Below, piece by piece: positions 1 through 64,000 of a DNA stretch of 64,000 nt. The notes beneath the pieces are model-generated. The model was given only the letters and a program-made list of their open reading frames with translations. It was not told the origin of the DNA and made no database searches. The stretch covers positions 103,039 to 167,038 of the forward strand of contig NZ_PNXQ01000005.1 in assembly GCF_005217525.1 (NCBI RefSeq). Reading direction: 5' to 3'. How positions within the stretch are numbered: the stretch's first letter is position 1; each line of letters starts with the position of its first letter. The position numbers and the translations under genes are program-made. Origin of the DNA: Paenibacillus terrae. Its GTDB lineage: Bacteria; Bacillota; Bacilli; Paenibacillales; Paenibacillaceae.

Positions 1-234
1 AATGTAATCTACATCCTCCATGGCATAGCTGAGCCTCTGCTTGTCCCTGATATCACCGATCAGATAACGTACATTCGTATATTCTTTTAATTCCTGCTGC
101 AGATCAAACTGCTTGCTCTCATCCCGGCTAAAAATCCGCAGAGCTTTGGGATTATAGGATAAAATATTACGCACAATTTCACTTCCAATCGAGCCTGTGC
201 CGCCCGTAACCAGTACAATCTTGTTGGTAAACAT
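1..234 (-). CDS. UDP-N-acetylglucosamine 4,6-dehydratase-like protein (PseB/CapD family), 5' part only
   Basis: The first 78 codons are visible; the gene runs off the left edge. The start ATG (232-234) follows a GGAGG ribosome site. The N-terminus has a beta strand and the Rossmann NAD(P)-binding motif GGTGSIG (about residues 11-17), then FSRDESKQ, typical of short-chain dehydrogenase/reductase nucleotide-sugar dehydratases. The family performs the first step of pseudaminic acid or related nonulosonate synthesis, converting UDP-GlcNAc to a 4-keto-6-deoxy sugar. Its position beside a Maf-like gene and the flagellin cluster suggests it feeds flagellin glycosylation. A capsule or other surface-glycan role is possible because the C-terminus cannot be seen. 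Confidence 0.75.
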   Translation of the reverse strand, partial: MFTNKIVLVTGGTGSIGSEIVRNILSYNPKALRIFSRDESKQFDLQQELKEYTNVRYLIGDIRDKQRLSYAMEDVDYI

Positions 235-263
235 AATGACCTCCGGAGTGTAAAACGATTAAT

Positions 264-2072
264 TTATATATCTTTATAGACCACTGGCTCGCTATCTGTT
301 TTTTTATCTAAACGGCGAATCGATTCTGAAAACATTTCTTCAAGTATTGGGATTTGTGCTGTGATATCCTGTAGCAGCTTACCCAGATACTCATAGATTA
401 GATCAGACTTACGCGTCAACTGATGTTCTGTCACAATCACAGGGAGCACCTGATCAAAACGCGCAATTTCGATAGGCATAATGGACTCAAATATAGGTGA
501 GAACCAATCCCTGTTGGCAATCAATCCCCACATCTGCTCTATAGACTCCACCATACTTTGAGCCTTTGCTGGTTTAGTCCGGCTAAATTCGCGTATTTTT
601 TTCATCAGCTTATGAATTGCTGCAATCTCAGAACGTACATTGGAAAGATCTCCGAGTGTTGCTATCAGCTTATCTCTGACATCCTGCACCTTATTCATAT
701 CAGCAGCAATATTTATTTTGTTTATCAAATCGGCAATTGCATCATGATCAACAGATTCTGATGCTAACAATTTATACATCTCTTCCATCGGTTCGTATGG
801 AGCTCCCTCAATCACTGCACCATTGCGAGTTGAATTGATAAATTCAATCCTTGGAAGTGCCTTAATCAGATTTTCGAGTCCATTCTTCATCAGGGAGAAA
901 CTTTCGTCTGTAGTATTGTATGTCCCCTTTACATTAAGCACTTTTTTAGGTGCTTCCTGCACTATCTTATCTGTAGTTTCGGCTGCAAAATGTTCAATTC
1001 CATCTGCGTAGAATTTGTTATCAGGGAACGACAAATCCTGACCTGCAAGTATGATCCGTTTAGCCCCTAGATATGCCGCTGTTTGAATAGCCGTTCCTGC
1101 AACCGTTTCTGTAGGGGATATAAAGAGTTCCTCTTTACTGAGTCCAAAGAAATATTGTGATACAGCATCACTTTTCATAATACTATGGATTTTCCCTGCA
1201 CAGTTCTGATCAGAGATTTCATAATAGGAGGAGGAAGTAAACAATAAAGGCTGCTCTCTCGTTTCAGAGGAAGCAAAGATCTTCTTATTGACTGAATGGC
1301 CATCCATTATTACAGCAAGGTGAGGCTGTATTCCATGCTTTATTAATGCCTGAATGCTGGAGCCTGCTGAAATAATCAGTGCGTGAGGACGTAATTTTTT
1401 CAGCCATTCGATATCTTCCTGTAAAGATGGGCCTGATGATACAACAATCACCGTCACACCCTCAAAAGCGTGAAAAAGCCGTTCAATGGAAGGAGTGTAT
1501 AGTACATCAGATAGATGATATAGAAAATTTCGAGTCCATTCTTCCCGAAAACGATGCTCTGTATGTTTATCTATCATAAAGCTCTGACGGTACTCCTCAA
1601 ATTTCCCCTTTACTTCACGTAGCATACTCATATCATCGGTTAGATACTTACGCAGCGCAATAAACACTAAATCTTCCATCATGTAACTACTCAGCATATG
1701 AAACATCATATCGAGCTGAGAATCACCAACGGATAGCCAGTACAAATTGGGATGCCCCAGCAAAAGACTGAGGTCATACTCCGTCACAGCCTTCCGAAAA
1801 AGCCGCTCATCCGGCTCGTATACAAACAGCCAGTGATTCGGGTACAATTCGAGGAGATCAACAATGCTGAGTCCCCTTTCAAATCCATATACAAAAAGAA
1901 TCTTTCCGTTTCCAATCGCTCCTTGAACAGCATTAAGCCAAGCCGTGTCCCTTTCAAAGGGCTCAGTAAACAAAGGTATAGATAAATCATCATTCGGCAA
2001 ACTATTGATTTGGGTTGCAACATGAGGAAACCTCTGCTCTAGAATTGTATGGTTTATTTGTAGTTGAGACAA
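264..2072 (-). CDS. Motility accessory factor-like protein (Maf/DUF115), putative flagellin glycosyltransferase
   Basis: About 602 residues. The central segment has the DUF115/MptE-like signature: VIVVSSGPSLQ, then SAGSSIQALIKHGIQP and MDGH, followed by AGQDLSFPDNKFYADG. In flagellated bacteria this family transfers pseudaminic or legionaminic acid to flagellin. I chose the TTG at 2072 because GGTGG lies about 8 nt upstream; an ATG in frame at 2093 has no visible ribosome site. The neighbour on the left is a nucleotide-sugar dehydratase and on the right the fliD-fliS-fliT operon, so a role in glycosylating the short flagellin encoded at 4987-5757 fits. Sugar specificity cannot be read from sequence. 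Confidence 0.75.
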   Translation of the reverse strand: MSQLQINHTILEQRFPHVATQINSLPNDDLSIPLFTEPFERDTAWLNAVQGAIGNGKILFVYGFERGLSIVDLLELYPNHWLFVYEPDERLFRKAVTEYDLSLLLGHPNLYWLSVGDSQLDMMFHMLSSYMMEDLVFIALRKYLTDDMSMLREVKGKFEEYRQSFMIDKHTEHRFREEWTRNFLYHLSDVLYTPSIERLFHAFEGVTVIVVSSGPSLQEDIEWLKKLRPHALIISAGSSIQALIKHGIQPHLAVIMDGHSVNKKIFASSETREQPLLFTSSSYYEISDQNCAGKIHSIMKSDAVSQYFFGLSKEELFISPTETVAGTAIQTAAYLGAKRIILAGQDLSFPDNKFYADGIEHFAAETTDKIVQEAPKKVLNVKGTYNTTDESFSLMKNGLENLIKALPRIEFINSTRNGAVIEGAPYEPMEEMYKLLASESVDHDAIADLINKINIAADMNKVQDVRDKLIATLGDLSNVRSEIAAIHKLMKKIREFSRTKPAKAQSMVESIEQMWGLIANRDWFSPIFESIMPIEIARFDQVLPVIVTEHQLTRKSDLIYEYLGKLLQDITAQIPILEEMFSESIRRLDKKTDSEPVVYKDI

Positions 2073-2111
2073 GGTAATACCACCGTTTCGCATTAATATT
2101 TGTTAATTAGT

Positions 2112-2138
2112 ATATCGGATTTACTCTTAATGGAATGA
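2112..2138 (-). promoter_or_regulatory. Candidate sigma-D -10 element upstream of the maf-like gene
   Basis: On the minus strand CCGATAT (2112-2118) is a perfect sigma-D -10 core, 40 nt upstream of the chosen TTG start and after the fliT terminator. The expected -35 TAAA is not present at the correct distance, so this is weak. Confidence 0.3.
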
Positions 2139-2149
2139 AGCTTTTCACA

Positions 2150-2182
2150 GAAAATACCCCATTCTTAAATCGAATGGGGTAC
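2150..2182 (-). terminator. Rho-independent terminator after fliT
   Basis: TACCCCATTC pairs with GAATGGGGTA around an 8-nt loop, followed on the minus strand by TTTTC. It lies 17 nt after the fliT stop and ends the flaG-fliD-fliS-fliT unit. Confidence 0.75.
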
Positions 2183-2198
2183 GCTCCAAAATGCATTT

Positions 2199-2543
2199 TT
2201 ATTTGCGATGATCAATAAACAAACTGTCTACAGAATAAGCTTGCTGGTATGCATGCTGCTGCACACGAATGGCTCCACGTTTCTCCATCCAGTGACCTGC
2301 TTCATCCTTAAGTGCATGCATACGTTGTAAAATTACCGAATCGTGACTTAGTATATCACGAATTTTCTGCTTATTATTTTCCGTTATCGACGGCTGAAAG
2401 GACTGCATCTGTTCTACAATGCGCTGCCTTTGATCTGCAAACTGTTCAAACTCTTCCTCACTTAAATTCATAAGGTTAGATAACACTGCTTCTGTCCTAT
2501 GTTGCAGTTCTTCAAGGAGTACTTGCATATTAGGATCCGCCAT
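2199..2543 (-). CDS. fliT: FliT-like flagellar protein
   Basis: 114 residues, mostly helical and charged (for example LSEEEFEQFADQRQRIVEQ), with no signal peptide or membrane segment. Its start overlaps the fliS stop by one base (TAATG), so the two are translationally coupled. In Bacillus the gene directly after fliS is fliT, a small export chaperone for the FliD cap protein. Sequence identity within this family is low, so the name rests mainly on size, helical character and position. It is the last gene before a terminator. Confidence 0.6.
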   Translation of the reverse strand: MADPNMQVLLEELQHRTEAVLSNLMNLSEEEFEQFADQRQRIVEQMQSFQPSITENNKQKIRDILSHDSVILQRMHALKDEAGHWMEKRGAIRVQQHAYQQAYSVDSLFIDHRK

Positions 2544-2926
2544 TACACACTACCAACTACACCAGGCATTTTCATGGCTTCCAACCAAGCTTCCCGTAGG
2601 TCAGTCAAATGTTCCAGCACCTCTTGTGCCGGAGCGGCTATTTTATGAACATTCGCCTCGATCAGCTCATGCAGCATATATTCATACACTCGCAATAAGT
2701 CATGGGATATTGGATACTCAAAATTCAACGCAGATATCAACTCGTGTACAATAGCTTGTGCTTTACACAAATTATTATTTGCTTTCTCGTTATCCCTATT
2801 CTCTATCCCCTCAATCCCCGCACGAACGAAACGAATAGCCCCATCGTACAGCATAATCAGCAGTTTAGGCTTGGATGCAGTTTGCGCTTGAGTCTGCCGG
2901 TATTTCTGATAGGGTGTATTGATCAA
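2543..2926 (-). CDS. fliS: Flagellar export chaperone FliS
   Basis: 127 residues, full length for the family. The N-terminus INTPYQKYRQTQ, the LLIMLYDGAIRFV helix and the helix containing ELISALNFEYP are diagnostic for FliS. It binds the C-terminal helix of flagellin in the cytoplasm, prevents premature polymerisation and delivers it to the export gate. The start is TTG (2924-2926), 8 nt after a strong AAAGGAGG. It lies between fliD and fliT and is probably transcribed from the sigma-D promoter before flaG. Confidence 0.93.
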   Translation of the reverse strand: MINTPYQKYRQTQAQTASKPKLLIMLYDGAIRFVRAGIEGIENRDNEKANNNLCKAQAIVHELISALNFEYPISHDLLRVYEYMLHELIEANVHKIAAPAQEVLEHLTDLREAWLEAMKMPGVVGSV

Positions 2927-2940
2927 TTGTAAAACCTCCT

Positions 2941-4413
2941 TTATGACGACATGCCTGTAAGACTAGAAGAAGTATTATTATACTTGCTTATTGCCGTTTC
3001 CATGGCGGTGAATTTTTTGTAATAGTTAGTTTCAATCATCGTTAGACGGCTGGTCATGTCACTAATTCGACGGTCCAGACTCGTTAATTGTTCTCCCATT
3101 GTGCTCGTAGAAAGAAATGAAGCAGTTAGATCCTTACTAACTTTTGAAGTACCAGCTGTATCGGCCATTCTTTGCAGTGAAGTATTCGAAATCTTTTTAA
3201 GTTTAGCAATAACACCATCTTGCTGTGTGTATTTATTAGTTAGCGCGGTACTTGGATCCTGTTTCCCAAAAAAATTCGTGATAATATCCGGGTCTTTTTC
3301 AACCGCTGCACGCAATTTGTCTGCATCCAAAATTAGCTTGCCTTTCGTATCATACGTCCCTGTAGTGATCCCAAGCTCAGACATCATTAATGGCTTATTC
3401 TTACCATTTGCATCAACTCTGCCGATATCTACACCTTGAATCATGGCATTACGCATTTCAGATAATGTATCCTGCAGGATCGGATCGTTTCTAAGCATGC
3501 CACTCTTGGCCTTGGTTGTCCAGAGCTTTACTTCATCATCGCTCATACCGGCTTTTTGTTCCGTCGTAAGCGGAGCGTATTTTTTATATCTATCCTCACT
3601 AACCTTGCTGTTGAGTGTCGCAAGAACATCATTATAAGCATCAACAAAGCTTTGAATATTTTCGACAATCTTATCGGTATCTTTGGTAGCCTCTATTCTT
3701 GTCGCAGCGCCACCTGCTGTCTTAAGCGTAATATCAACGCCATTTATTGTGAAGTTATTGGAAGACTTCGTTACGTCTAACCCATTTACCTTTAATACAG
3801 CATCGGTTCCGTTCGTTGAGGATAGTTTAAACTCGCTACTAATTTGAGAATCAATATTGAATGCTTGCGAGCCGGTAGTTTTACTTGTTAATGACAAACC
3901 GGATTTAGCATCATATAGGGCGGTCACTCCTGTCTTACTGTTCTCATTAATTTTTTTGACAAACGATTCAATCGTTTCGTTGGCATCCACATCAATGGTG
4001 GCTCCACCAACCTGAACCGTACGAGCTGCCCCATCGGCAAATGCAAGCTCAGTGCTTGCCTTTTCTGACCATGAGCTGTCTGAGACAGATTTTGCGGCAG
4101 TAGCGAGATTTATTACCGAGATATCCAATACTCCACTGGCAGACGATGAAGCCGTTGCAGTCAACGCGTCACTATTTCCCGTTACGGTTACTTTCTGCGG
4201 ATTCATTGAAGCAGTACGATTTAATGTACCTAGTTTATCTTGTAGAAATGAAACAACTTTAGTACTGGACTCGCGATAGTTTTCTCGTTTCCATTCCATC
4301 AGTTGTTTTTGTTGATTCAGCTTATCGAGCGGTACACGCTCAGCAGTCATCAACTTTTTGACCATTGCATCAATATCCATCCCAGAGGCAAGGCCACTTA
4401 TTCTGGTTACCAT
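2941..4413 (-). CDS. fliD: Flagellar filament cap protein FliD (hook-associated protein 2)
   Basis: 490 residues. The N-terminus RISGLASGMDIDAMVKKLM is the hallmark of FliD, and the C-terminus has the coiled-coil segment DRRISDMTSRLTMIETNYY. FliD forms the pentameric cap at the filament tip that folds arriving flagellin. The start ATG follows GGGGGACATATAATT. The gene lies 14 nt after flaG and 14 nt before fliS in one operon. Confidence 0.95.
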   Translation of the reverse strand: MVTRISGLASGMDIDAMVKKLMTAERVPLDKLNQQKQLMEWKRENYRESSTKVVSFLQDKLGTLNRTASMNPQKVTVTGNSDALTATASSSASGVLDISVINLATAAKSVSDSSWSEKASTELAFADGAARTVQVGGATIDVDANETIESFVKKINENSKTGVTALYDAKSGLSLTSKTTGSQAFNIDSQISSEFKLSSTNGTDAVLKVNGLDVTKSSNNFTINGVDITLKTAGGAATRIEATKDTDKIVENIQSFVDAYNDVLATLNSKVSEDRYKKYAPLTTEQKAGMSDDEVKLWTTKAKSGMLRNDPILQDTLSEMRNAMIQGVDIGRVDANGKNKPLMMSELGITTGTYDTKGKLILDADKLRAAVEKDPDIITNFFGKQDPSTALTNKYTQQDGVIAKLKKISNTSLQRMADTAGTSKVSKDLTASFLSTSTMGEQLTSLDRRISDMTSRLTMIETNYYKKFTAMETAISKYNNTSSSLTGMSS

Positions 4414-4427
4414 AATTATATGTCCCC

Positions 4428-4811
4428 CTATACTTTTTTATCGATAATTATTCCAGTAATTTCCATCATCATAGCTGCTATATCCAGAATTTTCTCAGGA
4501 GGTACCTCACGAATCAAATCTCCCGTTTCCTTGTTCATCACTTTGATCATGATTGCATGTGTCTTTTCATGTACCGATATTTCAAACGTCTTCTGCGGGC
4601 CTTGAATAGCGTCAATTGCTTTCTGTAGCTCCAAAACTGCTTCCTCATGTGTCTGCTGTTTCTGCGCGGTACCACTTCTATTGGCTGTCTGGACAGCATC
4701 TTGTACAGCAGAATAATTTGTTTCGGCATCTGAAGGGGCTTCACGTTGTATTCCTGTTGATGATTGAATCGGCAACAAACTCCCAGTGCTAGGGGGTATC
4801 ATCGAGTCCAT
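4428..4811 (-). CDS. flaG: FlaG family protein
   Basis: 127 residues. The N-terminal 60 residues are low complexity (Ser, Gln, Thr), and the C-terminal half holds the FlaG domain with SVHEKTHAIMIKVMNKETGDL, then IREVPPEKILDI. FlaG is a small protein linked to filament length and FliD function; its exact mechanism is unclear. It is the first gene of a unit with fliD, fliS and fliT. The start ATG follows TGGAGGTTATTGA. A well-matched sigma-D promoter lies about 70 nt upstream. Confidence 0.88.
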   Translation of the reverse strand: MDSMIPPSTGSLLPIQSSTGIQREAPSDAETNYSAVQDAVQTANRSGTAQKQQTHEEAVLELQKAIDAIQGPQKTFEISVHEKTHAIMIKVMNKETGDLIREVPPEKILDIAAMMMEITGIIIDKKV

Positions 4812-4879
4812 TCAATAACCTCCATTAATAATATTAGACACAATAAAACCGTTCTGTATTTGAAATGCCAATACATTAT

Positions 4880-4906
4880 ATATCGGTAAATGAGTGCAAA
4901 TATTTA
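4880..4906 (-). promoter_or_regulatory. Sigma-D promoter for flaG-fliD-fliS-fliT
   Basis: Minus-strand TAAA (4903-4906), 16-nt spacer, CCGATAT (4880-4886): a full match to the Bacillus sigma-D consensus. It sits between the hag terminator and flaG. Confidence 0.75.
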
Positions 4907-4930
4907 TGAAAAAAATAAAATAAAAAAACA

Positions 4931-4965
4931 AAAAAAGATCCTGCGATACACAGGATCTTTTTTTT
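4931..4965 (-). terminator. Rho-independent terminator after hag
   Basis: AAAAAGATCCTG pairs with CAGGATCTTTTT around a 7-nt loop, with T-rich flanks on both strands. It lies about 20 nt past the hag stop. Confidence 0.88.
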
Positions 4966-4986
4966 GTAAACTTATGTCGTTTAAAA

Positions 4987-5757
4987 TTAACGCAACAACG
5001 ACAATACGCCTTGTGGCGCGGAGTTTGCTTGTGAAAGCATGGATTGGGAAGCTTGCAGCAAGATGTTGTTTTTGGACAGAGTAACCATTTCTTTTGCCAT
5101 GTCAGTATCACGAATACGGGATTCGGAAGCTGTCAGGTTTTCTACAGTTGTGCCCAAGTTGTTGGAAGTATATTCCATACGGTTTTGCATAGCACCCAGG
5201 TTCGCACGTTGCTTAGCAACTTTTTCAATTGCTTTAGTTGTAGCAGACAAACTTACTGCAGAAGTAAGACCACGGATATCAGTGGAATCGATACCTTTAA
5301 TAGTAAGAACGAACGCGTTATCATCAGCTTGGATTTTAACGCTTCCACCGGAAATCGCAATACCGTTGAATTTAGTGTTGGACAGGATTGCATCAATTTG
5401 ACCGCCCAATTGACCAAGTTCTGCTTTGATGTTGGATTTATCGCCAGCGCTGTAAGTATCATTGAGTTGTTGAACGCTCAGCTCTTTCATACGAGTCAAC
5501 ATGGAGGATACTTCGTTCATTGCACCCTCAGCTGTTTGTGCGAAAGAGATACCATCTTGAACGTTGCGTTGTGCTTGTTCCAGACCACGGATTTGACCGC
5601 GCATTTTTTCGGAAATGGAGAGACCAGCAGCATCGTCAGCTGCACGGTTGATACGCAGACCTGAAGACAATTTTTCCATGTTTTTACTTGCTGCTGAGTT
5701 GTTCAATTGCATGTTACGGTGTGTATTTACTGCTGGTAAGTTGTGATTGATAATCAT
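4987..5757 (-). CDS. hag: Flagellin (short form)
   Basis: 256 residues: only the conserved D0/D1 ends with a very small centre. The N-terminus has INHNLPAVNTHRNM and LSSGLRINRAADDAAGLSIS; the C-terminus has RIRDTDMAKEMVTLSKNNIL, ending in SLLR. It is the filament subunit, secreted by the flagellar export apparatus and chaperoned by FliS. A sigma-D-like promoter and a leader with a CsrA hairpin lie upstream. The absence of D2/D3 outer domains makes the Maf-like gene nearby relevant, since surface modification may supply what the outer domains usually give. Confidence 0.96.
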   Translation of the reverse strand: MIINHNLPAVNTHRNMQLNNSAASKNMEKLSSGLRINRAADDAAGLSISEKMRGQIRGLEQAQRNVQDGISFAQTAEGAMNEVSSMLTRMKELSVQQLNDTYSAGDKSNIKAELGQLGGQIDAILSNTKFNGIAISGGSVKIQADDNAFVLTIKGIDSTDIRGLTSAVSLSATTKAIEKVAKQRANLGAMQNRMEYTSNNLGTTVENLTASESRIRDTDMAKEMVTLSKNNILLQASQSMLSQANSAPQGVLSLLR

Positions 5758-5762
5758 TTTAT

Positions 5763-5802
5763 ATTTCCTCCCTGAAATGGTTTAATTCCCACGTCCTTGT
5801 GG
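5763..5802 (-). promoter_or_regulatory. CsrA-binding sites in the hag leader
   Basis: On the minus strand the hairpin CCACAAGGACGTGG (5789-5802) presents AAGGAC in its loop between CCAC and GTGG arms: the classic CsrA site. A second GGA lies in the Shine-Dalgarno GGGAGGAA (about 5765-5772), about 20 nt away. This is the two-site arrangement known for Bacillus hag; csrA itself is at 6158-6391. Confidence 0.75.
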
Positions 5803-5854
5803 TATAAGCGTCTTCACAGGTCGGCCGCCCTGAAGAATTACCGCTCTAAAATAT

Positions 5855-5882
5855 ATATCGACCCTATGATGAGAATTGTTTA
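5855..5882 (-). promoter_or_regulatory. Sigma-D-like promoter of hag
   Basis: Minus-strand TAAA (5879-5882), 17-nt spacer, TCGATAT (5855-5861). One mismatch to the -10 and a spacer one base longer than usual. It gives a leader of about 90 nt that contains the CsrA sites. Confidence 0.6.
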
Positions 5883-6102
5883 TAGCATTTCGATTTTTTT
5901 TGAAATATTTCTTAGTAGTTTACGACCTGGTTATTTCGATTTAAAACCAACATTGATGACTTTATCCAAGTCCGACCTGTCCACACCTATCCTTAAGCCA
6001 TCAAACTTCCGAAATCACCTGATTAGAGATTTTCGATATTACGATAAACAGTTGAGTGTATGGATATATCAATTTACTGTTCCAGATAATTAAGCATAAA
6101 AT
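5883..6102. other. Spacer upstream of the hag promoter, no gene seen
   Basis: AT-rich. A plus-strand reading frame crosses it, but it also crosses the hag promoter and leader, has no ribosome site and no recognisable protein features, so I do not call it. Confidence 0.5.
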
Positions 6103-6153
6103 CTAGTCAATCAAAGGCCGACACTTTACTTGTGTCGGCCTTTGATTGACTAG
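6103..6153 (-). terminator. 22-bp perfect hairpin after csrA
   Basis: CTAGTCAATCAAAGGCCGACAC (6103-6124) is repeated exactly inverted at 6132-6153 around a 7-nt loop. It starts 5 nt past the csrA stop. The following T-run on the minus strand is weak (ATTTTATG), so it may act as a terminator or as an mRNA-stabilising structure. Confidence 0.6.
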
Positions 6154-6157
6154 CGAA

Positions 6158-6391
6158 TCAGGACTTTCTCTCTTTCATATCCAACATAGCACTTTGAATG
6201 GCATTGGAATCCATAACTGCACATTGATTATTTTGCTGAATAGCCTCAAAAACTTCTTTTCGATAGATATCAATATCCTTAGGAGCAGAAATACCAATTT
6301 TCACAGTATCCCCTTCGACGGAAAGGACAGTGACAACAATATCATTCTGAATTACAATGGATTCGCCCTTTTTACGTGTTAATACCAGCAT
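6158..6391 (-). CDS. csrA: Translational regulator CsrA
   Basis: 77 residues. The N-terminus MLVLTRKKGESIVI and the segment VKIGISAPKDIDIYRKEV are diagnostic. CsrA is a small RNA-binding dimer that recognises GGA in hairpin loops and blocks ribosome access. In Bacillus it represses hag until FliW removes it. The ATG overlaps the fliW stop by one base (TGATG), giving tight coupling with its antagonist. The target hairpin is visible in the hag leader. Confidence 0.95.
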   Translation of the reverse strand: MLVLTRKKGESIVIQNDIVVTVLSVEGDTVKIGISAPKDIDIYRKEVFEAIQQNNQCAVMDSNAIQSAMLDMKERKS

Positions 6392-6837
6392 CAGGACTCA
6401 CCGCCTTTGCTTAACTCTGTTCCATTCCATAATGGATGCTTAATTGTATAGTCTGTATTCTGCAAAACGATTTGCTTTCCTGTATGCTGTTCCACGTTAA
6501 AAATTAAAGGTGCAAGCAAATTAACCGTTGTTTTGGATTGATCACTGTTCCATGTGCAGATACATCGCACTGCTATCTGTTCTTGACTGGTAATTCCAAT
6601 ATCCTCAAGAGCATCATCAGACAACTCAAATTCATAATTATCAAAGAAATCAAATGGATTTACAGTAATGAAAATTGTAGCAGGCTGTTCCACCGCACTG
6701 AAAAGACTAAATAATTCATTATGCTCCCGTAGTTGAAATTCCCGAAGTTGTTCAAAGCCTGGTATTCCTTTTGGAAACACATAAAGAACGGTGTTGGTAT
6801 CTTTGTTTTCTTCTTCAATTTTCTGTTTTGGGGTCAT
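6391..6837 (-). CDS. fliW: Flagellar assembly factor FliW
   Basis: 148 residues. FPKGIPGFEQLREFQL near the N-terminus and NLLAPLIFNVEQHTGKQIVL toward the C-terminus are family signatures. FliW binds CsrA and flagellin in exclusive complexes, so that free flagellin releases FliW to inhibit CsrA. The start ATG follows TAGGAGGAGTTACTA. A terminator separates it from flgL, so fliW-csrA may have its own promoter, which I could not identify. Confidence 0.94.
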   Translation of the reverse strand: MTPKQKIEEENKDTNTVLYVFPKGIPGFEQLREFQLREHNELFSLFSAVEQPATIFITVNPFDFFDNYEFELSDDALEDIGITSQEQIAVRCICTWNSDQSKTTVNLLAPLIFNVEQHTGKQIVLQNTDYTIKHPLWNGTELSKGGES

Positions 6838-6862
6838 TAGTAACTCCTCCTATAAATAGTAA

Positions 6863-6895
6863 CAAAAAAGCTACGGACCACTCGTCCATAGCTTC
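6863..6895 (-). terminator. Rho-independent terminator after flgL
   Basis: Minus strand: AGCTATGGAC pairs with GTCCGTAGCT (one T-G wobble) around a 5-nt loop, then TTTTTTG. It lies about 25 nt after the flgL stop. Confidence 0.8.
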
Positions 6896-6919
6896 AAGTA
6901 ACAATGTCAAAGATAAAAA

Positions 6920-7828
6920 TCAACTCATAAAGTCCATCAAAGATGGCTGCATAATCTTGGCAGATGATTTCAAGGCAGCCTCATAGATAGTTTGGGCAGA
7001 CGTAGCTTGAATCATCAGACTAGCAACATCTGCATCCTCTGTCTTGGCTTGAAGTGTCGTCAAATTCAAATTACGATCATCTAAACGGGCTTGTACCAAT
7101 TCAACCCGGTTCGTGCGTGCACCTACTTCAGACAAACTTGTTTGCATTTTGGTAAAACGGGATTCAATGCTTGAAAGTTGACTTGATATTGCTGTACTAT
7201 TCCCACTGGTTAATGCGGTGGATAATGCATCCATGACCTTAAAAACATTATCTGCATCTGTCGATTTCCCGAAAAAATCGCTGCCTGACGTATTTACCCG
7301 AAATGCATCTTGATCCCCGATCGCATAACTTACTGCACCTTGATCCGGATTAATCTGATCATAACTCGTGACCGTAGCTGATAGCTGATACGGTGCCTGA
7401 TCATAATTTTGCCCATTGAAAACATACTTCCCACGAAGCTGGCTGTTACCAATATTCATCATTTGCTCTTTTAGTTGGTCAACTTCCAGCTTAATCGAAT
7501 CCAAGGCGGATTGAGGAAGTGTTTCACTTGAAGCCTGAACTGTCAGCTCTTTGAGACGCTTCATTACATCACTGCTCTGTTGCATGGTAGTATCAGTAAA
7601 ATTCAACCAGCTAACTGCTGCGTCTGAATTGGTTTTGTATTGCTCATTAGAAGCTAGCTCAGCTCTGTAACGTAGTGCATAGGTTACTCCTACAGGGTCA
7701 TCTGAAGGCTTATTCAGCTTACGACCTGTAGAAATCTGGTTCTCCATTTTGCCCATATTACTGTTATTCCGATTCAGGTTACTGAGCAGTTGCATATTGG
7801 TCATCCCTGAGGTTACACGAATTGGCAT
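6920..7828 (-). CDS. flgL: Flagellar hook-filament junction protein FlgL (HAP3)
   Basis: 302 residues. It has flagellin-like ends: RVTSGMTNMQLLSNLNRN and QISTGRKLNKPSDDPVGV at the N-terminus, then a C-terminal helix with QAKTEDADVASLMIQATSAQ. FlgL is the second junction protein between hook and filament. The start follows AGAAGGTGGAGTAAGGT. It is 25 nt after flgK in the same operon. Bacillus has yviE between flgL and fliW; that gene is absent here. Confidence 0.94.
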   Translation of the reverse strand: MPIRVTSGMTNMQLLSNLNRNNSNMGKMENQISTGRKLNKPSDDPVGVTYALRYRAELASNEQYKTNSDAAVSWLNFTDTTMQQSSDVMKRLKELTVQASSETLPQSALDSIKLEVDQLKEQMMNIGNSQLRGKYVFNGQNYDQAPYQLSATVTSYDQINPDQGAVSYAIGDQDAFRVNTSGSDFFGKSTDADNVFKVMDALSTALTSGNSTAISSQLSSIESRFTKMQTSLSEVGARTNRVELVQARLDDRNLNLTTLQAKTEDADVASLMIQATSAQTIYEAALKSSAKIMQPSLMDFMS

Positions 7829-7852
7829 ACCTTACTCCACCTTCTTATTATA

Positions 7853-9433
7853 CTAGAGACCTACGCGGCCTGTACCATTAATCAGCTTATCCAACAGTTG
7901 GTCAAATGTAGTCATGAACCGAGAGGCTGCACTGTAGGCATGCTGAAATTTAATCATGCTCGACATTTCTTCATCCAGTGACACCCCGCTGACCGACTGA
8001 CGGTTCATATCCACTTGCTCGGTCAACAGCTGTGCATTTTGCGATTGGCGCTCTGCTTCCTTGGTTTGGACGCCCAATTGTCCTACGATTGAACTGAAAA
8101 AGTCATCTACCGTGGTAGTCTGGGCTTGAGTGGTATTAAAGCCAAACTTCACATTTTTCAGGTTCGCCATAGCCAATGCCAAAGCATTGTTACCTACGGT
8201 TACCTTCTCATTCGCCGTACCCGTTCCATCTACTCGCAAAGAGCTGGAAATTTTATTGGGATCATCTTGAATATCCTTATTCAGCGTAATATTACCTGCT
8301 GTAATGGCAGCCCCATCTTTGGAGGTAAAGAATGCCTCACCTTTTTGCGGTGTCGTGCCACTAAGCGTGTATCCTAGCTGGTGAAGGCCATTAATCCCTT
8401 GTACAGTTACTTTTAAATCAGCCGTCAAGGTTCTATTGTTATTCGCATTCGAGTAAGTGACTGCTGTGTTATTGGCACCCGAATTCAGTACCGTTCCCTC
8501 GGGTAGAACTGTACCTGCGGGTAAAGTAATTTCAATGTTGCCATTCGCCAGCGTATTAGCCAACTGGTCCATCTGACTCTTATAATCTGCTACATATTTA
8601 TCCCGGGATAGAATCATACCGTATACTTCTCCGCCGGTTAAGGTCCCCCCCTGATATGCAGCCTCAAGACCAGCCGCTGTAATAGCAGTTACCTCTGTAC
8701 CCGCAACAGCTATTTGTCCGGCCACCGTTACCTGATAGCCGTTATCCAACTGAGTTACCTGCACATTCGCAAGTTTGGACAACTGATCAATCGCATAATC
8801 CCGCTGATCCCGCAAATCATTCGGGTTATCTCCAATTTGTTCCAACTTATAAATATTACCGTTCAAATCCGCTACAGACTGCAATAATGAGTTCATTTCA
8901 GTTGTTTTTAGTGTAACGTTACTAGTTAAATCAGAACTAAGTGCATCCAGCTGTTTGCTGGCCTGATTCATAGCATCTGTCAGAGCAAGCGTAGTCTCTT
9001 TTACAATTTTGCGATTCGTGACATCCTGAGGGTCTTGACTCAGATCGGACCATGCATCCCAAAAGTTATCCATGACCTTGCGGATCCCCGTATCCGAGGG
9101 CTCGTTCATAATGGTCTCAAGCTTGTTCAGCGTATCATAACGGATATCCCAGCCACCTTGAGAAGAACTTTCGTTACGGTACTGGTCATCCAGAAACGTC
9201 TGGCGAACACGCTCAATAGCGGTAAATTCAACCCCTGTACCCATCTGACCTCTTACAACAGAACGGTTCAAACCATATGCCTCCATAGATTCAGAGGCTT
9301 TCATACTGACCACTTGTCTGGAATAACCGGCTGTGTTGGCATTTGAGATATTGTGTCCGGTTGTATTTAATGCTGCCGTTTGTGTGTTTAAGCTTCTTTT
9401 CGCTGTTTCTATACCATGAAATGTTGAGACCAT
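7853..9433 (-). CDS. flgK: Flagellar hook-associated protein FlgK (HAP1)
   Basis: 526 residues. The N-terminal rod/hook motif ALNTTGHNISNANTAGYSRQ and the C-terminal segment SGVSLDEEMSSMIKFQHAYS are typical. FlgK is the first hook-filament junction protein. The start ATG follows AAAGGAGGAAGAC. It lies between flgN and flgL in the usual order. Confidence 0.95.
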   Translation of the reverse strand: MVSTFHGIETAKRSLNTQTAALNTTGHNISNANTAGYSRQVVSMKASESMEAYGLNRSVVRGQMGTGVEFTAIERVRQTFLDDQYRNESSSQGGWDIRYDTLNKLETIMNEPSDTGIRKVMDNFWDAWSDLSQDPQDVTNRKIVKETTLALTDAMNQASKQLDALSSDLTSNVTLKTTEMNSLLQSVADLNGNIYKLEQIGDNPNDLRDQRDYAIDQLSKLANVQVTQLDNGYQVTVAGQIAVAGTEVTAITAAGLEAAYQGGTLTGGEVYGMILSRDKYVADYKSQMDQLANTLANGNIEITLPAGTVLPEGTVLNSGANNTAVTYSNANNNRTLTADLKVTVQGINGLHQLGYTLSGTTPQKGEAFFTSKDGAAITAGNITLNKDIQDDPNKISSSLRVDGTGTANEKVTVGNNALALAMANLKNVKFGFNTTQAQTTTVDDFFSSIVGQLGVQTKEAERQSQNAQLLTEQVDMNRQSVSGVSLDEEMSSMIKFQHAYSAASRFMTTFDQLLDKLINGTGRVGL

Positions 9434-9448
9434 GTCTTCCTCCTTTAA

Positions 9449-9949
9449 TTAGGCGCGTGTATCAAATAGTCCCGCTCGTACAGCTGATGCACTTTTATCA
9501 GCCGGGCGCTGGTAAGTCGCCTCCGATTCCGCATAATAGGACATACTCTCAATGGAAAAATCGATATAGGAAATCGCCTGCTGTATAAGCTGTTGATTCA
9601 ACTCATTTAGTTTCTTCAATTCCTGAAGGGTATCCGCCAATTTTTTTTGAATATGAAGGAGCCGCTGCTTGTCTTCTGGATCAAAAACGAGACGGGATAA
9701 TTCAGTAATATTGAGGTTCAACCTGGACTTAATGCCACGTTCCTGCAAAAATGCATATGCAGCCTGCATACGCTGTTCATCCAACTGCTCAATATATCTG
9801 GAAAGCTTCGATTCCTGATTCATGACAGCGATAAGCTGTTCCACACGATTGGAGATCAGCGCATCTTTTTTTTGCTCTCCCAATGAAATTAATTGCTGAT
9901 GTGACACCCTGAGTTCCTCCAACACATCAATCAGGCGCACTAAAGGCAT
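9449..9949 (-). CDS. flgN: FlgN-type flagellar export chaperone
   Basis: About 166 residues, almost entirely helical with heptad-like Leu/Gln patterns and no membrane segment. FlgN chaperones FlgK and FlgL to the export apparatus. The gene lies immediately upstream of flgK and just after flgM, as yvyG does in Bacillus. I prefer the ATG at 9949 (AGGTG six bases upstream); a GTG at 9958 is also possible and would start directly after the flgM stop. Family identity is low, so position carries much of the weight. Confidence 0.8.
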   Translation of the reverse strand: MPLVRLIDVLEELRVSHQQLISLGEQKKDALISNRVEQLIAVMNQESKLSRYIEQLDEQRMQAAYAFLQERGIKSRLNLNITELSRLVFDPEDKQRLLHIQKKLADTLQELKKLNELNQQLIQQAISYIDFSIESMSYYAESEATYQRPADKSASAVRAGLFDTRA

Positions 9950-9958
9950 ATCCTTCAC

Positions 9959-10234
9959 CTAGCTTTCGGAAGACTGCTTGAAGTAAGGCAACAGCTTCTC
10001 TGCAATTTTGTCAGCATCCACACGGTAAGTTCCAGAAGCTACTTGCTGCTTAAGCTCCTGAATCTTTTTAACGCGGTCTGCGTCACTGCTACGGTTCAGC
10101 ATTTCCATCGCTTCCGGGGAAATCGAGACCTCGTCCTTGCGACGGGATTTCTTTTGTTCCTCTTGGCGTCCTGCTTCAATATTTCGTTGATATGGGTTAA
10201 TGGCTCCGATGCGGTTGGTCTCGTTAATTTTCAT
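9959..10234 (-). CDS. flgM: Anti-sigma factor FlgM
   Basis: About 91 residues. The C-terminal half, RVKKIQELKQQVASGTYRV then DADKIAEKLLPYF, is the conserved FlgM sigma-binding helix pair. FlgM holds sigma-D inactive until the hook is complete. I chose ATG 10234 preceded by GGAAGGTGG; a GTG three codons upstream overlaps that ribosome site. It sits first in the flgM-flgN-flgK-flgL unit, after the yvyF terminator. Confidence 0.92.
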   Translation of the reverse strand: MKINETNRIGAINPYQRNIEAGRQEEQKKSRRKDEVSISPEAMEMLNRSSDADRVKKIQELKQQVASGTYRVDADKIAEKLLPYFKQSSES

Positions 10235-10298
10235 AACTTCCACCTTCCTTATTTATTTGAAATGGTCAGAATGTATCAGACGACATAGCGTCGAACAT

Positions 10299-10324
10299 GG
10301 TTCGTATTATGTCTTACTTCTTTA
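10299..10324 (-). promoter_or_regulatory. Weak sigma-D-like element upstream of flgM
   Basis: Minus-strand TAAA (10321-10324), 15-nt spacer, ACGAACC. Only the CGA core of the -10 matches. It lies between the yvyF terminator and flgM, where a promoter is expected. Confidence 0.3.
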
Positions 10325-10345
10325 TTTTGTGCATGTTTGCTGAAA

Positions 10346-10381
10346 ATAAAAAAACCGATAAGCTCTATAAAGATTATCGGC
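10346..10381 (-). terminator. Rho-independent terminator after yvyF
   Basis: CCGATAA pairs with TTATCGG around a 12-nt loop and is followed on the minus strand by TTTTTTTATTTT. It separates yvyF from flgM. Confidence 0.75.
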
Positions 10382-10430
10382 GGTATTTGAACCTTTTTGA
10401 ATAGCTAAATTCGTTTTTAATTCCCTTGTA

Positions 10431-10841
10431 CTACTTTCCGCGAAGTTTATCAATCGCACTGTAGGTACCTGAACCCATACCATTACTCTGATCCTGCTTG
10501 CTGCTTTCGCTGACGGCCTGATGCAGGTCTTTGGTCAGGCGTGTTCGACAAGAATCGCACATATGCCCTTCCCGAATCGGTGTCCCGCATACCTCGCAAG
10601 GATACGTCATATTAGGGGCATTAGCAATGGAAATACGTCCCTCACGTATAAAGGTTGTAATTTGCTTAACGGATATCCCGGTAGCCTCCGAAAGCTCATG
10701 CATATGAATCCCCTTATTTTCACGTATATATTTGACGCATTGCTCGTATTCAAGCTCAATTTCTTTAATACAGTTTTGGCAGATTCCCCTAACATTCATA
10801 ATAAACAGCTTTCCACAGCGAGGACAGTTATCCAAGTTCAT
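10431..10841 (-). CDS. yvyF: YvyF-type flagellar operon protein (zinc-ribbon and helix-turn-helix)
   Basis: 136 residues. Two Cys-rich pairs are visible: NCPRCGKLF with CQNC at the N-terminus, and PCEVCGTPI with CDSC at residues about 88-105. Between them is a short helix-turn-helix-like stretch, HELSEATGISVKQITTFIRE. The family (TIGR03826) is always beside flgM in Firmicutes; in Bacillus it has been linked to flagellar gene control, but its biochemistry is unclear. The ATG at 10841 overlaps an AGAGG; a TTG two codons later, with AGAGG six bases upstream, is an alternative start. Confidence 0.85.
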   Translation of the reverse strand: MNLDNCPRCGKLFIMNVRGICQNCIKEIELEYEQCVKYIRENKGIHMHELSEATGISVKQITTFIREGRISIANAPNMTYPCEVCGTPIREGHMCDSCRTRLTKDLHQAVSESSKQDQSNGMGSGTYSAIDKLRGK

Positions 10842-11633
10842 CCTCTACAGCGCCCCTTTCCTGTTTCCGATCTTGTATTGGTGTATCCTTACATTACCTT
10901 ATACCTAAGAGCCTCGTCTAGCGAATATTTTAAAAAAAGAGGGATAGATTTTACACAATTGCACATTTTGTACGATATCATAATAAAGGTACAAAATACT
11001 TACGGACTCTGATTAGGTAGTGCAACGAAAAATCTAAGCATTTAAATACCAACCAACTAACGGGGCCATAATCTAACATCAAATCTTTCCTCATATATAT
11101 AATGATATGCAAATGGCATGTAACCTAAGGGGACAAAAGATTACTCCCTTGCATGTGTCTGTTTATTGTCATACAACGCTCAGGTTTTTAGATTAAAATA
11201 AAATAAGCGCCATTCCTGTTATTTCGGGAATAGCGCTTCACTATAGTTAAAATAGCTGTATATGATATAAATGGGTGTATATATGCAAATCAAAATGAGG
11301 GAAAAACCGGGCGAAACAATCTTCAGAAGAATTCAAGTTCACCTGTGCCCCGAATACTACTAAATAACTGCTATAAATCCGGGGGAACGGTGCCCATACG
11401 AATGCTCCGCACATGGAGTGTGGGTATTCATTATATCAATGCGACTAACATCATTCCTGGTAAAAATCTATCTGAAGATACGTGTAGACGCACCATTGAA
11501 AATTTGCAGCCAAAAAAACATACTATTTCACAAATAATTATTCAAAAAAGCATTGTTTTAATAGATGCCTTCCCGTATACTGTAGTCAAACACTTGGTTT
11601 AATAAAAAACATTTATTATGAATTTATAATGAA
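10842..11633. other. Long spacer between the flagellar cluster and the LysM/com region
   Basis: About 790 bases with no convincing gene. A hairpin with a minus-strand T-rich tail is at 11193-11240. A second fold, with arms near CCCATA and TGTGGG and an inner CTCC/GGAG, lies at about 11392-11430. An 85-codon plus-strand frame at 11345-11602 has no ribosome site and no family features. Confidence 0.5.
11193..11240 (-). terminator. Terminator-like hairpin downstream of the LysM gene
   Basis: Minus strand: AAGCGCTATTCC pairs with GGAATGGCGCTT (one mismatch) around a 10-nt loop, then ATTTTATTTTAAT. It lies nearly 400 nt beyond the LysM stop, so that transcript would have a long 3' tail. Confidence 0.55.
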
Positions 11634-12089
11634 TTATTTATTAGTGTTTGCTTGCGGAACTTGCAGTTCTTGGCCTACTTTAATCAGGTTGTTAATTTTA
11701 ATCAGTTCTTCAACAGTTACACCATATTTTTCAGCAATGGAAGTCAGCGTATCGCCATTTTGAACACTTACTGTGATTGTTTTTACAGTAGCTGGTGTTA
11801 CAGTTGTAGTAGCTGGTGTTGTAGTTGTTGTTTGATTATTGTTCTCGGTAGCTGGTTGAGCCGGTGTTGTAGTCGTAGCATTTTCTGTTCCAAAGAGTCT
11901 AGCTTCCAGTGCTTTCTGTGCTGCTTCTTGTTGTTCAATAATCAGTTGTAGTTCTGTCTGATCCTTGTTGTAATCTGAGTTAGACTTTGCGGATACTTGA
12001 CCTGCAGCAAGTGGACTCAACAGAGATACTGCACCTAAACTAACTGCCAACATGCTAGATACTGCTACCTTTTTCATTACGTTTTTCAT
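11634..12089 (-). CDS. Secreted LysM-domain protein
   Basis: 151 residues. The signal peptide is MKNVMKKVAVSSMLAVSLGA... with cleavage probably near AGQVSA-KS. A Gln-rich helix, then a Thr/Pro/Ala linker (about residues 70-105), lead to one C-terminal LysM domain with VQNGDTLTSIAEKYGVTVEE. LysM binds peptidoglycan, so this is a small wall-associated protein; no catalytic domain is present. I chose ATG 12089, preceded by AAGAGGAGAG; the frame is open another 23 codons upstream without a ribosome site. A strong sigma-A promoter about 220 nt upstream implies a long leader. Confidence 0.85.
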   Translation of the reverse strand: MKNVMKKVAVSSMLAVSLGAVSLLSPLAAGQVSAKSNSDYNKDQTELQLIIEQQEAAQKALEARLFGTENATTTTPAQPATENNNQTTTTTPATTTVTPATVKTITVSVQNGDTLTSIAEKYGVTVEELIKINNLIKVGQELQVPQANTNK

Positions 12090-12312
12090 GATTTTTTCTC
12101 TCCTCTTTTTAAGTTGAATTTTAATTAACTGCTTTACTACTGAGCGAGACACTCCCAATGTCCGCTCTCTTGTCGTTAGCTAGTCATTTATTACCAATCC
12201 ATGTTAGCTATCAACAGATAGAAATTGTACTCCTATTTTCCAAATAAATCAACCTCTAAATTGAAATATTCTATTTTCACCCCTCACTACCTTACTTTTT
12301 GTGCGTGTCTAT
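12090..12312 (-). other. Long structured leader of the LysM gene
   Basis: About 220 nt of untranslated RNA. It contains a hairpin with GAGCG/CGCTC arms (about 12142-12167) close to the start, and GTTAGCTA twice on the plus strand. I compared it with the c-di-AMP (ydaO) riboswitch core and found only scattered resemblance, so I do not name it. Confidence 0.45.
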
Positions 12313-12318
12313 ATTTTT

Positions 12319-12348
12319 ATTATATACCTCTCTCTATCTCGTTGTCAA
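12319..12348 (-). promoter_or_regulatory. Sigma-A promoter of the LysM gene
   Basis: Minus-strand TTGACA (12343-12348), 18-nt spacer, TATAAT (12319-12324): both hexamers perfect. It implies a leader of about 220 nt before the ATG at 12089. Confidence 0.75.
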
Positions 12349-12474
12349 ATCTTGCTTATTGTGCGGTTTTAAAAGGCTTCTCTGCTCTAGCATTTGGGCT
12401 TTTCTCGGAACGGTAAGAACTTTGTTCCCTGGCTCCAAACCAAAACTCTCGTAAAGGGGACATGAAATTCAGGC

Positions 12475-13302
12475 TTATGACCTAGCCAAAGTCAGGCAAA
12501 AAATGGCCATATGTATCCCCTCTTCAGATGCCTTTTCCCCTAAAACACGCGCACACGCTTGTAAAGTACTGCCAGTTGTATAAATATCATCCACAAGCAA
12601 AACAGTAACATATTTATGATTCTCCATTTTGCGTTGATACTCAGCGTTTAAAACAAAATACTTAATTAACTCCGTCATACCTGGCACAACAGAGAACGCA
12701 TTATACATCGTGTCTGTGCGTTCTTTTTTTGTTTTGAAGCTTTGTTTTCCAGTATCTTGCGGACGAGCAAGTAAAGGTAAAAAAGGCAGCTTATTTCGCC
12801 TGGCAAGCTCCTCTGCCAAGATCTGAGCCTGATTGAAACCTCGCTCTGCCAGTCGTGTCTCACTTACAGGAACACATGTCACCAAACTCACGCTCCGCAG
12901 AGACTGATTGAAACGAGAATATTCCTGACCAGTAAACTCATGCCTCATAGCCTGATAAGCCCGATGCATCATCTCGCCGAGCAGAGGACCATACTTTTCA
13001 TTTCCGCGATACTTAAACTGCCCAATCCATTCTCTCATGATAGGCGTATAGCTAGTCGCACTCCGATTACACACGTAGTAACGTGCTGCCCGGTCAGGCC
13101 TTACACAATCAGGACAACATGTCGGGCGTCCACAATGAACACATCGAATGTTGTGGATCCAGGGAATTTGAGAGGAACAAAAAGTACAAATCCCGGGAAA
13201 CTCGGAAAAATTTTCAGTGTGAATTCCACAAGCGATACATGTTTCCGACTGACGCTGAAGTAGCCAGTTCAAAAAAAGTTGGGTTCTGCGCATCATTTTC
13301 AT
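12475..13302 (-). CDS. comFC: ComF family protein, phosphoribosyltransferase-like competence protein
   Basis: 275 residues. N-terminal zinc-binding cysteines (CIACG, CTFC, CVHCG, CCPDC) precede a type I phosphoribosyltransferase fold with RGFNQAQILAEELAR and the PRPP-loop motif VLLVDDIYTTGST near residue 240. ComFC is needed for DNA uptake during transformation in Bacillus, working with the ComFA helicase at the cytoplasmic side of the membrane. The start follows GGAAAGGTGG. It lies 86 nt after comFA; the small comFB found between them in Bacillus is missing. Confidence 0.93.
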   Translation of the reverse strand: MKMMRRTQLFLNWLLQRQSETCIACGIHTENFSEFPGICTFCSSQIPWIHNIRCVHCGRPTCCPDCVRPDRAARYYVCNRSATSYTPIMREWIGQFKYRGNEKYGPLLGEMMHRAYQAMRHEFTGQEYSRFNQSLRSVSLVTCVPVSETRLAERGFNQAQILAEELARRNKLPFLPLLARPQDTGKQSFKTKKERTDTMYNAFSVVPGMTELIKYFVLNAEYQRKMENHKYVTVLLVDDIYTTGSTLQACARVLGEKASEEGIHMAIFCLTLARS

Positions 13303-13388
13303 ACAGAATCCACCTTTCCTGGTAGTCTACGTGTCAACATTGCATCAGGTTTCACATTTTCAAAAAAACTTTTTTTTATTTTGCGCAT

Positions 13389-15566
13389 TTAATGTTTTAC
13401 CTCCTGTAGATAGCCCTTTTTTCGCGCTAGTGCATTCATGCGCTTAATTTGTCTAATCGCCCTCTTTTGGCCACGAGTCCATTGGGAAGATGTGAAAACG
13501 ACGACGCCACATGGGTCATCCTTCGACCTTCCTGCTCGACCAGCCATTTGTACCAGAGAGGCTTCATCAAAAAGGCTGCTATTCGCATCCAGTACATACA
13601 CATCACTCCGTGGAACCGTCACACCGCGCTCCAAAATAGTGGTTGTGACCAGTACACGTATTTCAGTTGCCCGAAAGGAACGTACCTTAGCGCTTCGTTC
13701 TTCATCCTGGGATGAAGTGCCGGCAATTGGGATATCAGGCAGACGTTTGATCAACAATTCTACTAGAGATTGAATTTGTGAGATTCGTGTTACAAACACG
13801 AAGACCTGAGCGCCGCGGTGTATGGATACGAACAAGCGCTGAATCAGGGATTCAGGAAGCCGCCCTTTTTGCAGCCAATGCTTCACAGGAGTAGTCTCCA
13901 AACGGAAGGGGACAGGCAGTGGATGACGATGAAAACGAACGGGAACCTTGGCGTGCGGTAATAGACCGCGTGCAGCCTCTTTTTGCAATAGTAGCGGTGG
14001 AGTAGCAGACAAATAAATGAACTTCCCCTCCCGCTTACACACAGCCTGTGCGGCAAAAGCGAGCATAGGATCATTGTGATAAGGAAACGCGTCAATTTCG
14101 TCAATGACAACCAGATCAAAGGCCTGACGATATCGCAGAAGCTGATGAGTCGTCGCAAGTGTCAGTTGTCCCCTTTGCCAGCGTTCATCACTGCCTCCAT
14201 AGAGCGTCACCATACTTACTTGGGGAAAGGCAATTGCCAAACGGGGCGCCAATTCCAGTACCACATCCCGACGCGGTGTCGCTACAAGCGCCGTCCCTCC
14301 AAGCTCCAGCACATGTTGCAGGAGTGGAAACATCATTTCAGTCTTGCCTGCGCCAGTCACGGCCCAGAGTAAAAACCGCTCTGCCTCAACATCAGCCTTG
14401 CCGCCGAAGCCAGGCAAGTGCCATACACCTTCGCCAGTTGTTGGCGAAGAATGCCCGCTGCTGCTGTCGCGGGCAAGAACATTGCCCTGCGGCGCAGCAG
14501 CAGGGCTTGGCCCCCGACGTGTAGCCATGCCACGCCGCAGCAGTTCGCCCGCCCGGAGCCAAAGGCTTTCTGGGCGGGCGCGCCCCCGCACCCCACCGGG
14601 TGGTGCGGCCAAAAAGCGCAGCGCCGCTTCGGCGGCGGCGCGTTGCGCAGGGCTCAGCCCCCAGCGCTCAAGCTCCGCGACCGGGGCTGCGTCCGCCGTG
14701 CGCGACACGGCGGGTTTCGCTGCACCGCGCAGCAGCAGCGAGCACTCACGGCTGCGCCCCAGTGCGAGACACGTCTCGCAGTAGGCGCACGCCTTGCGTC
14801 CGCACGATGCACAGCCCGTGCGGTACATCGCCCCGCTGCCGCAACGATTGCAGCGGAGATCACGCGCGGCGGACCGACGCGTATATGATGCAAGGCCAGC
14901 AGCAAAGCTGAGCCGACCTTGCAGATACGCGAGCTGCGCAGCTGAGCGCCAAACGTTCTCCAGACCCGGCGCCGCCTCAGCCAGCAGTGCTTCAGCTTCT
15001 GGAACGAGCAACTGGCGTCCTGACAGCACATCAGCCAGCACATCCGCTTGTCGTGCCACACACTCCATATCCAGCTTTTCAATTTCACTGTTGGAATGCC
15101 TTCTTTGCTCAAGGTACAGTACCCCTGTCGATTTTCGTTCCTCGCTCTCTCTCCCACACATCATGTTGCTTGCATGGAACCGTTGTTCCTCCAAATTGCG
15201 TTCACTCTCCATGTCGGAAGTCCAGCCCTGTACCTCATCCCAAATGCTTATAGCATCGATTCCTCCGCTCAGATACTGATTTGCGTCAACAGGCTCTGCA
15301 TTTAGCTCGTCCTTTAGCAGTACGAGAACGTATTGCCGCCATTGCTCCATTGTCCATCGCTTCATGTTCGTTGATCCCTTGAACACTTCACACAGCTTTA
15401 CGCCCCAAGGCAATGGGAGCTCTCTCCCTAGCATCACCCATTTTTCGACAGCATCCTCCTGTCCATCGCTCCCTTTCAGCCACCATGTCATATCTACTCG
15501 AATATCCACGGATAGGCGGATATCCCATTTCCCCTTATACTTGACTGCATATACCGTAATTTTCAT
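13389..15566 (-). CDS. comFA: ComFA, DNA uptake helicase
   Basis: 725 residues. An N-terminal domain of about 230 residues is followed by a four-cysteine zinc finger region (CNRCG, CASC, CAYCETC; residues 239-266), Walker A AVTGAGKTE (402-410), the DEAD-like box DEID (489-492), and a C-terminal helicase domain with VTTTILERGVTVP and QMAGRAGRS. ComFA is the ATP-driven motor for single-stranded DNA import. I chose ATG 15566 after GGGAGGAATGCC. The stretch from about residue 230 to 380 is Ala/Arg/Pro-rich and very high in GC (about 14430-14880), unlike the rest of the gene. Confidence 0.93.
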   Translation of the reverse strand: MKITVYAVKYKGKWDIRLSVDIRVDMTWWLKGSDGQEDAVEKWVMLGRELPLPWGVKLCEVFKGSTNMKRWTMEQWRQYVLVLLKDELNAEPVDANQYLSGGIDAISIWDEVQGWTSDMESERNLEEQRFHASNMMCGRESEERKSTGVLYLEQRRHSNSEIEKLDMECVARQADVLADVLSGRQLLVPEAEALLAEAAPGLENVWRSAAQLAYLQGRLSFAAGLASYTRRSAARDLRCNRCGSGAMYRTGCASCGRKACAYCETCLALGRSRECSLLLRGAAKPAVSRTADAAPVAELERWGLSPAQRAAAEAALRFLAAPPGGVRGRARPESLWLRAGELLRRGMATRRGPSPAAAPQGNVLARDSSSGHSSPTTGEGVWHLPGFGGKADVEAERFLLWAVTGAGKTEMMFPLLQHVLELGGTALVATPRRDVVLELAPRLAIAFPQVSMVTLYGGSDERWQRGQLTLATTHQLLRYRQAFDLVVIDEIDAFPYHNDPMLAFAAQAVCKREGKFIYLSATPPLLLQKEAARGLLPHAKVPVRFHRHPLPVPFRLETTPVKHWLQKGRLPESLIQRLFVSIHRGAQVFVFVTRISQIQSLVELLIKRLPDIPIAGTSSQDEERSAKVRSFRATEIRVLVTTTILERGVTVPRSDVYVLDANSSLFDEASLVQMAGRAGRSKDDPCGVVVFTSSQWTRGQKRAIRQIKRMNALARKKGYLQEVKH

Positions 15567-15623
15567 TTGGCATTCCTCCCAACCCTCAAATGTTTGTTTT
15601 TCTCCCTGTCTATATAACAAATA

Positions 15624-15667
15624 AACAAAAAAAACACACTTCCATGGCTCATAGCCTGAAGTGTGCT
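15624..15667 (-). terminator. Rho-independent terminator before comFA
   Basis: CACACTTC pairs with GAAGTGTG; an inner stem GGCT/AGCC closes the loop; eight T follow on the minus strand. It isolates comFA from the degS-degU side. Confidence 0.8.
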
Positions 15668-15770
15668 TCACATCATTCGGATTTCAGTGAAATCCATTTT
15701 ATCTTGCATATGCAATTCCGTGTAAACATTTATATCCGGTTTTGACCGTAATGTACACAATACTTTGTCA

Positions 15771-16208
15771 TTAACGAACAAGGGGAGCATCCACCCACGG
15801 GTTGACTGTTCTGAGGTCAATAACAATCTGCTTTTCACCGCCTGACCTCGGTAAAACCGGGTTTCCCGGTGAAAAACGATATGAAATGACCGAAACATCC
15901 ATATGGCTGTAACCTATCATCCGTGTAAGGATCGGCAACGTATCGTCCACGGATTCGTCATCCAGTACCGTCACATGCAGCGGCCTCCAACGTAACCAGG
16001 CAAGTATGCTCAATGAACGCATCACCCACTCCACACGTTCTCCGTCATTAGAAGTAATGACAATATAACGGGTCGGCCGTTGATCCGAAGATAACGCACG
16101 TACATCGTCATCATTGCGATAAGCTTGAACCGCCTGCCGTATAAACATAAGATGCACGACTGCGGCTCCCAGACCATATATAAGCAATATCCAAACCAAA
16201 TGAGCCAT
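15771..16208 (-). CDS. Small membrane-anchored protein of unknown function
   Basis: 145 residues. One N-terminal membrane helix (HLVWILLIYGLGAAVVHLMF), then a soluble domain with RYIVITSNDGERVEWVMRSL and VTVLDDESVDDTLPIL. The latter resembles the start of a family-2 glycosyltransferase or nucleotide-binding fold, but the domain is too short for an enzyme of that family, so I assign no function. ATG 16208 and a GTG just before it both follow AGGAGGAGGTGG. It sits between degU and comFA, where Bacillus has different genes. Confidence 0.75.
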   Translation of the reverse strand: MAHLVWILLIYGLGAAVVHLMFIRQAVQAYRNDDDVRALSSDQRPTRYIVITSNDGERVEWVMRSLSILAWLRWRPLHVTVLDDESVDDTLPILTRMIGYSHMDVSVISYRFSPGNPVLPRSGGEKQIVIDLRTVNPWVDAPLVR

Positions 16209-16300
16209 CACGAAGGTTCCACCTCCTCCTATAGCGACAATATATGCCGTATAGCAGGAAGAGGTGTCACGGTTATGTACTGGGGTTCAAAGACTACACC

Positions 16301-17023
16301 TTACAGCGTAACCCATCCGTATTTGATGGAGTTAATAACCGCTTGTGTCCGGTCATCAACCTCCATTTTTTGCAAAATACTGCTGACATGGTTTTTGACC
16401 GTTTTTTCACTAATGAATAAATATTCACCGATCATCTTGTTGCTCTTGCCTTCTGCCATTAAGCGCAGCACTTCAGCCTCACGACGGGTCAGCGGGTTAT
16501 TTTCACCTGCGACGAACTTCACGCCAGCTTCCTTGGTATGACCTTCAGCCATAGCCCCGGTTTCATTCAGGTACGTCATCCGACGGAGCTGCTGAATTAG
16601 TTTACCCGTTACCTTCGGATGAATAAACGCATACCCTTCATGTACAGAGCGAATCGCGTTAATGAGAGACTCGGCCTCCATATCTTTTAACAGGTAGCCA
16701 TTAGCTCCCTTGCGCAACGTCTCAAATACATAGCTTTCATCATCATGAATGGACAGAATGATCACTTTGACATCCGGGAACATCTCACGCAGTTTTTCCG
16801 TTGCCTCGACACCATTTTCAATAGGCATATTAATGTCCATCAGAACGATATCCGGCTTCTCTACATTACAGAACTCCAACACCTGGATACCATCGCCACA
16901 TTCGCCGATGACCTCAATGTCGTCCTCCATATTCAAAATACGTTTAAGTCCTTCACGGAACAACTGATGATCGTCCGCCAAGAGTACTTTAATGGGTGCG
17001 TTACCAATTTCCTGATTTTCCAT
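16301..17023 (-). CDS. degU: Response regulator DegU
   Basis: 240 residues, NarL/LuxR type. The receiver domain starts KVLLADDHQLFREGL; the phosphoacceptor Asp is in IVLMDINMP (about residue 62). The C-terminal helix-turn-helix has NPLTRREAEVLRLMAEGKSN and EKTVKNHVSSI. DegU controls secreted enzymes, competence and motility in Bacillus. Its start lies 5 nt after degS, so the pair is an operon. Its location between competence and flagellar genes mirrors Bacillus. Confidence 0.94.
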   Translation of the reverse strand: MENQEIGNAPIKVLLADDHQLFREGLKRILNMEDDIEVIGECGDGIQVLEFCNVEKPDIVLMDINMPIENGVEATEKLREMFPDVKVIILSIHDDESYVFETLRKGANGYLLKDMEAESLINAIRSVHEGYAFIHPKVTGKLIQQLRRMTYLNETGAMAEGHTKEAGVKFVAGENNPLTRREAEVLRLMAEGKSNKMIGEYLFISEKTVKNHVSSILQKMEVDDRTQAVINSIKYGWVTL

Positions 17024-17027
17024 GTTG

Positions 17028-18188
17028 TTACTCCTTTCCCTTTTCCACGTTGGTTGGGATATGAATCACTATCTTGGTGCCTTGATTCTCAGCTGATTCG
17101 ATCTCCATTCTCCCCTCGAGCAGTTCAACCCTTTCCCGCATACCAATCAGACCAAAATGTCCATGATCTTTGCTTTTCTGCTGAAAAAGCTCAGGCTTAA
17201 AGCCCAGACCGTTATCCTGCACCACGATTTTTACAAGCTGCGCCTGATAAGTAATCTCAACAAGCACATAGGTAGGATAAGCATGCTTGGCAGCGTTGGT
17301 CAAAGCTTCTTGGATCAGGCGGTAAATGGCTGCTTCCATCGCGGAAGAGAGACGGTGTTCCTTGCCCCTTGTTTCAAAAAGCGATCTAATCTTTGTTTTC
17401 TCTTCAAAATCCTGCACATATTTCCGGAGCGTCGGAATAAGTCCCAAGTCATCCAGGGCCATAGGACGCAGATTGAAAATAACCTTTCGCATTTCCTCAA
17501 GACTGGAGCGAACCTGTTTCTTCAAGTCTACTATTTCGTCCTGAACCATCTTAAATTCCTGCTTGGCGATCATTCTTTCCACAATTTCCGTCCTAAGCAC
17601 TAGATGCGCAAGAAGCTGTGCAGGTCCATCGTGAATTTCACGGGATATCCGCTTGCGCTCCTCTTCCTGGGCTAAAATAATTTTCAGACCAATAAACTGT
17701 CGGTTTTTGGCCGATTCGATGATCCGCGTTACTTGTCCCAACTCACCCGACAAGTATTCCAGCACGACGCCCATCTGCGAACCGATGGTTTCGGCCCGCT
17801 CGACAGAGGCCTCGACACTTTTAGCCCGCTTTTGAAGATCATCTCTTCTGGCCTTGAGGTACATTTCCTTCTCGCGAAAGATCATCACATCGAGCTGAAG
17901 CTGTGTTGCTTTCTCATAAGCCTGCTTGATATCCTCTTCCGAATAGCGGACAAAGTCACGGCTGACCTCAGTCAGCCGAATACGGGACCGCCGATAGTTC
18001 ATTTCCAGCTGATCCACCTTTTCAATCGTTTCTGCCGTTTCCTTTAGGACGCTCTGGAGTTCCTGATTTAATGTGATCAGCTCGGTCCGGGCCGTGTCCA
18101 AAATTTCGAACATCTGATATTTGCTGTTCTCCATCACCTGGATGGCATTCTTAATGACTCGGTCTATGATATCGGCTTGAAAGTCCAC
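17028..18188 (-). CDS. degS: Sensor histidine kinase DegS
   Basis: 386 residues, cytoplasmic with no membrane helix. An N-terminal coiled-coil sensing region of about 180 residues leads to the HisKA_3 motif EEERKRISREIHDGPAQLL (phosphorylated His) and a HATPase domain with ALTNAAKHAYPT and VQDNGLGF. It phosphorylates and dephosphorylates DegU. The start is GTG at 18188 with GGAG ten bases upstream. Confidence 0.94.
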   Translation of the reverse strand: MDFQADIIDRVIKNAIQVMENSKYQMFEILDTARTELITLNQELQSVLKETAETIEKVDQLEMNYRRSRIRLTEVSRDFVRYSEEDIKQAYEKATQLQLDVMIFREKEMYLKARRDDLQKRAKSVEASVERAETIGSQMGVVLEYLSGELGQVTRIIESAKNRQFIGLKIILAQEEERKRISREIHDGPAQLLAHLVLRTEIVERMIAKQEFKMVQDEIVDLKKQVRSSLEEMRKVIFNLRPMALDDLGLIPTLRKYVQDFEEKTKIRSLFETRGKEHRLSSAMEAAIYRLIQEALTNAAKHAYPTYVLVEITYQAQLVKIVVQDNGLGFKPELFQQKSKDHGHFGLIGMRERVELLEGRMEIESAENQGTKIVIHIPTNVEKGKE

Positions 18189-18235
18189 AAATGTTCTACT
18201 CCAATCCTAGCAATTCAAGTATATATCATACCATA

Positions 18236-20953
18236 TCATGACTGGAGGGTAATGGTCTTCGTTTCTTGTTCCCATTTTACAGTGATTCCTAACTGCTCAG
18301 ACACGAGTCTTAATGGGACTAAAGTCCTACCACCTAACACAATGGGTGCTACATCCGTGCTCTGACGCTTGCCGTTCAGGACGACTTCTTTCTTGCCTAC
18401 TGTTAAATCCATCAGCACACCGCCACGCATAATCGTAATCCGCTGATCGCCTGCGTTCCACTTGGCTTGCCCGCCAAAAGCGTCCAACACGTACTTGATC
18501 GGCACATACGTTGAGCCATTACGGGTCATCGGAGCCGCATCGATTGTTGTGGGCGTCCCGTTCAGGGTCATTGACTTTTGTCCGATAGTCATTTGAGCCG
18601 TTCCTTTTTTGAGTCCTTCGGTTCCGACCGTTCCCGGTGTATTAAAAGAAATATTATCAAAAGCGACATTGCCCGTTTTAGCACGCTCATCCTGACCTTC
18701 GGCCACATTGACTACATACAGGCGCTTGAGCTTCGCCGGATATGAAATATTCAAACCGCTCATATCTGCGTTAATGGTTTTCCAGCCGTTCCAGTCGATC
18801 GCTTTGGCCAGGTCTATATATGCTGTTTTGCCTTGGGCATCTTCCAGTTCCGCACGCAACCAGTTCAGGCTCTTATCCCCTCTAACATCAATCGAGATGG
18901 ATGTAGCCGCTTGTTCAAGCGTTTTGCCAGTTGTACCATTCAGTTGGGCGTAAGCATACATTTTACCACTGCCGTTCGTCATGTCGTAGTTCAGCTCAAG
19001 CACTTTGGAATTGGCATGGTCGCCATCTCCTTGTACAACAGCCGCTGTGCCGGTAACGCCTTCCACATTCGAAGTAAAATCAACCGGATACGAAACATTT
19101 TCGAAGTTCTCCCAGTTGCTTGTGCTCGTCCCGCCGGCAGACAAGAAGACGACTGCGCTAAAACCATCGTAGCGACCGATAGCATAACCCGTTTTTACAC
19201 CTGCATCCACCGTATTTACTGTAAGCTGATTATCCTTAACGCTTCCCTTAAAGCCGATAAACTCCCATTTGAGCGCATCTGACGAAATGCTGACGCTCTG
19301 GCCGTCTTTCGTCTTTGCAGTTACTGGAACCGCAATTTTAGCTCCTGCTGTAAGCGATCCTGTCCCACTGCCTGCGATAAGTGATGAAATTTCATCTGCT
19401 CCCAGCACAGTAACCTTGGTTGTAGTACTGGCTGAGCCACTGGACGCCGTCAACGTAGCTGTTCCTGGTTTTGCTCCCTTCACAACACCGCCACTCACCG
19501 ACACCACGGACGGATTGCTCGATTTCCACGTCACTTGTACATTCGAGGTATCGAATGGATTGTAGTAGGTGTCATAGCCTTTAAAAGAATAGCTTCCGGT
19601 CTGGCCGATAAGCAGCGTTTTATTGCCTTTAATCGTGAAGCCTTTAAGCGTCCCTTTAGGCGCACTGGTATACACCCCCACACCGTTTACAACGCTGCGT
19701 TGCTCCGTACCGTATTCCGTATTGAACGTAAGCCCTGCTGTCGTATCTCCCAAATCGCGGGTTACCATCGTGGTGGAGCCGCCGCCATCCAGGTTCATAC
19801 CCTTCCAGACACCAATATCTTTCATCAGCGTTTGCAGCTCACTCAGGGATACACCCACGCTGTTCTCGTTCTTCTCAACGGCAATGACGTAAGCGTAACG
19901 CTTGTCACGGGAATATCCCAAAGCCGTCCGCGCCCGCGTCCCGCCTATACTCGTTGTACTGCGGGAAAACGAAGTTTTCTGACCGTCATTCACCAATATG
20001 GTGTGTCCGCCAATCATCATCTGGAGATTGGAAGGATCCACCTCACTCCCTGTCGATTTGACACGAAGGTGATAGCTGGTTTCTACCGTTTGTCCCACTG
20101 TCAGATGATCTTTGACATAATCGGCTGCTTTGCCATGGGTACGTAAAATATATCCGTCCTGCGGCACAGTCATATTCAATGTAGCATTATTGGAAATTTG
20201 CGTAACCACACCATTTTGCACCAACACCTCGGTAGGCGTTGTTGAGCTGTTTTTCGGCCGCTCAATTGCTTTCCAGGCAGATGTATAAATATACATAGCG
20301 TTGGAATGGCTGTAGCTGCTTCCACTCGTTTCAGGCGAATATGAAGCCTTATTCATCCCCGCTAAAGGGAAGGTTGACCCGTCCCCGGCTTTTACTGTGC
20401 CTTCAAAGGTAAACTGCTCTACCATTGGGGAACCGTCTTTGGTTACTGCAAAAGCATACATCCCCGTTAAATCGGACGGAGTAGACATCAATACTCCCTT
20501 CGATACTTGTCCACCAATCGGGGCCCCCTCGCTGGAGGTATTAAAATAATCTCCGTTCACACCAGCGACTGCTCCAGTCTCTTTTGCCATACCACCTGTG
20601 CTTTGACGGGTTGTAAACTGTCCATTTTTCCCGGTCATAACATCCAGCTTGACGTATGGATTTTGCAAATCCACCCGGACGATATCAGCTAACGCTGTTC
20701 CTTTGGAGCCTTTAAAACGATATTTCATCAATGTTGCACCTGAAGTAATTATTTCTTCTCCCAGCTTTACAGTTGAAGCGGAAGCTGCACTCGCAATCGG
20801 CGCAGATATCCAGCCGTTTAACGGAATTAGAGCGCCTGTTCCGGCTACGGGTCCAACCCATAATACTCCCGCCAGCGTCAAAACAGCCCATCTTTTAGCG
20901 ATCCCTCTGCCATCTACCTTCTCATTGCCTTGTCTCCTATTACCTAAAACCAT
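18236..20953 (-). CDS. Secreted phosphodiester glycosidase (NAGPA) family protein with Ig-like and copper-amine-oxidase-like domains
   Basis: 905 residues. A hydrophobic signal segment (WAVLTLAGVLWVGPVAGTGA) is followed by an NAGPA/phosphodiester glycosidase domain (about residues 60-400) with GVNGDYFN and NLDGGGSTTMV, a bacterial Ig-like domain near 430-520 (WKSSNPSVVSVSGG), a beta-rich carbohydrate-binding-like region, and two C-terminal copper-amine-oxidase-N-like repeats (NGSTYVPIKYVLDAFGGQA; GGRTLVPLRLVSEQLGI). The NAGPA family hydrolyses sugar phosphodiesters in some proteins; here the substrate may be a wall polymer or exopolysaccharide. ATG 20953 has GGGAGA twelve bases upstream; an upstream TTG lacks any ribosome site. 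Confidence 0.85.
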   Translation of the reverse strand: MVLGNRRQGNEKVDGRGIAKRWAVLTLAGVLWVGPVAGTGALIPLNGWISAPIASAASASTVKLGEEIITSGATLMKYRFKGSKGTALADIVRVDLQNPYVKLDVMTGKNGQFTTRQSTGGMAKETGAVAGVNGDYFNTSSEGAPIGGQVSKGVLMSTPSDLTGMYAFAVTKDGSPMVEQFTFEGTVKAGDGSTFPLAGMNKASYSPETSGSSYSHSNAMYIYTSAWKAIERPKNSSTTPTEVLVQNGVVTQISNNATLNMTVPQDGYILRTHGKAADYVKDHLTVGQTVETSYHLRVKSTGSEVDPSNLQMMIGGHTILVNDGQKTSFSRSTTSIGGTRARTALGYSRDKRYAYVIAVEKNENSVGVSLSELQTLMKDIGVWKGMNLDGGGSTTMVTRDLGDTTAGLTFNTEYGTEQRSVVNGVGVYTSAPKGTLKGFTIKGNKTLLIGQTGSYSFKGYDTYYNPFDTSNVQVTWKSSNPSVVSVSGGVVKGAKPGTATLTASSGSASTTTKVTVLGADEISSLIAGSGTGSLTAGAKIAVPVTAKTKDGQSVSISSDALKWEFIGFKGSVKDNQLTVNTVDAGVKTGYAIGRYDGFSAVVFLSAGGTSTSNWENFENVSYPVDFTSNVEGVTGTAAVVQGDGDHANSKVLELNYDMTNGSGKMYAYAQLNGTTGKTLEQAATSISIDVRGDKSLNWLRAELEDAQGKTAYIDLAKAIDWNGWKTINADMSGLNISYPAKLKRLYVVNVAEGQDERAKTGNVAFDNISFNTPGTVGTEGLKKGTAQMTIGQKSMTLNGTPTTIDAAPMTRNGSTYVPIKYVLDAFGGQAKWNAGDQRITIMRGGVLMDLTVGKKEVVLNGKRQSTDVAPIVLGGRTLVPLRLVSEQLGITVKWEQETKTITLQS

Positions 20954-21118
20954 ATGGATGATAGCTCTCCCATCTTCATTGTATTCAAACGGACTTTTCC
21001 GATCATGTACTCTAAACTCTATCAAATAAACAAAAAAAGCCTCTTATGTTAATAGACTTATTATAAAGGCAAAAGTTACGAAAATCCCGTTAACTTTTCA
21101 TAAAACAAAAACTATAAA

Positions 21119-21148
21119 TTGACGAATGCATAATCAGCACACTATAAT
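21119..21148 (+). promoter_or_regulatory. Sigma-A promoter of the first RND operon
   Basis: TTGACG (21119-21124), 18-nt spacer, TATAAT (21143-21148), about 75 nt upstream of the adaptor start. Confidence 0.75.
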
Positions 21149-21153
21149 ACACA

Positions 21154-21188
21154 TGAACTCATTGGTTCAAATAATACTAATCAGTTCA
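21154..21188 (+). promoter_or_regulatory. Candidate TetR operator over the transcription start
   Basis: TGAACTCATTGGT (21154-21166) and ACTAATCAGTTCA (21176-21188) are inverted repeats matching at 11 of 13 positions. An extra GTTCAAAT unit gives direct repeats at 21165 and 21184. The site overlaps the expected +1, as a repressor site would. The TetR encoded at the operon end is the obvious candidate. Confidence 0.55.
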
Positions 21189-21226
21189 AATCTAATTTTT
21201 GCAACCTATCGTGGAGGTTTGAAATC

Positions 21227-22636
21227 ATGAATAAACAACGGGCACTCATCGTACTTACTTTATCCCTGAGCATTGTCATCGCTGGATGTTCCAGCGCGGA
21301 GAAAGATGCTAAATCAGGCTCAACTGCACAGCCAACCGTTGTGCGTACTGCAGTTGTCAAATCCTCTCCGCTCCTTACTGCCTATAACTTGTCAGGCACT
21401 CTTCAGGCTTATGAGGAAAACACACTGGCTTTTCAAAATGGAGGCACCGTAGCCAGTGCGTATCTCACTGTCGGCACCGCTGTACAGAAAGGCACCGTAA
21501 TTGCTAGTTTGGATGATGCTGACTACAAGCTTCAGGTGGCACAAGCGACAGCTTCCATCCTGGAGGCACAGGCTGGTATTGATAACGCGCAGGCTAATCT
21601 ACAGGCTGCTACCTCTGCGATTCAATCCGCCGATGCCGGCATTACAGGAGCCAGTGCGAATGTTAATAAGATCAATAAAGGTGCACGTGCTCAAGAGAAG
21701 CAGCAAGCGCAAGCCGCTGTAGATAAGGCGCAAAGCGCTTATAACAAGGCCAAGACGGATAGCGAGCGTACACAGAAGCTGTTTGAGGCAGGCGCTGCTT
21801 CCGCGTCGGATAACGAGAATGCCCGCGTGAATGCTACGGCAGCCCAGAAAGATCTTGAGCAAGCCAAGGAATCCCTGTCCCTTTTGCTGGAAGGGGCTAC
21901 AGCCGAAGATCATCAATCCGCCCAGGCTTCCTTTCAAGATGCGCTTGCAGGTAAAAGCAAAGCTCTCGCTGCCAGTGAACAAGCTGCGGCTTCCAAAAAG
22001 CAAGCTCATGCCAACTACGAAAAAGCCCTTGTCGCCAAGGGGCAGGCAGAACTTGCACTTTCACGCACCCGTCTAATTTCTCCTGCGAACGGCATTATTT
22101 TAGGCAAGAGTGTGAATACAGGTGACTTGGTCGCTTCAGGCCAAGCCGTCTATCGCATAGGCTCCATTGACCGTCTCAAGGTACTGCTTCCAGTACCGGA
22201 CAGTGAGATCAGAGATTGGAAAAAGGGGCAATCGGTGAATGTGATGTTATATGAAGAAAGCCGTCAAGGTACGGTTTCCAACATCTATCCTTCAACCAGT
22301 ACCAATACGGGAATAGTTAACGTAGAGATCGTTATAAACAATCCACAGCGAGACTGGTTACCTGGTCAGGTCATTAAAGCTGCTCGACAGGTGACAGACA
22401 AGAACGGCATTCTCGTTCCCGCTGAAGCGGTCATTAACACGGGGAGCGAGCCTTTTATTTTCAAAGATATTAAAGGAAAAGCTGTTAAAACACCTGTAGA
22501 ACTTGGCGATCAGGTTATAGACAATCAATTGCATATCGTATCCGGCCTTCGTGAAGGCGACCGCATTGTCATTAAAGGGGCAGAAAATCTGTTTGATGGA
22601 AATCCGGTTAAAGCGGAAGAAGGCGGCCGCCCATGA
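21227..22636 (+). CDS. RND efflux adaptor lipoprotein (HlyD/MFP family), first system
   Basis: 469 residues. A lipoprotein signal ends in IAGC (Cys about residue 20). Then come a biotinyl-lipoyl-like half (VASAYLTVGTAVQKGTVIAS), a long Ala/Gln-rich coiled-coil hairpin (about 95-280), the second lipoyl half (RLISPANGIILGKSVNTGDL) and beta-barrel domains. It would be membrane-anchored outside the cell and bridge the pump. The start follows GTGGAGGTTTGAAATC. Its last codons overlap the pump start by 4 nt (ATGA), so the two are coupled. Confidence 0.9.
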   Translation: MNKQRALIVLTLSLSIVIAGCSSAEKDAKSGSTAQPTVVRTAVVKSSPLLTAYNLSGTLQAYEENTLAFQNGGTVASAYLTVGTAVQKGTVIASLDDADYKLQVAQATASILEAQAGIDNAQANLQAATSAIQSADAGITGASANVNKINKGARAQEKQQAQAAVDKAQSAYNKAKTDSERTQKLFEAGAASASDNENARVNATAAQKDLEQAKESLSLLLEGATAEDHQSAQASFQDALAGKSKALAASEQAAASKKQAHANYEKALVAKGQAELALSRTRLISPANGIILGKSVNTGDLVASGQAVYRIGSIDRLKVLLPVPDSEIRDWKKGQSVNVMLYEESRQGTVSNIYPSTSTNTGIVNVEIVINNPQRDWLPGQVIKAARQVTDKNGILVPAEAVINTGSEPFIFKDIKGKAVKTPVELGDQVIDNQLHIVSGLREGDRIVIKGAENLFDGNPVKAEEGGRP

Positions 22637-25600
22637 TTGAATATTTCGTGAAAAAGCGAAAAATTACGCTACTGTTTTTTGTTATGCTTGTTTTAGTCGG
22701 AGCTTTTGGATTTTTCCAATTACCGAAGCAGGAAATGCCAGATGTCACCATACAGAATGCTATGGTAACAACAGTCTATCCCGGTGCTACACCACAAAAA
22801 GTAGAACAAACTGTAACCAAAGAACTGGAAAAGCGCATTAAGGAAGTTGAAGGTGTTAAAACGATTAGTTCGACTTCTGGCAACGGATTCTCCTCTATTT
22901 TAATCGAATCCAAAAATGGAGTTGATCCTCAAACCGTCTGGGATAATATGCGTAAAAAAGTACAGGATGCGCAAGCTGATCTTCCCCAAGGTGCTGAAAC
23001 ACCCGTTGTGAATGACAAGCTAACCAGCTCGTTTATCGGCTCCTATGCCCTGGTCGCTGATTCTCCTGCACCATTGTATAAACTAAATGATTTGACCACA
23101 ACGTGGAAGGATCAGCTCAATACCTTATCAGGTGTATCAAGTGTCAAGTTCAATGGGCTTCCTGACCAGGAAGTACGCGTCCAAATCGACAATCAAAAGC
23201 TTCAGCAGTACCATCTGTCGTGGGGGCAGGTCGCACAAGCGGTCCAGTCACAAATGGATCGGGTTCCTACTGGTGATATTGAATACAACGGGCGTACCTA
23301 TCAACTCATAGTCCGGGAAACCCAAAAAGCCGAAGAATTAAATCAGGCCATTCTGACACGTACAGAGGCAGGGGCTCCTGTTTATCTGCGAGATGTCGCT
23401 ACAACGGAACTGTCACATCCCCAAGCAGAATATTTTTCCTATGTAGGGGGGAAGCCAGCCATTACGCTAAGCATTGGAGCAGAAAAGGGCACAGACGTCC
23501 CGCCTATGAGCGAAAAGGTCAATGTCAAGCTCAAAGAGCTGGAAAAAACACTTCCCGAAGGGGTTCGTCTTGAAACTCTTTTTGCACAAAAAGATCAGGT
23601 AGATCATATCTTCGAGGATTTAAAGCGTGAAACGATTCTTGCAATTGTTGCTGTTATTCTCGTTTGTATGCTGGGTTTGAATTTGCTTACCTCTGCTTTT
23701 GTCGCATTGGCGATTCCGATTTCGGTTGCGATTGCCATTATCTTTTTGCCCATGTTCGGTATTACACTCAATCAAATTTCCGTTGTCGGTCTGATCATTG
23801 TACTTGGCATACTCGTCGATGACGCCGTAGTGGTCAATGATAATATTGAGCGGAGACTTACGGAATTAGGAGAATCGCCTACAGATGCAGCTATAAAAGG
23901 AACCAAAGAGGTGATGCTTTCTATTTTGGTTGCCACACTGGCTACCATCTCGGCCTTTGCTCCACTGTTGTTTCTACCCGGAAATGTAGGGGCATTCATC
24001 AAGCCTATTCCCGCCATTGTTTCTCTGACCATGCTTGCCTCCATGATTATGTCACTTACCATCATCCCTATTTTCCGAGAATGGTATGAGAAACGCAGGC
24101 AGACTCGTCAACCCAAGGGTAAAACTAAACCGGCAGGCTTGTTGGGCCAACAGATTCAGTCTTTAAACAAGCTGTATTCACAAAAGTTGATGCCCAAAGT
24201 CATTAAGCGTCCCTTGCTGACTGCAATGGCAGGACTCATGTTTGGAACAGCCGCTTATGGATTGGTTCCTTTTACATCAGTTGAACTCTTTCCTAAATCA
24301 GAGGACCCTCATGTCGCATTAAAAATAAAAATGCCTGTAGGCACCTCCGTGATAGAAACAGACAAGGTCGTTAAAGACATTGCAGGCTGGATAAAGAAGC
24401 AATCCGAAACCTCCAAGGTCGTCTACAGTGCCGGAGGAACTGCACCGCAACTATTTAGTGACATTAATAGTTCGGGTGGAGATATTAGATATGATGAGAC
24501 CGTAGGACAAGTTGCTGTCGTCGGTAAAAAAGATATTTTTGATCTCGATACAACGGTTGATGCTTGGGAAAAGCATGTTAAAAAGTCATATCCTGAAGCT
24601 ACAGTGTCGACGTATATTCCCCGTCTGGGAGTCCCAGTGGGCAAGCCCGTCGCTATTCGGATTTCAGGTCAGAACCTGAATCAATTGCAAAGCCTTGCCC
24701 AAAAAGTAAAAGAGCAGATCGCCACAGTAGAGGGTACAACCGGCATCATGGATGATATAGGGATCGAAAGATATGCACTGGATTTGCAGGTCAACAAACA
24801 AGCCATGGATCAATACCTGGTAAGCTACACAGATCTGACTCGTACCCTGCTTCTGTTAAAAGAAGGGGCTAAAGTTAGCCAATTTGATACAGGAAACGAT
24901 CTGGTGGATATTAAATTGTATTTGAATCATAGCAACGAGGAGCCCAGCACGCTTTTCCAACAATTAAGCGTAGTCAATTCAGCCGGTGTGCAGATTCCGT
25001 TAAACCAGCTCGTACAGATAAAGCCATCGTTTGCTATTCAGCAAATCAAGCATTACAATATGGAGCGAACGATTACGGTAGAAGCCGACTTGAACGGGCG
25101 AACTGCAAGCGAAGCGATGGTGGATGTAGAAAGTAAACTGGCACAAATGAAGTTCCCCGAAGGCTATAAATGGGAAGTGGGCGGTGAAACCTCCGATCAG
25201 TCCACCATATTCGGGGATTTAGGGAAGCTGGCAATTGTTGTAGTCTTGCTCATTTTACTCTTAATCACCATGCAGTTTTATTCGCTGTCCATTCCTATTA
25301 TCATTATGACGACAGTGTACTTGGCAGCAGCCGGTGGAATTATCGGTATTTTCCTGACAGGTATGCCTATTGGATTTATGAGCATCATGGGAATTATCGC
25401 GCTGGCGGGAATTGTAGTGCGAAACGGAATTGTGTTAATTGAGTTCATCGAAGATGCCCGACATGAGGGAATGGAACTGAAAGAAGCTGTGATAAAAGCA
25501 GCCGCTGCCCGTTTTAGACCCATTTTATTGACTTCTCTGGCTGCAATAGTAGGTATGATTCCGTTAGCCCTATTGGGAAGCCTGCTCTTTAAACCTCTGG

Positions 25601-25749
25601 CGTTTACCGTCATTTTCGGATTGTTATTCTCGACTTTGTTAACCCTGTTTGTAGTGCCATCATTATATATGATCATGGCCAAGTTCAAGATGCGACGTCA
25701 GCTCAAAAAACAGCAACACACGGCTATCACACACGATCAACCTTTGTAG
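22633..25749 (+). CDS. RND family efflux transporter (AcrB/SwrC type), first system
   Basis: 1038 residues, full length, with 12 predicted membrane helices and two large extracytoplasmic loops. The N-terminus IEYFVKKRKITLLFFVMLVL and LPKQEMPDVTIQNAMV are typical of HAE-type RND pumps. The proton-relay pair in helix 4 is intact: GILVDDAVVVNDNIE with D396 and D397. Substrate is unknown; Gram-positive relatives export surfactin-like lipopeptides, detergents or lipids. It is coupled to the upstream adaptor and followed by a TetR regulator. Confidence 0.92.
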   Translation: MIEYFVKKRKITLLFFVMLVLVGAFGFFQLPKQEMPDVTIQNAMVTTVYPGATPQKVEQTVTKELEKRIKEVEGVKTISSTSGNGFSSILIESKNGVDPQTVWDNMRKKVQDAQADLPQGAETPVVNDKLTSSFIGSYALVADSPAPLYKLNDLTTTWKDQLNTLSGVSSVKFNGLPDQEVRVQIDNQKLQQYHLSWGQVAQAVQSQMDRVPTGDIEYNGRTYQLIVRETQKAEELNQAILTRTEAGAPVYLRDVATTELSHPQAEYFSYVGGKPAITLSIGAEKGTDVPPMSEKVNVKLKELEKTLPEGVRLETLFAQKDQVDHIFEDLKRETILAIVAVILVCMLGLNLLTSAFVALAIPISVAIAIIFLPMFGITLNQISVVGLIIVLGILVDDAVVVNDNIERRLTELGESPTDAAIKGTKEVMLSILVATLATISAFAPLLFLPGNVGAFIKPIPAIVSLTMLASMIMSLTIIPIFREWYEKRRQTRQPKGKTKPAGLLGQQIQSLNKLYSQKLMPKVIKRPLLTAMAGLMFGTAAYGLVPFTSVELFPKSEDPHVALKIKMPVGTSVIETDKVVKDIAGWIKKQSETSKVVYSAGGTAPQLFSDINSSGGDIRYDETVGQVAVVGKKDIFDLDTTVDAWEKHVKKSYPEATVSTYIPRLGVPVGKPVAIRISGQNLNQLQSLAQKVKEQIATVEGTTGIMDDIGIERYALDLQVNKQAMDQYLVSYTDLTRTLLLLKEGAKVSQFDTGNDLVDIKLYLNHSNEEPSTLFQQLSVVNSAGVQIPLNQLVQIKPSFAIQQIKHYNMERTITVEADLNGRTASEAMVDVESKLAQMKFPEGYKWEVGGETSDQSTIFGDLGKLAIVVVLLILLLITMQFYSLSIPIIIMTTVYLAAAGGIIGIFLTGMPIGFMSIMGIIALAGIVVRNGIVLIEFIEDARHEGMELKEAVIKAAAARFRPILLTSLAAIVGMIPLALLGSLLFKPLAFTVIFGLLFSTLLTLFVVPSLYMIMAKFKMRRQLKKQQHTAITHDQPL

Positions 25750-25801
25750 TTGCATGTAGTGAAGTATACACAGTCGGATTGAACCCTAGGGGGAAGTAAG
25801 T

Positions 25802-26701
25802 ATGGAAAGCAAAAAAAATGATATATTACAGGCGGCCATTCGGCTGTTTTCCAGAAAAGGCTACTATTCAACATCTGTTGAAGAGATCGCCAAAGAAAGT
25901 GGGATGGCCAAGGCATCCTTTTATAAATATTTTCAGGGAAAAGAAGAACTGCCTCTGGAAATGTGTATTATCCTAGAGAAAAATATTGAACAGGATATCC
26001 GGGCACTTTACAGTAAACCTGATCTCACTAATCATGATAAACTGCACGGGTTTATTGTACTCTATTTAAAAAATCTTGTTGAAAACAAGGTATATCTTAT
26101 GATAGATATGCCTGAACCATCCATGCTCATTTTTCAGAATGAACAACTCAATGACGTCTTCGAGCAACATGAATACAAGCTGTACAAATGGGTATGCGAC
26201 TGCTTGATTGATGTTTTCGGACCCGACATTGAAGATTCTGCATGGGATATAACCTTTGTACTCAAAAGCGTTGTATTTGAATACATTCGCTTCTTTGCGG
26301 ATCGGATGAACGATGAAACGGTTGAAAATCTTACTCAATTCATTATTTTCCTATCCAATTCCTTGGTTGCCAGCCTGAAGAGTACCGATTCGGCCCCTCA
26401 TTTGTGGAGCAATCAGGGCTGGTTGCCTGAAAGCATTCTAAGCAATCCCTTTGGTCAGGGCCGCCAGATTAACGGCCTTCTCTACTCTCTGGAGGACAGC
26501 ATTCTGCTGTCTTCTTGGAGTTCGAGTGAAAAGCAAGAATACCAGCAAATTGCTGCTCTATTAAAGGAAGAAGCTTTGAAAGCGAATCCTCAGATGGGTC
26601 TTTTAAAAGCACTCTTTTCATATTTGGAGCAGCGGAAGGAACTAAAAAAAGTTTGTCATTTGCTCCAAAAACTGTTGAATCTTACATCCCCAACGGAGTA
26701 G
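25802..26701 (+). CDS. TetR/AcrR family regulator of the first RND operon
   Basis: 299 residues, longer than most TetR proteins (about 200). The N-terminal helix-turn-helix is clear: DILQAAIRLFSRKGYYSTSV, EEIAKESGMAKASFYKYF. The ligand domain follows, with about 100 extra C-terminal residues of helical sequence. It lies 52 nt after the pump gene, probably cotranscribed, and likely represses the operon through the inverted repeat at 21154-21188. The ribosome site is GGGGGAAGT. Confidence 0.9.
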   Translation: MESKKNDILQAAIRLFSRKGYYSTSVEEIAKESGMAKASFYKYFQGKEELPLEMCIILEKNIEQDIRALYSKPDLTNHDKLHGFIVLYLKNLVENKVYLMIDMPEPSMLIFQNEQLNDVFEQHEYKLYKWVCDCLIDVFGPDIEDSAWDITFVLKSVVFEYIRFFADRMNDETVENLTQFIIFLSNSLVASLKSTDSAPHLWSNQGWLPESILSNPFGQGRQINGLLYSLEDSILLSSWSSSEKQEYQQIAALLKEEALKANPQMGLLKALFSYLEQRKELKKVCHLLQKLLNLTSPTE

Positions 26702-26752
26702 GCGCTTAGAAATTCATCACAGCAATTCACAACTTAGCTTGTAGAATACATC

Positions 26753-26793
26753 AAAAAAGACTGCTCATGTAAATCATGAGACAGTCTTTTTTT
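26753..26793. terminator. Bidirectional terminator between tetR and metK
   Basis: AAAAAGACTG-CTCATG pairs with CATGAG-(A)-CAGTCTTTTT around a 5-nt loop, with A-run and T-run flanks. It serves the plus-strand RND operon and, in reverse, metK. Confidence 0.88.
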
Positions 26794-26826
26794 GGTTATT
26801 GCTTATATTTGATAGCATATGGGAAA

Positions 26827-28029
26827 TTACAGACCGGCTTGCACTCTCAGAGCGTCAGCTTTGTCTACACTCTCCCATGGCACATCCAGATCTGTACGAC
26901 CAAAGTGACCGTAAGCAGCCGTTTGCTTGTAAATTGGACGACGCAGATTTAGCATTCGAATGATACCTGTGGGGCGAAGATCAAAATTGTTACGAATCAG
27001 TTCAACGAGCTTCTCGTCGCTTACTTTCCCAGTACCGTATGTATCGACACTAATGGAAACTGGTGTAGCTACACCAATGGCATAGGCAAGCTGAATTTCT
27101 ACCTTATCTGCCAATCCGGCTGCAACAAGGTTTTTCGCTACATAACGGGCAGCGTAAGCAGCGGAACGGTCCACTTTGGTCGGATCCTTACCGGAGAATG
27201 CTCCCCCACCATGACGCGCATAACCACCATACGTATCTACGATAATTTTGCGGCCTGTTAGACCTGCATCCCCTTGAGGCCCGCCAATAACAAAGCGACC
27301 TGTTGGATTGATGTAATACTTGGTTTGCTCGTCCAGCAATTCCGCAGGAACAACTGGCAAAATAACCTTTTCCTTGATGTCTGCCTGAATTTGCTCTAAT
27401 GTAGTATCTTCTGCATGCTGTGTAGAAACTACAATGGCATCAATACGAACTGGTTTGCCATTTTCATACTCTACCGTTACTTGCGTTTTACCATCCGGGC
27501 GAAGGTACTTTAATGTTCCATCCTTGCGCACTTCGGCCAAGCGGCGTGCAATACGATGAGACATGGCGATAGGCAACGGCATCAACTCAGGTGTTTCATT
27601 CGTAGCAAAACCGAACATCAACCCTTGATCTCCTGCTCCAATGTTCTCCGTTTCTTTATCTACCTCAGCAGGATCACGGCTTTCCAGAGCAGCGTTAACC
27701 CCTTGAGCGATGTCCGGCGATTGTTCATTCAAAGAAGTCAATACAGCGCAAGTATTATAATCAAAGCCATATTTCGCACGTGTATAGCCAATTTCCTTAA
27801 TCGTATTGCGTACAATGGATGGAATATCCACGTATTCCGATTTGGAGCTGATTTCACCAATGACAAGAACGAGACCAGTAGCTACTGATACTTCACACGC
27901 TACCCGTGCATTAGGGTCATTAGCCAAAAAGGCGTCCAATACGGCATCGGAAATCTGATCACAGATTTTATCCGGATGACCTTCTGTTACAGATTCAGAC
28001 GTAAACAAATGACGGCCTTTTACAGACAT
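26827..28029 (-). CDS. metK: S-adenosylmethionine synthetase
   Basis: 400 residues. [20 protein letters not shown] at the N-terminus, [12 protein letters not shown] and the P-loop-like [18 protein letters not shown] are invariant signatures. The enzyme makes SAM from ATP and methionine in the cytoplasm. ATG 28029 follows GGGAGGTTGAAATTC; the frame is open 57 codons further upstream, but that stretch is untranslated leader. A promoter at 28206-28234 gives a 170-nt leader with a terminator-like hairpin and no S-box. Confidence 0.96.
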
Positions 28030-28151
28030 GAATTTCAACCTCCCACAATTAAAATACATGAGGATTTGTATAAAATCCTGACATGGCAATGGCATTAGCC
28101 AGACACTCTCACGCCAACATGTGGCCGGAAAATGACTTCTATACCTGATTA

Positions 28152-28185
28152 ACAAAAAATGAACCTTTTCCGGTAGGAAAAGGTT
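28152..28185 (-). terminator. Intrinsic-terminator-like hairpin inside the metK leader
   Basis: Minus strand: AACCTTTTCC pairs perfectly with GGAAAAGGTT around a TACC loop, then CATTTTTTG. It begins only about 14 nt after the expected transcription start. Downstream TTTTCCGG (minus strand, 28125-28132) could pair instead with CCGGAAAA of the hairpin. Confidence 0.6.
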
Positions 28186-28205
28186 GCGTACAAGCCTCAA
28201 ATGCC

Positions 28206-28234
28206 ATGATATCCTATTTAAAACAAGGTGTCAA
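28206..28234 (-). promoter_or_regulatory. Sigma-A promoter of metK
   Basis: Minus-strand TTGACA (28229-28234), 17-nt spacer, TATCAT (28206-28211). Confidence 0.7.
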
Positions 28235-28361
28235 TTCATATCACCCAATTACAAAGGGCAACACTAAGACAAATTGACAAGAAATAAATTTCTCATCCAC
28301 ATGAGGATAGCCTTATTTAAAAAACGATTGCACGTCAAAATCAGTTAAAAATTATTGCAAC

Positions 28362-28652
28362 TTACAAGGTACCAAATTCAGATAAGCTGCGTTCGGCAGA
28401 TTGTACCAATCGCTTGGTAATTTCACCACCTACAGAGCCATTCTGTCTTGAAGTCAAATAGCGCCACTCCACATTTGCGCTTCCTTTAAACTCGCCCAAC
28501 TCCGCAGCAAACTCACTGTCGACACTCGGATGTATATGCGCATATTGGGGATTATAAACAGGAAGACCAAACTCAGCAGCAATTTCATACTTCAAATCAT
28601 TTAATCTGGCACGGCTTTCGGGAATCAATCGTCTTTGACCTTTTGACGCCAT
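28362..28652 (-). CDS. Small acid-soluble spore protein, alpha/beta type
   Basis: 96 residues, MASKGQRRLIPESRARL at the start. The two family motifs are present: LKYEIAAEFGLP and GGEITKRLVQSAERSL. These proteins coat spore DNA and are made in the forespore under sigma-G. It is longer than Bacillus SspA-type proteins (about 70) because of an insert HIHPSVDSEFAAELGEFKG between the motifs, which I recall as usual in Paenibacillus. ATG 28652 follows TGGAGGTGTGTACG. I could not see a convincing sigma-G promoter. Confidence 0.88.
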   Translation of the reverse strand: MASKGQRRLIPESRARLNDLKYEIAAEFGLPVYNPQYAHIHPSVDSEFAAELGEFKGSANVEWRYLTSRQNGSVGGEITKRLVQSAERSLSEFGTL

Positions 28653-28778
28653 CGTACACACCTCCATCAATTGTATTTTCTTTCATGAAGTTAGTGTGCA
28701 GCGTTTGGAGTCAGCTTAGCCAAGAACAATTTGCTATCCCAAGCAGTATTTACGAAAAAGAACATTCCAACATACAAT

Positions 28779-29360
28779 CTATTGGAGAGTATAACCGCCA
28801 CGTACCATGACGACCAGGCCAAACTTCTGTCCTTCTTTTACCTGAATACCTCTTCCTTCTCTAGGAAAAGATAGTAAATGATTTTTCTCAACCGCCTGAT
28901 TATGGACAATTTCTGTTCCGGAAGTGATATCAATAGCTCCACTGGCATCCATACTATAAACAACAGCATACCCGTTACGTAAAATAAATTCCGCCCCAAC
29001 TTTGGCAATCAACTTTTGACCAGGCTTTACATCAACAACCTTCAATTCCTCGGTCTGTTCCACAGCTGCGGAAGCTTTGCCTGTACTAGGCGCTCCCGAA
29101 GTTGTTACGTTAGAAGTAGCGTTGGTGGTGGGAACTGCTGAACCAGTCGTTTTACTATTAGTGCTACTTGCTGATACTCCACCTTTGATTGCCTGAGCGA
29201 TTTTCTGGTCAACATAGCTTTTGGTTACAACTGGATCATCAGCTGTACCTGGTTGTCCAGAGCTGGAGGCTCCATTAACTGAGTTGTTCATTAAGGAGCC
29301 TGCAACTATCCCTCCTCCAAGTAAAACCGCAGCCAGCGTTACTTTGTAGCGTGGTTTCAT
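28779..29360 (-). CDS. Secreted or membrane-anchored protein of unknown function next to the TolC-like gene
   Basis: 193 residues. An N-terminal hydrophobic helix (VTLAAVLLGGGIVAGSL) acts as signal or anchor. A Ser/Thr/Ala-rich linker (about 60-100) leads to a beta-rich C-terminal domain with VDVKPGQKLIAKVGAEFILR and VKEGQKFGLVVMVRGGY. I do not recognise the family. The gene is 57 nt downstream of the TolC-like gene without a terminator between, so they are probably cotranscribed and may share a role at the wall. Confidence 0.75.
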   Translation of the reverse strand: MKPRYKVTLAAVLLGGGIVAGSLMNNSVNGASSSGQPGTADDPVVTKSYVDQKIAQAIKGGVSASSTNSKTTGSAVPTTNATSNVTTSGAPSTGKASAAVEQTEELKVVDVKPGQKLIAKVGAEFILRNGYAVVYSMDASGAIDITSGTEIVHNQAVEKNHLLSFPREGRGIQVKEGQKFGLVVMVRGGYTLQ

Positions 29361-29417
29361 AAAAATCCTCCTACAGCAGGTTAATGCATTGTGAAAAATA
29401 ATTTTATATTAGCATTA

Positions 29418-30956
29418 TTATTGGCTTGCTCCAGAAGAAGCACCTTGCAGCACCCATGGTTTATTATAAGCCATCTTCAATGTATCAATGCTCGTAACTA
29501 TATCTTCTGCTTGCTGTTCAGCCGTGGTCACTTTCAGATTAGCCTCATAAACCTGAAGTTCAGTAGCTAAACCCACATCAAATTGCTTTTTAGCCATATC
29601 GGCCGCACTTCTAGCGCTCACCAAACCAGCTTGAATTTGAGAATACTGGCTTTCCAAGCCTTTAATGTTGTTATAAAGGGTTCTCACAGCTTCTTCAAGA
29701 GTTCTCTTTGTACCCTCTGTAGCATACTGAGCTTTCTCAACATCAAGTTGTTGAGCTTCGTATGGCGTATTTCCTTGAGTATTAAAATTGTAGAGCTTCA
29801 AGCTCAGTTCAGCTAAATCCACTTTTTGTTCACTTAACCAAATAGCCGTGCTGCTGGTAAGCACTTGGCTTACCTTAGTTTCCACATTATCTTTGAATTC
29901 AGAATAAACAGGTTTATCTTTCAATTCGTAACGCTGTTCTGGCTTGTAACCAATCATTTGATTCAAAGATACATATGCGCTATCCAGATCTTTTTTTGCC
30001 TTGTCTAAAGCAGCTTGATTTTGAGTCAACTGGTTCGTTGCTTGAGTCACCTCATAATCACTCGACATTTGATTATCTCTTTTAATTTGTGCAACTTTCA
30101 GCTTGCGCTCAGCATCTTCAATATTCAAAGCAGCCAATTTAACGGCATTTTGCTTTTGAAGAAGCTTGTTATAAAGATCCTTTACATTGTATTCAATACC
30201 TTCTTTGGTCATATCCAGGTTCTTTTTGGTAGCCTCATAATTAAGGTTAGTTTGAGCATAACCTTTGAAAGCTTTATCTTGTCCTTCATCACCTGCTTCG
30301 GCAGGAACAAAGTCAATATTTTTGCCTGCTTCTTTCATGATTTTCCCGGCTTGATCAATACTAGCTTCTCCTGTTTTAACTGAGGTACTATCAGCTATAG
30401 CCAGTTTAACTGCATCATCATAGGCTAAAGAATCATTATAGTAGGTATCATAAGTAACTTTAGTCACAGGAGCTGTGAAAGGCTTACTGGATAAGCTGTT
30501 GGTTTGACCATCAGTAGTGCTTCCATCAGCTTGATTTGAAATAGTTACTGTCCGTGTAGTCTTATCCCAATTTACTTTGGCGCCTAATGATTGGCTCACA
30601 AAGCGCAGAGGAACGAGCACTTGACCCTTTTGAATTTGAGTAGCTGCATCGAGTTGTACAGGAGCACTATTCTTATAAGCAAGTTTAGAACCCACATTTA
30701 AAGTTAACGTATCATCATTTTTGGATGCAATTACTTTTTTAGCTTTGCTATCCCACTCCACTTGTGCTCCCAGGCTTTCAAAAACGCCGCGAAGAGGCAC
30801 TAAGGTTGTATTTTGGCTAATCACTGGTGACTGTGTATATTGCTGGGCTACACCGTTAATAATAACTTTTATATCACCTGTTTGAGCCCCTGCAAGATTG
30901 GCAAATGCAGAAGAAAGAACCAATGTGGAAAGTACCGCCACTCCAAAACGTTTCAT
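29418..30956 (-). CDS. TolC-family protein fused to an N-terminal copper-amine-oxidase-like domain
   Basis: 512 residues. A signal peptide ends near ANLAGA. Residues about 27-145 hold two copper-amine-oxidase-N-like repeats (TTLVPLRGVFESLGAQVEWD; KGQVLVPLRFVSQSLGAKVN). Residues about 170-500 are helical with two TolC-type repeats: YNDSLAYDDAVKLAIADS, and the later KQFDVGLATELQVYEANLKV. TolC proteins form outer-membrane channels in diderms; a monoderm should have none, so here the helical barrel may act within the wall or S-layer, possibly with the RND pumps nearby. ATG follows AAAGGAGAGAAATT. Confidence 0.85.
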   Translation of the reverse strand: MKRFGVAVLSTLVLSSAFANLAGAQTGDIKVIINGVAQQYTQSPVISQNTTLVPLRGVFESLGAQVEWDSKAKKVIASKNDDTLTLNVGSKLAYKNSAPVQLDAATQIQKGQVLVPLRFVSQSLGAKVNWDKTTRTVTISNQADGSTTDGQTNSLSSKPFTAPVTKVTYDTYYNDSLAYDDAVKLAIADSTSVKTGEASIDQAGKIMKEAGKNIDFVPAEAGDEGQDKAFKGYAQTNLNYEATKKNLDMTKEGIEYNVKDLYNKLLQKQNAVKLAALNIEDAERKLKVAQIKRDNQMSSDYEVTQATNQLTQNQAALDKAKKDLDSAYVSLNQMIGYKPEQRYELKDKPVYSEFKDNVETKVSQVLTSSTAIWLSEQKVDLAELSLKLYNFNTQGNTPYEAQQLDVEKAQYATEGTKRTLEEAVRTLYNNIKGLESQYSQIQAGLVSARSAADMAKKQFDVGLATELQVYEANLKVTTAEQQAEDIVTSIDTLKMAYNKPWVLQGASSGASQ

Positions 30957-30979
30957 AATTTCTCTCCTTTGTCAATAAG

Positions 30980-31018
30980 GCTAATAAAAGAAAAGGGCTC
31001 CAAAAGGAACCCTCTTCT
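30980..31018 (-). terminator. Rho-independent terminator after the repetitive secreted protein
   Basis: Minus strand: AGGGTTCC pairs with GGAGCCCT (one wobble) around TTTT, then TTTTCTTTTATT. Confidence 0.7.
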
Positions 31019-31055
31019 CATCTAATTCAGTTAACTCAAAAGAGTTGCTCTTAAA

Positions 31056-33428
31056 TTAGTTTTTGTTTTCAACAGTAACTGTTTTTGCAGTTGCATCATA
31101 AGTGATGGATGCATCCAGCGCTCTGCTCACCCAAGCGATTGGCAGTACAGTACGGTTTTTGTTAGTTACAGCTTTAACGTCCATACGAATCACAGAACCG
31201 TTAACAGTCAACAGGTTTGTGTTCAGTTTGATTTGAGCAACAGTGCTACCTTTAATCAGGGTAACTGTGGAAGTTGCTTTGTCAAACAGGATGTTTTGTT
31301 GGGATACACCCAGAGCTTCAGCTGCATAACGTACTGGCAAGTAAGTGCGTCCGTTTTCAGCATAAGGAGCTACTTCTGCTGTTTTACTTTGACCATCTAC
31401 AGTGTAAGAAGTGCTTCCCAGTGTGAAGACAGCTTTAGTACTAGTAGCACCTGGAGCTGGAGTTCCAACAGTTGCGATTGCTACTTCAGCAGCTGCAGTG
31501 TTGTTGTCTTTCCAGTTTTGAGTGTTGTCAGTTGCGCCTTTGTATGCAGTGTAAGAAACAGCGCTACCTTTCAGCTTAGCAACGATGTCGCCTTGAGCTA
31601 CAGTACGGTCAACAGTCAGCTTAGGAGCCGAGATTGTGATTGTACTTGGAGTAGCACTTTCGCTATCGATGTAGAAGCTCAGACGGCCTTTGTTGCTTTC
31701 GCCGTAAGTATCAGTAGATACGCTCTTCACTTTAACGTCACCAGCTGTAACTTTCACTTCTGGAGTAGCAGCAAAGCGTACGCCTGTTGGCAATTCCAAG
31801 ATTACTTCACGGCTACCATCTTTCTTAACGAAAGCTTCTTTAGCTGCTTCAGTAATTGTGATGTCGCCAACTTGTTGGTCGCCCAGACCGATTGTCAGAA
31901 CTGGTTTGGATGCAGCAGCCAAAGTGACAGCTTGCTTCACAGTTGCAACCTTAACAGTACCGCTCAGACCTTGGCTACCAGCAACATCAACGTTCAGATC
32001 GCCGGAGAAACCTGGTTGTGTAGCAACTTCAACGTTTTTCAGTTTCAAAGTACCAGCATCAGTAGTGCTGTTAGCGTTATTGAAAGTCAATTTCAAAGTA
32101 CGTTTGTCAGAGTCAGTATAGGAAACCTCTGCTCCACCCAAACCGTTAGTGTTCTCCATAGAACCGGAGAAGTTGCTTCCAGGGTTGTTGCTTTCAAAAG
32201 TTGACTGCCAACGAGCACCTTCAGGCAGACGCAAAGTTACAGTACGTCCTTTTACGAAAGAACCAGCAACAGTTTCTTTAATTGAAACATCACCAATTTT
32301 TTGCTCATCATGACCAGCAAGAATTGTTGTTGGAGTAGCAACGGAAACGCCACCACCGATTTGACCATAGCTACCAACTACAAGGGAGCTAACGTCAGTT
32401 GTTGCGTTACCAGAGATACTTACAGTAACATCGCCCTCTTTAGCACTGTTTTCATCATCAACATAGAATCCTACAGGCAATTGGAAAGATGTTTGAGCAT
32501 CACTTACTTTTTTCAAAGACAAAGTAAGTGTATCACCATCACTAGAATACTTCACATCATCTGGCTTAATTGCTTTGTCTGTATTGGAAGTAAACAAAAT
32601 AGTGGCTGGATTTTTAGGAGCGGAGTCCCATTTGAAACCGCTAGGCAATTTCAATTTAATATTGCTGTTACCCAAAGAACCAGCAGTTTCTTCTTTAACT
32701 TTCAAAGTTGCAGTAAAGTTTTCTTCACTGGAAACTGTATCAGCAGCAGACAAAGATACTTGACCAGAAGAAACTACGTTTGCAATTGTAGCTTCGCCGC
32801 TAGTAAAGCCACTTGCAGAAGCTGCATCAATAGTAGCCTTTACAGGTCCATTGCTAGGTCCGTTAACATTGATTTTACCAAAGTTCAGATAAAGATCAAC
32901 GCTATCTTTAGAGTTAGTAAAGTTAAAAGTCACTCTTGCAGAGTTATTAGTGAGCTTCTCTACAGTCAAACCCTTACCCTTAACATATCCAGTTTCTGCA
33001 CGAGCAGCATCATTATCATCGTTATCGCCTGGATCAATGTAAACGCCCAAACCATAAGTAGAATCAATAGCAGTAGGAACAACTCCAGGGTTGGTAGCAA
33101 ATTCAAAGCCTTTAGGCAATGTAACAGTGAAGGATTCACCTTTACCAACAGAAGCTTGGCTTACGTTAACTTTCACTCTACCCAGAGTAGTGTTTGTAGT
33201 TTGACTTGAACCAATGCTAGGAGTATTAACAGAAGTATAGCTAGAAGCTGCATGAACTGCAGTTGGGGAAGTCAGTGCTGCGATTGGAGCTGCAACACCA
33301 GCAACCAATGTTGCTGTTGCCAGCACGTTGATCATTTTTTTATTAAACTTTGTCATAACCTTTTTTTCTCCTCCTTGAATATAACCAGAAATATTATTTT
33401 TGTCTTTTTGTCGGATCTTGTCACTCAT
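31056..33428 (-). CDS. Large secreted surface protein with repeated beta modules and copper-amine-oxidase-like C-terminus
   Basis: 790 residues. Signal peptide MTKFNKKMINVLATATLVAG... Then at least four modules of about 110-130 residues share the motif L-P-x-G-[FVA]-[KERW] (TLPKGFEF, KLPSGFKW, RLPEGARW, ELPTGVRF), several preceded by GD[IV][ST]I. The end (about 670-790) has copper-amine-oxidase-N-like repeats (NGRTYLPVRYAAEALG; NRTVLPIAWVSRALDA). No catalytic residues are seen; it is probably a structural surface protein. Two starts compete: ATG 33428 (AAAGGAGGTG upstream) and ATG 33356 (GGAGG 13 bases upstream), which gives a shorter, more standard signal peptide. Confidence 0.85.
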   Translation of the reverse strand: MSDKIRQKDKNNISGYIQGGEKKVMTKFNKKMINVLATATLVAGVAAPIAALTSPTAVHAASSYTSVNTPSIGSSQTTNTTLGRVKVNVSQASVGKGESFTVTLPKGFEFATNPGVVPTAIDSTYGLGVYIDPGDNDDNDAARAETGYVKGKGLTVEKLTNNSARVTFNFTNSKDSVDLYLNFGKINVNGPSNGPVKATIDAASASGFTSGEATIANVVSSGQVSLSAADTVSSEENFTATLKVKEETAGSLGNSNIKLKLPSGFKWDSAPKNPATILFTSNTDKAIKPDDVKYSSDGDTLTLSLKKVSDAQTSFQLPVGFYVDDENSAKEGDVTVSISGNATTDVSSLVVGSYGQIGGGVSVATPTTILAGHDEQKIGDVSIKETVAGSFVKGRTVTLRLPEGARWQSTFESNNPGSNFSGSMENTNGLGGAEVSYTDSDKRTLKLTFNNANSTTDAGTLKLKNVEVATQPGFSGDLNVDVAGSQGLSGTVKVATVKQAVTLAAASKPVLTIGLGDQQVGDITITEAAKEAFVKKDGSREVILELPTGVRFAATPEVKVTAGDVKVKSVSTDTYGESNKGRLSFYIDSESATPSTITISAPKLTVDRTVAQGDIVAKLKGSAVSYTAYKGATDNTQNWKDNNTAAAEVAIATVGTPAPGATSTKAVFTLGSTSYTVDGQSKTAEVAPYAENGRTYLPVRYAAEALGVSQQNILFDKATSTVTLIKGSTVAQIKLNTNLLTVNGSVIRMDVKAVTNKNRTVLPIAWVSRALDASITYDATAKTVTVENKN

Positions 33429-33480
33429 CAGTCGTTACACCTCCTTTCCGAGCTTTATGAGAACCCTTATAAAATGATAT

Positions 33481-33497
33481 CTGTGACAATATCACAG
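33481..33497 (-). repeat. Palindromic hairpin in the leader of the repetitive surface protein
   Basis: CTGTGACAATATCACAG has 6-bp arms (7 with flanking T-A) around CAATA, lying between the promoter and the ribosome site. It may stabilise an abundant mRNA or bind a regulator. Confidence 0.5.
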
Positions 33498-33547
33498 AAG
33501 CTTGGAATCTAGTTGAAAGAAAGCGTCCATTTATGACGTACTCCAGT

Positions 33548-33576
33548 ATTATACAATGTGATAACAATGTCGTAAA
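33548..33576 (-). promoter_or_regulatory. Sigma-A promoter of the repetitive surface protein
   Basis: Minus-strand TTTACG (33571-33576), 17-nt spacer, TATAAT (33548-33553); gives a leader of about 110 nt. Confidence 0.7.
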
Positions 33577-33965
33577 GAATTTTTTTAGCGAATTATGTCT
33601 TTACGCTTTTGTACCCCTTGTTTCATACTCACCCAATTAGACGTAGCATGGGTTCGAAAAGTTGCGTCCGTTTCAAAAAAAATTTTTATTTTTTTTGAAT
33701 ATGTATTCCGCTTTCCTACAGTCATAATTATACTATTGAACCTGTTCCTCCGTCATCCTACAACTTTTACCTGTTCAACCTTAATGTACAAGAGTTCTCT
33801 TGCGCATTTATGGTAGTCCCTTAATGAGTATATTCACTGTACATTATCCATAGAATATAAAGGATACATAAATCCCAAAGGTACGCCCAGATTGAACACT
33901 TAAAGTAGCAGGTAATGACGGAGTATCAGCAATTTTTATAGCCTGCACACCCAGAACAAAACAAA
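33577..33965. other. Spacer between the surface protein promoter and the second RND operon
   Basis: About 390 AT-rich bases. I see no gene, no clear terminator for the RND operon and no repeats; only long A and T runs near 33680. Confidence 0.5.
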
Positions 33966-35312
33966 TTACTTCACTATATTAACCTTAGCACCGTCAGTAA
34001 GCAGGCTTATTCCCTTAACGGCAATGGTCTGGCCCTCGGTAAGCCCCTTGGTTATTTCAACCTCCTTGGCGCTTTCCTGGCCTGTTTGCACTTCTACCCG
34101 TTTAGCAGTAGCACCCTCAACCACATAAGCATACTTTTTCCCAGCTTGCTCTGTAACGGCGTCTTGTGATACTAGAATGTTTTGTGCAGCTTCCGATTTC
34201 ATATAAACATACACAACCATACCGGATTTGAACTCGCCAGATGGATTGGGGACTGAAATTTCGACAGGATATGCCTTGAGATCATTATCCATAACCGGAT
34301 TGACCGCTGTCACTTTAGCCTCTATTCGTTTGCCCAGTGAGTCTACTCCTAGAGTTACAGTGGAGCCTACATTTAGCTTAAGCAGATCCTCCTCAGAAAC
34401 GTTCACCTTGGCAAGGATAGGATTTGTATTTGCAATCGTAACAACGGTCGCCTGAGGACTGACCATTTGTCCTGTTGTACCAGTCACGACTGAAATGGTG
34501 CCCGACATAGGTGCTCTGACTACAGCGTCGACAAGCTGACTACGTGCAGTATCCAAAGCAGCCTTGGCCTGATTAGCCGAAGCACGTGCTACATCAATAC
34601 CCGTTTTCTGTTGTGCAAGACGCAATGACTTCTGGGCATTAGTATATGTTGTCTGGGCACTTTCCTTGGATGTTTGCGCATTATGAAGTGAGAGCTGGGC
34701 GTTTTCCAACGCAGTTTGAGCTCTTCTATGCGCTATTTGAGACTGTTCCAGGTCAGATTGCGAAACAGCACCAGCACTAAACAACTGCTGGTTACGATTT
34801 AGCGTATTCTGAGCATCACGCACGGAACTTTGGGCATCTATCACAGCAGTCTGCGCTTGGGTAATGGCATTGTCTTGCTGTACCAATGCGCTCTTAGCCT
34901 GGTCCACAGCAGACTCTCCCTGCTGAACAGATTGCGCTGCTCCGCTTTCAGCTTGCTTCAAATTAGCAAGTGCAACCTGGTAAGATTCCTGAGACTGTGT
35001 AATCGTGTCCTGAAGGTCTTTCTGATCAATCGTAAACAAAATATCGCCTTTGTTTACCCTTTGTCCCACTGTCAAATTAATGTTCAGTATTTTTCCGCTA
35101 ATTTTCGGGGAAACCTGAGCCGTGTCTTTGGGCGCAAAGCTACCTACAATACCTGATGAATCCTCAATACTGCCTTTAGTCACTTTTGCTACCTGGATCG
35201 GAATCGTTTTCTGTACCGCAGCCGGAGAGGCTGGGGCTTCCCCCCCACCGCAACCTGCCAATGCAACTGACAAAAGCAATGTCGTGGCAATCAGAGCACT
35301 TTTTTTATTCAT
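33966..35312 (-). CDS. RND efflux adaptor lipoprotein (HlyD/MFP family), second system
   Basis: 448 residues. The lipoprotein signal ends in VALAGC. A lipoyl half (KISGKILNINLTVGQRVNKG), a Gln/Ala-rich coiled-coil hairpin (about 100-245), the second half (VVRAPMSGTISVVTGTTGQ) and C-terminal barrel domains (GMVVYVYMKSE) follow. It would join the pump to an outer partner. The start follows GAGGTGAAGAGATATA and lies 20 nt after the pump gene, so it is in one operon. The order is pump then adaptor, the reverse of the first system. Confidence 0.9.
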   Translation of the reverse strand: MNKKSALIATTLLLSVALAGCGGGEAPASPAAVQKTIPIQVAKVTKGSIEDSSGIVGSFAPKDTAQVSPKISGKILNINLTVGQRVNKGDILFTIDQKDLQDTITQSQESYQVALANLKQAESGAAQSVQQGESAVDQAKSALVQQDNAITQAQTAVIDAQSSVRDAQNTLNRNQQLFSAGAVSQSDLEQSQIAHRRAQTALENAQLSLHNAQTSKESAQTTYTNAQKSLRLAQQKTGIDVARASANQAKAALDTARSQLVDAVVRAPMSGTISVVTGTTGQMVSPQATVVTIANTNPILAKVNVSEEDLLKLNVGSTVTLGVDSLGKRIEAKVTAVNPVMDNDLKAYPVEISVPNPSGEFKSGMVVYVYMKSEAAQNILVSQDAVTEQAGKKYAYVVEGATAKRVEVQTGQESAKEVEITKGLTEGQTIAVKGISLLTDGAKVNIVK

Positions 35313-35332
35313 TATATCTCTTCACCTCATTA

Positions 35333-38300
35333 TTAAATGTGAACACTCTTTTGTTGCAGCTTTGCTTCTTTTTTGAGCTGTCTTTTCAATTTCCGTTCTT
35401 TACGCTTTTGTATACTATTATCCATGATAACGTAGATTACCGGAATAAGAATTAATGTAATAAGAGCTGAGAAAGACAACCCGAACACGACGACAACAGC
35501 CATCGGTGCTTGTGTTTCGTTACCGTTTCCTGTAGCGAATGCCATTGGAAGCAAAGCAAGTACAGTAGCAAGCGTGGTCATTAAAATTGGACGTAACCGT
35601 TCAGATGCTCCATGAATAATGGCTTCATCCCGATCCTGACCTTCTTCTCGGAGCTGAATAATGAAATCAATCATGACGATGGCATTATTCACGACCAAGC
35701 CGACAAGCATAATATAACCGGTTAGAGCCGATACACTAAGGCTAGCTCCTGTTACAACCAAACCAATAAGCACACCTATTAACGTAGGTGGAACCGAGAA
35801 CATAATTACAAACGGCGTAAGCAAGGATTCAAACTGCCCTGCCATAACCATATAAATCAGCACCACGGATAGCAATATAGCTACTGCCAGATTTGTAAAG
35901 GACTCCATCATTTGCTCATTTTGTCCGCCACCCGTATCGGCACTATATCCCTCAGGGAAATGGGTACCTTTCAGAAGAGCATCTATTTTTTGGTTAACTG
36001 TAAGGATGTCCCCTGTGCCATCTATGTCAGCAGTAATCTGTACTTGACGTGTTTGGTTCTCGCGTGTAATAGTCTCGGGAACCTCACGCTTATCGATACT
36101 GGACACTGATGACAGAGGCACATCGATCCCTTGTGCAGTTGTAATCCGCAATGTTTGCAGATAAGCCAGATCATGACGATACTCATTCGGCAACGATATT
36201 TTCACATCAATCTGGTCTTCTCCGGTACGATAGCTTGTAGCAACCGAACCGTTAAAGGAGGTGCTCACAGCAGACAAAACTTGAGATGCTGACAAACCAT
36301 ATCGGCTGGCAAGCTCTCGATTAATCGTAATCTCATATTCCTCACGAGTAGAATTCAACGTACTCTTAGCATTGACCACTCCCGGTATATTTTTAACCTC
36401 AGCTAAGAGATTATCCGAAAGCTCGCGCAATACTTCTACATCATCACCCTTCAGGTTGATGTTTACGGCCGATCCACTTGATATCCCGCTTGAGGATTGA
36501 ATAATAATTTCCGCATCGGGGATATTTTCCACTTTTTTGCGGAGCTCATTGACCACGGCATCAGTAGGTCGTGTATGCCCATCCTTCAGCGTAACATTAA
36601 CCTGGGCAGCATTAGCAGATGTTGAACCGGATATACTTGACACACCGCCTCCAGAACCTACAGTTACTGACATTTTATCAAGTTCAGGAATCTTTAAAAT
36701 TTCCTTTTCAATTCCTTGAACAACCTTCTCTGTTTCTTCCAACATGGTTCCATTAGGCATCGTTACCGAGACCGAAAACTCCCCTTCGTCGGTTTCAGGA
36801 AAAAATTCCGTTTTAACCATAGGAATCAAAGCTGTTGCAGCTACAAACATAAGTAAAGTAATAGCCAAAACACTTTTTCGGTGGTTTATCCCCCACTTGA
36901 GAACACGGCGGTATCCGCCTTTAAATTTCTCAAAGGCGATATTAAACCAGATAATCGGGTTAATTCCTTTATAGGTACCCGAAGAATATATTGACTCATC
37001 TGGTACAGTAGGCAACCAACGTGAACTAAGCATAGGTACAATTAAAAGCGATACTAGCAAAGCCGCGATATGAGAGAAAATTACGGTCAAGGCTAACGGC
37101 TTAAACAGCACGCCTGCAATTCCATCTACAAATACAACTGGTAAAAACACTACTATCTGTGCAAGTGCAGATGCCATTACCGCATTACCCACTTGCTTGG
37201 AGCCATCAATAGCGCCCTGCAGCATGCTTTTGCCTTCATGTCGTTGTCTGAAAATATTCTCGATAATAACGACAGCAAAGTCAACAAAGGACCCTAGCCC
37301 CAGTAGCAATCCACTTAATGAAATAATGTTAATGGTTTGTCCAGTGAAATACATCATCATAAACGTTGCTACAAAAGAAATTGGAATAACGATAGTTGCA
37401 ATAATTGTAGAACGTGCGCTATTTAGAAATAGCAGTAACACAATAGCTGCAATGATAAGTCCCAATACAGCATGCTCTATTAGTGAATGTACAGAATCGC
37501 TAATAGGTTTGGAAGCGTCTGTGACCATCTCAAGCTGAGTCCCCGTAGGCAAGTTCTTACGAATTGAATCCAGACTTTCCTTCACAGAATTAGCAATGGC
37601 AAGTGTATTCCCTCCGGTAGCCTTTGTGACTGAAATATTAATACTTGGCTTACCATTGTATGTGGAAATGGTGGTGACATCATCCAAGGAATCTTCAATG
37701 GTTGCGACATCCTTTAATTTCACACTGCCTTTGCCCACAGTGATCGGAGTCTCTCCCATTTCCGAAACAGCTTGATATTCACCTTGAACCCTGATTTGGA
37801 TCTCTGTATTACCACGATCAACAGAACCTGCAGAGCCGGCCACATTATTAGCTGCTAATGCCTGACTGATCTGATCTAACGTAATACCATAACTTTGCAG
37901 TTTGGCCTGATCTACAGTAATTCGAACCAACCGCTCTTGTCCCCCAGACAAACCGACTGAAGCGACCCCTGAAATTCTTTCGAGCTGTGGTTCGATGATA
38001 TCCTTTGCAATAGACTTCAGTTTGTTAACATCCTGATCACCAGTAAAGGCCAAATTAATTACAGGTGTAGCATTGAGATCCAGTTTCAAAACACGCGGCG
38101 AATTGGCAGCTTTGGGAAGTGAACCCCGAACACCATCCAATTTATCTCGCATATCCAATGTAGCCTGATTTAGATCTACTCCCCAGTTAAACTGAATCAT
38201 GACCATAGAGGTCCCCTCAGAAGACTGAGAGCTAATCGTATCCACATCCTGAATGGACGATAGACCTTTTTCAATAGGCTTGGTAACCAATTCCTCAACT

Positions 38301-38467
38301 TCTGTCGGTGTCGAGTTTGGAATACTGGTCACTACCATAGCAATAGGCAGCTTCATATCCGGCATCTGCTCGACAGGAAGCCTTAACGAAAAAATACCGC
38401 CCCCGATTAACAAAGCAACAATTAACATAAATACTGTTACAGGACGGCGTATTGAAAACTGAGACAT
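35333..38467 (-). CDS. RND family efflux transporter (AcrB/SwrC type), second system
   Basis: 1044 residues. The N-terminus MSQFSIRRPVTVFMLIVALL and LPVEQMPDMKLPIAMV are HAE-type signatures; 12 membrane helices and two docking loops can be traced. The helix-4 relay reads SFVDFAVVIIENI: D396 is kept but the next residue is F397, where the first system and Gram-negative pumps have Asp. ATG 38467 follows GGGGAGTGATGAG. The substrate is unknown. The TolC-like gene at 29418 is three genes downstream. Confidence 0.92.
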   Translation of the reverse strand: MSQFSIRRPVTVFMLIVALLIGGGIFSLRLPVEQMPDMKLPIAMVVTSIPNSTPTEVEELVTKPIEKGLSSIQDVDTISSQSSEGTSMVMIQFNWGVDLNQATLDMRDKLDGVRGSLPKAANSPRVLKLDLNATPVINLAFTGDQDVNKLKSIAKDIIEPQLERISGVASVGLSGGQERLVRITVDQAKLQSYGITLDQISQALAANNVAGSAGSVDRGNTEIQIRVQGEYQAVSEMGETPITVGKGSVKLKDVATIEDSLDDVTTISTYNGKPSINISVTKATGGNTLAIANSVKESLDSIRKNLPTGTQLEMVTDASKPISDSVHSLIEHAVLGLIIAAIVLLLFLNSARSTIIATIVIPISFVATFMMMYFTGQTINIISLSGLLLGLGSFVDFAVVIIENIFRQRHEGKSMLQGAIDGSKQVGNAVMASALAQIVVFLPVVFVDGIAGVLFKPLALTVIFSHIAALLVSLLIVPMLSSRWLPTVPDESIYSSGTYKGINPIIWFNIAFEKFKGGYRRVLKWGINHRKSVLAITLLMFVAATALIPMVKTEFFPETDEGEFSVSVTMPNGTMLEETEKVVQGIEKEILKIPELDKMSVTVGSGGGVSSISGSTSANAAQVNVTLKDGHTRPTDAVVNELRKKVENIPDAEIIIQSSSGISSGSAVNINLKGDDVEVLRELSDNLLAEVKNIPGVVNAKSTLNSTREEYEITINRELASRYGLSASQVLSAVSTSFNGSVATSYRTGEDQIDVKISLPNEYRHDLAYLQTLRITTAQGIDVPLSSVSSIDKREVPETITRENQTRQVQITADIDGTGDILTVNQKIDALLKGTHFPEGYSADTGGGQNEQMMESFTNLAVAILLSVVLIYMVMAGQFESLLTPFVIMFSVPPTLIGVLIGLVVTGASLSVSALTGYIMLVGLVVNNAIVMIDFIIQLREEGQDRDEAIIHGASERLRPILMTTLATVLALLPMAFATGNGNETQAPMAVVVVFGLSFSALITLILIPVIYVIMDNSIQKRKERKLKRQLKKEAKLQQKSVHI

Positions 38468-38482
38468 CTCATCACTCCCCAC

Positions 38483-38732
38483 TCACTTCTTTATGTAGCA
38501 TTTAAGCACACTAATCCTCTACTACGATGAAATAGGCGTAAAGTTTCAGATAAATGCGCAAAAAAACATATAAGCAAATAATAAACACATTTTGAGATAA
38601 ATACTTAAAAAAAGTAGTTAATTTAAATGCATTTATGGTATTTCAAGAACAAAAACGGTGTAAACTTACCCATCAGTTATCTGCTCATTGTTATTATGGC
38701 ATAGGCCCTTAATCCCAGTCAAATAGCTGATT
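38483..38732. other. AT-rich spacer upstream of the second RND operon
   Basis: About 250 bases. A possible minus-strand promoter TTTACA, 18 nt, TACCAT is present but weak. No operator like that of the first system is visible. Confidence 0.4.
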
Positions 38733-38793
38733 TTAAAAAACATCCCTCTCATGTATATGAAAGGGAATTCCAATTTCGCATGGAGGGATGTTC
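38733..38793 (-). terminator. Terminator after the SLH protein gene
   Basis: AACATCCCTC pairs with GAGGGATGTT across a 34-nt loop that itself contains short pairings; a run of T follows on the minus strand. Confidence 0.65.
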
Positions 38794-38816
38794 AATAAAT
38801 TCAGTTTTTTAAGGGT

Positions 38817-41800
38817 CTAGATTTTAGGAAGCAACTTTTTATCAGCCATAACTTTAGCTATGATAACGGCCGCATCTCCACGCAAGGTCAGAGATGTAGG
38901 ATTAAACATATATCCTTTTTTCAGATCACTAGCATCAACAGGTGAACCCGTGATAAAGCCCTTCTTGGAAATCGCAAGCACAGATGCTTGTGCATAGTAA
39001 TCAATCTTGTCTGCATCTTTAAAGGTTTTAGACAAGTTCTTCATGATCTTGTCATGATCTGTTTCCAGCTTCAAATTCAATGCCTTGGCGATCATGACTG
39101 CTGCATCTTGGCGCGTGATTACATCTTCCGGCATAAAGATTCTTGGTTGCGAACCTTTTACAATACCGGCACGTGCGGCTGTTTCAATATAACGATAATC
39201 ATAGAGAGCATCTGCTGATATCGTATTTGGAATAGAGACGTCATCAAAATGCTTCGCCCCGCTGAAATTAAGAGGAATTTGCAGACCTTTGACAATCATA
39301 GACGTGAATTCGCCTCTTTTAATGTAGCTGTCAGGTCCAAAACTATTAATTGGATCCATTGGGTTCATGACACCCTTAGCCAGAATGGCCTCAATGTAAT
39401 CTCTGGCGTACTTGTGCTTAATGACATCACTATACGTTTCTCCAACCTTAGCTACAACATAGTAGCCGAAACGATCAAACGGTACTTTAATGGTATGTTT
39501 CTTCGGATCCACCACACCACCAATGTTCTGCCAATCTTTAAGATCCGAATCAAAATAGAACACTGTCATTTGTTTCCCTGCATCCTGCGCGATACTGCTA
39601 TCATACGTCAAGGTTAATGTTGCACGCTTGGATGGTACTAATTCATTAGAAGGATCACGCCAGTAGAAGTTTTTGACCTTACTACTATCATTTTGTGACT
39701 TGTTAGCCAGTTGATAAGGATCGGCACCATAAGTTACCGGATCGTAAGCATCTGTTTTGATATCATCTGCTGTACCTGGGTCAATCCAGAATACAGGACT
39801 TGACTTGGTAAAACGAGTCGGAAAGTCTCTGCTGAAGTATCTGCTTCCATCTGCAATCAAGCTCTGCATATCCGACAATGCTTTTTCAGTTTCAAATTCA
39901 TGACGGTCCACCACACCATCTTCGCTATTTGCTATCGCAAAGTACAATGTATGACCGGAGAAAACCTGATTTTTGAATTGCTGCGGTTGATCATAATCCC
40001 GACGAATCAGACTAGTTCCCTTAGCAAAAGCAAGTGTAAGATTACCATCAAACACTTTGTGCGATGTTTTCATCGCTTCCATGTATTGCTCACCAGGAAT
40101 ATTAGTAGGCACATATTTAACCGTAATGGTCTGTTTCAGTTTATCTTTACCTTTTGTAACCACTACGTCAATTTTATTATCTTTGTTGGCCTTTAGACCT
40201 GTGACGATGGCTTTGTAGGTTGAAGGGTAATCAACAGTGCCATCATAATCAGAATCGAATCCCTCTTGAACTGCTGTTTCCTTACCTACCATAACACTAT
40301 CTGCATTACTTGCATTCACAACCACTTGCACAAAGTTTTGATTCACGATTCTCTTTTCAGGAAGCGGACGCAAAATATCAAAAGATGTGGATTGGCCAGA
40401 TACTTGCAGTCGGAACGTTGCAAATGGTCCGCTCTTGCCACTGTTGTACAAGGTAATGTTATAGGCTACTGGTGTTCCATCTTGCGGAACAGTTTGGTTT
40501 TTCAACACAAAGCTGAAATACTTTTTGTCCGGATGATAGTACACGAGCAGGTCTTTTAAATCTTTATTCGTAAATTTATCTGTAGTAGAACCAGAGTTGT
40601 ATGCTGTCTTAGCATCCTCGGCTGAATAAAACTCATTATTCAGTGTCCAGTTAACCTCGCTATCATCCGATCCCTTAATTTCCAAAATATATTGGTCCTT
40701 ATTGGAAATATCACTTAGGGAACCATTGACCTGATCCGCTTTACCCAAATCAGCAATACTGAATGTACCAAACACATTGATATTTTTCAGGGATGTATTG
40801 TAATTGGTATCATCCACTTTAGTGAAATTAGCATCTTTTGTTTTCGGTGCAATTTCGCTATATTTCGGAGTACTGCTCAAGCCACTAACAGGCGTAAAAG
40901 GAATAATCCCCTGTGTGTTTGGAACGGGAATCACTGGAATATTGGTCTGTGTAAAGTTTACTTTTACCGTATTGCTATATTCAATACCTGGCTTGTACAC
41001 AAACTTGATTTCATTATTCCCGCTTGCCAGTGCGTTGGCTGCGGCTGTTTCCGAGGAAGAAGCAAGTTTAAAGTCTGCCCCTGAGCCATCCAAATCAACC
41101 AATACATTATTAATGTACAGGAATACATTTCGGTTACTTCCAGTGTAATGAATATCTGCTATGTTGCTCACATCAAGCAATTTACCTTTAAAGTAGCCCA
41201 ATTGAGTCAGTTTATAGGTATTCAAGTTTGAACTGGAGGTATTCAACGGAATTTGTTGTCCGTCATAAATCGTATCATACTTCATAAATGGACCCTGCAA
41301 CAGATTCACTGTAGCTTTAATTAATTTGGTCGAGTCACCATTCAGGTAAAAATTCAGTACGTTCTGTCCTTCTTTAGGCAAAGTGTCTACATAGGCAACG
41401 ATTTTCTTCACTTGTGTTGGCTTACCATTGATTGTCCGAATCACATCTTGAGGTGACCCTACAGTATGAACCGATACCCCAGAAAGCTCACTGATTGAAG
41501 TAGGTGCACCGTTAACAACGATGAACTCCATACCTACAGGAACAGATGGAGCATCTGTAGTCTTGTTCTTCATAGAGCTACCAGTTAACTTCATAGCTTC
41601 ATCTATGGCAGCTGCCTGATCAGACCCGCTTCCATTAATTCTACTCAATAATTGATTGTTAAAATCAGGAAGATAGTTCACGTCATCAATATACGGCTGA
41701 GTGCTGCTGCGCAATGTAAATTGGACAGCCGATGGAGCAGGCGGGGTACTGCTATCGCTATAAGTCAGACCCAAGGATACTCTGGTCAAATGATCCACCA

Positions 41801-42836
41801 CTACCTCTGAAGGTACAGTCACCTGAAATGGATATACCTTATAACCATTGGATGTAACCACATTAGCAGTATCAATCGTGGCATCAATCCCACTAGCACT
41901 ACCCACAGCACTGCCATTGTTACTCACATCTGTAAACCGTGCATTAATTGTAGCCACTCCCGGATCAGATGCACCGCCTGGAACCAAAACCTTACCCTTC
42001 AAAACAACTCCATTCGTAGACGATACGGTAAAGTCAGGCGATGTGGTCAGATCGGCCGACACATTCCCGTCCATGTTCAGGTTCAAATCGGAAAATTCAG
42101 GCTTGCCCGTATAGATCGTGATTTCACGTGTAACCGTAAGAGCCTGAGTTCCGTTACCCACTTTAAGAGTCACTATATTTTTACCTGGACTGAGTACAAC
42201 ACTTCCTGTTAGTTTGTAGCCAGTATAAGAGTTAACAGTATACGTATTACTGCTTTTTGCAGACGTGAGTGTCACACTGTCAGCATTAGGCGCTATACCT
42301 TGAATGACCACTTTAACGTCATCCGAACCGCTATTACCAGCGTCTGTCAGCACAGCAGTCTGGTTCTCTACTAACTGCTCGGTTTTACCGTTCAACGTAG
42401 CAGACAGATCATAAACCTTTGGTCCATCCTGGTACTCTACGTAAATAGAATCCTTCATATCCGCCGAGTTTTGGCTGCTTTGGAATGTGATTCGATTCAA
42501 ACCAGGAAACAGTTTAATGTCTGTAACTTTAAGCGTGGAGCCAGCGACTGTAATTCCGCCCTTTTGGCTCTCATTTTTATTTACTACGTTAAGAGTCGTT
42601 CCATTTTTGGAGAGCTGGAATACACTATATGATATCGTGCTTCCGTTCACACCGTTAATCGTTCCGTTAACTGTAATACGGTCCGTGTTTACCGACCTGG
42701 CTGAATCCACGTCATATTTTTCATTTGGAAAAATAAAATAAGTTCCCGTCGCAGCATGAGCCGTACCTACCAGGGCCGCCGGCACCAAGCCAATGATGAG
42801 ACCAACCGTCAGCAAAATAGATAGCAATCGTTTCAA
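38817..42836 (-). CDS. S-layer homology (SLH) domain surface protein
   Basis: 1339 residues. Signal peptide LKRLLSILLTVGLIIGLVPA... cut near GTAHA-A. A long chain of Ig-like or Big-type beta domains (about 30-1130) has no catalytic motif that I recognise. Three SLH domains close the protein: YSDVIKHKYARDYIEAILAK, HFDDVSIPN with YIETAARAGIVKGS, and FKDADKIDYYAQASVLAISK. SLH domains bind pyruvylated secondary wall polymer; CsaB is encoded 3 kb away. I chose TTG 42836, with GGAGG 8 bases upstream; further upstream there is no good site. Confidence 0.88.
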   Translation of the reverse strand: MKRLLSILLTVGLIIGLVPAALVGTAHAATGTYFIFPNEKYDVDSARSVNTDRITVNGTINGVNGSTISYSVFQLSKNGTTLNVVNKNESQKGGITVAGSTLKVTDIKLFPGLNRITFQSSQNSADMKDSIYVEYQDGPKVYDLSATLNGKTEQLVENQTAVLTDAGNSGSDDVKVVIQGIAPNADSVTLTSAKSSNTYTVNSYTGYKLTGSVVLSPGKNIVTLKVGNGTQALTVTREITIYTGKPEFSDLNLNMDGNVSADLTTSPDFTVSSTNGVVLKGKVLVPGGASDPGVATINARFTDVSNNGSAVGSASGIDATIDTANVVTSNGYKVYPFQVTVPSEVVVDHLTRVSLGLTYSDSSTPPAPSAVQFTLRSSTQPYIDDVNYLPDFNNQLLSRINGSGSDQAAAIDEAMKLTGSSMKNKTTDAPSVPVGMEFIVVNGAPTSISELSGVSVHTVGSPQDVIRTINGKPTQVKKIVAYVDTLPKEGQNVLNFYLNGDSTKLIKATVNLLQGPFMKYDTIYDGQQIPLNTSSSNLNTYKLTQLGYFKGKLLDVSNIADIHYTGSNRNVFLYINNVLVDLDGSGADFKLASSSETAAANALASGNNEIKFVYKPGIEYSNTVKVNFTQTNIPVIPVPNTQGIIPFTPVSGLSSTPKYSEIAPKTKDANFTKVDDTNYNTSLKNINVFGTFSIADLGKADQVNGSLSDISNKDQYILEIKGSDDSEVNWTLNNEFYSAEDAKTAYNSGSTTDKFTNKDLKDLLVYYHPDKKYFSFVLKNQTVPQDGTPVAYNITLYNSGKSGPFATFRLQVSGQSTSFDILRPLPEKRIVNQNFVQVVVNASNADSVMVGKETAVQEGFDSDYDGTVDYPSTYKAIVTGLKANKDNKIDVVVTKGKDKLKQTITVKYVPTNIPGEQYMEAMKTSHKVFDGNLTLAFAKGTSLIRRDYDQPQQFKNQVFSGHTLYFAIANSEDGVVDRHEFETEKALSDMQSLIADGSRYFSRDFPTRFTKSSPVFWIDPGTADDIKTDAYDPVTYGADPYQLANKSQNDSSKVKNFYWRDPSNELVPSKRATLTLTYDSSIAQDAGKQMTVFYFDSDLKDWQNIGGVVDPKKHTIKVPFDRFGYYVVAKVGETYSDVIKHKYARDYIEAILAKGVMNPMDPINSFGPDSYIKRGEFTSMIVKGLQIPLNFSGAKHFDDVSIPNTISADALYDYRYIETAARAGIVKGSQPRIFMPEDVITRQDAAVMIAKALNLKLETDHDKIMKNLSKTFKDADKIDYYAQASVLAISKKGFITGSPVDASDLKKGYMFNPTSLTLRGDAAVIIAKVMADKKLLPKI

Positions 42837-42907
42837 ATCATTGTCCTCCTTAGATTCTGTCGCACCTTGGGGCACGTAATCATTCAATACCTTTTTTATC
42901 GGTAGCG

Positions 42908-42935
42908 AACATACAAAAAATTAGTAAATACGCAA
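42908..42935 (-). promoter_or_regulatory. Possible promoter of the SLH gene
   Basis: Minus-strand TTGCGT (42930-42935), 16-nt spacer, TATGTT (42908-42913). Moderate match only. Confidence 0.35.
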
Positions 42936-42965
42936 AAAAGGAGGGAGTTTTTTCGTAGCGAAGAA

Positions 42966-43012
42966 CAAAAAAGCCCTCAAACCCGCGGTATACCGCCAAG
43001 CTTGAAGGCTTA
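42966..43012 (-). terminator. Rho-independent terminator after tagO
   Basis: Minus strand: AAGCCTTCAA pairs with TTGAGGGCTT (one wobble), with an inner CGGTATACCG palindrome, then TTTTTTG. Confidence 0.8.
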
Positions 43013-43029
43013 CTTTTAAAATAAAAAAA

Positions 43030-44160
43030 TTATAATTTCGAACGAGTCTGAGAATCTGGCTTAGCCAGCAACCGAATCAAGGTGTTAATCACCGGACGTT
43101 TGGTTTTACCGACAAGACCAATAACCTCGGCTCCGATCTGCAAGAAGAACATCATAATACATATCACGACAAAGATAACCCAGTTCGCTTCATTAAGCGC
43201 GGCATATGATTGAATCACCGCTAATACACCGAAAAATGCAGCAATAGCGTAAATGATCAATACGGTCTGTCTGTGGCTAAAGCCCAATTCACGCAGACAG
43301 TGATGTAAATGACCTTTGTCTGGTGAGAAAATCGGTTTTTTCTGCAACTTGCGACGAATGATTGCAAAGAATGTATCTGATAAAGGTACGCCGATAATGA
43401 TCAATGGCGTAATAAACGATACAATAGCGATTTGTTTAAATCCAAGCATTGACAGCATTGCCAGGCAGAAGCCCAAAAATAGAGATCCTGTATCACCCAT
43501 AAATATTTTTGCTGGATGAAAGTTGAAAAACAGAAATCCGATAATGCTGCCCAGCAGAACCAGACAAAGCATAGCAACCATATAGTTGCCCATCAGAAGA
43601 GACATTACAAAAATCGTTCCGATTGCGATTCCCGAAACACCAGCAGCCAGTCCATCCAGACCGTCAATCAAATTGATGGCATTCGTTACACCTACAATCC
43701 AGAAAATCGTAAGCGGGATGGAGATCCAGCTTTCCAAAGAAGAGTATGCATCCTGAAAAGGCACATTCACAAAATCAACACGAATATCAAAAGCAAATAC
43801 AACCATACACGCAACGGCAATTTGAGCCAAAAATTTCAATTTTGCATTAAGATCAAAACGATCATCGAGAGCACCAATCAGTGTAATCAGCGTTCCGCCA
43901 ATCAGAAAGGCTGCGATAAAATTAATATCCCGTGAGGACAGCATTCCTTCAGGCACAAAAGGTAAAATCGCCAATAAGGACAAAAGAAATGCCAGGAAAA
44001 TCCCCAGACCGCCAAGACGCGGCATAATTCGGGTATGTACCTTTCGGGCATTCGGCACATCAACGGCTCCAACCTTCACAGCAAATTTCTTGACGAGCGG
44101 TGTCAATAACAGCGCAAGTCCCAGTGCCATGATGAAACCAATAATATAGATCAATAGCAT
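43030..44160 (-). CDS. tagO: Undecaprenyl-phosphate GlcNAc-1-phosphate transferase (TagO/WecA type)
   Basis: 376 residues with about 11 membrane helices. Family motifs: ALDDRFDLNAKLKF, VTNAINLIDGLDGLAAG, HPAKIFMGDTGSLFLG and the cytoplasmic loop SPDKGHLHHCL. It moves GlcNAc-1-phosphate from UDP-GlcNAc to undecaprenyl phosphate, the first step of wall polymer synthesis. It has its own promoter and terminator. With TagA next door it would start the linkage unit of a teichoic-acid-like or secondary wall polymer. Confidence 0.92.
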   Translation of the reverse strand: MLLIYIIGFIMALGLALLLTPLVKKFAVKVGAVDVPNARKVHTRIMPRLGGLGIFLAFLLSLLAILPFVPEGMLSSRDINFIAAFLIGGTLITLIGALDDRFDLNAKLKFLAQIAVACMVVFAFDIRVDFVNVPFQDAYSSLESWISIPLTIFWIVGVTNAINLIDGLDGLAAGVSGIAIGTIFVMSLLMGNYMVAMLCLVLLGSIIGFLFFNFHPAKIFMGDTGSLFLGFCLAMLSMLGFKQIAIVSFITPLIIIGVPLSDTFFAIIRRKLQKKPIFSPDKGHLHHCLRELGFSHRQTVLIIYAIAAFFGVLAVIQSYAALNEANWVIFVVICIMMFFLQIGAEVIGLVGKTKRPVINTLIRLLAKPDSQTRSKL

Positions 44161-44216
44161 TTGATCATTCGACCCCCAATTTTAAAGCAATCCCTTTTCA
44201 GATGTAACCGCATTGA

Positions 44217-44245
44217 ATTATACTCTGATCGAAAATAAATACCAA
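44217..44245 (-). promoter_or_regulatory. Sigma-A promoter of tagO
   Basis: Minus-strand TTGGTA (44240-44245), 17-nt spacer, TATAAT (44217-44222). Confidence 0.65.
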
Positions 44246-44297
44246 GCTTCATATTCTGGCAAATTAGCGGGTTTTGAAGGCAGATTCAAGCTATTTA

Positions 44298-45068
44298 TCA
44301 CACTTTTGTGACGTTTTCTTTTTCACGCATCACTTTCACGGCGAATTTCGGCAGCGCAAGCATTCTTTTGTAGCGACTTGGCTCTTTCAATAGCCTATAC
44401 AACCACTCAGATCTGAGCTTTTGGAACAATTTAGGAGCGCGTTTGGCTTTACCGGATATAATATCGAAGCTGCCGCCCACCCCCATCATCACAGGAACAC
44501 CCAATTGTTCTTTAAATTTACCAATCCAGGGCTCCTGCGTGTCAGCTCCACGTGCTACAAACAGCAAGTCAGGATTTGCTTCACGAATAGCTGCAATCAC
44601 CGCTTCATCCTCTTCCGGTCCGAAAAATCCGTCACGCTTGCCGCAAACCGTAATTCCGGGATAAAGCTCATGTACCCGTTGTGCAGTCGCTTGAATCACC
44701 TCAGATGTTGATCCGAGTAAATAAACTTTCCAATGATAGTTTTCTCCAGCTCCAAGTAATTCATGTAACAAGTCAAAACCCGCCACACGTTCTGGTACTG
44801 GATGCCCTACATAATTTGCGGCCCAAACCACGCCAGTCCCATCCGGGACGATGAGCTCCGCCTGCTTCATCACTGACATGTACATAGGGTCTTCCAACGC
44901 TGCCATAACCATAATCGGATTAGCAGTGATCACTTGATGGGGTCGACGAGACTCCACCGCTTGAATTAATACATTTAATGTATCTTTCATATTAAGCCTT
45001 GATACCGGAACACCGAAAATCGGGACGGTAGGCACATTCGTAACCTTATCAACTGTCACTGTATCCAT
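44298..45068 (-). CDS. tagA: WecG/TagA/CpsF family N-acetylmannosaminyltransferase
   Basis: 256 residues. HQVITANPIMVMAALEDP, LIVPDGTGVVWAANYVG and PERVAGFDLLHELL are the family core. TagA adds ManNAc to lipid-linked GlcNAc to complete the linkage disaccharide. The C-terminal RLLKEPSRYKRMLALPKF is the membrane-contact tail. The csaB stop and two tandem ATG codons overlap (ATGATG), so translation is coupled; I list the second ATG. Confidence 0.9.
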   Translation of the reverse strand: MDTVTVDKVTNVPTVPIFGVPVSRLNMKDTLNVLIQAVESRRPHQVITANPIMVMAALEDPMYMSVMKQAELIVPDGTGVVWAANYVGHPVPERVAGFDLLHELLGAGENYHWKVYLLGSTSEVIQATAQRVHELYPGITVCGKRDGFFGPEEDEAVIAAIREANPDLLFVARGADTQEPWIGKFKEQLGVPVMMGVGGSFDIISGKAKRAPKLFQKLRSEWLYRLLKEPSRYKRMLALPKFAVKVMREKENVTKV

Positions 45069-46204
45069 CATCCTTTGCGACACAAGTAATTAACGATATG
45101 CTGTGCCGGTAAGCGAGCCTCGCTTTTTAACAAAGCAATTGCCGCTCCCTGGCTCTCGATCCATTGACTTCGCTGATCCAGCAGTCGTACAGCCTCAGCA
45201 GCCAGCTTTTGACCATTCAGCGCTTCTGTAGTGCCTACAGGCTGGCTACCGACGCGGCCGAGAAAATGGTCAATTTTAGGGTCATAGGATATCCCCAACG
45301 GGGGCACTTGATGGGACGCTGCATAAATCAGGCTGTGTAATCTCATCCCAATCATCAAACTGCAACGACTGACTTCCAGCAGCATCTGTTGAGGATCGAT
45401 AACCTGCTCACACATGCTGACACGGCTGCCCGTTTCCCTAATATCCCCTAACAAATCCATTACCATCCTAGAAGCCTGCTCGTCGTCTGGCAGATGGAAA
45501 GGGAAAAAGCGCAAATGCACGCGGCGCCCGGCAGCTAATTTCTTCAAACCATCTGCAATCGCGGTTAATTCACGACGCTCCTTGTCCCAATAACGTACGG
45601 ACACACCAACGATCGGAAGTTCATCCTCCCCTTCAGCAGCCACTCTGTTCAAACCTTCGGAATTGGAGGGCAATGGAAGCCCCATCACGGGATCAGGAAC
45701 GACCTCAACAACAGGGCGTTGTAATTTCATGGTGTCCAGTAGCGCCGCAGACTGTTCATCTCTTACAGATACATATTCGCAGCGTTGAAACACAGACCGG
45801 ATCATAGGGTAGAATATCTTCCGTTGCACCGGACCAATGCCTTGAGCATACACAAACGTCGGCTTTCCGGCCCACTGAGCCAGTTTGAGAATCGCCAGAT
45901 AATAAGGAATGCTTTTGGCACTTGTTGCGTCCTGAAGCAAACTTCCACCGCCGCTGATTAACCCGTCACTGTTTTTAATCGCTCTCCGAACTTCTCCCAG
46001 ACTCATACGCGGTACGGCTTCTACTCCGTACATCTTCTGCGTCCAATCGGGGTCCGAAGATAGCACAACAGGCTTAACCGTAATACCTGCCTGACGGCTT
46101 TCCTCCTCTAATGCTGTCAAAATCGACTTGAGCACTGCCTCGTCTCCACTATTGCGAAAGCCATAATAACCCGAGATTATTATCGTTTGAACGGTGGTGA
46201 CCAT
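45068..46204 (-). CDS. csaB: Polysaccharide pyruvyl transferase CsaB
   Basis: 378 residues. IIISGYYGFRNSGDEAVLKS at the N-terminus, ISGGGSLLQDATS and GMRLHSLIYAA are diagnostic. CsaB adds a pyruvyl ketal to the secondary wall polymer, which SLH domains recognise. It lies between the DUF5693 gene and tagA with overlaps on both sides. I chose the ATG at 46204, which overlaps the upstream gene by 25 nt; an ATG three codons earlier is also possible. Confidence 0.93.
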   Translation of the reverse strand: MVTTVQTIIISGYYGFRNSGDEAVLKSILTALEEESRQAGITVKPVVLSSDPDWTQKMYGVEAVPRMSLGEVRRAIKNSDGLISGGGSLLQDATSAKSIPYYLAILKLAQWAGKPTFVYAQGIGPVQRKIFYPMIRSVFQRCEYVSVRDEQSAALLDTMKLQRPVVEVVPDPVMGLPLPSNSEGLNRVAAEGEDELPIVGVSVRYWDKERRELTAIADGLKKLAAGRRVHLRFFPFHLPDDEQASRMVMDLLGDIRETGSRVSMCEQVIDPQQMLLEVSRCSLMIGMRLHSLIYAASHQVPPLGISYDPKIDHFLGRVGSQPVGTTEALNGQKLAAEAVRLLDQRSQWIESQGAAIALLKSEARLPAQHIVNYLCRKG

Positions 46205-48195
46205 TTTTTCCAACATCCTTCCAGCACTTGCCACACGACAATTGCAATAATTCCCAAAATCAGACCAAATCCCAATCCTAGCAGCCCACGACTAAGCGAG
46301 AGTGCCGCTGGAGAATGAATGTGTGCAAAGGTATCGACCATAGAGGCTTGACCAATAACAGCTATAATCAGCAAATAGATCGCATTGCGATATTTCAACG
46401 CAAGGAATGCACCTGCAATAAACAGTGGGTGTGCCATCAAGAATTCCTTATTACGCGGACGCACACCAAATGCATTCTCAAGGAAATTTCGGAAAACTAG
46501 TTCCGTGTTAGACACGGTACCCGCATTCCCGGTACGGCTCAAATAGTACACTCCTGCGGCTCCGATCACAGCCAGTGCGATGACCCATAATACAGTAATC
46601 GGCGTGCGCAGCAGCTTTGAGATTTCTTCGCGTATAGAAACGCCCCGGTAAAAGAAAATGTATATTGCCGCCAAAAAAATCGGCAAAATGTGAAGCAAGC
46701 TTACGCCTCTAAATTGGTTCAGCACTAGACTGTATGCAATACTGTTCAACAGCGCAATAACAAACGGTACAGCTGCCAGCGACAAAACTGCTGTCTGAAC
46801 GTACAATACAAGTGTTTGAACAAGACGACGACCTATTGAAAGCTCAGGCTCCTGTTCGCGTTTGATTCTAATCGTACGCACAGCAATGACCATTGCAACC
46901 GTGGGTCCACTAATCGCTGCGAGCAGTGCCAAGCCTTGCTCCATCAAGCTGGAGTTCAGAACGTAAAGGCCTGCTGAGCCAACCAATCCCAATCCAAACG
47001 CTAACAAGGTCAACGCTGGGACAAAATACGACACCATAATGGAGAAGAAAGCCAGCGCACCCAGTACAACCACCAATTTCAGGTAACGTTGGTAGGATGA
47101 ATCAACCACTTGAAATGGTTCAGCCTGTCCAAGCTCAAATCCCTTTTTCTCCATCCGTTGAACAGCATTGCCCGGGTTGTCCAAACTGTGGATCAAGTTG
47201 TCTACAGAATCCTTCACTTTGGCCTCAGCCACACTGCGGGTTGGAGCAGTATTAAGATACAACATGCGAATGTTGCGGTCCTTGGTCGCCAATGCAAAAC
47301 GATCAGCCAACGTCTCCACATCAAGCATTGAATCTTTGTCGCTCAGTGAGTACAAGCGCACAACGTTATATTTTATAGCGTAAGCCAGCTTGTTGAAGCC
47401 TGCCTGCGGTTTTTTCAAGTTTTCAATAGCGGCCAGGCCAATATTGTATTTGTTCAGCAATTGAGCAAATGCCGCCAGGCTGTGTTCCTTCTCATTATCT
47501 GTAAACCCTTTGACAGAATCTCCTTCAAACAAAATGCGTTTTACGCCATTCTCCTGAAAAGAAGCCAACGTCTCTTCCGTCAATTCCTGATTGTAAGGAA
47601 GACTGTCGCTCATCCGAGGAACGATAAAAAATCCTTTACTCCGAAGCTGTTTCATGGCAATCGGATCAGGCTGCATAGGCTTGAGATACGCATCCTCTGG
47701 AGAAGTTTCTACAACGAGCCCTTCATGGCCCTGATAAGTCCATGGTTTGACGTTAATGTCCAGACTGTTAAAAGTACGTTCAATTAACGGCTTCAATGCC
47801 GCAGCGCTTTCCTGATCAGTGAAAACAACGTACGTAAAATTCTCATTGGCGGGGGATACCCGTTTTTCCATATCAGCAATATTCTGAGTTGTATAGGTTA
47901 CAATATGGCCTGCTTTACGGAAATCATCCAGCGTGCTCTCATACATTGCCATACTGTTCACACCGGCCTGCTTTAAGCGATCAAGCTGCTCATTCAAGTA
48001 ATCCTGCGGGTGAGCCTGATACGAAGCTGCCTCCGTCAAATCCCGATAATCGAATACGATCTCTACTTTTTTACTAGATGATTCTGTCTGCACACGATCG
48101 ACAATTACAGGAATGGAAGCCAGCAAGCCAAGTGCAACCAGAATCCATAACCATTTTCGAGAAGCCGTATTCCAATACTGCCATTTCTGATACAC
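46180..48195 (-). CDS. DUF5693 multi-pass membrane protein
   Basis: 671 residues. One N-terminal helix (LWILVALGLLASIPVIVDRV), an extracytoplasmic domain of about 330 residues (VEIVFDYRDLTEAASYQAHP at its start), then about 8-9 membrane helices to the C-terminus. DUF5693 genes sit directly before csaB in SLH-bearing Firmicutes; function is unproven, but a role in wall polymer pyruvylation or transport is likely. GTG 48195 has GGAGG 7 bases upstream, better spaced than the preceding TTG. A long inverted repeat lies just upstream. Confidence 0.85.
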   Translation of the reverse strand: MYQKWQYWNTASRKWLWILVALGLLASIPVIVDRVQTESSSKKVEIVFDYRDLTEAASYQAHPQDYLNEQLDRLKQAGVNSMAMYESTLDDFRKAGHIVTYTTQNIADMEKRVSPANENFTYVVFTDQESAAALKPLIERTFNSLDINVKPWTYQGHEGLVVETSPEDAYLKPMQPDPIAMKQLRSKGFFIVPRMSDSLPYNQELTEETLASFQENGVKRILFEGDSVKGFTDNEKEHSLAAFAQLLNKYNIGLAAIENLKKPQAGFNKLAYAIKYNVVRLYSLSDKDSMLDVETLADRFALATKDRNIRMLYLNTAPTRSVAEAKVKDSVDNLIHSLDNPGNAVQRMEKKGFELGQAEPFQVVDSSYQRYLKLVVVLGALAFFSIMVSYFVPALTLLAFGLGLVGSAGLYVLNSSLMEQGLALLAAISGPTVAMVIAVRTIRIKREQEPELSIGRRLVQTLVLYVQTAVLSLAAVPFVIALLNSIAYSLVLNQFRGVSLLHILPIFLAAIYIFFYRGVSIREEISKLLRTPITVLWVIALAVIGAAGVYYLSRTGNAGTVSNTELVFRNFLENAFGVRPRNKEFLMAHPLFIAGAFLALKYRNAIYLLIIAVIGQASMVDTFAHIHSPAALSLSRGLLGLGFGLILGIIAIVVWQVLEGCWKKWSPPFKR

Positions 48196-48218
48196 CAAAG
48201 AACCTCCTTAATATTCGG

Positions 48219-48295
48219 GATTTTGCAAAATTCAATGCTGCCCACCTTGCCCTTACTCAGCTGTTGATAGGCCACTCATTGAATTTTGCAAAATC
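48219..48295. repeat. Perfect 19-bp inverted repeat upstream of the DUF5693-csaB-tagA operon
   Basis: GATTTTGCAAAATTCAATG (48219-48237) recurs inverted at 48277-48295 with 39 nt between. Each arm holds the palindrome TTTTGCAAAA. It ends about 20 nt from the GTG start and adjoins the ribosome site. Confidence 0.85.
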
Positions 48296-48359
48296 CTCCG
48301 TTACCGGAATAAGCCTATTTTCCCAAGGCCTCTTCCAGTTTATTCTGCAATACAGAAAT

Positions 48360-48396
48360 GACCTCCACGGCGTACTGCCCTTTGCCGTGAGAGGTC
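48360..48396 (-). terminator. Possible terminator after pgcA
   Basis: Minus strand: GACCTC(T)CACGGC pairs with GCCGTGGAGGTC around a 12-nt loop; the tail ATTTCTG is a poor T-run. Confidence 0.5.
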
Positions 48397-48456
48397 ACCG
48401 ATTTCTTAGTTCGTATCCAATTACCTTAACCCTATTCTATTATAAATGGATTTGTC

Positions 48457-50175
48457 TCAAGCGTCTACGCGTGCCATAACAGCTTCCACCAGACGGCTGA
48501 TTTTTTGCTCAGCATCCGCCAGAGAGGAACCTCTTACCGCAAAGTATACTTTAATCTTCGGCTCGGTACCAGAAGGACGCAAGCAGAACCACGAACCGTC
48601 TTGCAGTAAGAACTTAAGCACATTCTCTTGCGGTAGTCCGTCCAAACCCTGTGAGTAATCCAGCACTTTTTCCACCTTCACACCTGCAATTTCCAGAGGC
48701 GGGGTAGTGCGCCAATCCGTCATTTTGCCTTGAATCTGCGCCACTCCATCCTTGCCCTTGAGTGTGCGGGACTCCAGCTTCTCCAGAAAGTAACCAAACT
48801 GCTCGTACAGTTCCTGTAAAACATCATACAGCGTCTTGCCTTGAGTGCTGTAATAAGCAGCAGCTTCAGCGATCAGCATAGCCGCCAAGACCGCATCCTT
48901 GTCACGGGCATAATTACCTGCCAAATAGCCGTAGCTCTCCTCATAGCCAAACAGGTAGGTATAATCGCCTGTTTGGTCAAACTGATTCATTTTCTCACCA
49001 ATATACTTAAAACCTGTAAGCGTATTAAATACGGTTGCTCCAAAATACTCAGCAATCACTGCACCCATTTCACTCGTTACGATGGTTTTGATGACCGCTC
49101 CGTTACTTGGAAGCTTACCCGTTTCTTTTAGCTGGTTCAACAAATAGTAGGCCATGATCGCGCCAGACTGATTTCCGGACAATACTACATACTCGCCGTC
49201 ACGGTTTTTCACAACCGCTCCCATGCGATCCGCATCCGGGTCTGTACCGATCAACAAGTCCGCCCCAATCTTTTCCCCCAGCGCAATCGCCAGCTTGAAG
49301 GCATCGCGTTCTTCCGGGTTTGGTGATTTGACAGTAGAAAATTCAGCATCCGGCTGTTCCTGTTCAGGCACAACATGCACCTGCTCAAAACCGATTTTCT
49401 CCAACACGCGGCGAATCGGTACGTTGCCTGAGCCATGGAGAGGTGTAAACACAACTTTGAAGTTTTTGCCCGGTCCGGCTGCAATCAGCTCACGATTAAC
49501 ACTCACACTGGCTACCGTATCCACAAACGCTTCATCTTCTTGCTCTCCAAGCCAAACCAGCAAGCCCTGAGCCTCTGCTTCTTCACGTGTCAGACGGTGA
49601 ATATCGGCAAAAGAAGGAACCTCATGGATGTAACCAATTACCTGCTCAGCCTGATCAGGAACAAGCTGGCCACCTTCATCGTTGTATACCTTGTATCCAT
49701 TATATTCAGGAGGGTTATGGCTTGCTGTTACTACAATCCCACCGCTGGCTCCCAAATGACGTACGCTAAAAGAAAGCTGTGGCGTTGGACGCAAGGACGG
49801 GAACAGCTTGGCAACGATACCGTTGCCTGCCAGCACCAAAGCCGCATCCAAAGCAAACTCTGGCGAGAAATGACGCGAGTCATGAGCAATTACAACCGAA
49901 GGCTTCCCTTCTTTCCCCGCATGCTGCTCCAAAATATAACGAGCCAGGCCCTGAGTCGCACGTCCAATGACGTAACGATTCATCCGGTTGCTACCCGCCC
50001 CGATCACTCCGCGCAGACCACCTGTGCCGAATTCCAGCTCTTTGTAAAAGCGATCCTCCAACTCCTGCTCATTGCCTTCCAATGCGCGCAACTCCTGTTT
50101 GGTTTCTTCATCAATATAAGGATCATGCAGCCAGCTCTCAATGCTTTCCAATGCTTTTTTACTCAACTGCGTCAT
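48457..50175 (-). CDS. pgcA: Phosphoglucomutase/phosphomannomutase (alpha-D-phosphohexomutase family)
   Basis: 572 residues, four-domain fold. Catalytic phosphoserine motif GGIVVTASHNPPEYNGYKVY (about residue 140), metal loop IGTDPDADRMGAV, sugar loop GYEESYGYL, phosphate loop CLRPSGTEPKIK. It interconverts glucose-6-P and glucose-1-P, supplying UDP-glucose for wall glycolipid and polymers. ATG 50175 follows AGAGGGGAAATTGGC; the 11 codons upstream lack a ribosome site. Confidence 0.93.
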   Translation of the reverse strand: MTQLSKKALESIESWLHDPYIDEETKQELRALEGNEQELEDRFYKELEFGTGGLRGVIGAGSNRMNRYVIGRATQGLARYILEQHAGKEGKPSVVIAHDSRHFSPEFALDAALVLAGNGIVAKLFPSLRPTPQLSFSVRHLGASGGIVVTASHNPPEYNGYKVYNDEGGQLVPDQAEQVIGYIHEVPSFADIHRLTREEAEAQGLLVWLGEQEDEAFVDTVASVSVNRELIAAGPGKNFKVVFTPLHGSGNVPIRRVLEKIGFEQVHVVPEQEQPDAEFSTVKSPNPEERDAFKLAIALGEKIGADLLIGTDPDADRMGAVVKNRDGEYVVLSGNQSGAIMAYYLLNQLKETGKLPSNGAVIKTIVTSEMGAVIAEYFGATVFNTLTGFKYIGEKMNQFDQTGDYTYLFGYEESYGYLAGNYARDKDAVLAAMLIAEAAAYYSTQGKTLYDVLQELYEQFGYFLEKLESRTLKGKDGVAQIQGKMTDWRTTPPLEIAGVKVEKVLDYSQGLDGLPQENVLKFLLQDGSWFCLRPSGTEPKIKVYFAVRGSSLADAEQKISRLVEAVMARVDA

Positions 50176-50271
50176 GCCAATTTCCCCTCTCCGTTTTTGG
50201 TTGGCCAATACAGGATTTCTATGTACACATGCACTCGGTTCAGACGTCGTGCTTATGTCAGCAGACCTTGC

Positions 50272-50718
50272 TTATTGGGGAGGATCGGACAATGCAAACA
50301 TAATCTCGCCCTCAGCTACTACCGCATCGCCTACCTTAGCCGTAGCCTTCCCTTTACCGAATGCTCCTTTGGAACGGGTTATTTCCACTTCAAGCGTCAG
50401 CGTATCCCCAGGAACGACCTGTCCGCGAAAACGGAACCCATCCAGCCCTGCCAAGAAACCAATTTTGCCGCGATTGCTTTCCAGATGCAACAGTGCGAAT
50501 GCCCCTACCTGAGCCAAGGCTTCGGTAATCAGCACACCGGGCATAACAGGATAACCCGGAAAATGTCCAATGAAATGAGGTTCACTCATCGTTACATTTT
50601 TAATGCCTACTGCTCTTTTCCCTTCCTCCAGCTCAATAATGCGGTCCACCAACAAAAACGGCGGCCGATGCGGGATAATCTCCTGAATTTGATTAACATC
50701 GATTTGCACTTTGTCCAT
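50272..50718 (-). CDS. fabZ: (3R)-hydroxyacyl-ACP dehydratase FabZ
   Basis: 148 residues. [20 protein letters not shown] and the active-site segment [20 protein letters not shown] are diagnostic of the hot-dog-fold dehydratase in type II fatty acid synthesis. In Bacillus fabZ (ywpB) also follows flhO-flhP. The start ATG lies 14 nt after GGGAGG, a long spacing. A 900-bp noncoding spacer separates it from the EpuA-like gene. Confidence 0.94.
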
Positions 50719-51076
50719 TTACTTTAATAACTCCTCCCGCTTGCAGGCTCAGGCTCTCAACAAAATAGAACCGCTGCAAGCATAATATTACCCCGCCTGC
50801 GCTGCATAAAAGCAGTTCAAAGCGGTAACAATGTTAGATATCCTTCACCTACTGCAGAAGTGAAGGTTGAGATAAGGGGCTTTTTCCGCCGGTTATGCAA
50901 CCAGAGGCGCGAAGAGGCCCTTTTGCCCGTGCTTGGTCTTACCCCGCAGTGTTTAAACTTCCCCATCATTATACAGTTATCAGATGTAAAAAGAAAATTA
51001 CGCGGAAGTACCATATTGATTGCTCGTTTTAGGGGGAAGCGGAGCTTCAATTTGAGTCAAGGGGGACTGGCTACGT

Positions 51077-51196
51077 GGATGGATCATTCTTCCGATCGCT
51101 GTTAACCCCGGATTTTTTCATTGTAATGGGAATTTTAAAAGGGGAAAATCCGGGATTAAAGGCGAACGCTATCGCTTCTTCAGAACGATTCCATCC
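51077..51196 (-). repeat. Structured repeat, copy A
   Basis: 120 bp. Outer arms GGATGGATCATTCT (51077-51090) and AGAACGATTCCATCC (51182-51196) pair; inner arms are near 51102-51116 and 51146-51160. Read on the minus strand its junctions are GAAGCGATAGCGTTCGCC and CAGCGATCGGAAGA, shared with copy B. Confidence 0.75.
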
Positions 51197-51277
51197 CCTC
51201 CGCCGAGTTACCTTGGGCTCAAAAATAAAGCCTCGCTTCAATAATACTCGCTTGGCGTGAAGAGCAGATAAACAACC

Positions 51278-51384
51278 GAAGGCCTCTGCGATGGCCTTCA
51301 TGAGTGCTTGATGACGTGCTGCATTATGGCACGTTTTGCACAACAAAACCCTGTGCCAGCGGCGCAGGGTTTTGTTGTTTTTAT
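51278..51384 (+). ncRNA. Possible small structured RNA ending in a terminator
   Basis: Three consecutive hairpins on the plus strand: GAAGGCC/GGCCTTC (51278-51299), CGTGC/GCACG (51315-51333), and the 13-bp terminator stem. No plus-strand gene precedes the terminator, and I found no convincing promoter, so this is tentative. Confidence 0.3.
51341..51384 (+). terminator. Strong rho-independent terminator in the spacer
   Basis: CAACAAAACCCTG pairs perfectly with CAGGGTTTTGTTG around an 11-nt loop, followed on the plus strand by TTTTTATA. Confidence 0.7.
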
Positions 51385-51454
51385 ATACTACCCACACAAA
51401 TTGCGGGTTGATTTACCTTAACAAGAGTGGGCTCGATGGCGGGTAGCCAGCGGA

Positions 51455-51578
51455 GCGAAGGATTTGAATCTGGAGAAGCGTCAGCGTTCGCCTTTGCAAC
51501 GGGATTTTTACATCTGGATAACACTTATACAATAAGAAAATCCCGTTGCAACAGCGATCGTAAGATCAAATCATTCGC
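51455..51578 (+). repeat. Structured repeat, copy B
   Basis: 124 bp, inverted relative to copy A. Outer arms GCGAAGGATTTGAATCT (51455-51471) and AAGATCAAATCATTCGC (51562-51578). Inner arms TTGCAACGGGATTTT (51494-51508) and AAAATCCCGTTGCAA (51537-51551) pair perfectly. Junctions GAAGCGTCAGCGTTCGCC and CAGCGATCGTAAGA match copy A. Confidence 0.8.
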
Positions 51579-51618
51579 GGAGCGGTCTTTTCCCACCGCC
51601 CACTCTTTTAAAGTAAAC

Positions 51619-51831
51619 TTAAGGCGCAAATACAAGATCAATGACATGCTGCCAGGTTTTCCATTCAAATACGCCTGTCAGCCCTTGCTTGCCTACGATC
51701 ACATATCCTGCAATCAAACCACCCAGCAGCGAAAATAGGAACAGCAACGGGATTACGAAATAACGGGCAGTACGCCAGCGAGACTTCGCCTTTTTAGGCA
51801 CCGGACGGGAATCGGATTGTTCTTCTTTCAT
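51619..51831 (-). CDS. EpuA-like small membrane protein (annotated in databases as RNA polymerase subunit beta)
   Basis: 70 residues. A Lys/Arg-rich N-terminus precedes one membrane helix (YFVIPLLFLFSLLGGLIAGY), then a short tail with EWKTWQHVIDLVFAP. It resembles the EpuA family (PF11772), which databases label as DNA-directed RNA polymerase subunit beta although it is a small membrane protein. It lies 10 nt after flhP. I use ATG 51831; a TTG two codons earlier is possible. Confidence 0.65.
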   Translation of the reverse strand: MKEEQSDSRPVPKKAKSRWRTARYFVIPLLFLFSLLGGLIAGYVIVGKQGLTGVFEWKTWQHVIDLVFAP

Positions 51832-51841
51832 TACCAAATCC

Positions 51842-52669
51842 CTATGCCCTCAAATTGTTAGCAAGGTTCAACATTGTATCGCTAGAAGTCAGCGCCCGTG
51901 CCGCCAATTGATACATTCGCTGAACTTGCATCATGTCCGTCATTTCACCTGCTAAATCCACATTAGACTGTTCCAAATAGCCGGAACGTACAGATACGTC
52001 CGCTGGAACAGCGCCCGCTACACCTGCTGCACCAAATACATTCGCTTCTGTCACACCATATGCTAACACGAACAGATTATCGTCCCGCTGTTCCAATCCT
52101 TCTGGACGTTGCACATCCATCAGCTTGATCCGCTGACCAACTATTGGATTTCCCGTTCCGTCTGGGCGAATGAGCAATTCACCGTCCGGGTTAATCGCTA
52201 CCTTGGAGCCAGACGGAGCAGTTACAGGAACATCATTGTTATCCAGCACTTGATAGCCTTCAGCAGTTGTCAGCAACATCGTTTTGCCGTCATTCGGATC
52301 TGGAACAAAATGAAAGCTGCCATCACGCGTCCAAGCCTTCTGTCCATTTCCCTGAACTTCGAACATGGCATTGCCCTGGATCGCCAGATCGGTAGGAAGC
52401 CCCGTCTCTTTAAGCGGTCCCTGCTCCATATTTTTCATAGCCGAGGCTATTTTTACACCGTAGCCCAAATTATAGCCAAGCGGCATAGCCCGTCCATTTT
52501 GGAGATACGTCGAAGGCTGCTGCTGCACATTGGCCAACACATCTTCAAAAGAACCCTGTTTACTCTTATAACCAACCGTATTGACATTGGCAATATTATC
52601 GGCAATCAAATCCAAACGCTGCTGCACACTGGCCATAGATACCATTGCGCCGATCATGGAGTTGTTCAT
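51842..52669 (-). CDS. flhP: Flagellar hook-basal body protein FlhP
   Basis: 275 residues, FlgG/FlgE family. N-terminal rod motif LDLIADNIANVNTVGYKSKQ; C-terminal helix VDLAGEMTDMMQVQRMYQLA. FlhP and FlhO form the distal rod in Bacillus. ATG 52669 follows AGGGGGTAAGTG. It lies after flhO in the mbl-flhO-flhP order known from Bacillus. Confidence 0.9.
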   Translation of the reverse strand: MNNSMIGAMVSMASVQQRLDLIADNIANVNTVGYKSKQGSFEDVLANVQQQPSTYLQNGRAMPLGYNLGYGVKIASAMKNMEQGPLKETGLPTDLAIQGNAMFEVQGNGQKAWTRDGSFHFVPDPNDGKTMLLTTAEGYQVLDNNDVPVTAPSGSKVAINPDGELLIRPDGTGNPIVGQRIKLMDVQRPEGLEQRDDNLFVLAYGVTEANVFGAAGVAGAVPADVSVRSGYLEQSNVDLAGEMTDMMQVQRMYQLAARALTSSDTMLNLANNLRA

Positions 52670-52682
52670 CACTTACCCCCTG

Positions 52683-53567
52683 TTATACACGGCCTACTTC
52701 ATTAACGGCCTTGTCCAAGCTTTTATCATAAAATTGAATGACCTTCTGATTCGCTTCATACGCTCTTAACGCAGCCATCATATCCACCATCGACTGGGAA
52801 GCGTCCACATTGGATACTTCCAGATAGCCTTGACGAACAGATACCACATCATTCGCAGTCATCGTTCTGGCCGTAGCACCGTCCGTATCATTCAGACGAA
52901 AATTCCCGTTACCTTCACGAACGAGCTGGTATGGACGGTCAATGACACTGATTCCAAGCGTCGTTCCCAACGTCTGATTAGAGGCTTTGTCCACCAATTC
53001 GCCCCGCTCATTTACTTTAAGCGCTGAAACAGCCCCCGTCAATTGAATCGGCTTGCCATTCGTATCCAGCACTGCTGAACCAGTCGAAGAGAGCAACGCC
53101 CCAGTTCCATTTACCTGAAAATGCCCGTCTCGCGTATAGCGTACATTACCGTTGCTGTCCCGAACCGTAAAAAACGCTTCCGGACGATAGGTGACTTCAC
53201 CGTTAGCATTGATAAATTTCCCCGCTCGATCAAAAGCCATAGGCCGACCGGTTGCCGGGTCGTTCACGTTAATATTGGACTGTATTGCGAAATCCGTGGC
53301 TTGTCCGCTATCCTTCAATGCCGCCTGAATGTAAGGGGAGAGGCTTTCCTCAGCAAAAACGCCAGTATTGAGCTTACCGACCTTACGATCCGGGTTATCC
53401 GGATTGCCTCCCGTCATCGAAATAAGCATTTCCGGAAAAGAACGCTGAACACTGTTTTCCTGCTTGTATCCAGTCGTGTTCATATTAGCAATATTTTGCG
53501 TAACGGTGTCATGGCGTCGTTGTTGTGTTGTCATTCCGGCAGCCGCAGTATATAAGCCTCTTAACAT
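52683..53567 (-). CDS. flhO: Flagellar hook-basal body protein FlhO
   Basis: 294 residues. LRGLYTAAAGMTTQQRRHDT and TQNIANMNTTGYKQENSVQ at the N-terminus, and VDASQSMVDMMAALRAYEAN at the C-terminus, are FlgG-family signatures. It is a rod component paired with FlhP. ATG 53567 follows TTGGGGTGCACGATAC; the frame extends 31 codons upstream without support. Confidence 0.9.
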   Translation of the reverse strand: MLRGLYTAAAGMTTQQRRHDTVTQNIANMNTTGYKQENSVQRSFPEMLISMTGGNPDNPDRKVGKLNTGVFAEESLSPYIQAALKDSGQATDFAIQSNINVNDPATGRPMAFDRAGKFINANGEVTYRPEAFFTVRDSNGNVRYTRDGHFQVNGTGALLSSTGSAVLDTNGKPIQLTGAVSALKVNERGELVDKASNQTLGTTLGISVIDRPYQLVREGNGNFRLNDTDGATARTMTANDVVSVRQGYLEVSNVDASQSMVDMMAALRAYEANQKVIQFYDKSLDKAVNEVGRV

Positions 53568-53689
53568 GTATCGTGCACCCCAATCCTGTACTCTCCTGAT
53601 CAAATATCTACTCGTACGGAGGTATGAAAGCCAACATCCAGGTAGCCTGCCTGACCGCACACGAGTCTCATATAATCACTATCGGCAGA

Positions 53690-54688
53690 TTAGAACTTTT
53701 TCTTAACGACATGATCCAAATTATCCAGCATAATTCCTGTGCCCTTGACGACACAATGCATCGGATCTTCAGCAACCAGCACCGGAACACGCAGTTCTTC
53801 CGCAAGCAGCTCGTCCAATCCGCTCAGCAACGCGCCGCCGCCAGTCAAAATAACACCACGGTCAATAATGTCGGCTGACAGCTCCGGCGGGGTCTGCTCC
53901 AATACAAATTTTGCCGCAGCAACAATCGCTGATACAGGATCTCTAAGCGCATCCTGTACTTCAGCCGCAGAAATACTTAACGTTTTAGGCAACCCGGATA
54001 CCATATCACGTCCCCGAATGTCCATCTCGGCTTGTCGTCCGCTCGGATGCACGGTACCGATGGCGATTTTAATATCTTCCGCCGTACGCTCCCCGATCAA
54101 AAGCTTGTACTTTGTCTTCACATATTTCATAATGGCGGAATCGAACTTGTCTCCTGCCATTTTAATGGAAGAAGCCGTTACTACATCCCCCATCGAGAGG
54201 ACAGCAACGTCTGTTGTTCCACCACCAATATCCACAACCATGTTGCCACTAGGCTCAAAAATATCCATTCCTGCCCCGATGGCAGCTGCTTTCGGCTCTT
54301 CCTCCAAAAATACTTCTTTGGCCCCGCTACGCTCCGCCGCTTCACGAATCGCTTTTTGTTCCACTGAGGTAATGTTTGTCGGTGCACAGATCAGAATACG
54401 AGGGTGGCTGTACCAGCTTTTTCCCCCCACACGATTGATAAAATATTTTAGCATGGCTTCGGTCACTTCAAAATCGGCGATGACACCGTCGCGCAGTGGA
54501 CGGATGGCTATGATATTACCGGGAGTACGTCCAACCATACGGCGTGCTTCCTCTCCGACAGCCAGAACTCTTTTTGTATCGCTTTCTATTGCAACAACGG
54601 AAGGTTCGTCAAGAACAACCCCCTTCCCTTTGACGTGGATAAGCACGTTGGCCGTACCGAGGTCGATACCGATATCATTACTGAACAT
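53690..54688 (-). CDS. mbl: Rod-shape determining protein Mbl (MreB family)
   Basis: 332 residues. NDIGIDLGTANVLIHVKGKG, the phosphate loop DIGGGTTDVAVLSMG and GVILTGGGALLSGLDELLAE are actin-fold signatures. Mbl forms membrane-bound filaments guiding lateral wall synthesis. ATG 54688 follows GGGGGCCTTTTTAAT. Placement between spoIIID and flhO identifies it as Mbl rather than MreB or MreBH. Confidence 0.94.
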   Translation of the reverse strand: MFSNDIGIDLGTANVLIHVKGKGVVLDEPSVVAIESDTKRVLAVGEEARRMVGRTPGNIIAIRPLRDGVIADFEVTEAMLKYFINRVGGKSWYSHPRILICAPTNITSVEQKAIREAAERSGAKEVFLEEEPKAAAIGAGMDIFEPSGNMVVDIGGGTTDVAVLSMGDVVTASSIKMAGDKFDSAIMKYVKTKYKLLIGERTAEDIKIAIGTVHPSGRQAEMDIRGRDMVSGLPKTLSISAAEVQDALRDPVSAIVAAAKFVLEQTPPELSADIIDRGVILTGGGALLSGLDELLAEELRVPVLVAEDPMHCVVKGTGIMLDNLDHVVKKKF

Positions 54689-54860
54689 ATTAAAAAGGCC
54701 CCCAAAGTGATATTTTAAAAAGCTAAGATTCGACAAGAAGCGGCAAATATATGTATAAACCTATGGTTACATGTCATTTTTCGATCTTGTACCATCTTTT
54801 AACATATCATACTTCAGGGGGTTGATTCAATGGCTTTGCCAGCCAATTCACTATATATTT

Positions 54861-55148
54861 TTAAGACTTGCCTGAAACGAGGATCTCCCTTCTTTTTCCG
54901 CTCGTTTTTTTGTACTTGATTTTCGTCGCTTCCCCTCCCCGCAGATGACGGATGGATTTATGGTATTCGAGAATGTGCTTCACCTGATCTGCAAGGTCCG
55001 GGTTGATTTCAGGCAGCCGTTCGGTCAGATCTTTATGCACCGTGCTCTTGGAGACACCAAATTCCTTGGCAATCGTACGGACCGTATTCCTTGTTTCCAC
55101 GATACAGCGACCGATTTTGATGGTCCGTTCCTTGATGTAATCGTGCAC
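54861..55148 (-). CDS. spoIIID: Sporulation transcription factor SpoIIID
   Basis: 95 residues. The helix-turn-helix TVRTIAKEFGVSKSTVHKDL follows HDYIKERTIKIGRCIVETRN, both highly conserved; the C-terminal basic tail (ATKIKYKKTSGKRRE) contacts DNA. SpoIIID tunes mother-cell sigma-E genes and sigK. The start is GTG (55148), 7 nt after GGGAGG. A sigma-E-like promoter lies just upstream. Confidence 0.96.
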   Translation of the reverse strand: MHDYIKERTIKIGRCIVETRNTVRTIAKEFGVSKSTVHKDLTERLPEINPDLADQVKHILEYHKSIRHLRGGEATKIKYKKTSGKRREILVSGKS

Positions 55149-55181
55149 GCTCCCGCCTCCCTACTGTGGATTGTTTGGTAC

Positions 55182-55209
55182 ATTATATGAGGAGCGTGCC
55201 TATATATTC
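55182..55209 (-). promoter_or_regulatory. Sigma-E-like promoter of spoIIID
   Basis: Minus-strand GAATATA (55203-55209), 13-nt spacer, CATATAAT (55182-55189): 6 of 7 and 7 of 8 matches to the sigma-E consensus, spacer one base short. Confidence 0.5.
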
Positions 55210-55295
55210 GCGGTTTGGCGGGAAGACATGCTTCGGAAGGCCTATTTATTTGACAAAAGCAACTTATGGTTTACCCCATGAACTACAAAAGCACA

Positions 55296-55327
55296 AGAAA
55301 AAGCGAGGGATGATGATCCCCCGCTTT
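55296..55327 (-). terminator. Rho-independent terminator after spoIIQ
   Basis: Minus strand: AAGCG-GGGGAT pairs with ATCCC-TCGCTT around a short loop, then TTTTC. Confidence 0.75.
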
Positions 55328-55350
55328 GCATGAAAAGCTATATATCGAAT

Positions 55351-56091
55351 TTATTTTTTAGGAAGCAGACCGGTTGGATTCACTGGCTTGTCATCCTGAT
55401 ACACTTCAAAATGCAGATGTGTTTTCAAATCCTTTTCAAGTTCATTACGACCCGCCGAAGCGATGACATCGTTCTGTTTTACTTGATCGCCTTCTTTTAC
55501 TTTCAGATCGTTCAAGCTTTGGTAGACGGTTCTGAGATTGTTATCATGTGTAATTTCCACAACATTGCCTACCAGCGGGTGCTGTTCCACACGAGTCACC
55601 TTACCACTGAGGGCGGCTCTCACTTCGAATGTTTGATCATCGGAGCGAGAAAGATCAATGCCAGTGTTGGCGGTAAAGGTTTTATCGTACTCTACCATCG
55701 CAGCCGCCTGTTCGTCAGCTGTCGCGTTTTCGTCAAAAAATGGCTTTACGACCTGTACTGCGGCAGCATCCGCCACCGGCCATGCGAGATTTTCCGACTG
55801 GGCAACGACTTCCATACTTTCAGGCTGTTGTCCGGTGACATCGGTATTGACCGTTGATGTATTCTGTACCGATGAATTAGCTGGGTCAGGTTTGAAAGAC
55901 TTCTGGCTGGCATCCTGATAGACCCACACTAAGGTTAGTATAATGGCTGCTGCGGCAATGTAGGCTGCCGGGTATGCCCACCTTTTGGACAACAGCTTTT
56001 TCCACGAAGACGGCCGTGAAGCCCTTCCACCCTGAAAGGTTTTGGGTGTTTCTTCATGATTTTGGTTCTGGTTTTTATTTTGTTCACTCAT
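55351..56091 (-). CDS. spoIIQ: SpoIIQ-like M23-fold sporulation protein
   Basis: 246 residues. One membrane helix (YPAAYIAAAAIILTLVWVY, about 38-56) leads to an extracytoplasmic LytM domain with VRAALSGKVTRVEQHPLVGN and LKTHLHFEVYQD. The first zinc ligand, normally His before GxD, is replaced: the segment reads TANTGIDLS, so the domain is probably inactive, as in Bacillus SpoIIQ, which binds SpoIIIAH across the engulfment space. A matched sigma-F promoter upstream supports forespore expression. Confidence 0.85.
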   Translation of the reverse strand: MSEQNKNQNQNHEETPKTFQGGRASRPSSWKKLLSKRWAYPAAYIAAAAIILTLVWVYQDASQKSFKPDPANSSVQNTSTVNTDVTGQQPESMEVVAQSENLAWPVADAAAVQVVKPFFDENATADEQAAAMVEYDKTFTANTGIDLSRSDDQTFEVRAALSGKVTRVEQHPLVGNVVEITHDNNLRTVYQSLNDLKVKEGDQVKQNDVIASAGRNELEKDLKTHLHFEVYQDDKPVNPTGLLPKK

Positions 56092-56111
56092 TTGCTCATC
56101 ACCTCAGTAAC

Positions 56112-56140
56112 CAGTGTTACCGGGTGCAACTCTTTTATAC
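56112..56140 (-). promoter_or_regulatory. Sigma-F promoter of spoIIQ
   Basis: Minus-strand GTATA (56136-56140), 14-nt spacer, GGTAACACTG (56112-56121). The -10 fits the sigma-F consensus GGNRANAMTR at every position. Confidence 0.7.
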
Positions 56141-56161
56141 TTCAAAGTTTTGAAAAATTTA

Positions 56162-57598
56162 CTAACTTAGAATACGAGAGGCTGGGGCAAAAGAAACGCC
56201 TGTGTAATAGTGAAGGAGAATTTGAGTGGCGGTATGTCCTTCCCTGGCCATTCCGTTAGCTCCCCACTGGCTCATACCGACACCATGTCCGTAGCCGTAG
56301 GTTGTAATGGCGATCCGATCTCCTTCGGCCTTCCACGTAAATTCAGCAGAACGCAGGCCCAACTTGTTTCGGATTTCCGGTCCTGTAAAAACGGTGCCTC
56401 CTACCTCGATCTGCTTGATCCGATGCCCCTTTGTCTTGGAAAGCACCCGAATTTCCGGCATACTCCCTCCTCCAGTAGAAGCGGCTATCGCCGTACGGCT
56501 CAATCCTAATCTATCAAGCACATTCTGGAGGCTCAGCGTGACGGTTTCTGCATAACGGGGTGCCAGCTGCTTGTCCCATGGACTTGACACACTCCGTAAA
56601 TAAGGAACTGCCTTGGCCCATACATCCTCTGAATTTTCAGTATAACCGTTACTGGTAGAAAAAAAGGAAGCGGTAATCGGTTTACCCTCATATACCATGA
56701 TCGTATCCTTGGTATCACGTACAGCCTGCCGAATTTTGGCCAGTTCTGCTGACTTGCCAGAAGTCCCCCACTCTCGATCAAGTTTGGCTTTGGAAATGTA
56801 GGCTTGGTGCTTAACTGTATCAGTCACATCCGCCCCTGCCGGAGCGCCGCTGGTGTCATCAGCCAGCAAACGCCGGGCAATGAAGGTACGCGCGGCAATG
56901 GCCTGCGCCTTCAATGCCTCGCCCTCGAAGCTGGGCGGCATTTCGGCGGCTACTACGCCGACAATGTATTGCTCCATCGGCAGCGTCTCCGTGCGACCAG
57001 CGGATGTAACGTACACGCGCACGTCCGGCTCTGCCGCCGCTGGTACACTGCGCGCTGGCGCAGCGGGCACCGCAGGTATGGGCGGGACGCCCGGCAGGCG
57101 TGTAACAGGCGCCTCGCCCTTAGCAACCGCAGGCGTGGCCGTGCGGTTGCCAGGCGGCAGCGGCTGCGCCGTGTGGCGAGGCCATGCCAGCAGTGCGGGC
57201 ACGGCCATCGCTAGCGCCAGCAGGCCCGCCATAGCCACAGCGGGCAGCCAGGGGCGGCGGCTACCCCAACGTGGGGCACGCCCAGCGGCAGGCCGCAGAT
57301 ACGGCACTGGCGCGGGCGGCAGGCTGCTGCTGGCGTCGCGGATCGTGGCTGCCCCGGGAGCGAGCGACGACGCCGGGATAGGGCGCTGCACGGGAGTGAC
57401 CCTCACCGCCGCCGCACGCCCGGCGGTGAGGGTCACTCTGTTAGGAGCTGACACGCCCGGCGGAACGGTCTGCTGTTGCACAGGACGCCCTGCCTGTGCA
57501 ACAGCTATAGAGCCGTGGCTGTCTCCCGCAGGTGCGGCCCGGCGATGTTCCTTGGGATGATGAATAGGTATACGAATGCGAACCTGTGAATCTTTCAT
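56162..57598 (-). CDS. spoIID: Stage II sporulation protein D (lytic transglycosylase)
   Basis: 478 residues, against about 340 in Bacillus. The extra length is N-terminal: about 110 residues of Ala/Pro/Arg-rich sequence before the membrane helix (PAVAMAGLLALAMAVPALLA). The catalytic domain has MEQYIVGVVAAEMPPSFEGE (catalytic Glu), LKAQAIAARTF, FFSTSNGYTENSEDVW and YGHGVGMSQWGANGMA. SpoIID cleaves glycan strands during engulfment with SpoIIP and SpoIIM. The N-terminal half is strongly GC-rich. The start follows TGGAGGTTTCAGCTT. Confidence 0.93.
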   Translation of the reverse strand: MKDSQVRIRIPIHHPKEHRRAAPAGDSHGSIAVAQAGRPVQQQTVPPGVSAPNRVTLTAGRAAAVRVTPVQRPIPASSLAPGAATIRDASSSLPPAPVPYLRPAAGRAPRWGSRRPWLPAVAMAGLLALAMAVPALLAWPRHTAQPLPPGNRTATPAVAKGEAPVTRLPGVPPIPAVPAAPARSVPAAAEPDVRVYVTSAGRTETLPMEQYIVGVVAAEMPPSFEGEALKAQAIAARTFIARRLLADDTSGAPAGADVTDTVKHQAYISKAKLDREWGTSGKSAELAKIRQAVRDTKDTIMVYEGKPITASFFSTSNGYTENSEDVWAKAVPYLRSVSSPWDKQLAPRYAETVTLSLQNVLDRLGLSRTAIAASTGGGSMPEIRVLSKTKGHRIKQIEVGGTVFTGPEIRNKLGLRSAEFTWKAEGDRIAITTYGYGHGVGMSQWGANGMAREGHTATQILLHYYTGVSFAPASRILS

Positions 57599-57741
57599 AA
57601 GCTGAAACCTCCATCAAAGGGCTAGAGTCATGCTGGAAGCAGTGATGTGCTCCACCAGATATTTTCAATCATATGAGGTCGTCCACTTTGATAGAACCCT
57701 TTTAAGAGAACTGAAAGAATGAAAAAGACAGGCTGAAAACA

Positions 57742-57773
57742 TAAAAAAACCAAGCCCCTCATGGACTTGGTTC
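57742..57773 (-). terminator. Rho-independent terminator after murA
   Basis: AACCAAG pairs with CTTGGTT around an 11-nt loop, then TTTTTTTATG on the minus strand. Confidence 0.8.
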
Positions 57774-57833
57774 CTCACTTGTTCGTCAATATTATAACAT
57801 GCAGCCGCCGCATGAGACTATATACGCTAAAGC

Positions 57834-59183
57834 TTAGGCCAGGGAAGGCTGAATGTTGAACAGATTCCCAGATGCCGCTTCTGGTATAACGCGCTCTGCG
57901 CTGGAAGCATCCCGCTTGACTTCTTCAACCGTTATTCTGTAAATGTCCGCGCCTAATCCGCTTAGCTTCTCCGCCAAATGAACATAACCACGGTCGATAT
58001 GATGTACGCCGGAAACCTCCGTTGTACCTTCCGCAATCAGTCCAGTCAGAATCAAGGCAGCACCTGCACGCAGATCTGTCGAGGTCACTTTTGCACCTGT
58101 CAATTTAGCATTGCCGGTTACAATCGCGGAACGGCCTTCAACCTTAATCTCCGCATTCATCAGATGAAACTCATCCACATGCATAAAACGATTTTCAAAT
58201 ACAGTTTCCGTGATAATGCTGGTGCCTTCAGCGGCAAGTTGAAGTGCCATCATCTGAGACTGCATATCCGTAGGGAAACCAGGATAAGGCAACGTTTTAA
58301 CATCAACGGCCTTTAACGGTTTATCCGAAATCACACGAATTCCATTTTCATCCGGTTGAATGGTTACACCCATTTCTTCCATTTTGGAGATAACCGGTCC
58401 CAAATGGTCTGATATCGCGCCTTCTACATATACGTTCCCGCCTGTGATCGCAGCAGCAACCATGTAAGTACCTGCTTCTACCCGGTCGGGAATGACCGTA
58501 TGCTTCACACCGTGCAGCTTTTCAACGCCTTCAATGCGAATAACACCTGTACCAGCACCGCGCACCTTGGCACCCATACCGTTCAGGAAATTCGCAAGAT
58601 CGACGATCTCAGGTTCCTTGGCAGCATTTTCAATGGTGGTAATACCCTCCGCAAGAGTAGCGGCCATCATAATATTTTCGGTCGCACCTACGCTGGCTAC
58701 ATCCAAATAAACTTTGGCTCCACGCAGACGCCCGTTACTTTTAGCTTCAATAAATCCTTGGCCCAGACTAATCTCGGCACCCAATGCTTCAAAACCCTTC
58801 AAATGCTGATCAATCGGTCGCGTACCAATTGCACACCCGCCTGGAAGCGAAATTCTTGTGTGTCCCAAACGTGTAAGCAACGGCCCCATAACCAAAAACG
58901 ATGCGCGCATTTTCCTAACCCACTCGTAAGGGGCTTCACAGGAAATTATCTTCCGCGCGTCAACACGAATGACCTCGTCTTGGTATGTAACGCCTGCTCC
59001 TAAGGACTCCAGCACTTTGTTAATGGTCATCACATCGTCTAGAGGAGGTGCATCAATGATAACACTTTCCCCTTCTTCTCCTAAAAGAGATGCGGCGATG
59101 ATCGGCAGAACTGAGTTTTTGGCTCCGCTGACTTTGACACTCCCGGTCAATCTGTTGCCACCGCGGACGATAAATTTGCTCAT
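57834..59183 (-). CDS. murA: UDP-N-acetylglucosamine 1-carboxyvinyltransferase
   Basis: 449 residues. [19 protein letters not shown] near the N-terminus and the active-site loop [20 protein letters not shown] with the fosfomycin-sensitive Cys (about residue 117). MurA transfers enolpyruvate to UDP-GlcNAc, the first committed step of peptidoglycan synthesis. The start follows GGAGGGAACCATAG. A C-terminal extension of about 25 residues ([19 protein letters not shown]) goes beyond the usual end. Its place beside spoIID matches Bacillus murAA. Confidence 0.94.
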
Positions 59184-59508
59184 CTATGGTTCCCTCCGCG
59201 CGTCATTTCCCTTTTCCATCATGGAAAAAAAGAACATATTCCGCTATTTTCATGCCCTGCTTTTTCATTACATAAAAAAACAAGATTTTACTAATACCCT
59301 AACTTCCATCATAACACTGATCAAATCAAGTATACAAGCGTTTTTTACACATGACGAATATTGTGTTTCCAGCCTGTTTGGCCAGCTATACACGTATAGT
59401 TCTTTTGTTTACCATTGTTGACAATATGGTACGATGTTATTCGACAATTTCCCGCAGATACAGGACCATAAAGTCATATAACCCGCCTGCTTCATATTAA
59501 AACACATT
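59184..59508. other. Spacer upstream of murA
   Basis: About 325 AT-rich bases without a gene. Two small palindromes stand out: CTATAC-AC-GTATAG (about 59390-59403) and ATTGT-TG-ACAAT (about 59414-59425). No promoter could be fixed with confidence. Confidence 0.45.
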
Positions 59509-59760
59509 CTAAAGCATCTGGCTCCATGAGATATAGCTTAACAGAAACCCGGACACCAGCTGCCCTAAAATAATGGCAAGAAGCAAGTGCAGTAATCTGC
59601 CCTGTGGTCCCTTAGGATGCCTAATGAACAAATCCAGCTTTAAGCTCTGTAAAGCCCACCAAGCTAGCGCTATACAAATGAGCGACACGATCATGGAGAC
59701 CAGCGCGGTCATACTCGCCGATTGACTTAACTGTTCAGCCAATTGCTGCTTCCCGTTCAT
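59509..59760 (-). CDS. ywzB: DUF1146 integral membrane protein YwzB
   Basis: 83 residues with two membrane helices (TALVSMIVSLICIALAWWAL and LLHLLLAIILGQLVSGFLLS) joined by a basic loop with LDLFIRHPKGPQGRLL. It matches the YwzB/DUF1146 family by pattern and by its place between atpC and murA, as in Bacillus. Function unknown. The start follows GGGAGGGATTACGG. Confidence 0.85.
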   Translation of the reverse strand: MNGKQQLAEQLSQSASMTALVSMIVSLICIALAWWALQSLKLDLFIRHPKGPQGRLLHLLLAIILGQLVSGFLLSYISWSQML

Positions 59761-60221
59761 CCGTAATCCCTCCCATCTGCGTCACAGACTTCTTTATAAT
59801 ACTCGGCGAACGCCTAATATGCCAGTGCTATTTCTATTTTCAGGACAATTATTTCGACAAAATACGAACATTTCCTTCTGTTTCGTGAATTTAAAAGGTA
59901 CTATGTACCTAGCTATTAAGTGAGTATTTTGCATAATCCCAAAAGCGATTGCAAATTAGCAATAATATATACATCGAAACGGTTTAGTTCGTCTATATAT
60001 TGTACTTTCGAGCATTGGGAATCGAATGATGCAAAATGCTGAAGCAAGAAATGGGACTGTATTTGGTGAAATCCATCTAAAAAAAGAGCTCGATCACAGT
60101 GATCGAAGGAAGGAAAAGTCTACCTCCTCTTCTTCTGCCGGAACATCATTTGGCAGAAATTATGAGGCGGTCTCCCTGTCATTCCATCCGTATACCATGC
60201 CGAACCCTTTTACATTCCAGT
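59761..60221. other. Spacer between ywzB and atpC
   Basis: About 460 bases. It contains a terminator-like hairpin at 60079-60106, a second hairpin TTCTGCC/GGCAGAA at 60133-60158, and the small palindrome GGTACTATGTACC near 59897. A 75-codon plus-strand frame at 60026-60253 overlaps these and the atpC end and is not credible. Confidence 0.5.
60079..60106 (-). terminator. Terminator downstream of the atp operon
   Basis: Minus strand: CGATCAC-T-GTGATCG, then AGCTCTTTTTTT. It lies about 130 nt past the atpC stop. Confidence 0.65.
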
Positions 60222-60249
60222 TAAAAACCAAAGTTAATTCTTATTGGTT
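60222..60249 (-). terminator. Terminator overlapping the atpC stop
   Basis: Minus strand: AACCAA pairs with TTGGTT, then TTTAAC. The upstream arm lies in the last atpC codons. A short stem, so it may be the weaker of the two ends. Confidence 0.45.
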
Positions 60250-60647
60250 CTGATGCTCGTTGCATTCAGACGATTAAGCGCCCGTTGAAGAGCTACCTCC
60301 GCCCGATGATGGTCTACTTTCTCCTGCTTGCTCTGGAGCCGCAGCTCTGCCCGCTCCCTTGCCGCACGGGCACGCTCCACATCAATATCTTCGGAACGCT
60401 CCGCACTTTCAGCCAAAATGACCACTTTATCCTTGCGGACTTCGACAAAGCCCCCATTGACCGCAATCACTTCTGTCTGACCGCCAGTTTTAATACGTAC
60501 TGGCGCAATCTTCAAGGGAGTGACCAAGGGAAGGTGTCCAGGTAAAATCCCGAGATCACCTTCCGAGCCGCGAACACTGATGCTGTTTACCTGTTCTGCA
60601 AAAACCAGGCGCTCCGGCGTCACAATCTCCAACAAATACGTGCTCAC
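60234..60647 (-). CDS. atpC: ATP synthase epsilon subunit
   Basis: 137 residues. STYLLEIVTPERLVFAEQVN and RGSEGDLGILPGHLPLVTPL are the N-terminal beta-sandwich signature; the C-terminal half is a helix pair (ERARAARERAELRLQSKQEK). Epsilon is part of the F1 central stalk and restrains ATP hydrolysis. The start is GTG (60647), preceded by AGGAGGGATTCAA. It is the last gene of the atp operon. Confidence 0.96.
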   Translation of the reverse strand: MSTYLLEIVTPERLVFAEQVNSISVRGSEGDLGILPGHLPLVTPLKIAPVRIKTGGQTEVIAVNGGFVEVRKDKVVILAESAERSEDIDVERARAARERAELRLQSKQEKVDHHRAEVALQRALNRLNATSIRTNKN

Positions 60648-60717
60648 TTGAATCCCTCCTGAAAGCTGCCCGCAGACAGCTCACTTCGTAAGGCTCGGCT
60701 ATTCTTCGCCTGTATGC

Positions 60718-62133
<1,416 letters not shown>

Positions 62134-62227
62134 CTACAAGCTTGCACAGCCGCAAATCCGAGCTACACGATTTGTTTTGCGCCCGCAAATTATCATATTA
62201 GTATAGGACTAGCTATACAGCAGTCCG

Positions 62228-62252
62228 CAAAAAAAGCCCATTAAGACTGGGC
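62228..62252 (-). terminator. Terminator-like hairpin between atpG and atpD
   Basis: Minus strand: GCCCA, 7-nt loop containing the atpG stop, TGGGC, then TTTTTTTG. It has the form of an intrinsic terminator inside the operon. Confidence 0.55.
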
Positions 62253-63107
62253 GCTTGCCCCTGCCACAATTTCCGTAATTTCCTGGGTAATAGCCGCTTG
62301 ACGAGCACGGTTATAGGTCAGAGACAGCTCACCAATCAGCTTAGTAGCATTTTTAGTGGCAGATCCCATTGCTGTCATTTTTGCTCCCAACTCACTCGCC
62401 TTACCGTTCAGTAAAGCACCATAGATGAGTGTTTCCGCGTACCGCGGCAACAGCACTTCCAGCACTCCTTCCGGTGACGGCTCATACTCATAGTTAATCG
62501 AGGATGATGCAGCAGCGGAATCCGGTGTCGCCATTGGCAACAGACGGTCAACGGTCGGAATCTGAGTCAATGCATTAACAAAGCGGTTATAGCATAGATA
62601 CAGCTCATCAAATTCCTTGAGCTCAAAACCCTGCACAGCTTTGTTGGCAATCGTCTTGATATCTGCAAAAGCAGGTGTATCTGACAGATCTGTTACCGAC
62701 TCGGCAATAGGAAATTCGCGGCGTCTGAAATAGTCCCGTCCTTTTCGTCCAATAATGAAAATTGTAAATTCATCCTGTGAACGGTGACGTTCCGCAATTG
62801 TCTGTGTAACCTGCCGCAAAATGTTGGCATTATAACCACCAGCCAGACCACGATCAGATGTAATGATGAGATATGCCGTCTTTTTGACCGGACGCGATTC
62901 CAGCATCGGGTGCTTAACGTTGTTTGACCCCGCAGCAATACTGGTCACAACTTCCCTAAGTTTTTCCGAATAAGGACGAGCCGCCTCAGCCTTCTCCTGA
63001 GCTTTTCTAAGCTTGGATGCAGCTACCATCTCCATTGCTTTCGTAATCTGCTTCGTACTCTGCACACTTTTGATCTGACGTTTAATCTCGCGCATACCTT
63101 TTGCCAT
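62241..63107 (-). CDS. atpG: ATP synthase gamma subunit
   Basis: 288 residues. REIKRQIKSVQSTKQITKAM with MEMVAASKLRKAQ at the N-terminus and the C-terminal LTYNRARQAAITQEITEIVA form the coiled coil of the central rotor. ITSDRGLAGGYNANILR is the conserved core. ATG 63107 follows GAAGGTGGTGAAATC; the open frame 11 codons upstream lies in a repeat and is not used. Confidence 0.97.
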   Translation of the reverse strand: MAKGMREIKRQIKSVQSTKQITKAMEMVAASKLRKAQEKAEAARPYSEKLREVVTSIAAGSNNVKHPMLESRPVKKTAYLIITSDRGLAGGYNANILRQVTQTIAERHRSQDEFTIFIIGRKGRDYFRRREFPIAESVTDLSDTPAFADIKTIANKAVQGFELKEFDELYLCYNRFVNALTQIPTVDRLLPMATPDSAAASSSINYEYEPSPEGVLEVLLPRYAETLIYGALLNGKASELGAKMTAMGSATKNATKLIGELSLTYNRARQAAITQEITEIVAGASAQS

Positions 63108-63353
63108 GATTTCACCACCTTCAAGCTTTGGCAAAGCCAAAGCTACTTCGTAAGCAAACCCTTAGCTTTAACAAAGTCAAAGCTAACTTCGTAAACTGGT
63201 TCTGGATATCTGGCCGTCCATGATGAAGAACAGTCCAGCCAAACTAATCATACAGGGCCAGTTATTGAGGATAAAACATGCCAAGGAAGCCACAGCCCGG
63301 AGGGCACGCTTCCTTAGGACACTTCTCGTCATAAACTGGCAAATTCCAATGGT
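63108..63353 (-). repeat. Structured atpA-atpG spacer with tandem hairpin units
   Basis: 246 bases. AGCTTTGGC-AAA-GCCAAAGCT (63124-63144) and a degenerate second copy at 63164-63184 are each followed by ACTTCGTAA. A larger fold lies beyond: GCCAGTT/AACTGGC as outer arms and AAGGAAGC/GCTTCCTT as inner arms (about 63271-63338). Confidence 0.75.
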
Positions 63354-64000
63354 TTAAACCGACGTGGCAAATGATTTTTTGAATTTCTCGATAGCTGCTC
63401 TGAGAGCCGCATCGTTATCAGGTACCAAGTCTTTTGTATCACGAATAGATTGAAGAATATCTTGATGATCAGACTCCATATAAGAAAGGAAGTCTTTTTC
63501 AAAACGTTTCACGTCTGCTACAGGAATATCATCCAGGAAGCCTTTTACCGCAGTGTACAAGCTCACAACCTGTTGCTCTACAGCCAACGGCTGGTTAACA
63601 CCCTGTTTCAAAATCTCCATCATACGCGCGCCGCGATCCAGACGAGCTTTGGTGGACTTGTCCAAATCGGAACCGAATTGGGAGAACGCTTGAAGCTCAC
63701 GATATTGGGCAAGATCCAGACGCAGGGAACCTGCAACCTTTTTCATCGCTTTGATCTGAGCCGAACCACCTACACGGGATACAGAAATACCTACGTTAAT
63801 CGCTGGACGTTGTCCTGCATAGAACAAGTCAGCTTCGAGGAAGATTTGTCCGTCTGTGATGGAAATTACGTTCGTTGGAATATAGGCAGATACGTCGGAT
63901 GCCTGTGTTTCGATGAATGGCAATGCAGTTAGCGATCCGCCGCCTAACTCGTCATTCAGCTTCGCTGCACGTTCCAGCAAGCGGGAATGCAGATAGAAAA
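63354..64000 (-). CDS. atpA: ATP synthase alpha subunit, C-terminal part
   Basis: The last 215 codons are visible; the gene continues past the right edge. [20 protein letters not shown] opens the visible part, then [40 protein letters not shown] and [20 protein letters not shown], all standard alpha-subunit sequence including the arginine-finger region SVSRVGG. Alpha carries the noncatalytic nucleotide sites of F1. It is upstream of atpG as expected. Confidence 0.97.

Follow-up and report, generated by a model that had tools for sequence, protein, structure and literature searches.

In a 900-bp gap of the Paenibacillus terrae genome, between a FabA-domain gene on one side and an EpuA gene on the other, lie two inverted copies (A and B) of a palindromic repeat, and the question raised by this locus is what kind of element they represent. 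The gap belongs to a stretch of 64,000 nucleotides, here called the window, for which the original prediction proposed a family of structured non-coding repeats spread in the genus, under selection on structure and recognised neither as a named RNA nor as a MITE. Based on the results presented below, A and B are best explained, with a probability of roughly 0.7, as old members of a family of small MITE-like elements, palindromic and non-coding, that is spread through the Paenibacillaceae; its core is folded, putatively as RNA, and its ends would be moved in trans.

Copies A and B and the anatomy of the core

The features of the locus are the following.

50272-50718, minus strand: FabA-domain gene (PF07977, 2.1e-31)
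51067-51206, minus strand: copy A of subfamily 1, full core (130.6 bits with covariance model R1)
51088-51101, minus strand: copy A junction 2, CAGCGATCG-G-AAGA (sequence)
51102-51116, minus strand: copy A inner stem, 3' arm (sequence and fold)
51145-51159, minus strand: copy A inner stem, 5' arm (sequence and fold)
51161-51178, minus strand: copy A junction 1, GAAGCG-AT-AGCGTTCGCC (sequence)
51340-51378, no strand assigned: terminator-like hairpin between A and B, separate from the repeat (18-nt arms, 94% complementary, then T)
51401-51432, no strand assigned: locus-specific palindrome outside copy B, left arm (75% complementary to 51598-51629)
51447-51586, plus strand: copy B of subfamily 2, full core (137.1 bits with covariance model R1)
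51475-51492, plus strand: copy B junction 1, GAAGCG-TC-AGCGTTCGCC (sequence)
51494-51508, plus strand: copy B inner stem, 5' arm (sequence and fold)
51537-51551, plus strand: copy B inner stem, 3' arm (sequence and fold)
51552-51565, plus strand: copy B junction 2, CAGCGATCG-T-AAGA (sequence)
51598-51629, no strand assigned: locus-specific palindrome outside copy B, right arm (overlaps the end of the epuA-like gene with its last bases)
51619-51837, minus strand: EpuA gene (PF11772, 4.8e-9)

The two inverted copies, their junctions, the pairing of the arms and the one wobble, as originally described, can all be read directly in the sequence. The inner arm of copy B, TTGCAACGGGATTTT (51494-51508), faces its exact complement (51537-51551), and the inner arms of copy A, TTAATCCCGGATTTT and AAAATCCGGGGTTAA on the minus strand, pair with one U-G wobble; the outer stems are paired in A and in B. 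Folded as RNA, copy A reaches -53.1 kcal/mol (z -4.49) and copy B -52.7 kcal/mol (z -5.53), and none of 200 shuffles of either copy was as good. The covariance model R1, built from 21 copies of the window's own genome, finds in the window these two full copies and one weak row (29.1 bits), the latter being the reverse strand of the inner hairpin of B. The extent of the repeat is greater than described earlier: the core is flanked by a GCGNAGCG-like motif, and further out there is a palindrome specific to the locus.

In general, the core comprises about 130-140 nt, with two stems separated by conserved internal-loop junctions and bordered by GCGNAGCG-like motifs. After the removal of 38 of 194 rows in which junction 1 was not recognisable, including reverse-strand rows and divergent copies, 156 copies were kept, and junction 1 reads AGCG-N(1-2)-AGCG in 151 of them. 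The four-base loops formed at junction 1 have a pyrimidine at the third place in 97 of 122 cases, so junction 1 is not an RNA GNRA loop. In 6 of the 21 own-genome copies (L005, L006, L015, L017, L019 and L029), junction 1 and the inner stem are separated by an optional hairpin of about 38 nt, AAAGCTTTCC...GGAAAGCT...CATCGTAAGCATAAGCT, and some own-genome copies are without the inner stem, which was lost through deletions between short repeats. The motif GCGNAGCG was considered as the target duplication of the core and rejected, the left and right N agreeing in 14 of 77 copies (17.2 expected). At the borders of many cores AGCGG, the Bacillus Chi site, is found.

Some copies are accompanied by additional parts of the element. 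Within 150 nt downstream, an extra core 3' arm is present in the right flanks of 8 of 156 distinct copies (L017, L071, L044, L053, L054, L159, L109 and L104), and an extra 5' arm upstream in 0 of 156; the controls for tandem copies of the whole element were 6 and 4. Whole elements also form head-to-tail arrays, at L081 (G004 C188:176127-176637) and at G039 C1:914700-915361 and 3361098-3361760, spaced about 185 and 177 bp apart. At L105, a TATATAAGTTGA-ended element directly follows the apparent extra hairpin of another element, which implies that elements may nest. Diverging pairs a few hundred bp apart are frequent, as in the window (51067-51586) and at L065, L067, L070 and L072-L080; in such pairs, the first copy is antisense and follows a stop codon, and the second is in sense and precedes a start codon; several pairs enclose terminator-like hairpins.

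Distribution, subfamilies and exchange of cores

A BLAST search with copy A found 20 places in the window's genome, where 21 complete copies were parsed by script and R1 scored at least 47 places. With E values up to 0.001, R1 matches all 24 sampled genomes of the genus, with 1 to at least 84 matches each, and 4 of 15 genomes from the order's other families (at least 9, 2, 2 and 1 matches); at 1e-6, 27 of 299 genomes of the class match, all in the window's own family. The exact junction-1 pattern occurs in at least 120 stretches of the named genomes, and the genera among the 80 matches listed for it are Paenibacillus, Saccharibacillus, Fontibacillus and Gorillibacterium. Over 120 bases, one copy of the window's genome does not differ from a P. 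terrae copy, and the flanks of the two are 97% alike. The search of the window's own and other Paenibacillus genomes with a covariance model, which the original prediction had suggested, thus yielded many further copies in which pairing is kept, and the proposed spread of a structured repeat family in the genus is borne out by the 24 matching genomes. In the phage collection, blastn at the setting used gave no match to the repeat, IMG/VR contained 0 exact matches of the junction-1 pattern, and the matches in the plasmid collection were two P. cellulosilyticus replicons. The earlier view that no named RNA is recognisable agrees with Rfam 15, which had no match at gathering score in positions 50700-51900 of the window, and no title or abstract on this repeat family was found in a search of the open-access literature.

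The window's copies are old, and the A/B pair occupies the same site in the window's genome, G004, G006, G013 and G014 (five species). A and B are members of two subfamilies, not sister duplicates. When stem types were assigned, 46 of 67 copies were typable for both stems, and the outer and inner types agree in 44 of these 46. Since the stems are inherited together, most of the paired differences between A and B are block differences and not independent compensating mutations; thus, the original reading of the stem changes stands as far as the pairing is concerned, and its compensating mutations between A and B are mostly replaced by a difference between subfamilies.

Six orthologous loci were compared among the window's species group. 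Among the copies listed, at the loci labelled A, B, C and E, at least one species has the other subfamily in both stems with the flanks kept; at locus D only the inner stem of G014 differs, and at locus F the difference is the extra hairpin. That is, at four of the six loci whole cores are exchanged in place as units between species. The limits of high identity were also inspected by eye in nine unlinked copy pairs, where they lie near GCGNAGCG in several (e.g. L017/L078 and L036/L164), with the exceptions of L145/L155, in which identity runs into the terminal repeat, L095/L135, in which it extends somewhat beyond the core, and L021/L037, which share flanks; boundaries at GCGNAGCG are therefore a tendency only. 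Of five candidate empty sites, site 1 is not clean; site 2, in the window's genome and followed downstream by a frame that is presumably queF-like, is without the core and keeps one GCGGAACG, which would be expected after a deletion and equally before any insertion; at sites 3 and 4 the window's genome has lost the inner part of the element, and site 5 is a truncated copy in G014. No syntenic flank was found for 5 of the 12 own copies in three 400-kb stretches.

Selection on the folded core and its gene context

The claim that selection acts on structure is upheld at the level of the family. In 92 distinct copies from named genomes, 94.6% of cells pair compared to 73.8% after shuffling, both partners have changed in 29 of 34 pairs, and covariation scores 0.529 (shuffled mean 0.165; slid at most 0.121), values that come from an alignment fitted to R1 and hence lean towards the model. 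In a model-free test, the two arms of each of 164 copies were aligned with a symmetric score; G-U and A-C number 65 and 21 in the inner stems and 60 and 12 in the outer stems, and the resulting 125 G-U wobbles to 33 A-C mismatches in the whole core come from orthologous and related copies that are not independent, so that binomial values (e.g. 8e-14 for 125:33) overstate the certainty. The bias has the same direction in all four subsets (53:12, 6:1, 47:18 and 9:2). Between copy A of the window's genome and its ortholog in G004, one C-G pair is changed to U-A and one U-G to C-G.

The palindromes just outside the core provide an internal control. Their mean pairing score is 20.9 compared to 12.2 for shuffled sequences (sd 0.24; the highest of 200 shuffles was 13.1), whereas their G-U and A-C counts are 72 and 95. 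Because the core and the adjacent flank differ in this way, the core is selected as one folded strand, namely the one that runs from junction 1 to junction 2, and the flank is not; the lack of a wobble bias in the adjacent flanks also argues against a mutational strand bias. Within the same flank and context analysis (161 copies, 148 with gene context), the core bias is 81:21 where the gene is in sense (93 copies) and 35:14 where it is antisense (55 copies), so it is independent of the direction of the neighbouring gene. On the other hand, G-T pairs are tolerated better than A-C in single-stranded DNA too, and the wobble bias alone is therefore not proof of RNA. The likeliest identity of the selected strand is RNA, with single-stranded DNA as the main rival, and the bias fits both.

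The gene context was scored for 157 of 173 copies with genes predicted by a home-made script, and none of the 157, nor any of 25 young copies, is located within a predicted gene. On the 3' side of the element, the gene is in sense for 98 of the 157 (median 93.5 bp to the start) and antisense for 59 (median 37 bp to the stop), and between co-directional genes the numbers are 83 sense and 35 antisense. Divergent gaps hold 15 copies and convergent gaps 24, compared to 87 and 35 of 352 background gaps of at least 180 bp in three 400-kb stretches. The 25 young copies of P. baekrokdamisoli exhibit no sense bias (7 sense and 7 antisense). A general terminator function is not supported: 117 copies with flank palindromes have 9 right T runs and 11 left A runs, and the control has 10 and 3.

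Mobility, alternative readings and meaning of the family

The original prediction did not recognise the repeat as a MITE, and on this point it has to be revised, since the same core is found inside P. baekrokdamisoli elements with 25-bp terminal inverted repeats (TIRs) and 8-bp target site duplications (TSDs). At least 48 places were found in a search of the P. baekrokdamisoli genome, at least 46 of them near full length at 98-100% identity; the cores are 95-99% alike and the flanks unrelated, with flank identity near background. The unit measures 212-239 bp and ends in the TIRs GGCTCTAAACCATAATCAGTGCTTG and, with the right end read inward, GGCTCAACACTAAAATAAGTGCTTG. The 25-bp TIR occurs in 44 places at up to 3 mismatches (reversed control 0), and 29 of 30 examined TIR loci hold junction 1 of the core. 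For the TSD, each of 10 distinct elements out of 41 loci was counted once; the left and right 8-mers agree at 0.72 compared to 0.39 when shuffled (0 of 1000 as high), and 8 of the 10 match at 6 or more of 8 positions. A length of 5 is weakly raised too (0.52, 5 of 1000), shares no register with 8 and may be due to chance. Thus, the P. baekrokdamisoli elements have TIRs, a target duplication and recent dispersed copies with unrelated flanks.

The same TIRs and duplication length point to the ISL3 family. PF01610 (ISL3) transposases were found in 6 of 13 genomes tried. G006 carries a complete ISL3 insertion sequence (1401 bp) with an open PF01610 frame, whose left and right TIRs are identical to the MITE left TIR at 21 and 17 of 25 positions and which has an exact 8-bp duplication, TCTTTTTC, on both sides. 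In a relative in G004 (1405 bp, ends 20/25 and 21/25) the frame is interrupted and a TSD is absent (3 of 8 positions), and the ISL3 element of P. baekrokdamisoli itself is only a broken remnant without matching ends. Compared with L329 and L331, the P. baekrokdamisoli copies are of ISL3 type in their TIRs and in the 8-bp length of their duplication. This does not hold for the copies in the window, as their ends differ and the window's genome has no PF01610 match. By eye, neither a shared TIR type nor a target duplication was recognised in A and B, and locus-specific palindromes are present.

Other ends also surround the core. In P. antibioticophila and P. brevis, TATATAAGTTGAACTATA occurs 136 and 60 times when 2 mismatches are allowed (1 and 0 times when reversed as a control), and in 36 loci of these two species 26 facing terminal TATATAAGTTGAACTA pairs were found, of which 22 enclose the core and the remaining four are coreless (three of 66-68 bp and one of 156 bp). 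In those loci, no duplication beyond the TA within the ends and no autonomous partner or long element was found for this second end type, and copies carrying it still match R1 (e.g. L145 at 2.2e-22). The ends in the P. polymyxa group are GTGACTTTATGG...CCATAACTCAC.

How the core is used, and whether it has a use, can be weighed on these results. Selection of the core as folded single-stranded DNA, used in transposition, replication or recombination between copies, is possible, with the odds clearly against it. Very stable DNA mini-hairpin loops are GNA and GNNA with a C-G closing pair, and junction 1 likewise varies freely between GCG-N-AGC and GCG-NN-AGC; in addition, the bias does not depend on the orientation of the neighbouring gene, and cores are exchanged as whole units. 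However, strict GCGNAGC is present in only 52 (left end) and 57 (right end) of the 156 rows, no replication-strand preference was seen by eye in the P. baekrokdamisoli copies with the position of the origin assumed, and no single-strand transposase is tied to the core, the type of transposition shown being the one that uses TIRs and an 8-bp duplication. Exchange of cores in blocks also fits purely parasitic MITEs with a functionless core, whose arms would be kept paired by conversion and template switching, as do the decay by deletion at short repeats and the flank palindromes, which pair far above chance without a wobble bias as correction at the DNA level would give. Such an origin is nevertheless unlikely: the wobble bias is confined to the core, and the junctions are conserved between genera and with at least two types of end, even though a transposase requires nothing but the ends. 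Rather more doubtful is that the core is itself a real selfish unit of folded RNA or DNA, which has persisted throughout the Paenibacillaceae by riding MITEs with different ends and by overwriting existing cores at their sites, possibly via a single-stranded or reverse-transcribed intermediate into GCGNAGCG-marked sites; the MITE ends would then be interchangeable vehicles.

The gene context bears on two further readings. That the repeats are bidirectional intrinsic terminators is very improbable; the closeness of the 59 antisense copies to stop codons and the A and T runs at some palindrome edges (e.g. L065) are in its favour, but the counts of such runs given above and the separate terminator-like hairpin between A and B in the window speak against it. 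Least probable of all is a stand-alone regulatory RNA, a riboswitch-like leader or sRNA, repeated by chance. The sense bias between co-directional genes and the distance to the next start would suit it, whereas the recent mobile burst with TIR and TSD, the absence of an Rfam match at gathering score, the varied neighbouring genes with 59 of 157 copies facing a gene's end, and the equal numbers of sense and antisense among the young copies speak against it. In the preferred reading, that of MITE-like elements with a folded core, the ends would be moved in trans by transposases of resident insertion sequences (of the ISL3 family in the one case tested), and the exchange in place would proceed through recombination between copies. 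That the core acts as RNA is a tentative part of this reading, at slightly less than even odds; it would be transcribed with neighbouring genes, and a hairpin at the edge of an mRNA may alter its stability, processing or expression.

Small intergenic MITE-like hairpin repeats with many copies, clustering and slow turnover are known as BOX, RUP and SPRITE in Streptococcus pneumoniae, as described in parts of PMC3049150. Compared by description with the anatomy given there, the present family is likewise small, intergenic, MITE-like, clustered, slow in turnover and present in many copies, with a preference for the 3' sides of genes, and its extra hairpin in 6 of 21 own copies and the copies without an inner stem resemble the modular BOX (boxA, boxB and boxC) with its optional middle. 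It differs in its host family, R1 finding nothing outside one family in the 299 genomes of the class, and in having one core with at least two kinds of ends and a strand-specific wobble bias. IS-mobilised MITEs, according to parts of PMC10969869, are non-coding and intergenic, shorter than about 250 bp, with TIRs, target duplications and stem-loop transcripts, and the P. baekrokdamisoli elements share with them the non-coding nature, size, TIRs, target duplication and intergenic position. The text of PMC10969869 has 0 occurrences of Paenibacillus and 0 of ISL3, and a conserved structured core common to MITEs with different ends is not described in the passages considered. With ISL3-family insertion sequences (PF01610), the elements share terminal repeats up to 21/25 identical and 8-bp target duplications; unlike them, they are without a transposase, and the window's copies have other ends. 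ERIC and Correia/NEMIS elements are large palindromes between genes, have internal variants and can have an effect on mRNA, and the present family is likened to them by description in being palindromic and intergenic with internal variants; REP/BIME, short palindromes that go with a REP tyrosine transposase, are set apart, also by description, by size and anatomy.

Bacterial MITEs are usually defined by their ends, and the middle is interchangeable. Here, the conserved part is the middle with its strand-specific fold, the ends vary from one species to another, and at fixed sites one core has been replaced by another. The difference between core and flank provides a built-in control by which selection on a folded strand can be told from the mere upkeep of a palindrome. 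The abundance of the repeat in all sampled genomes of Paenibacillus, a large genus from soil and plants, bears on annotation and genome comparison, and the family also bears on how short repeats may become parts of mRNAs.
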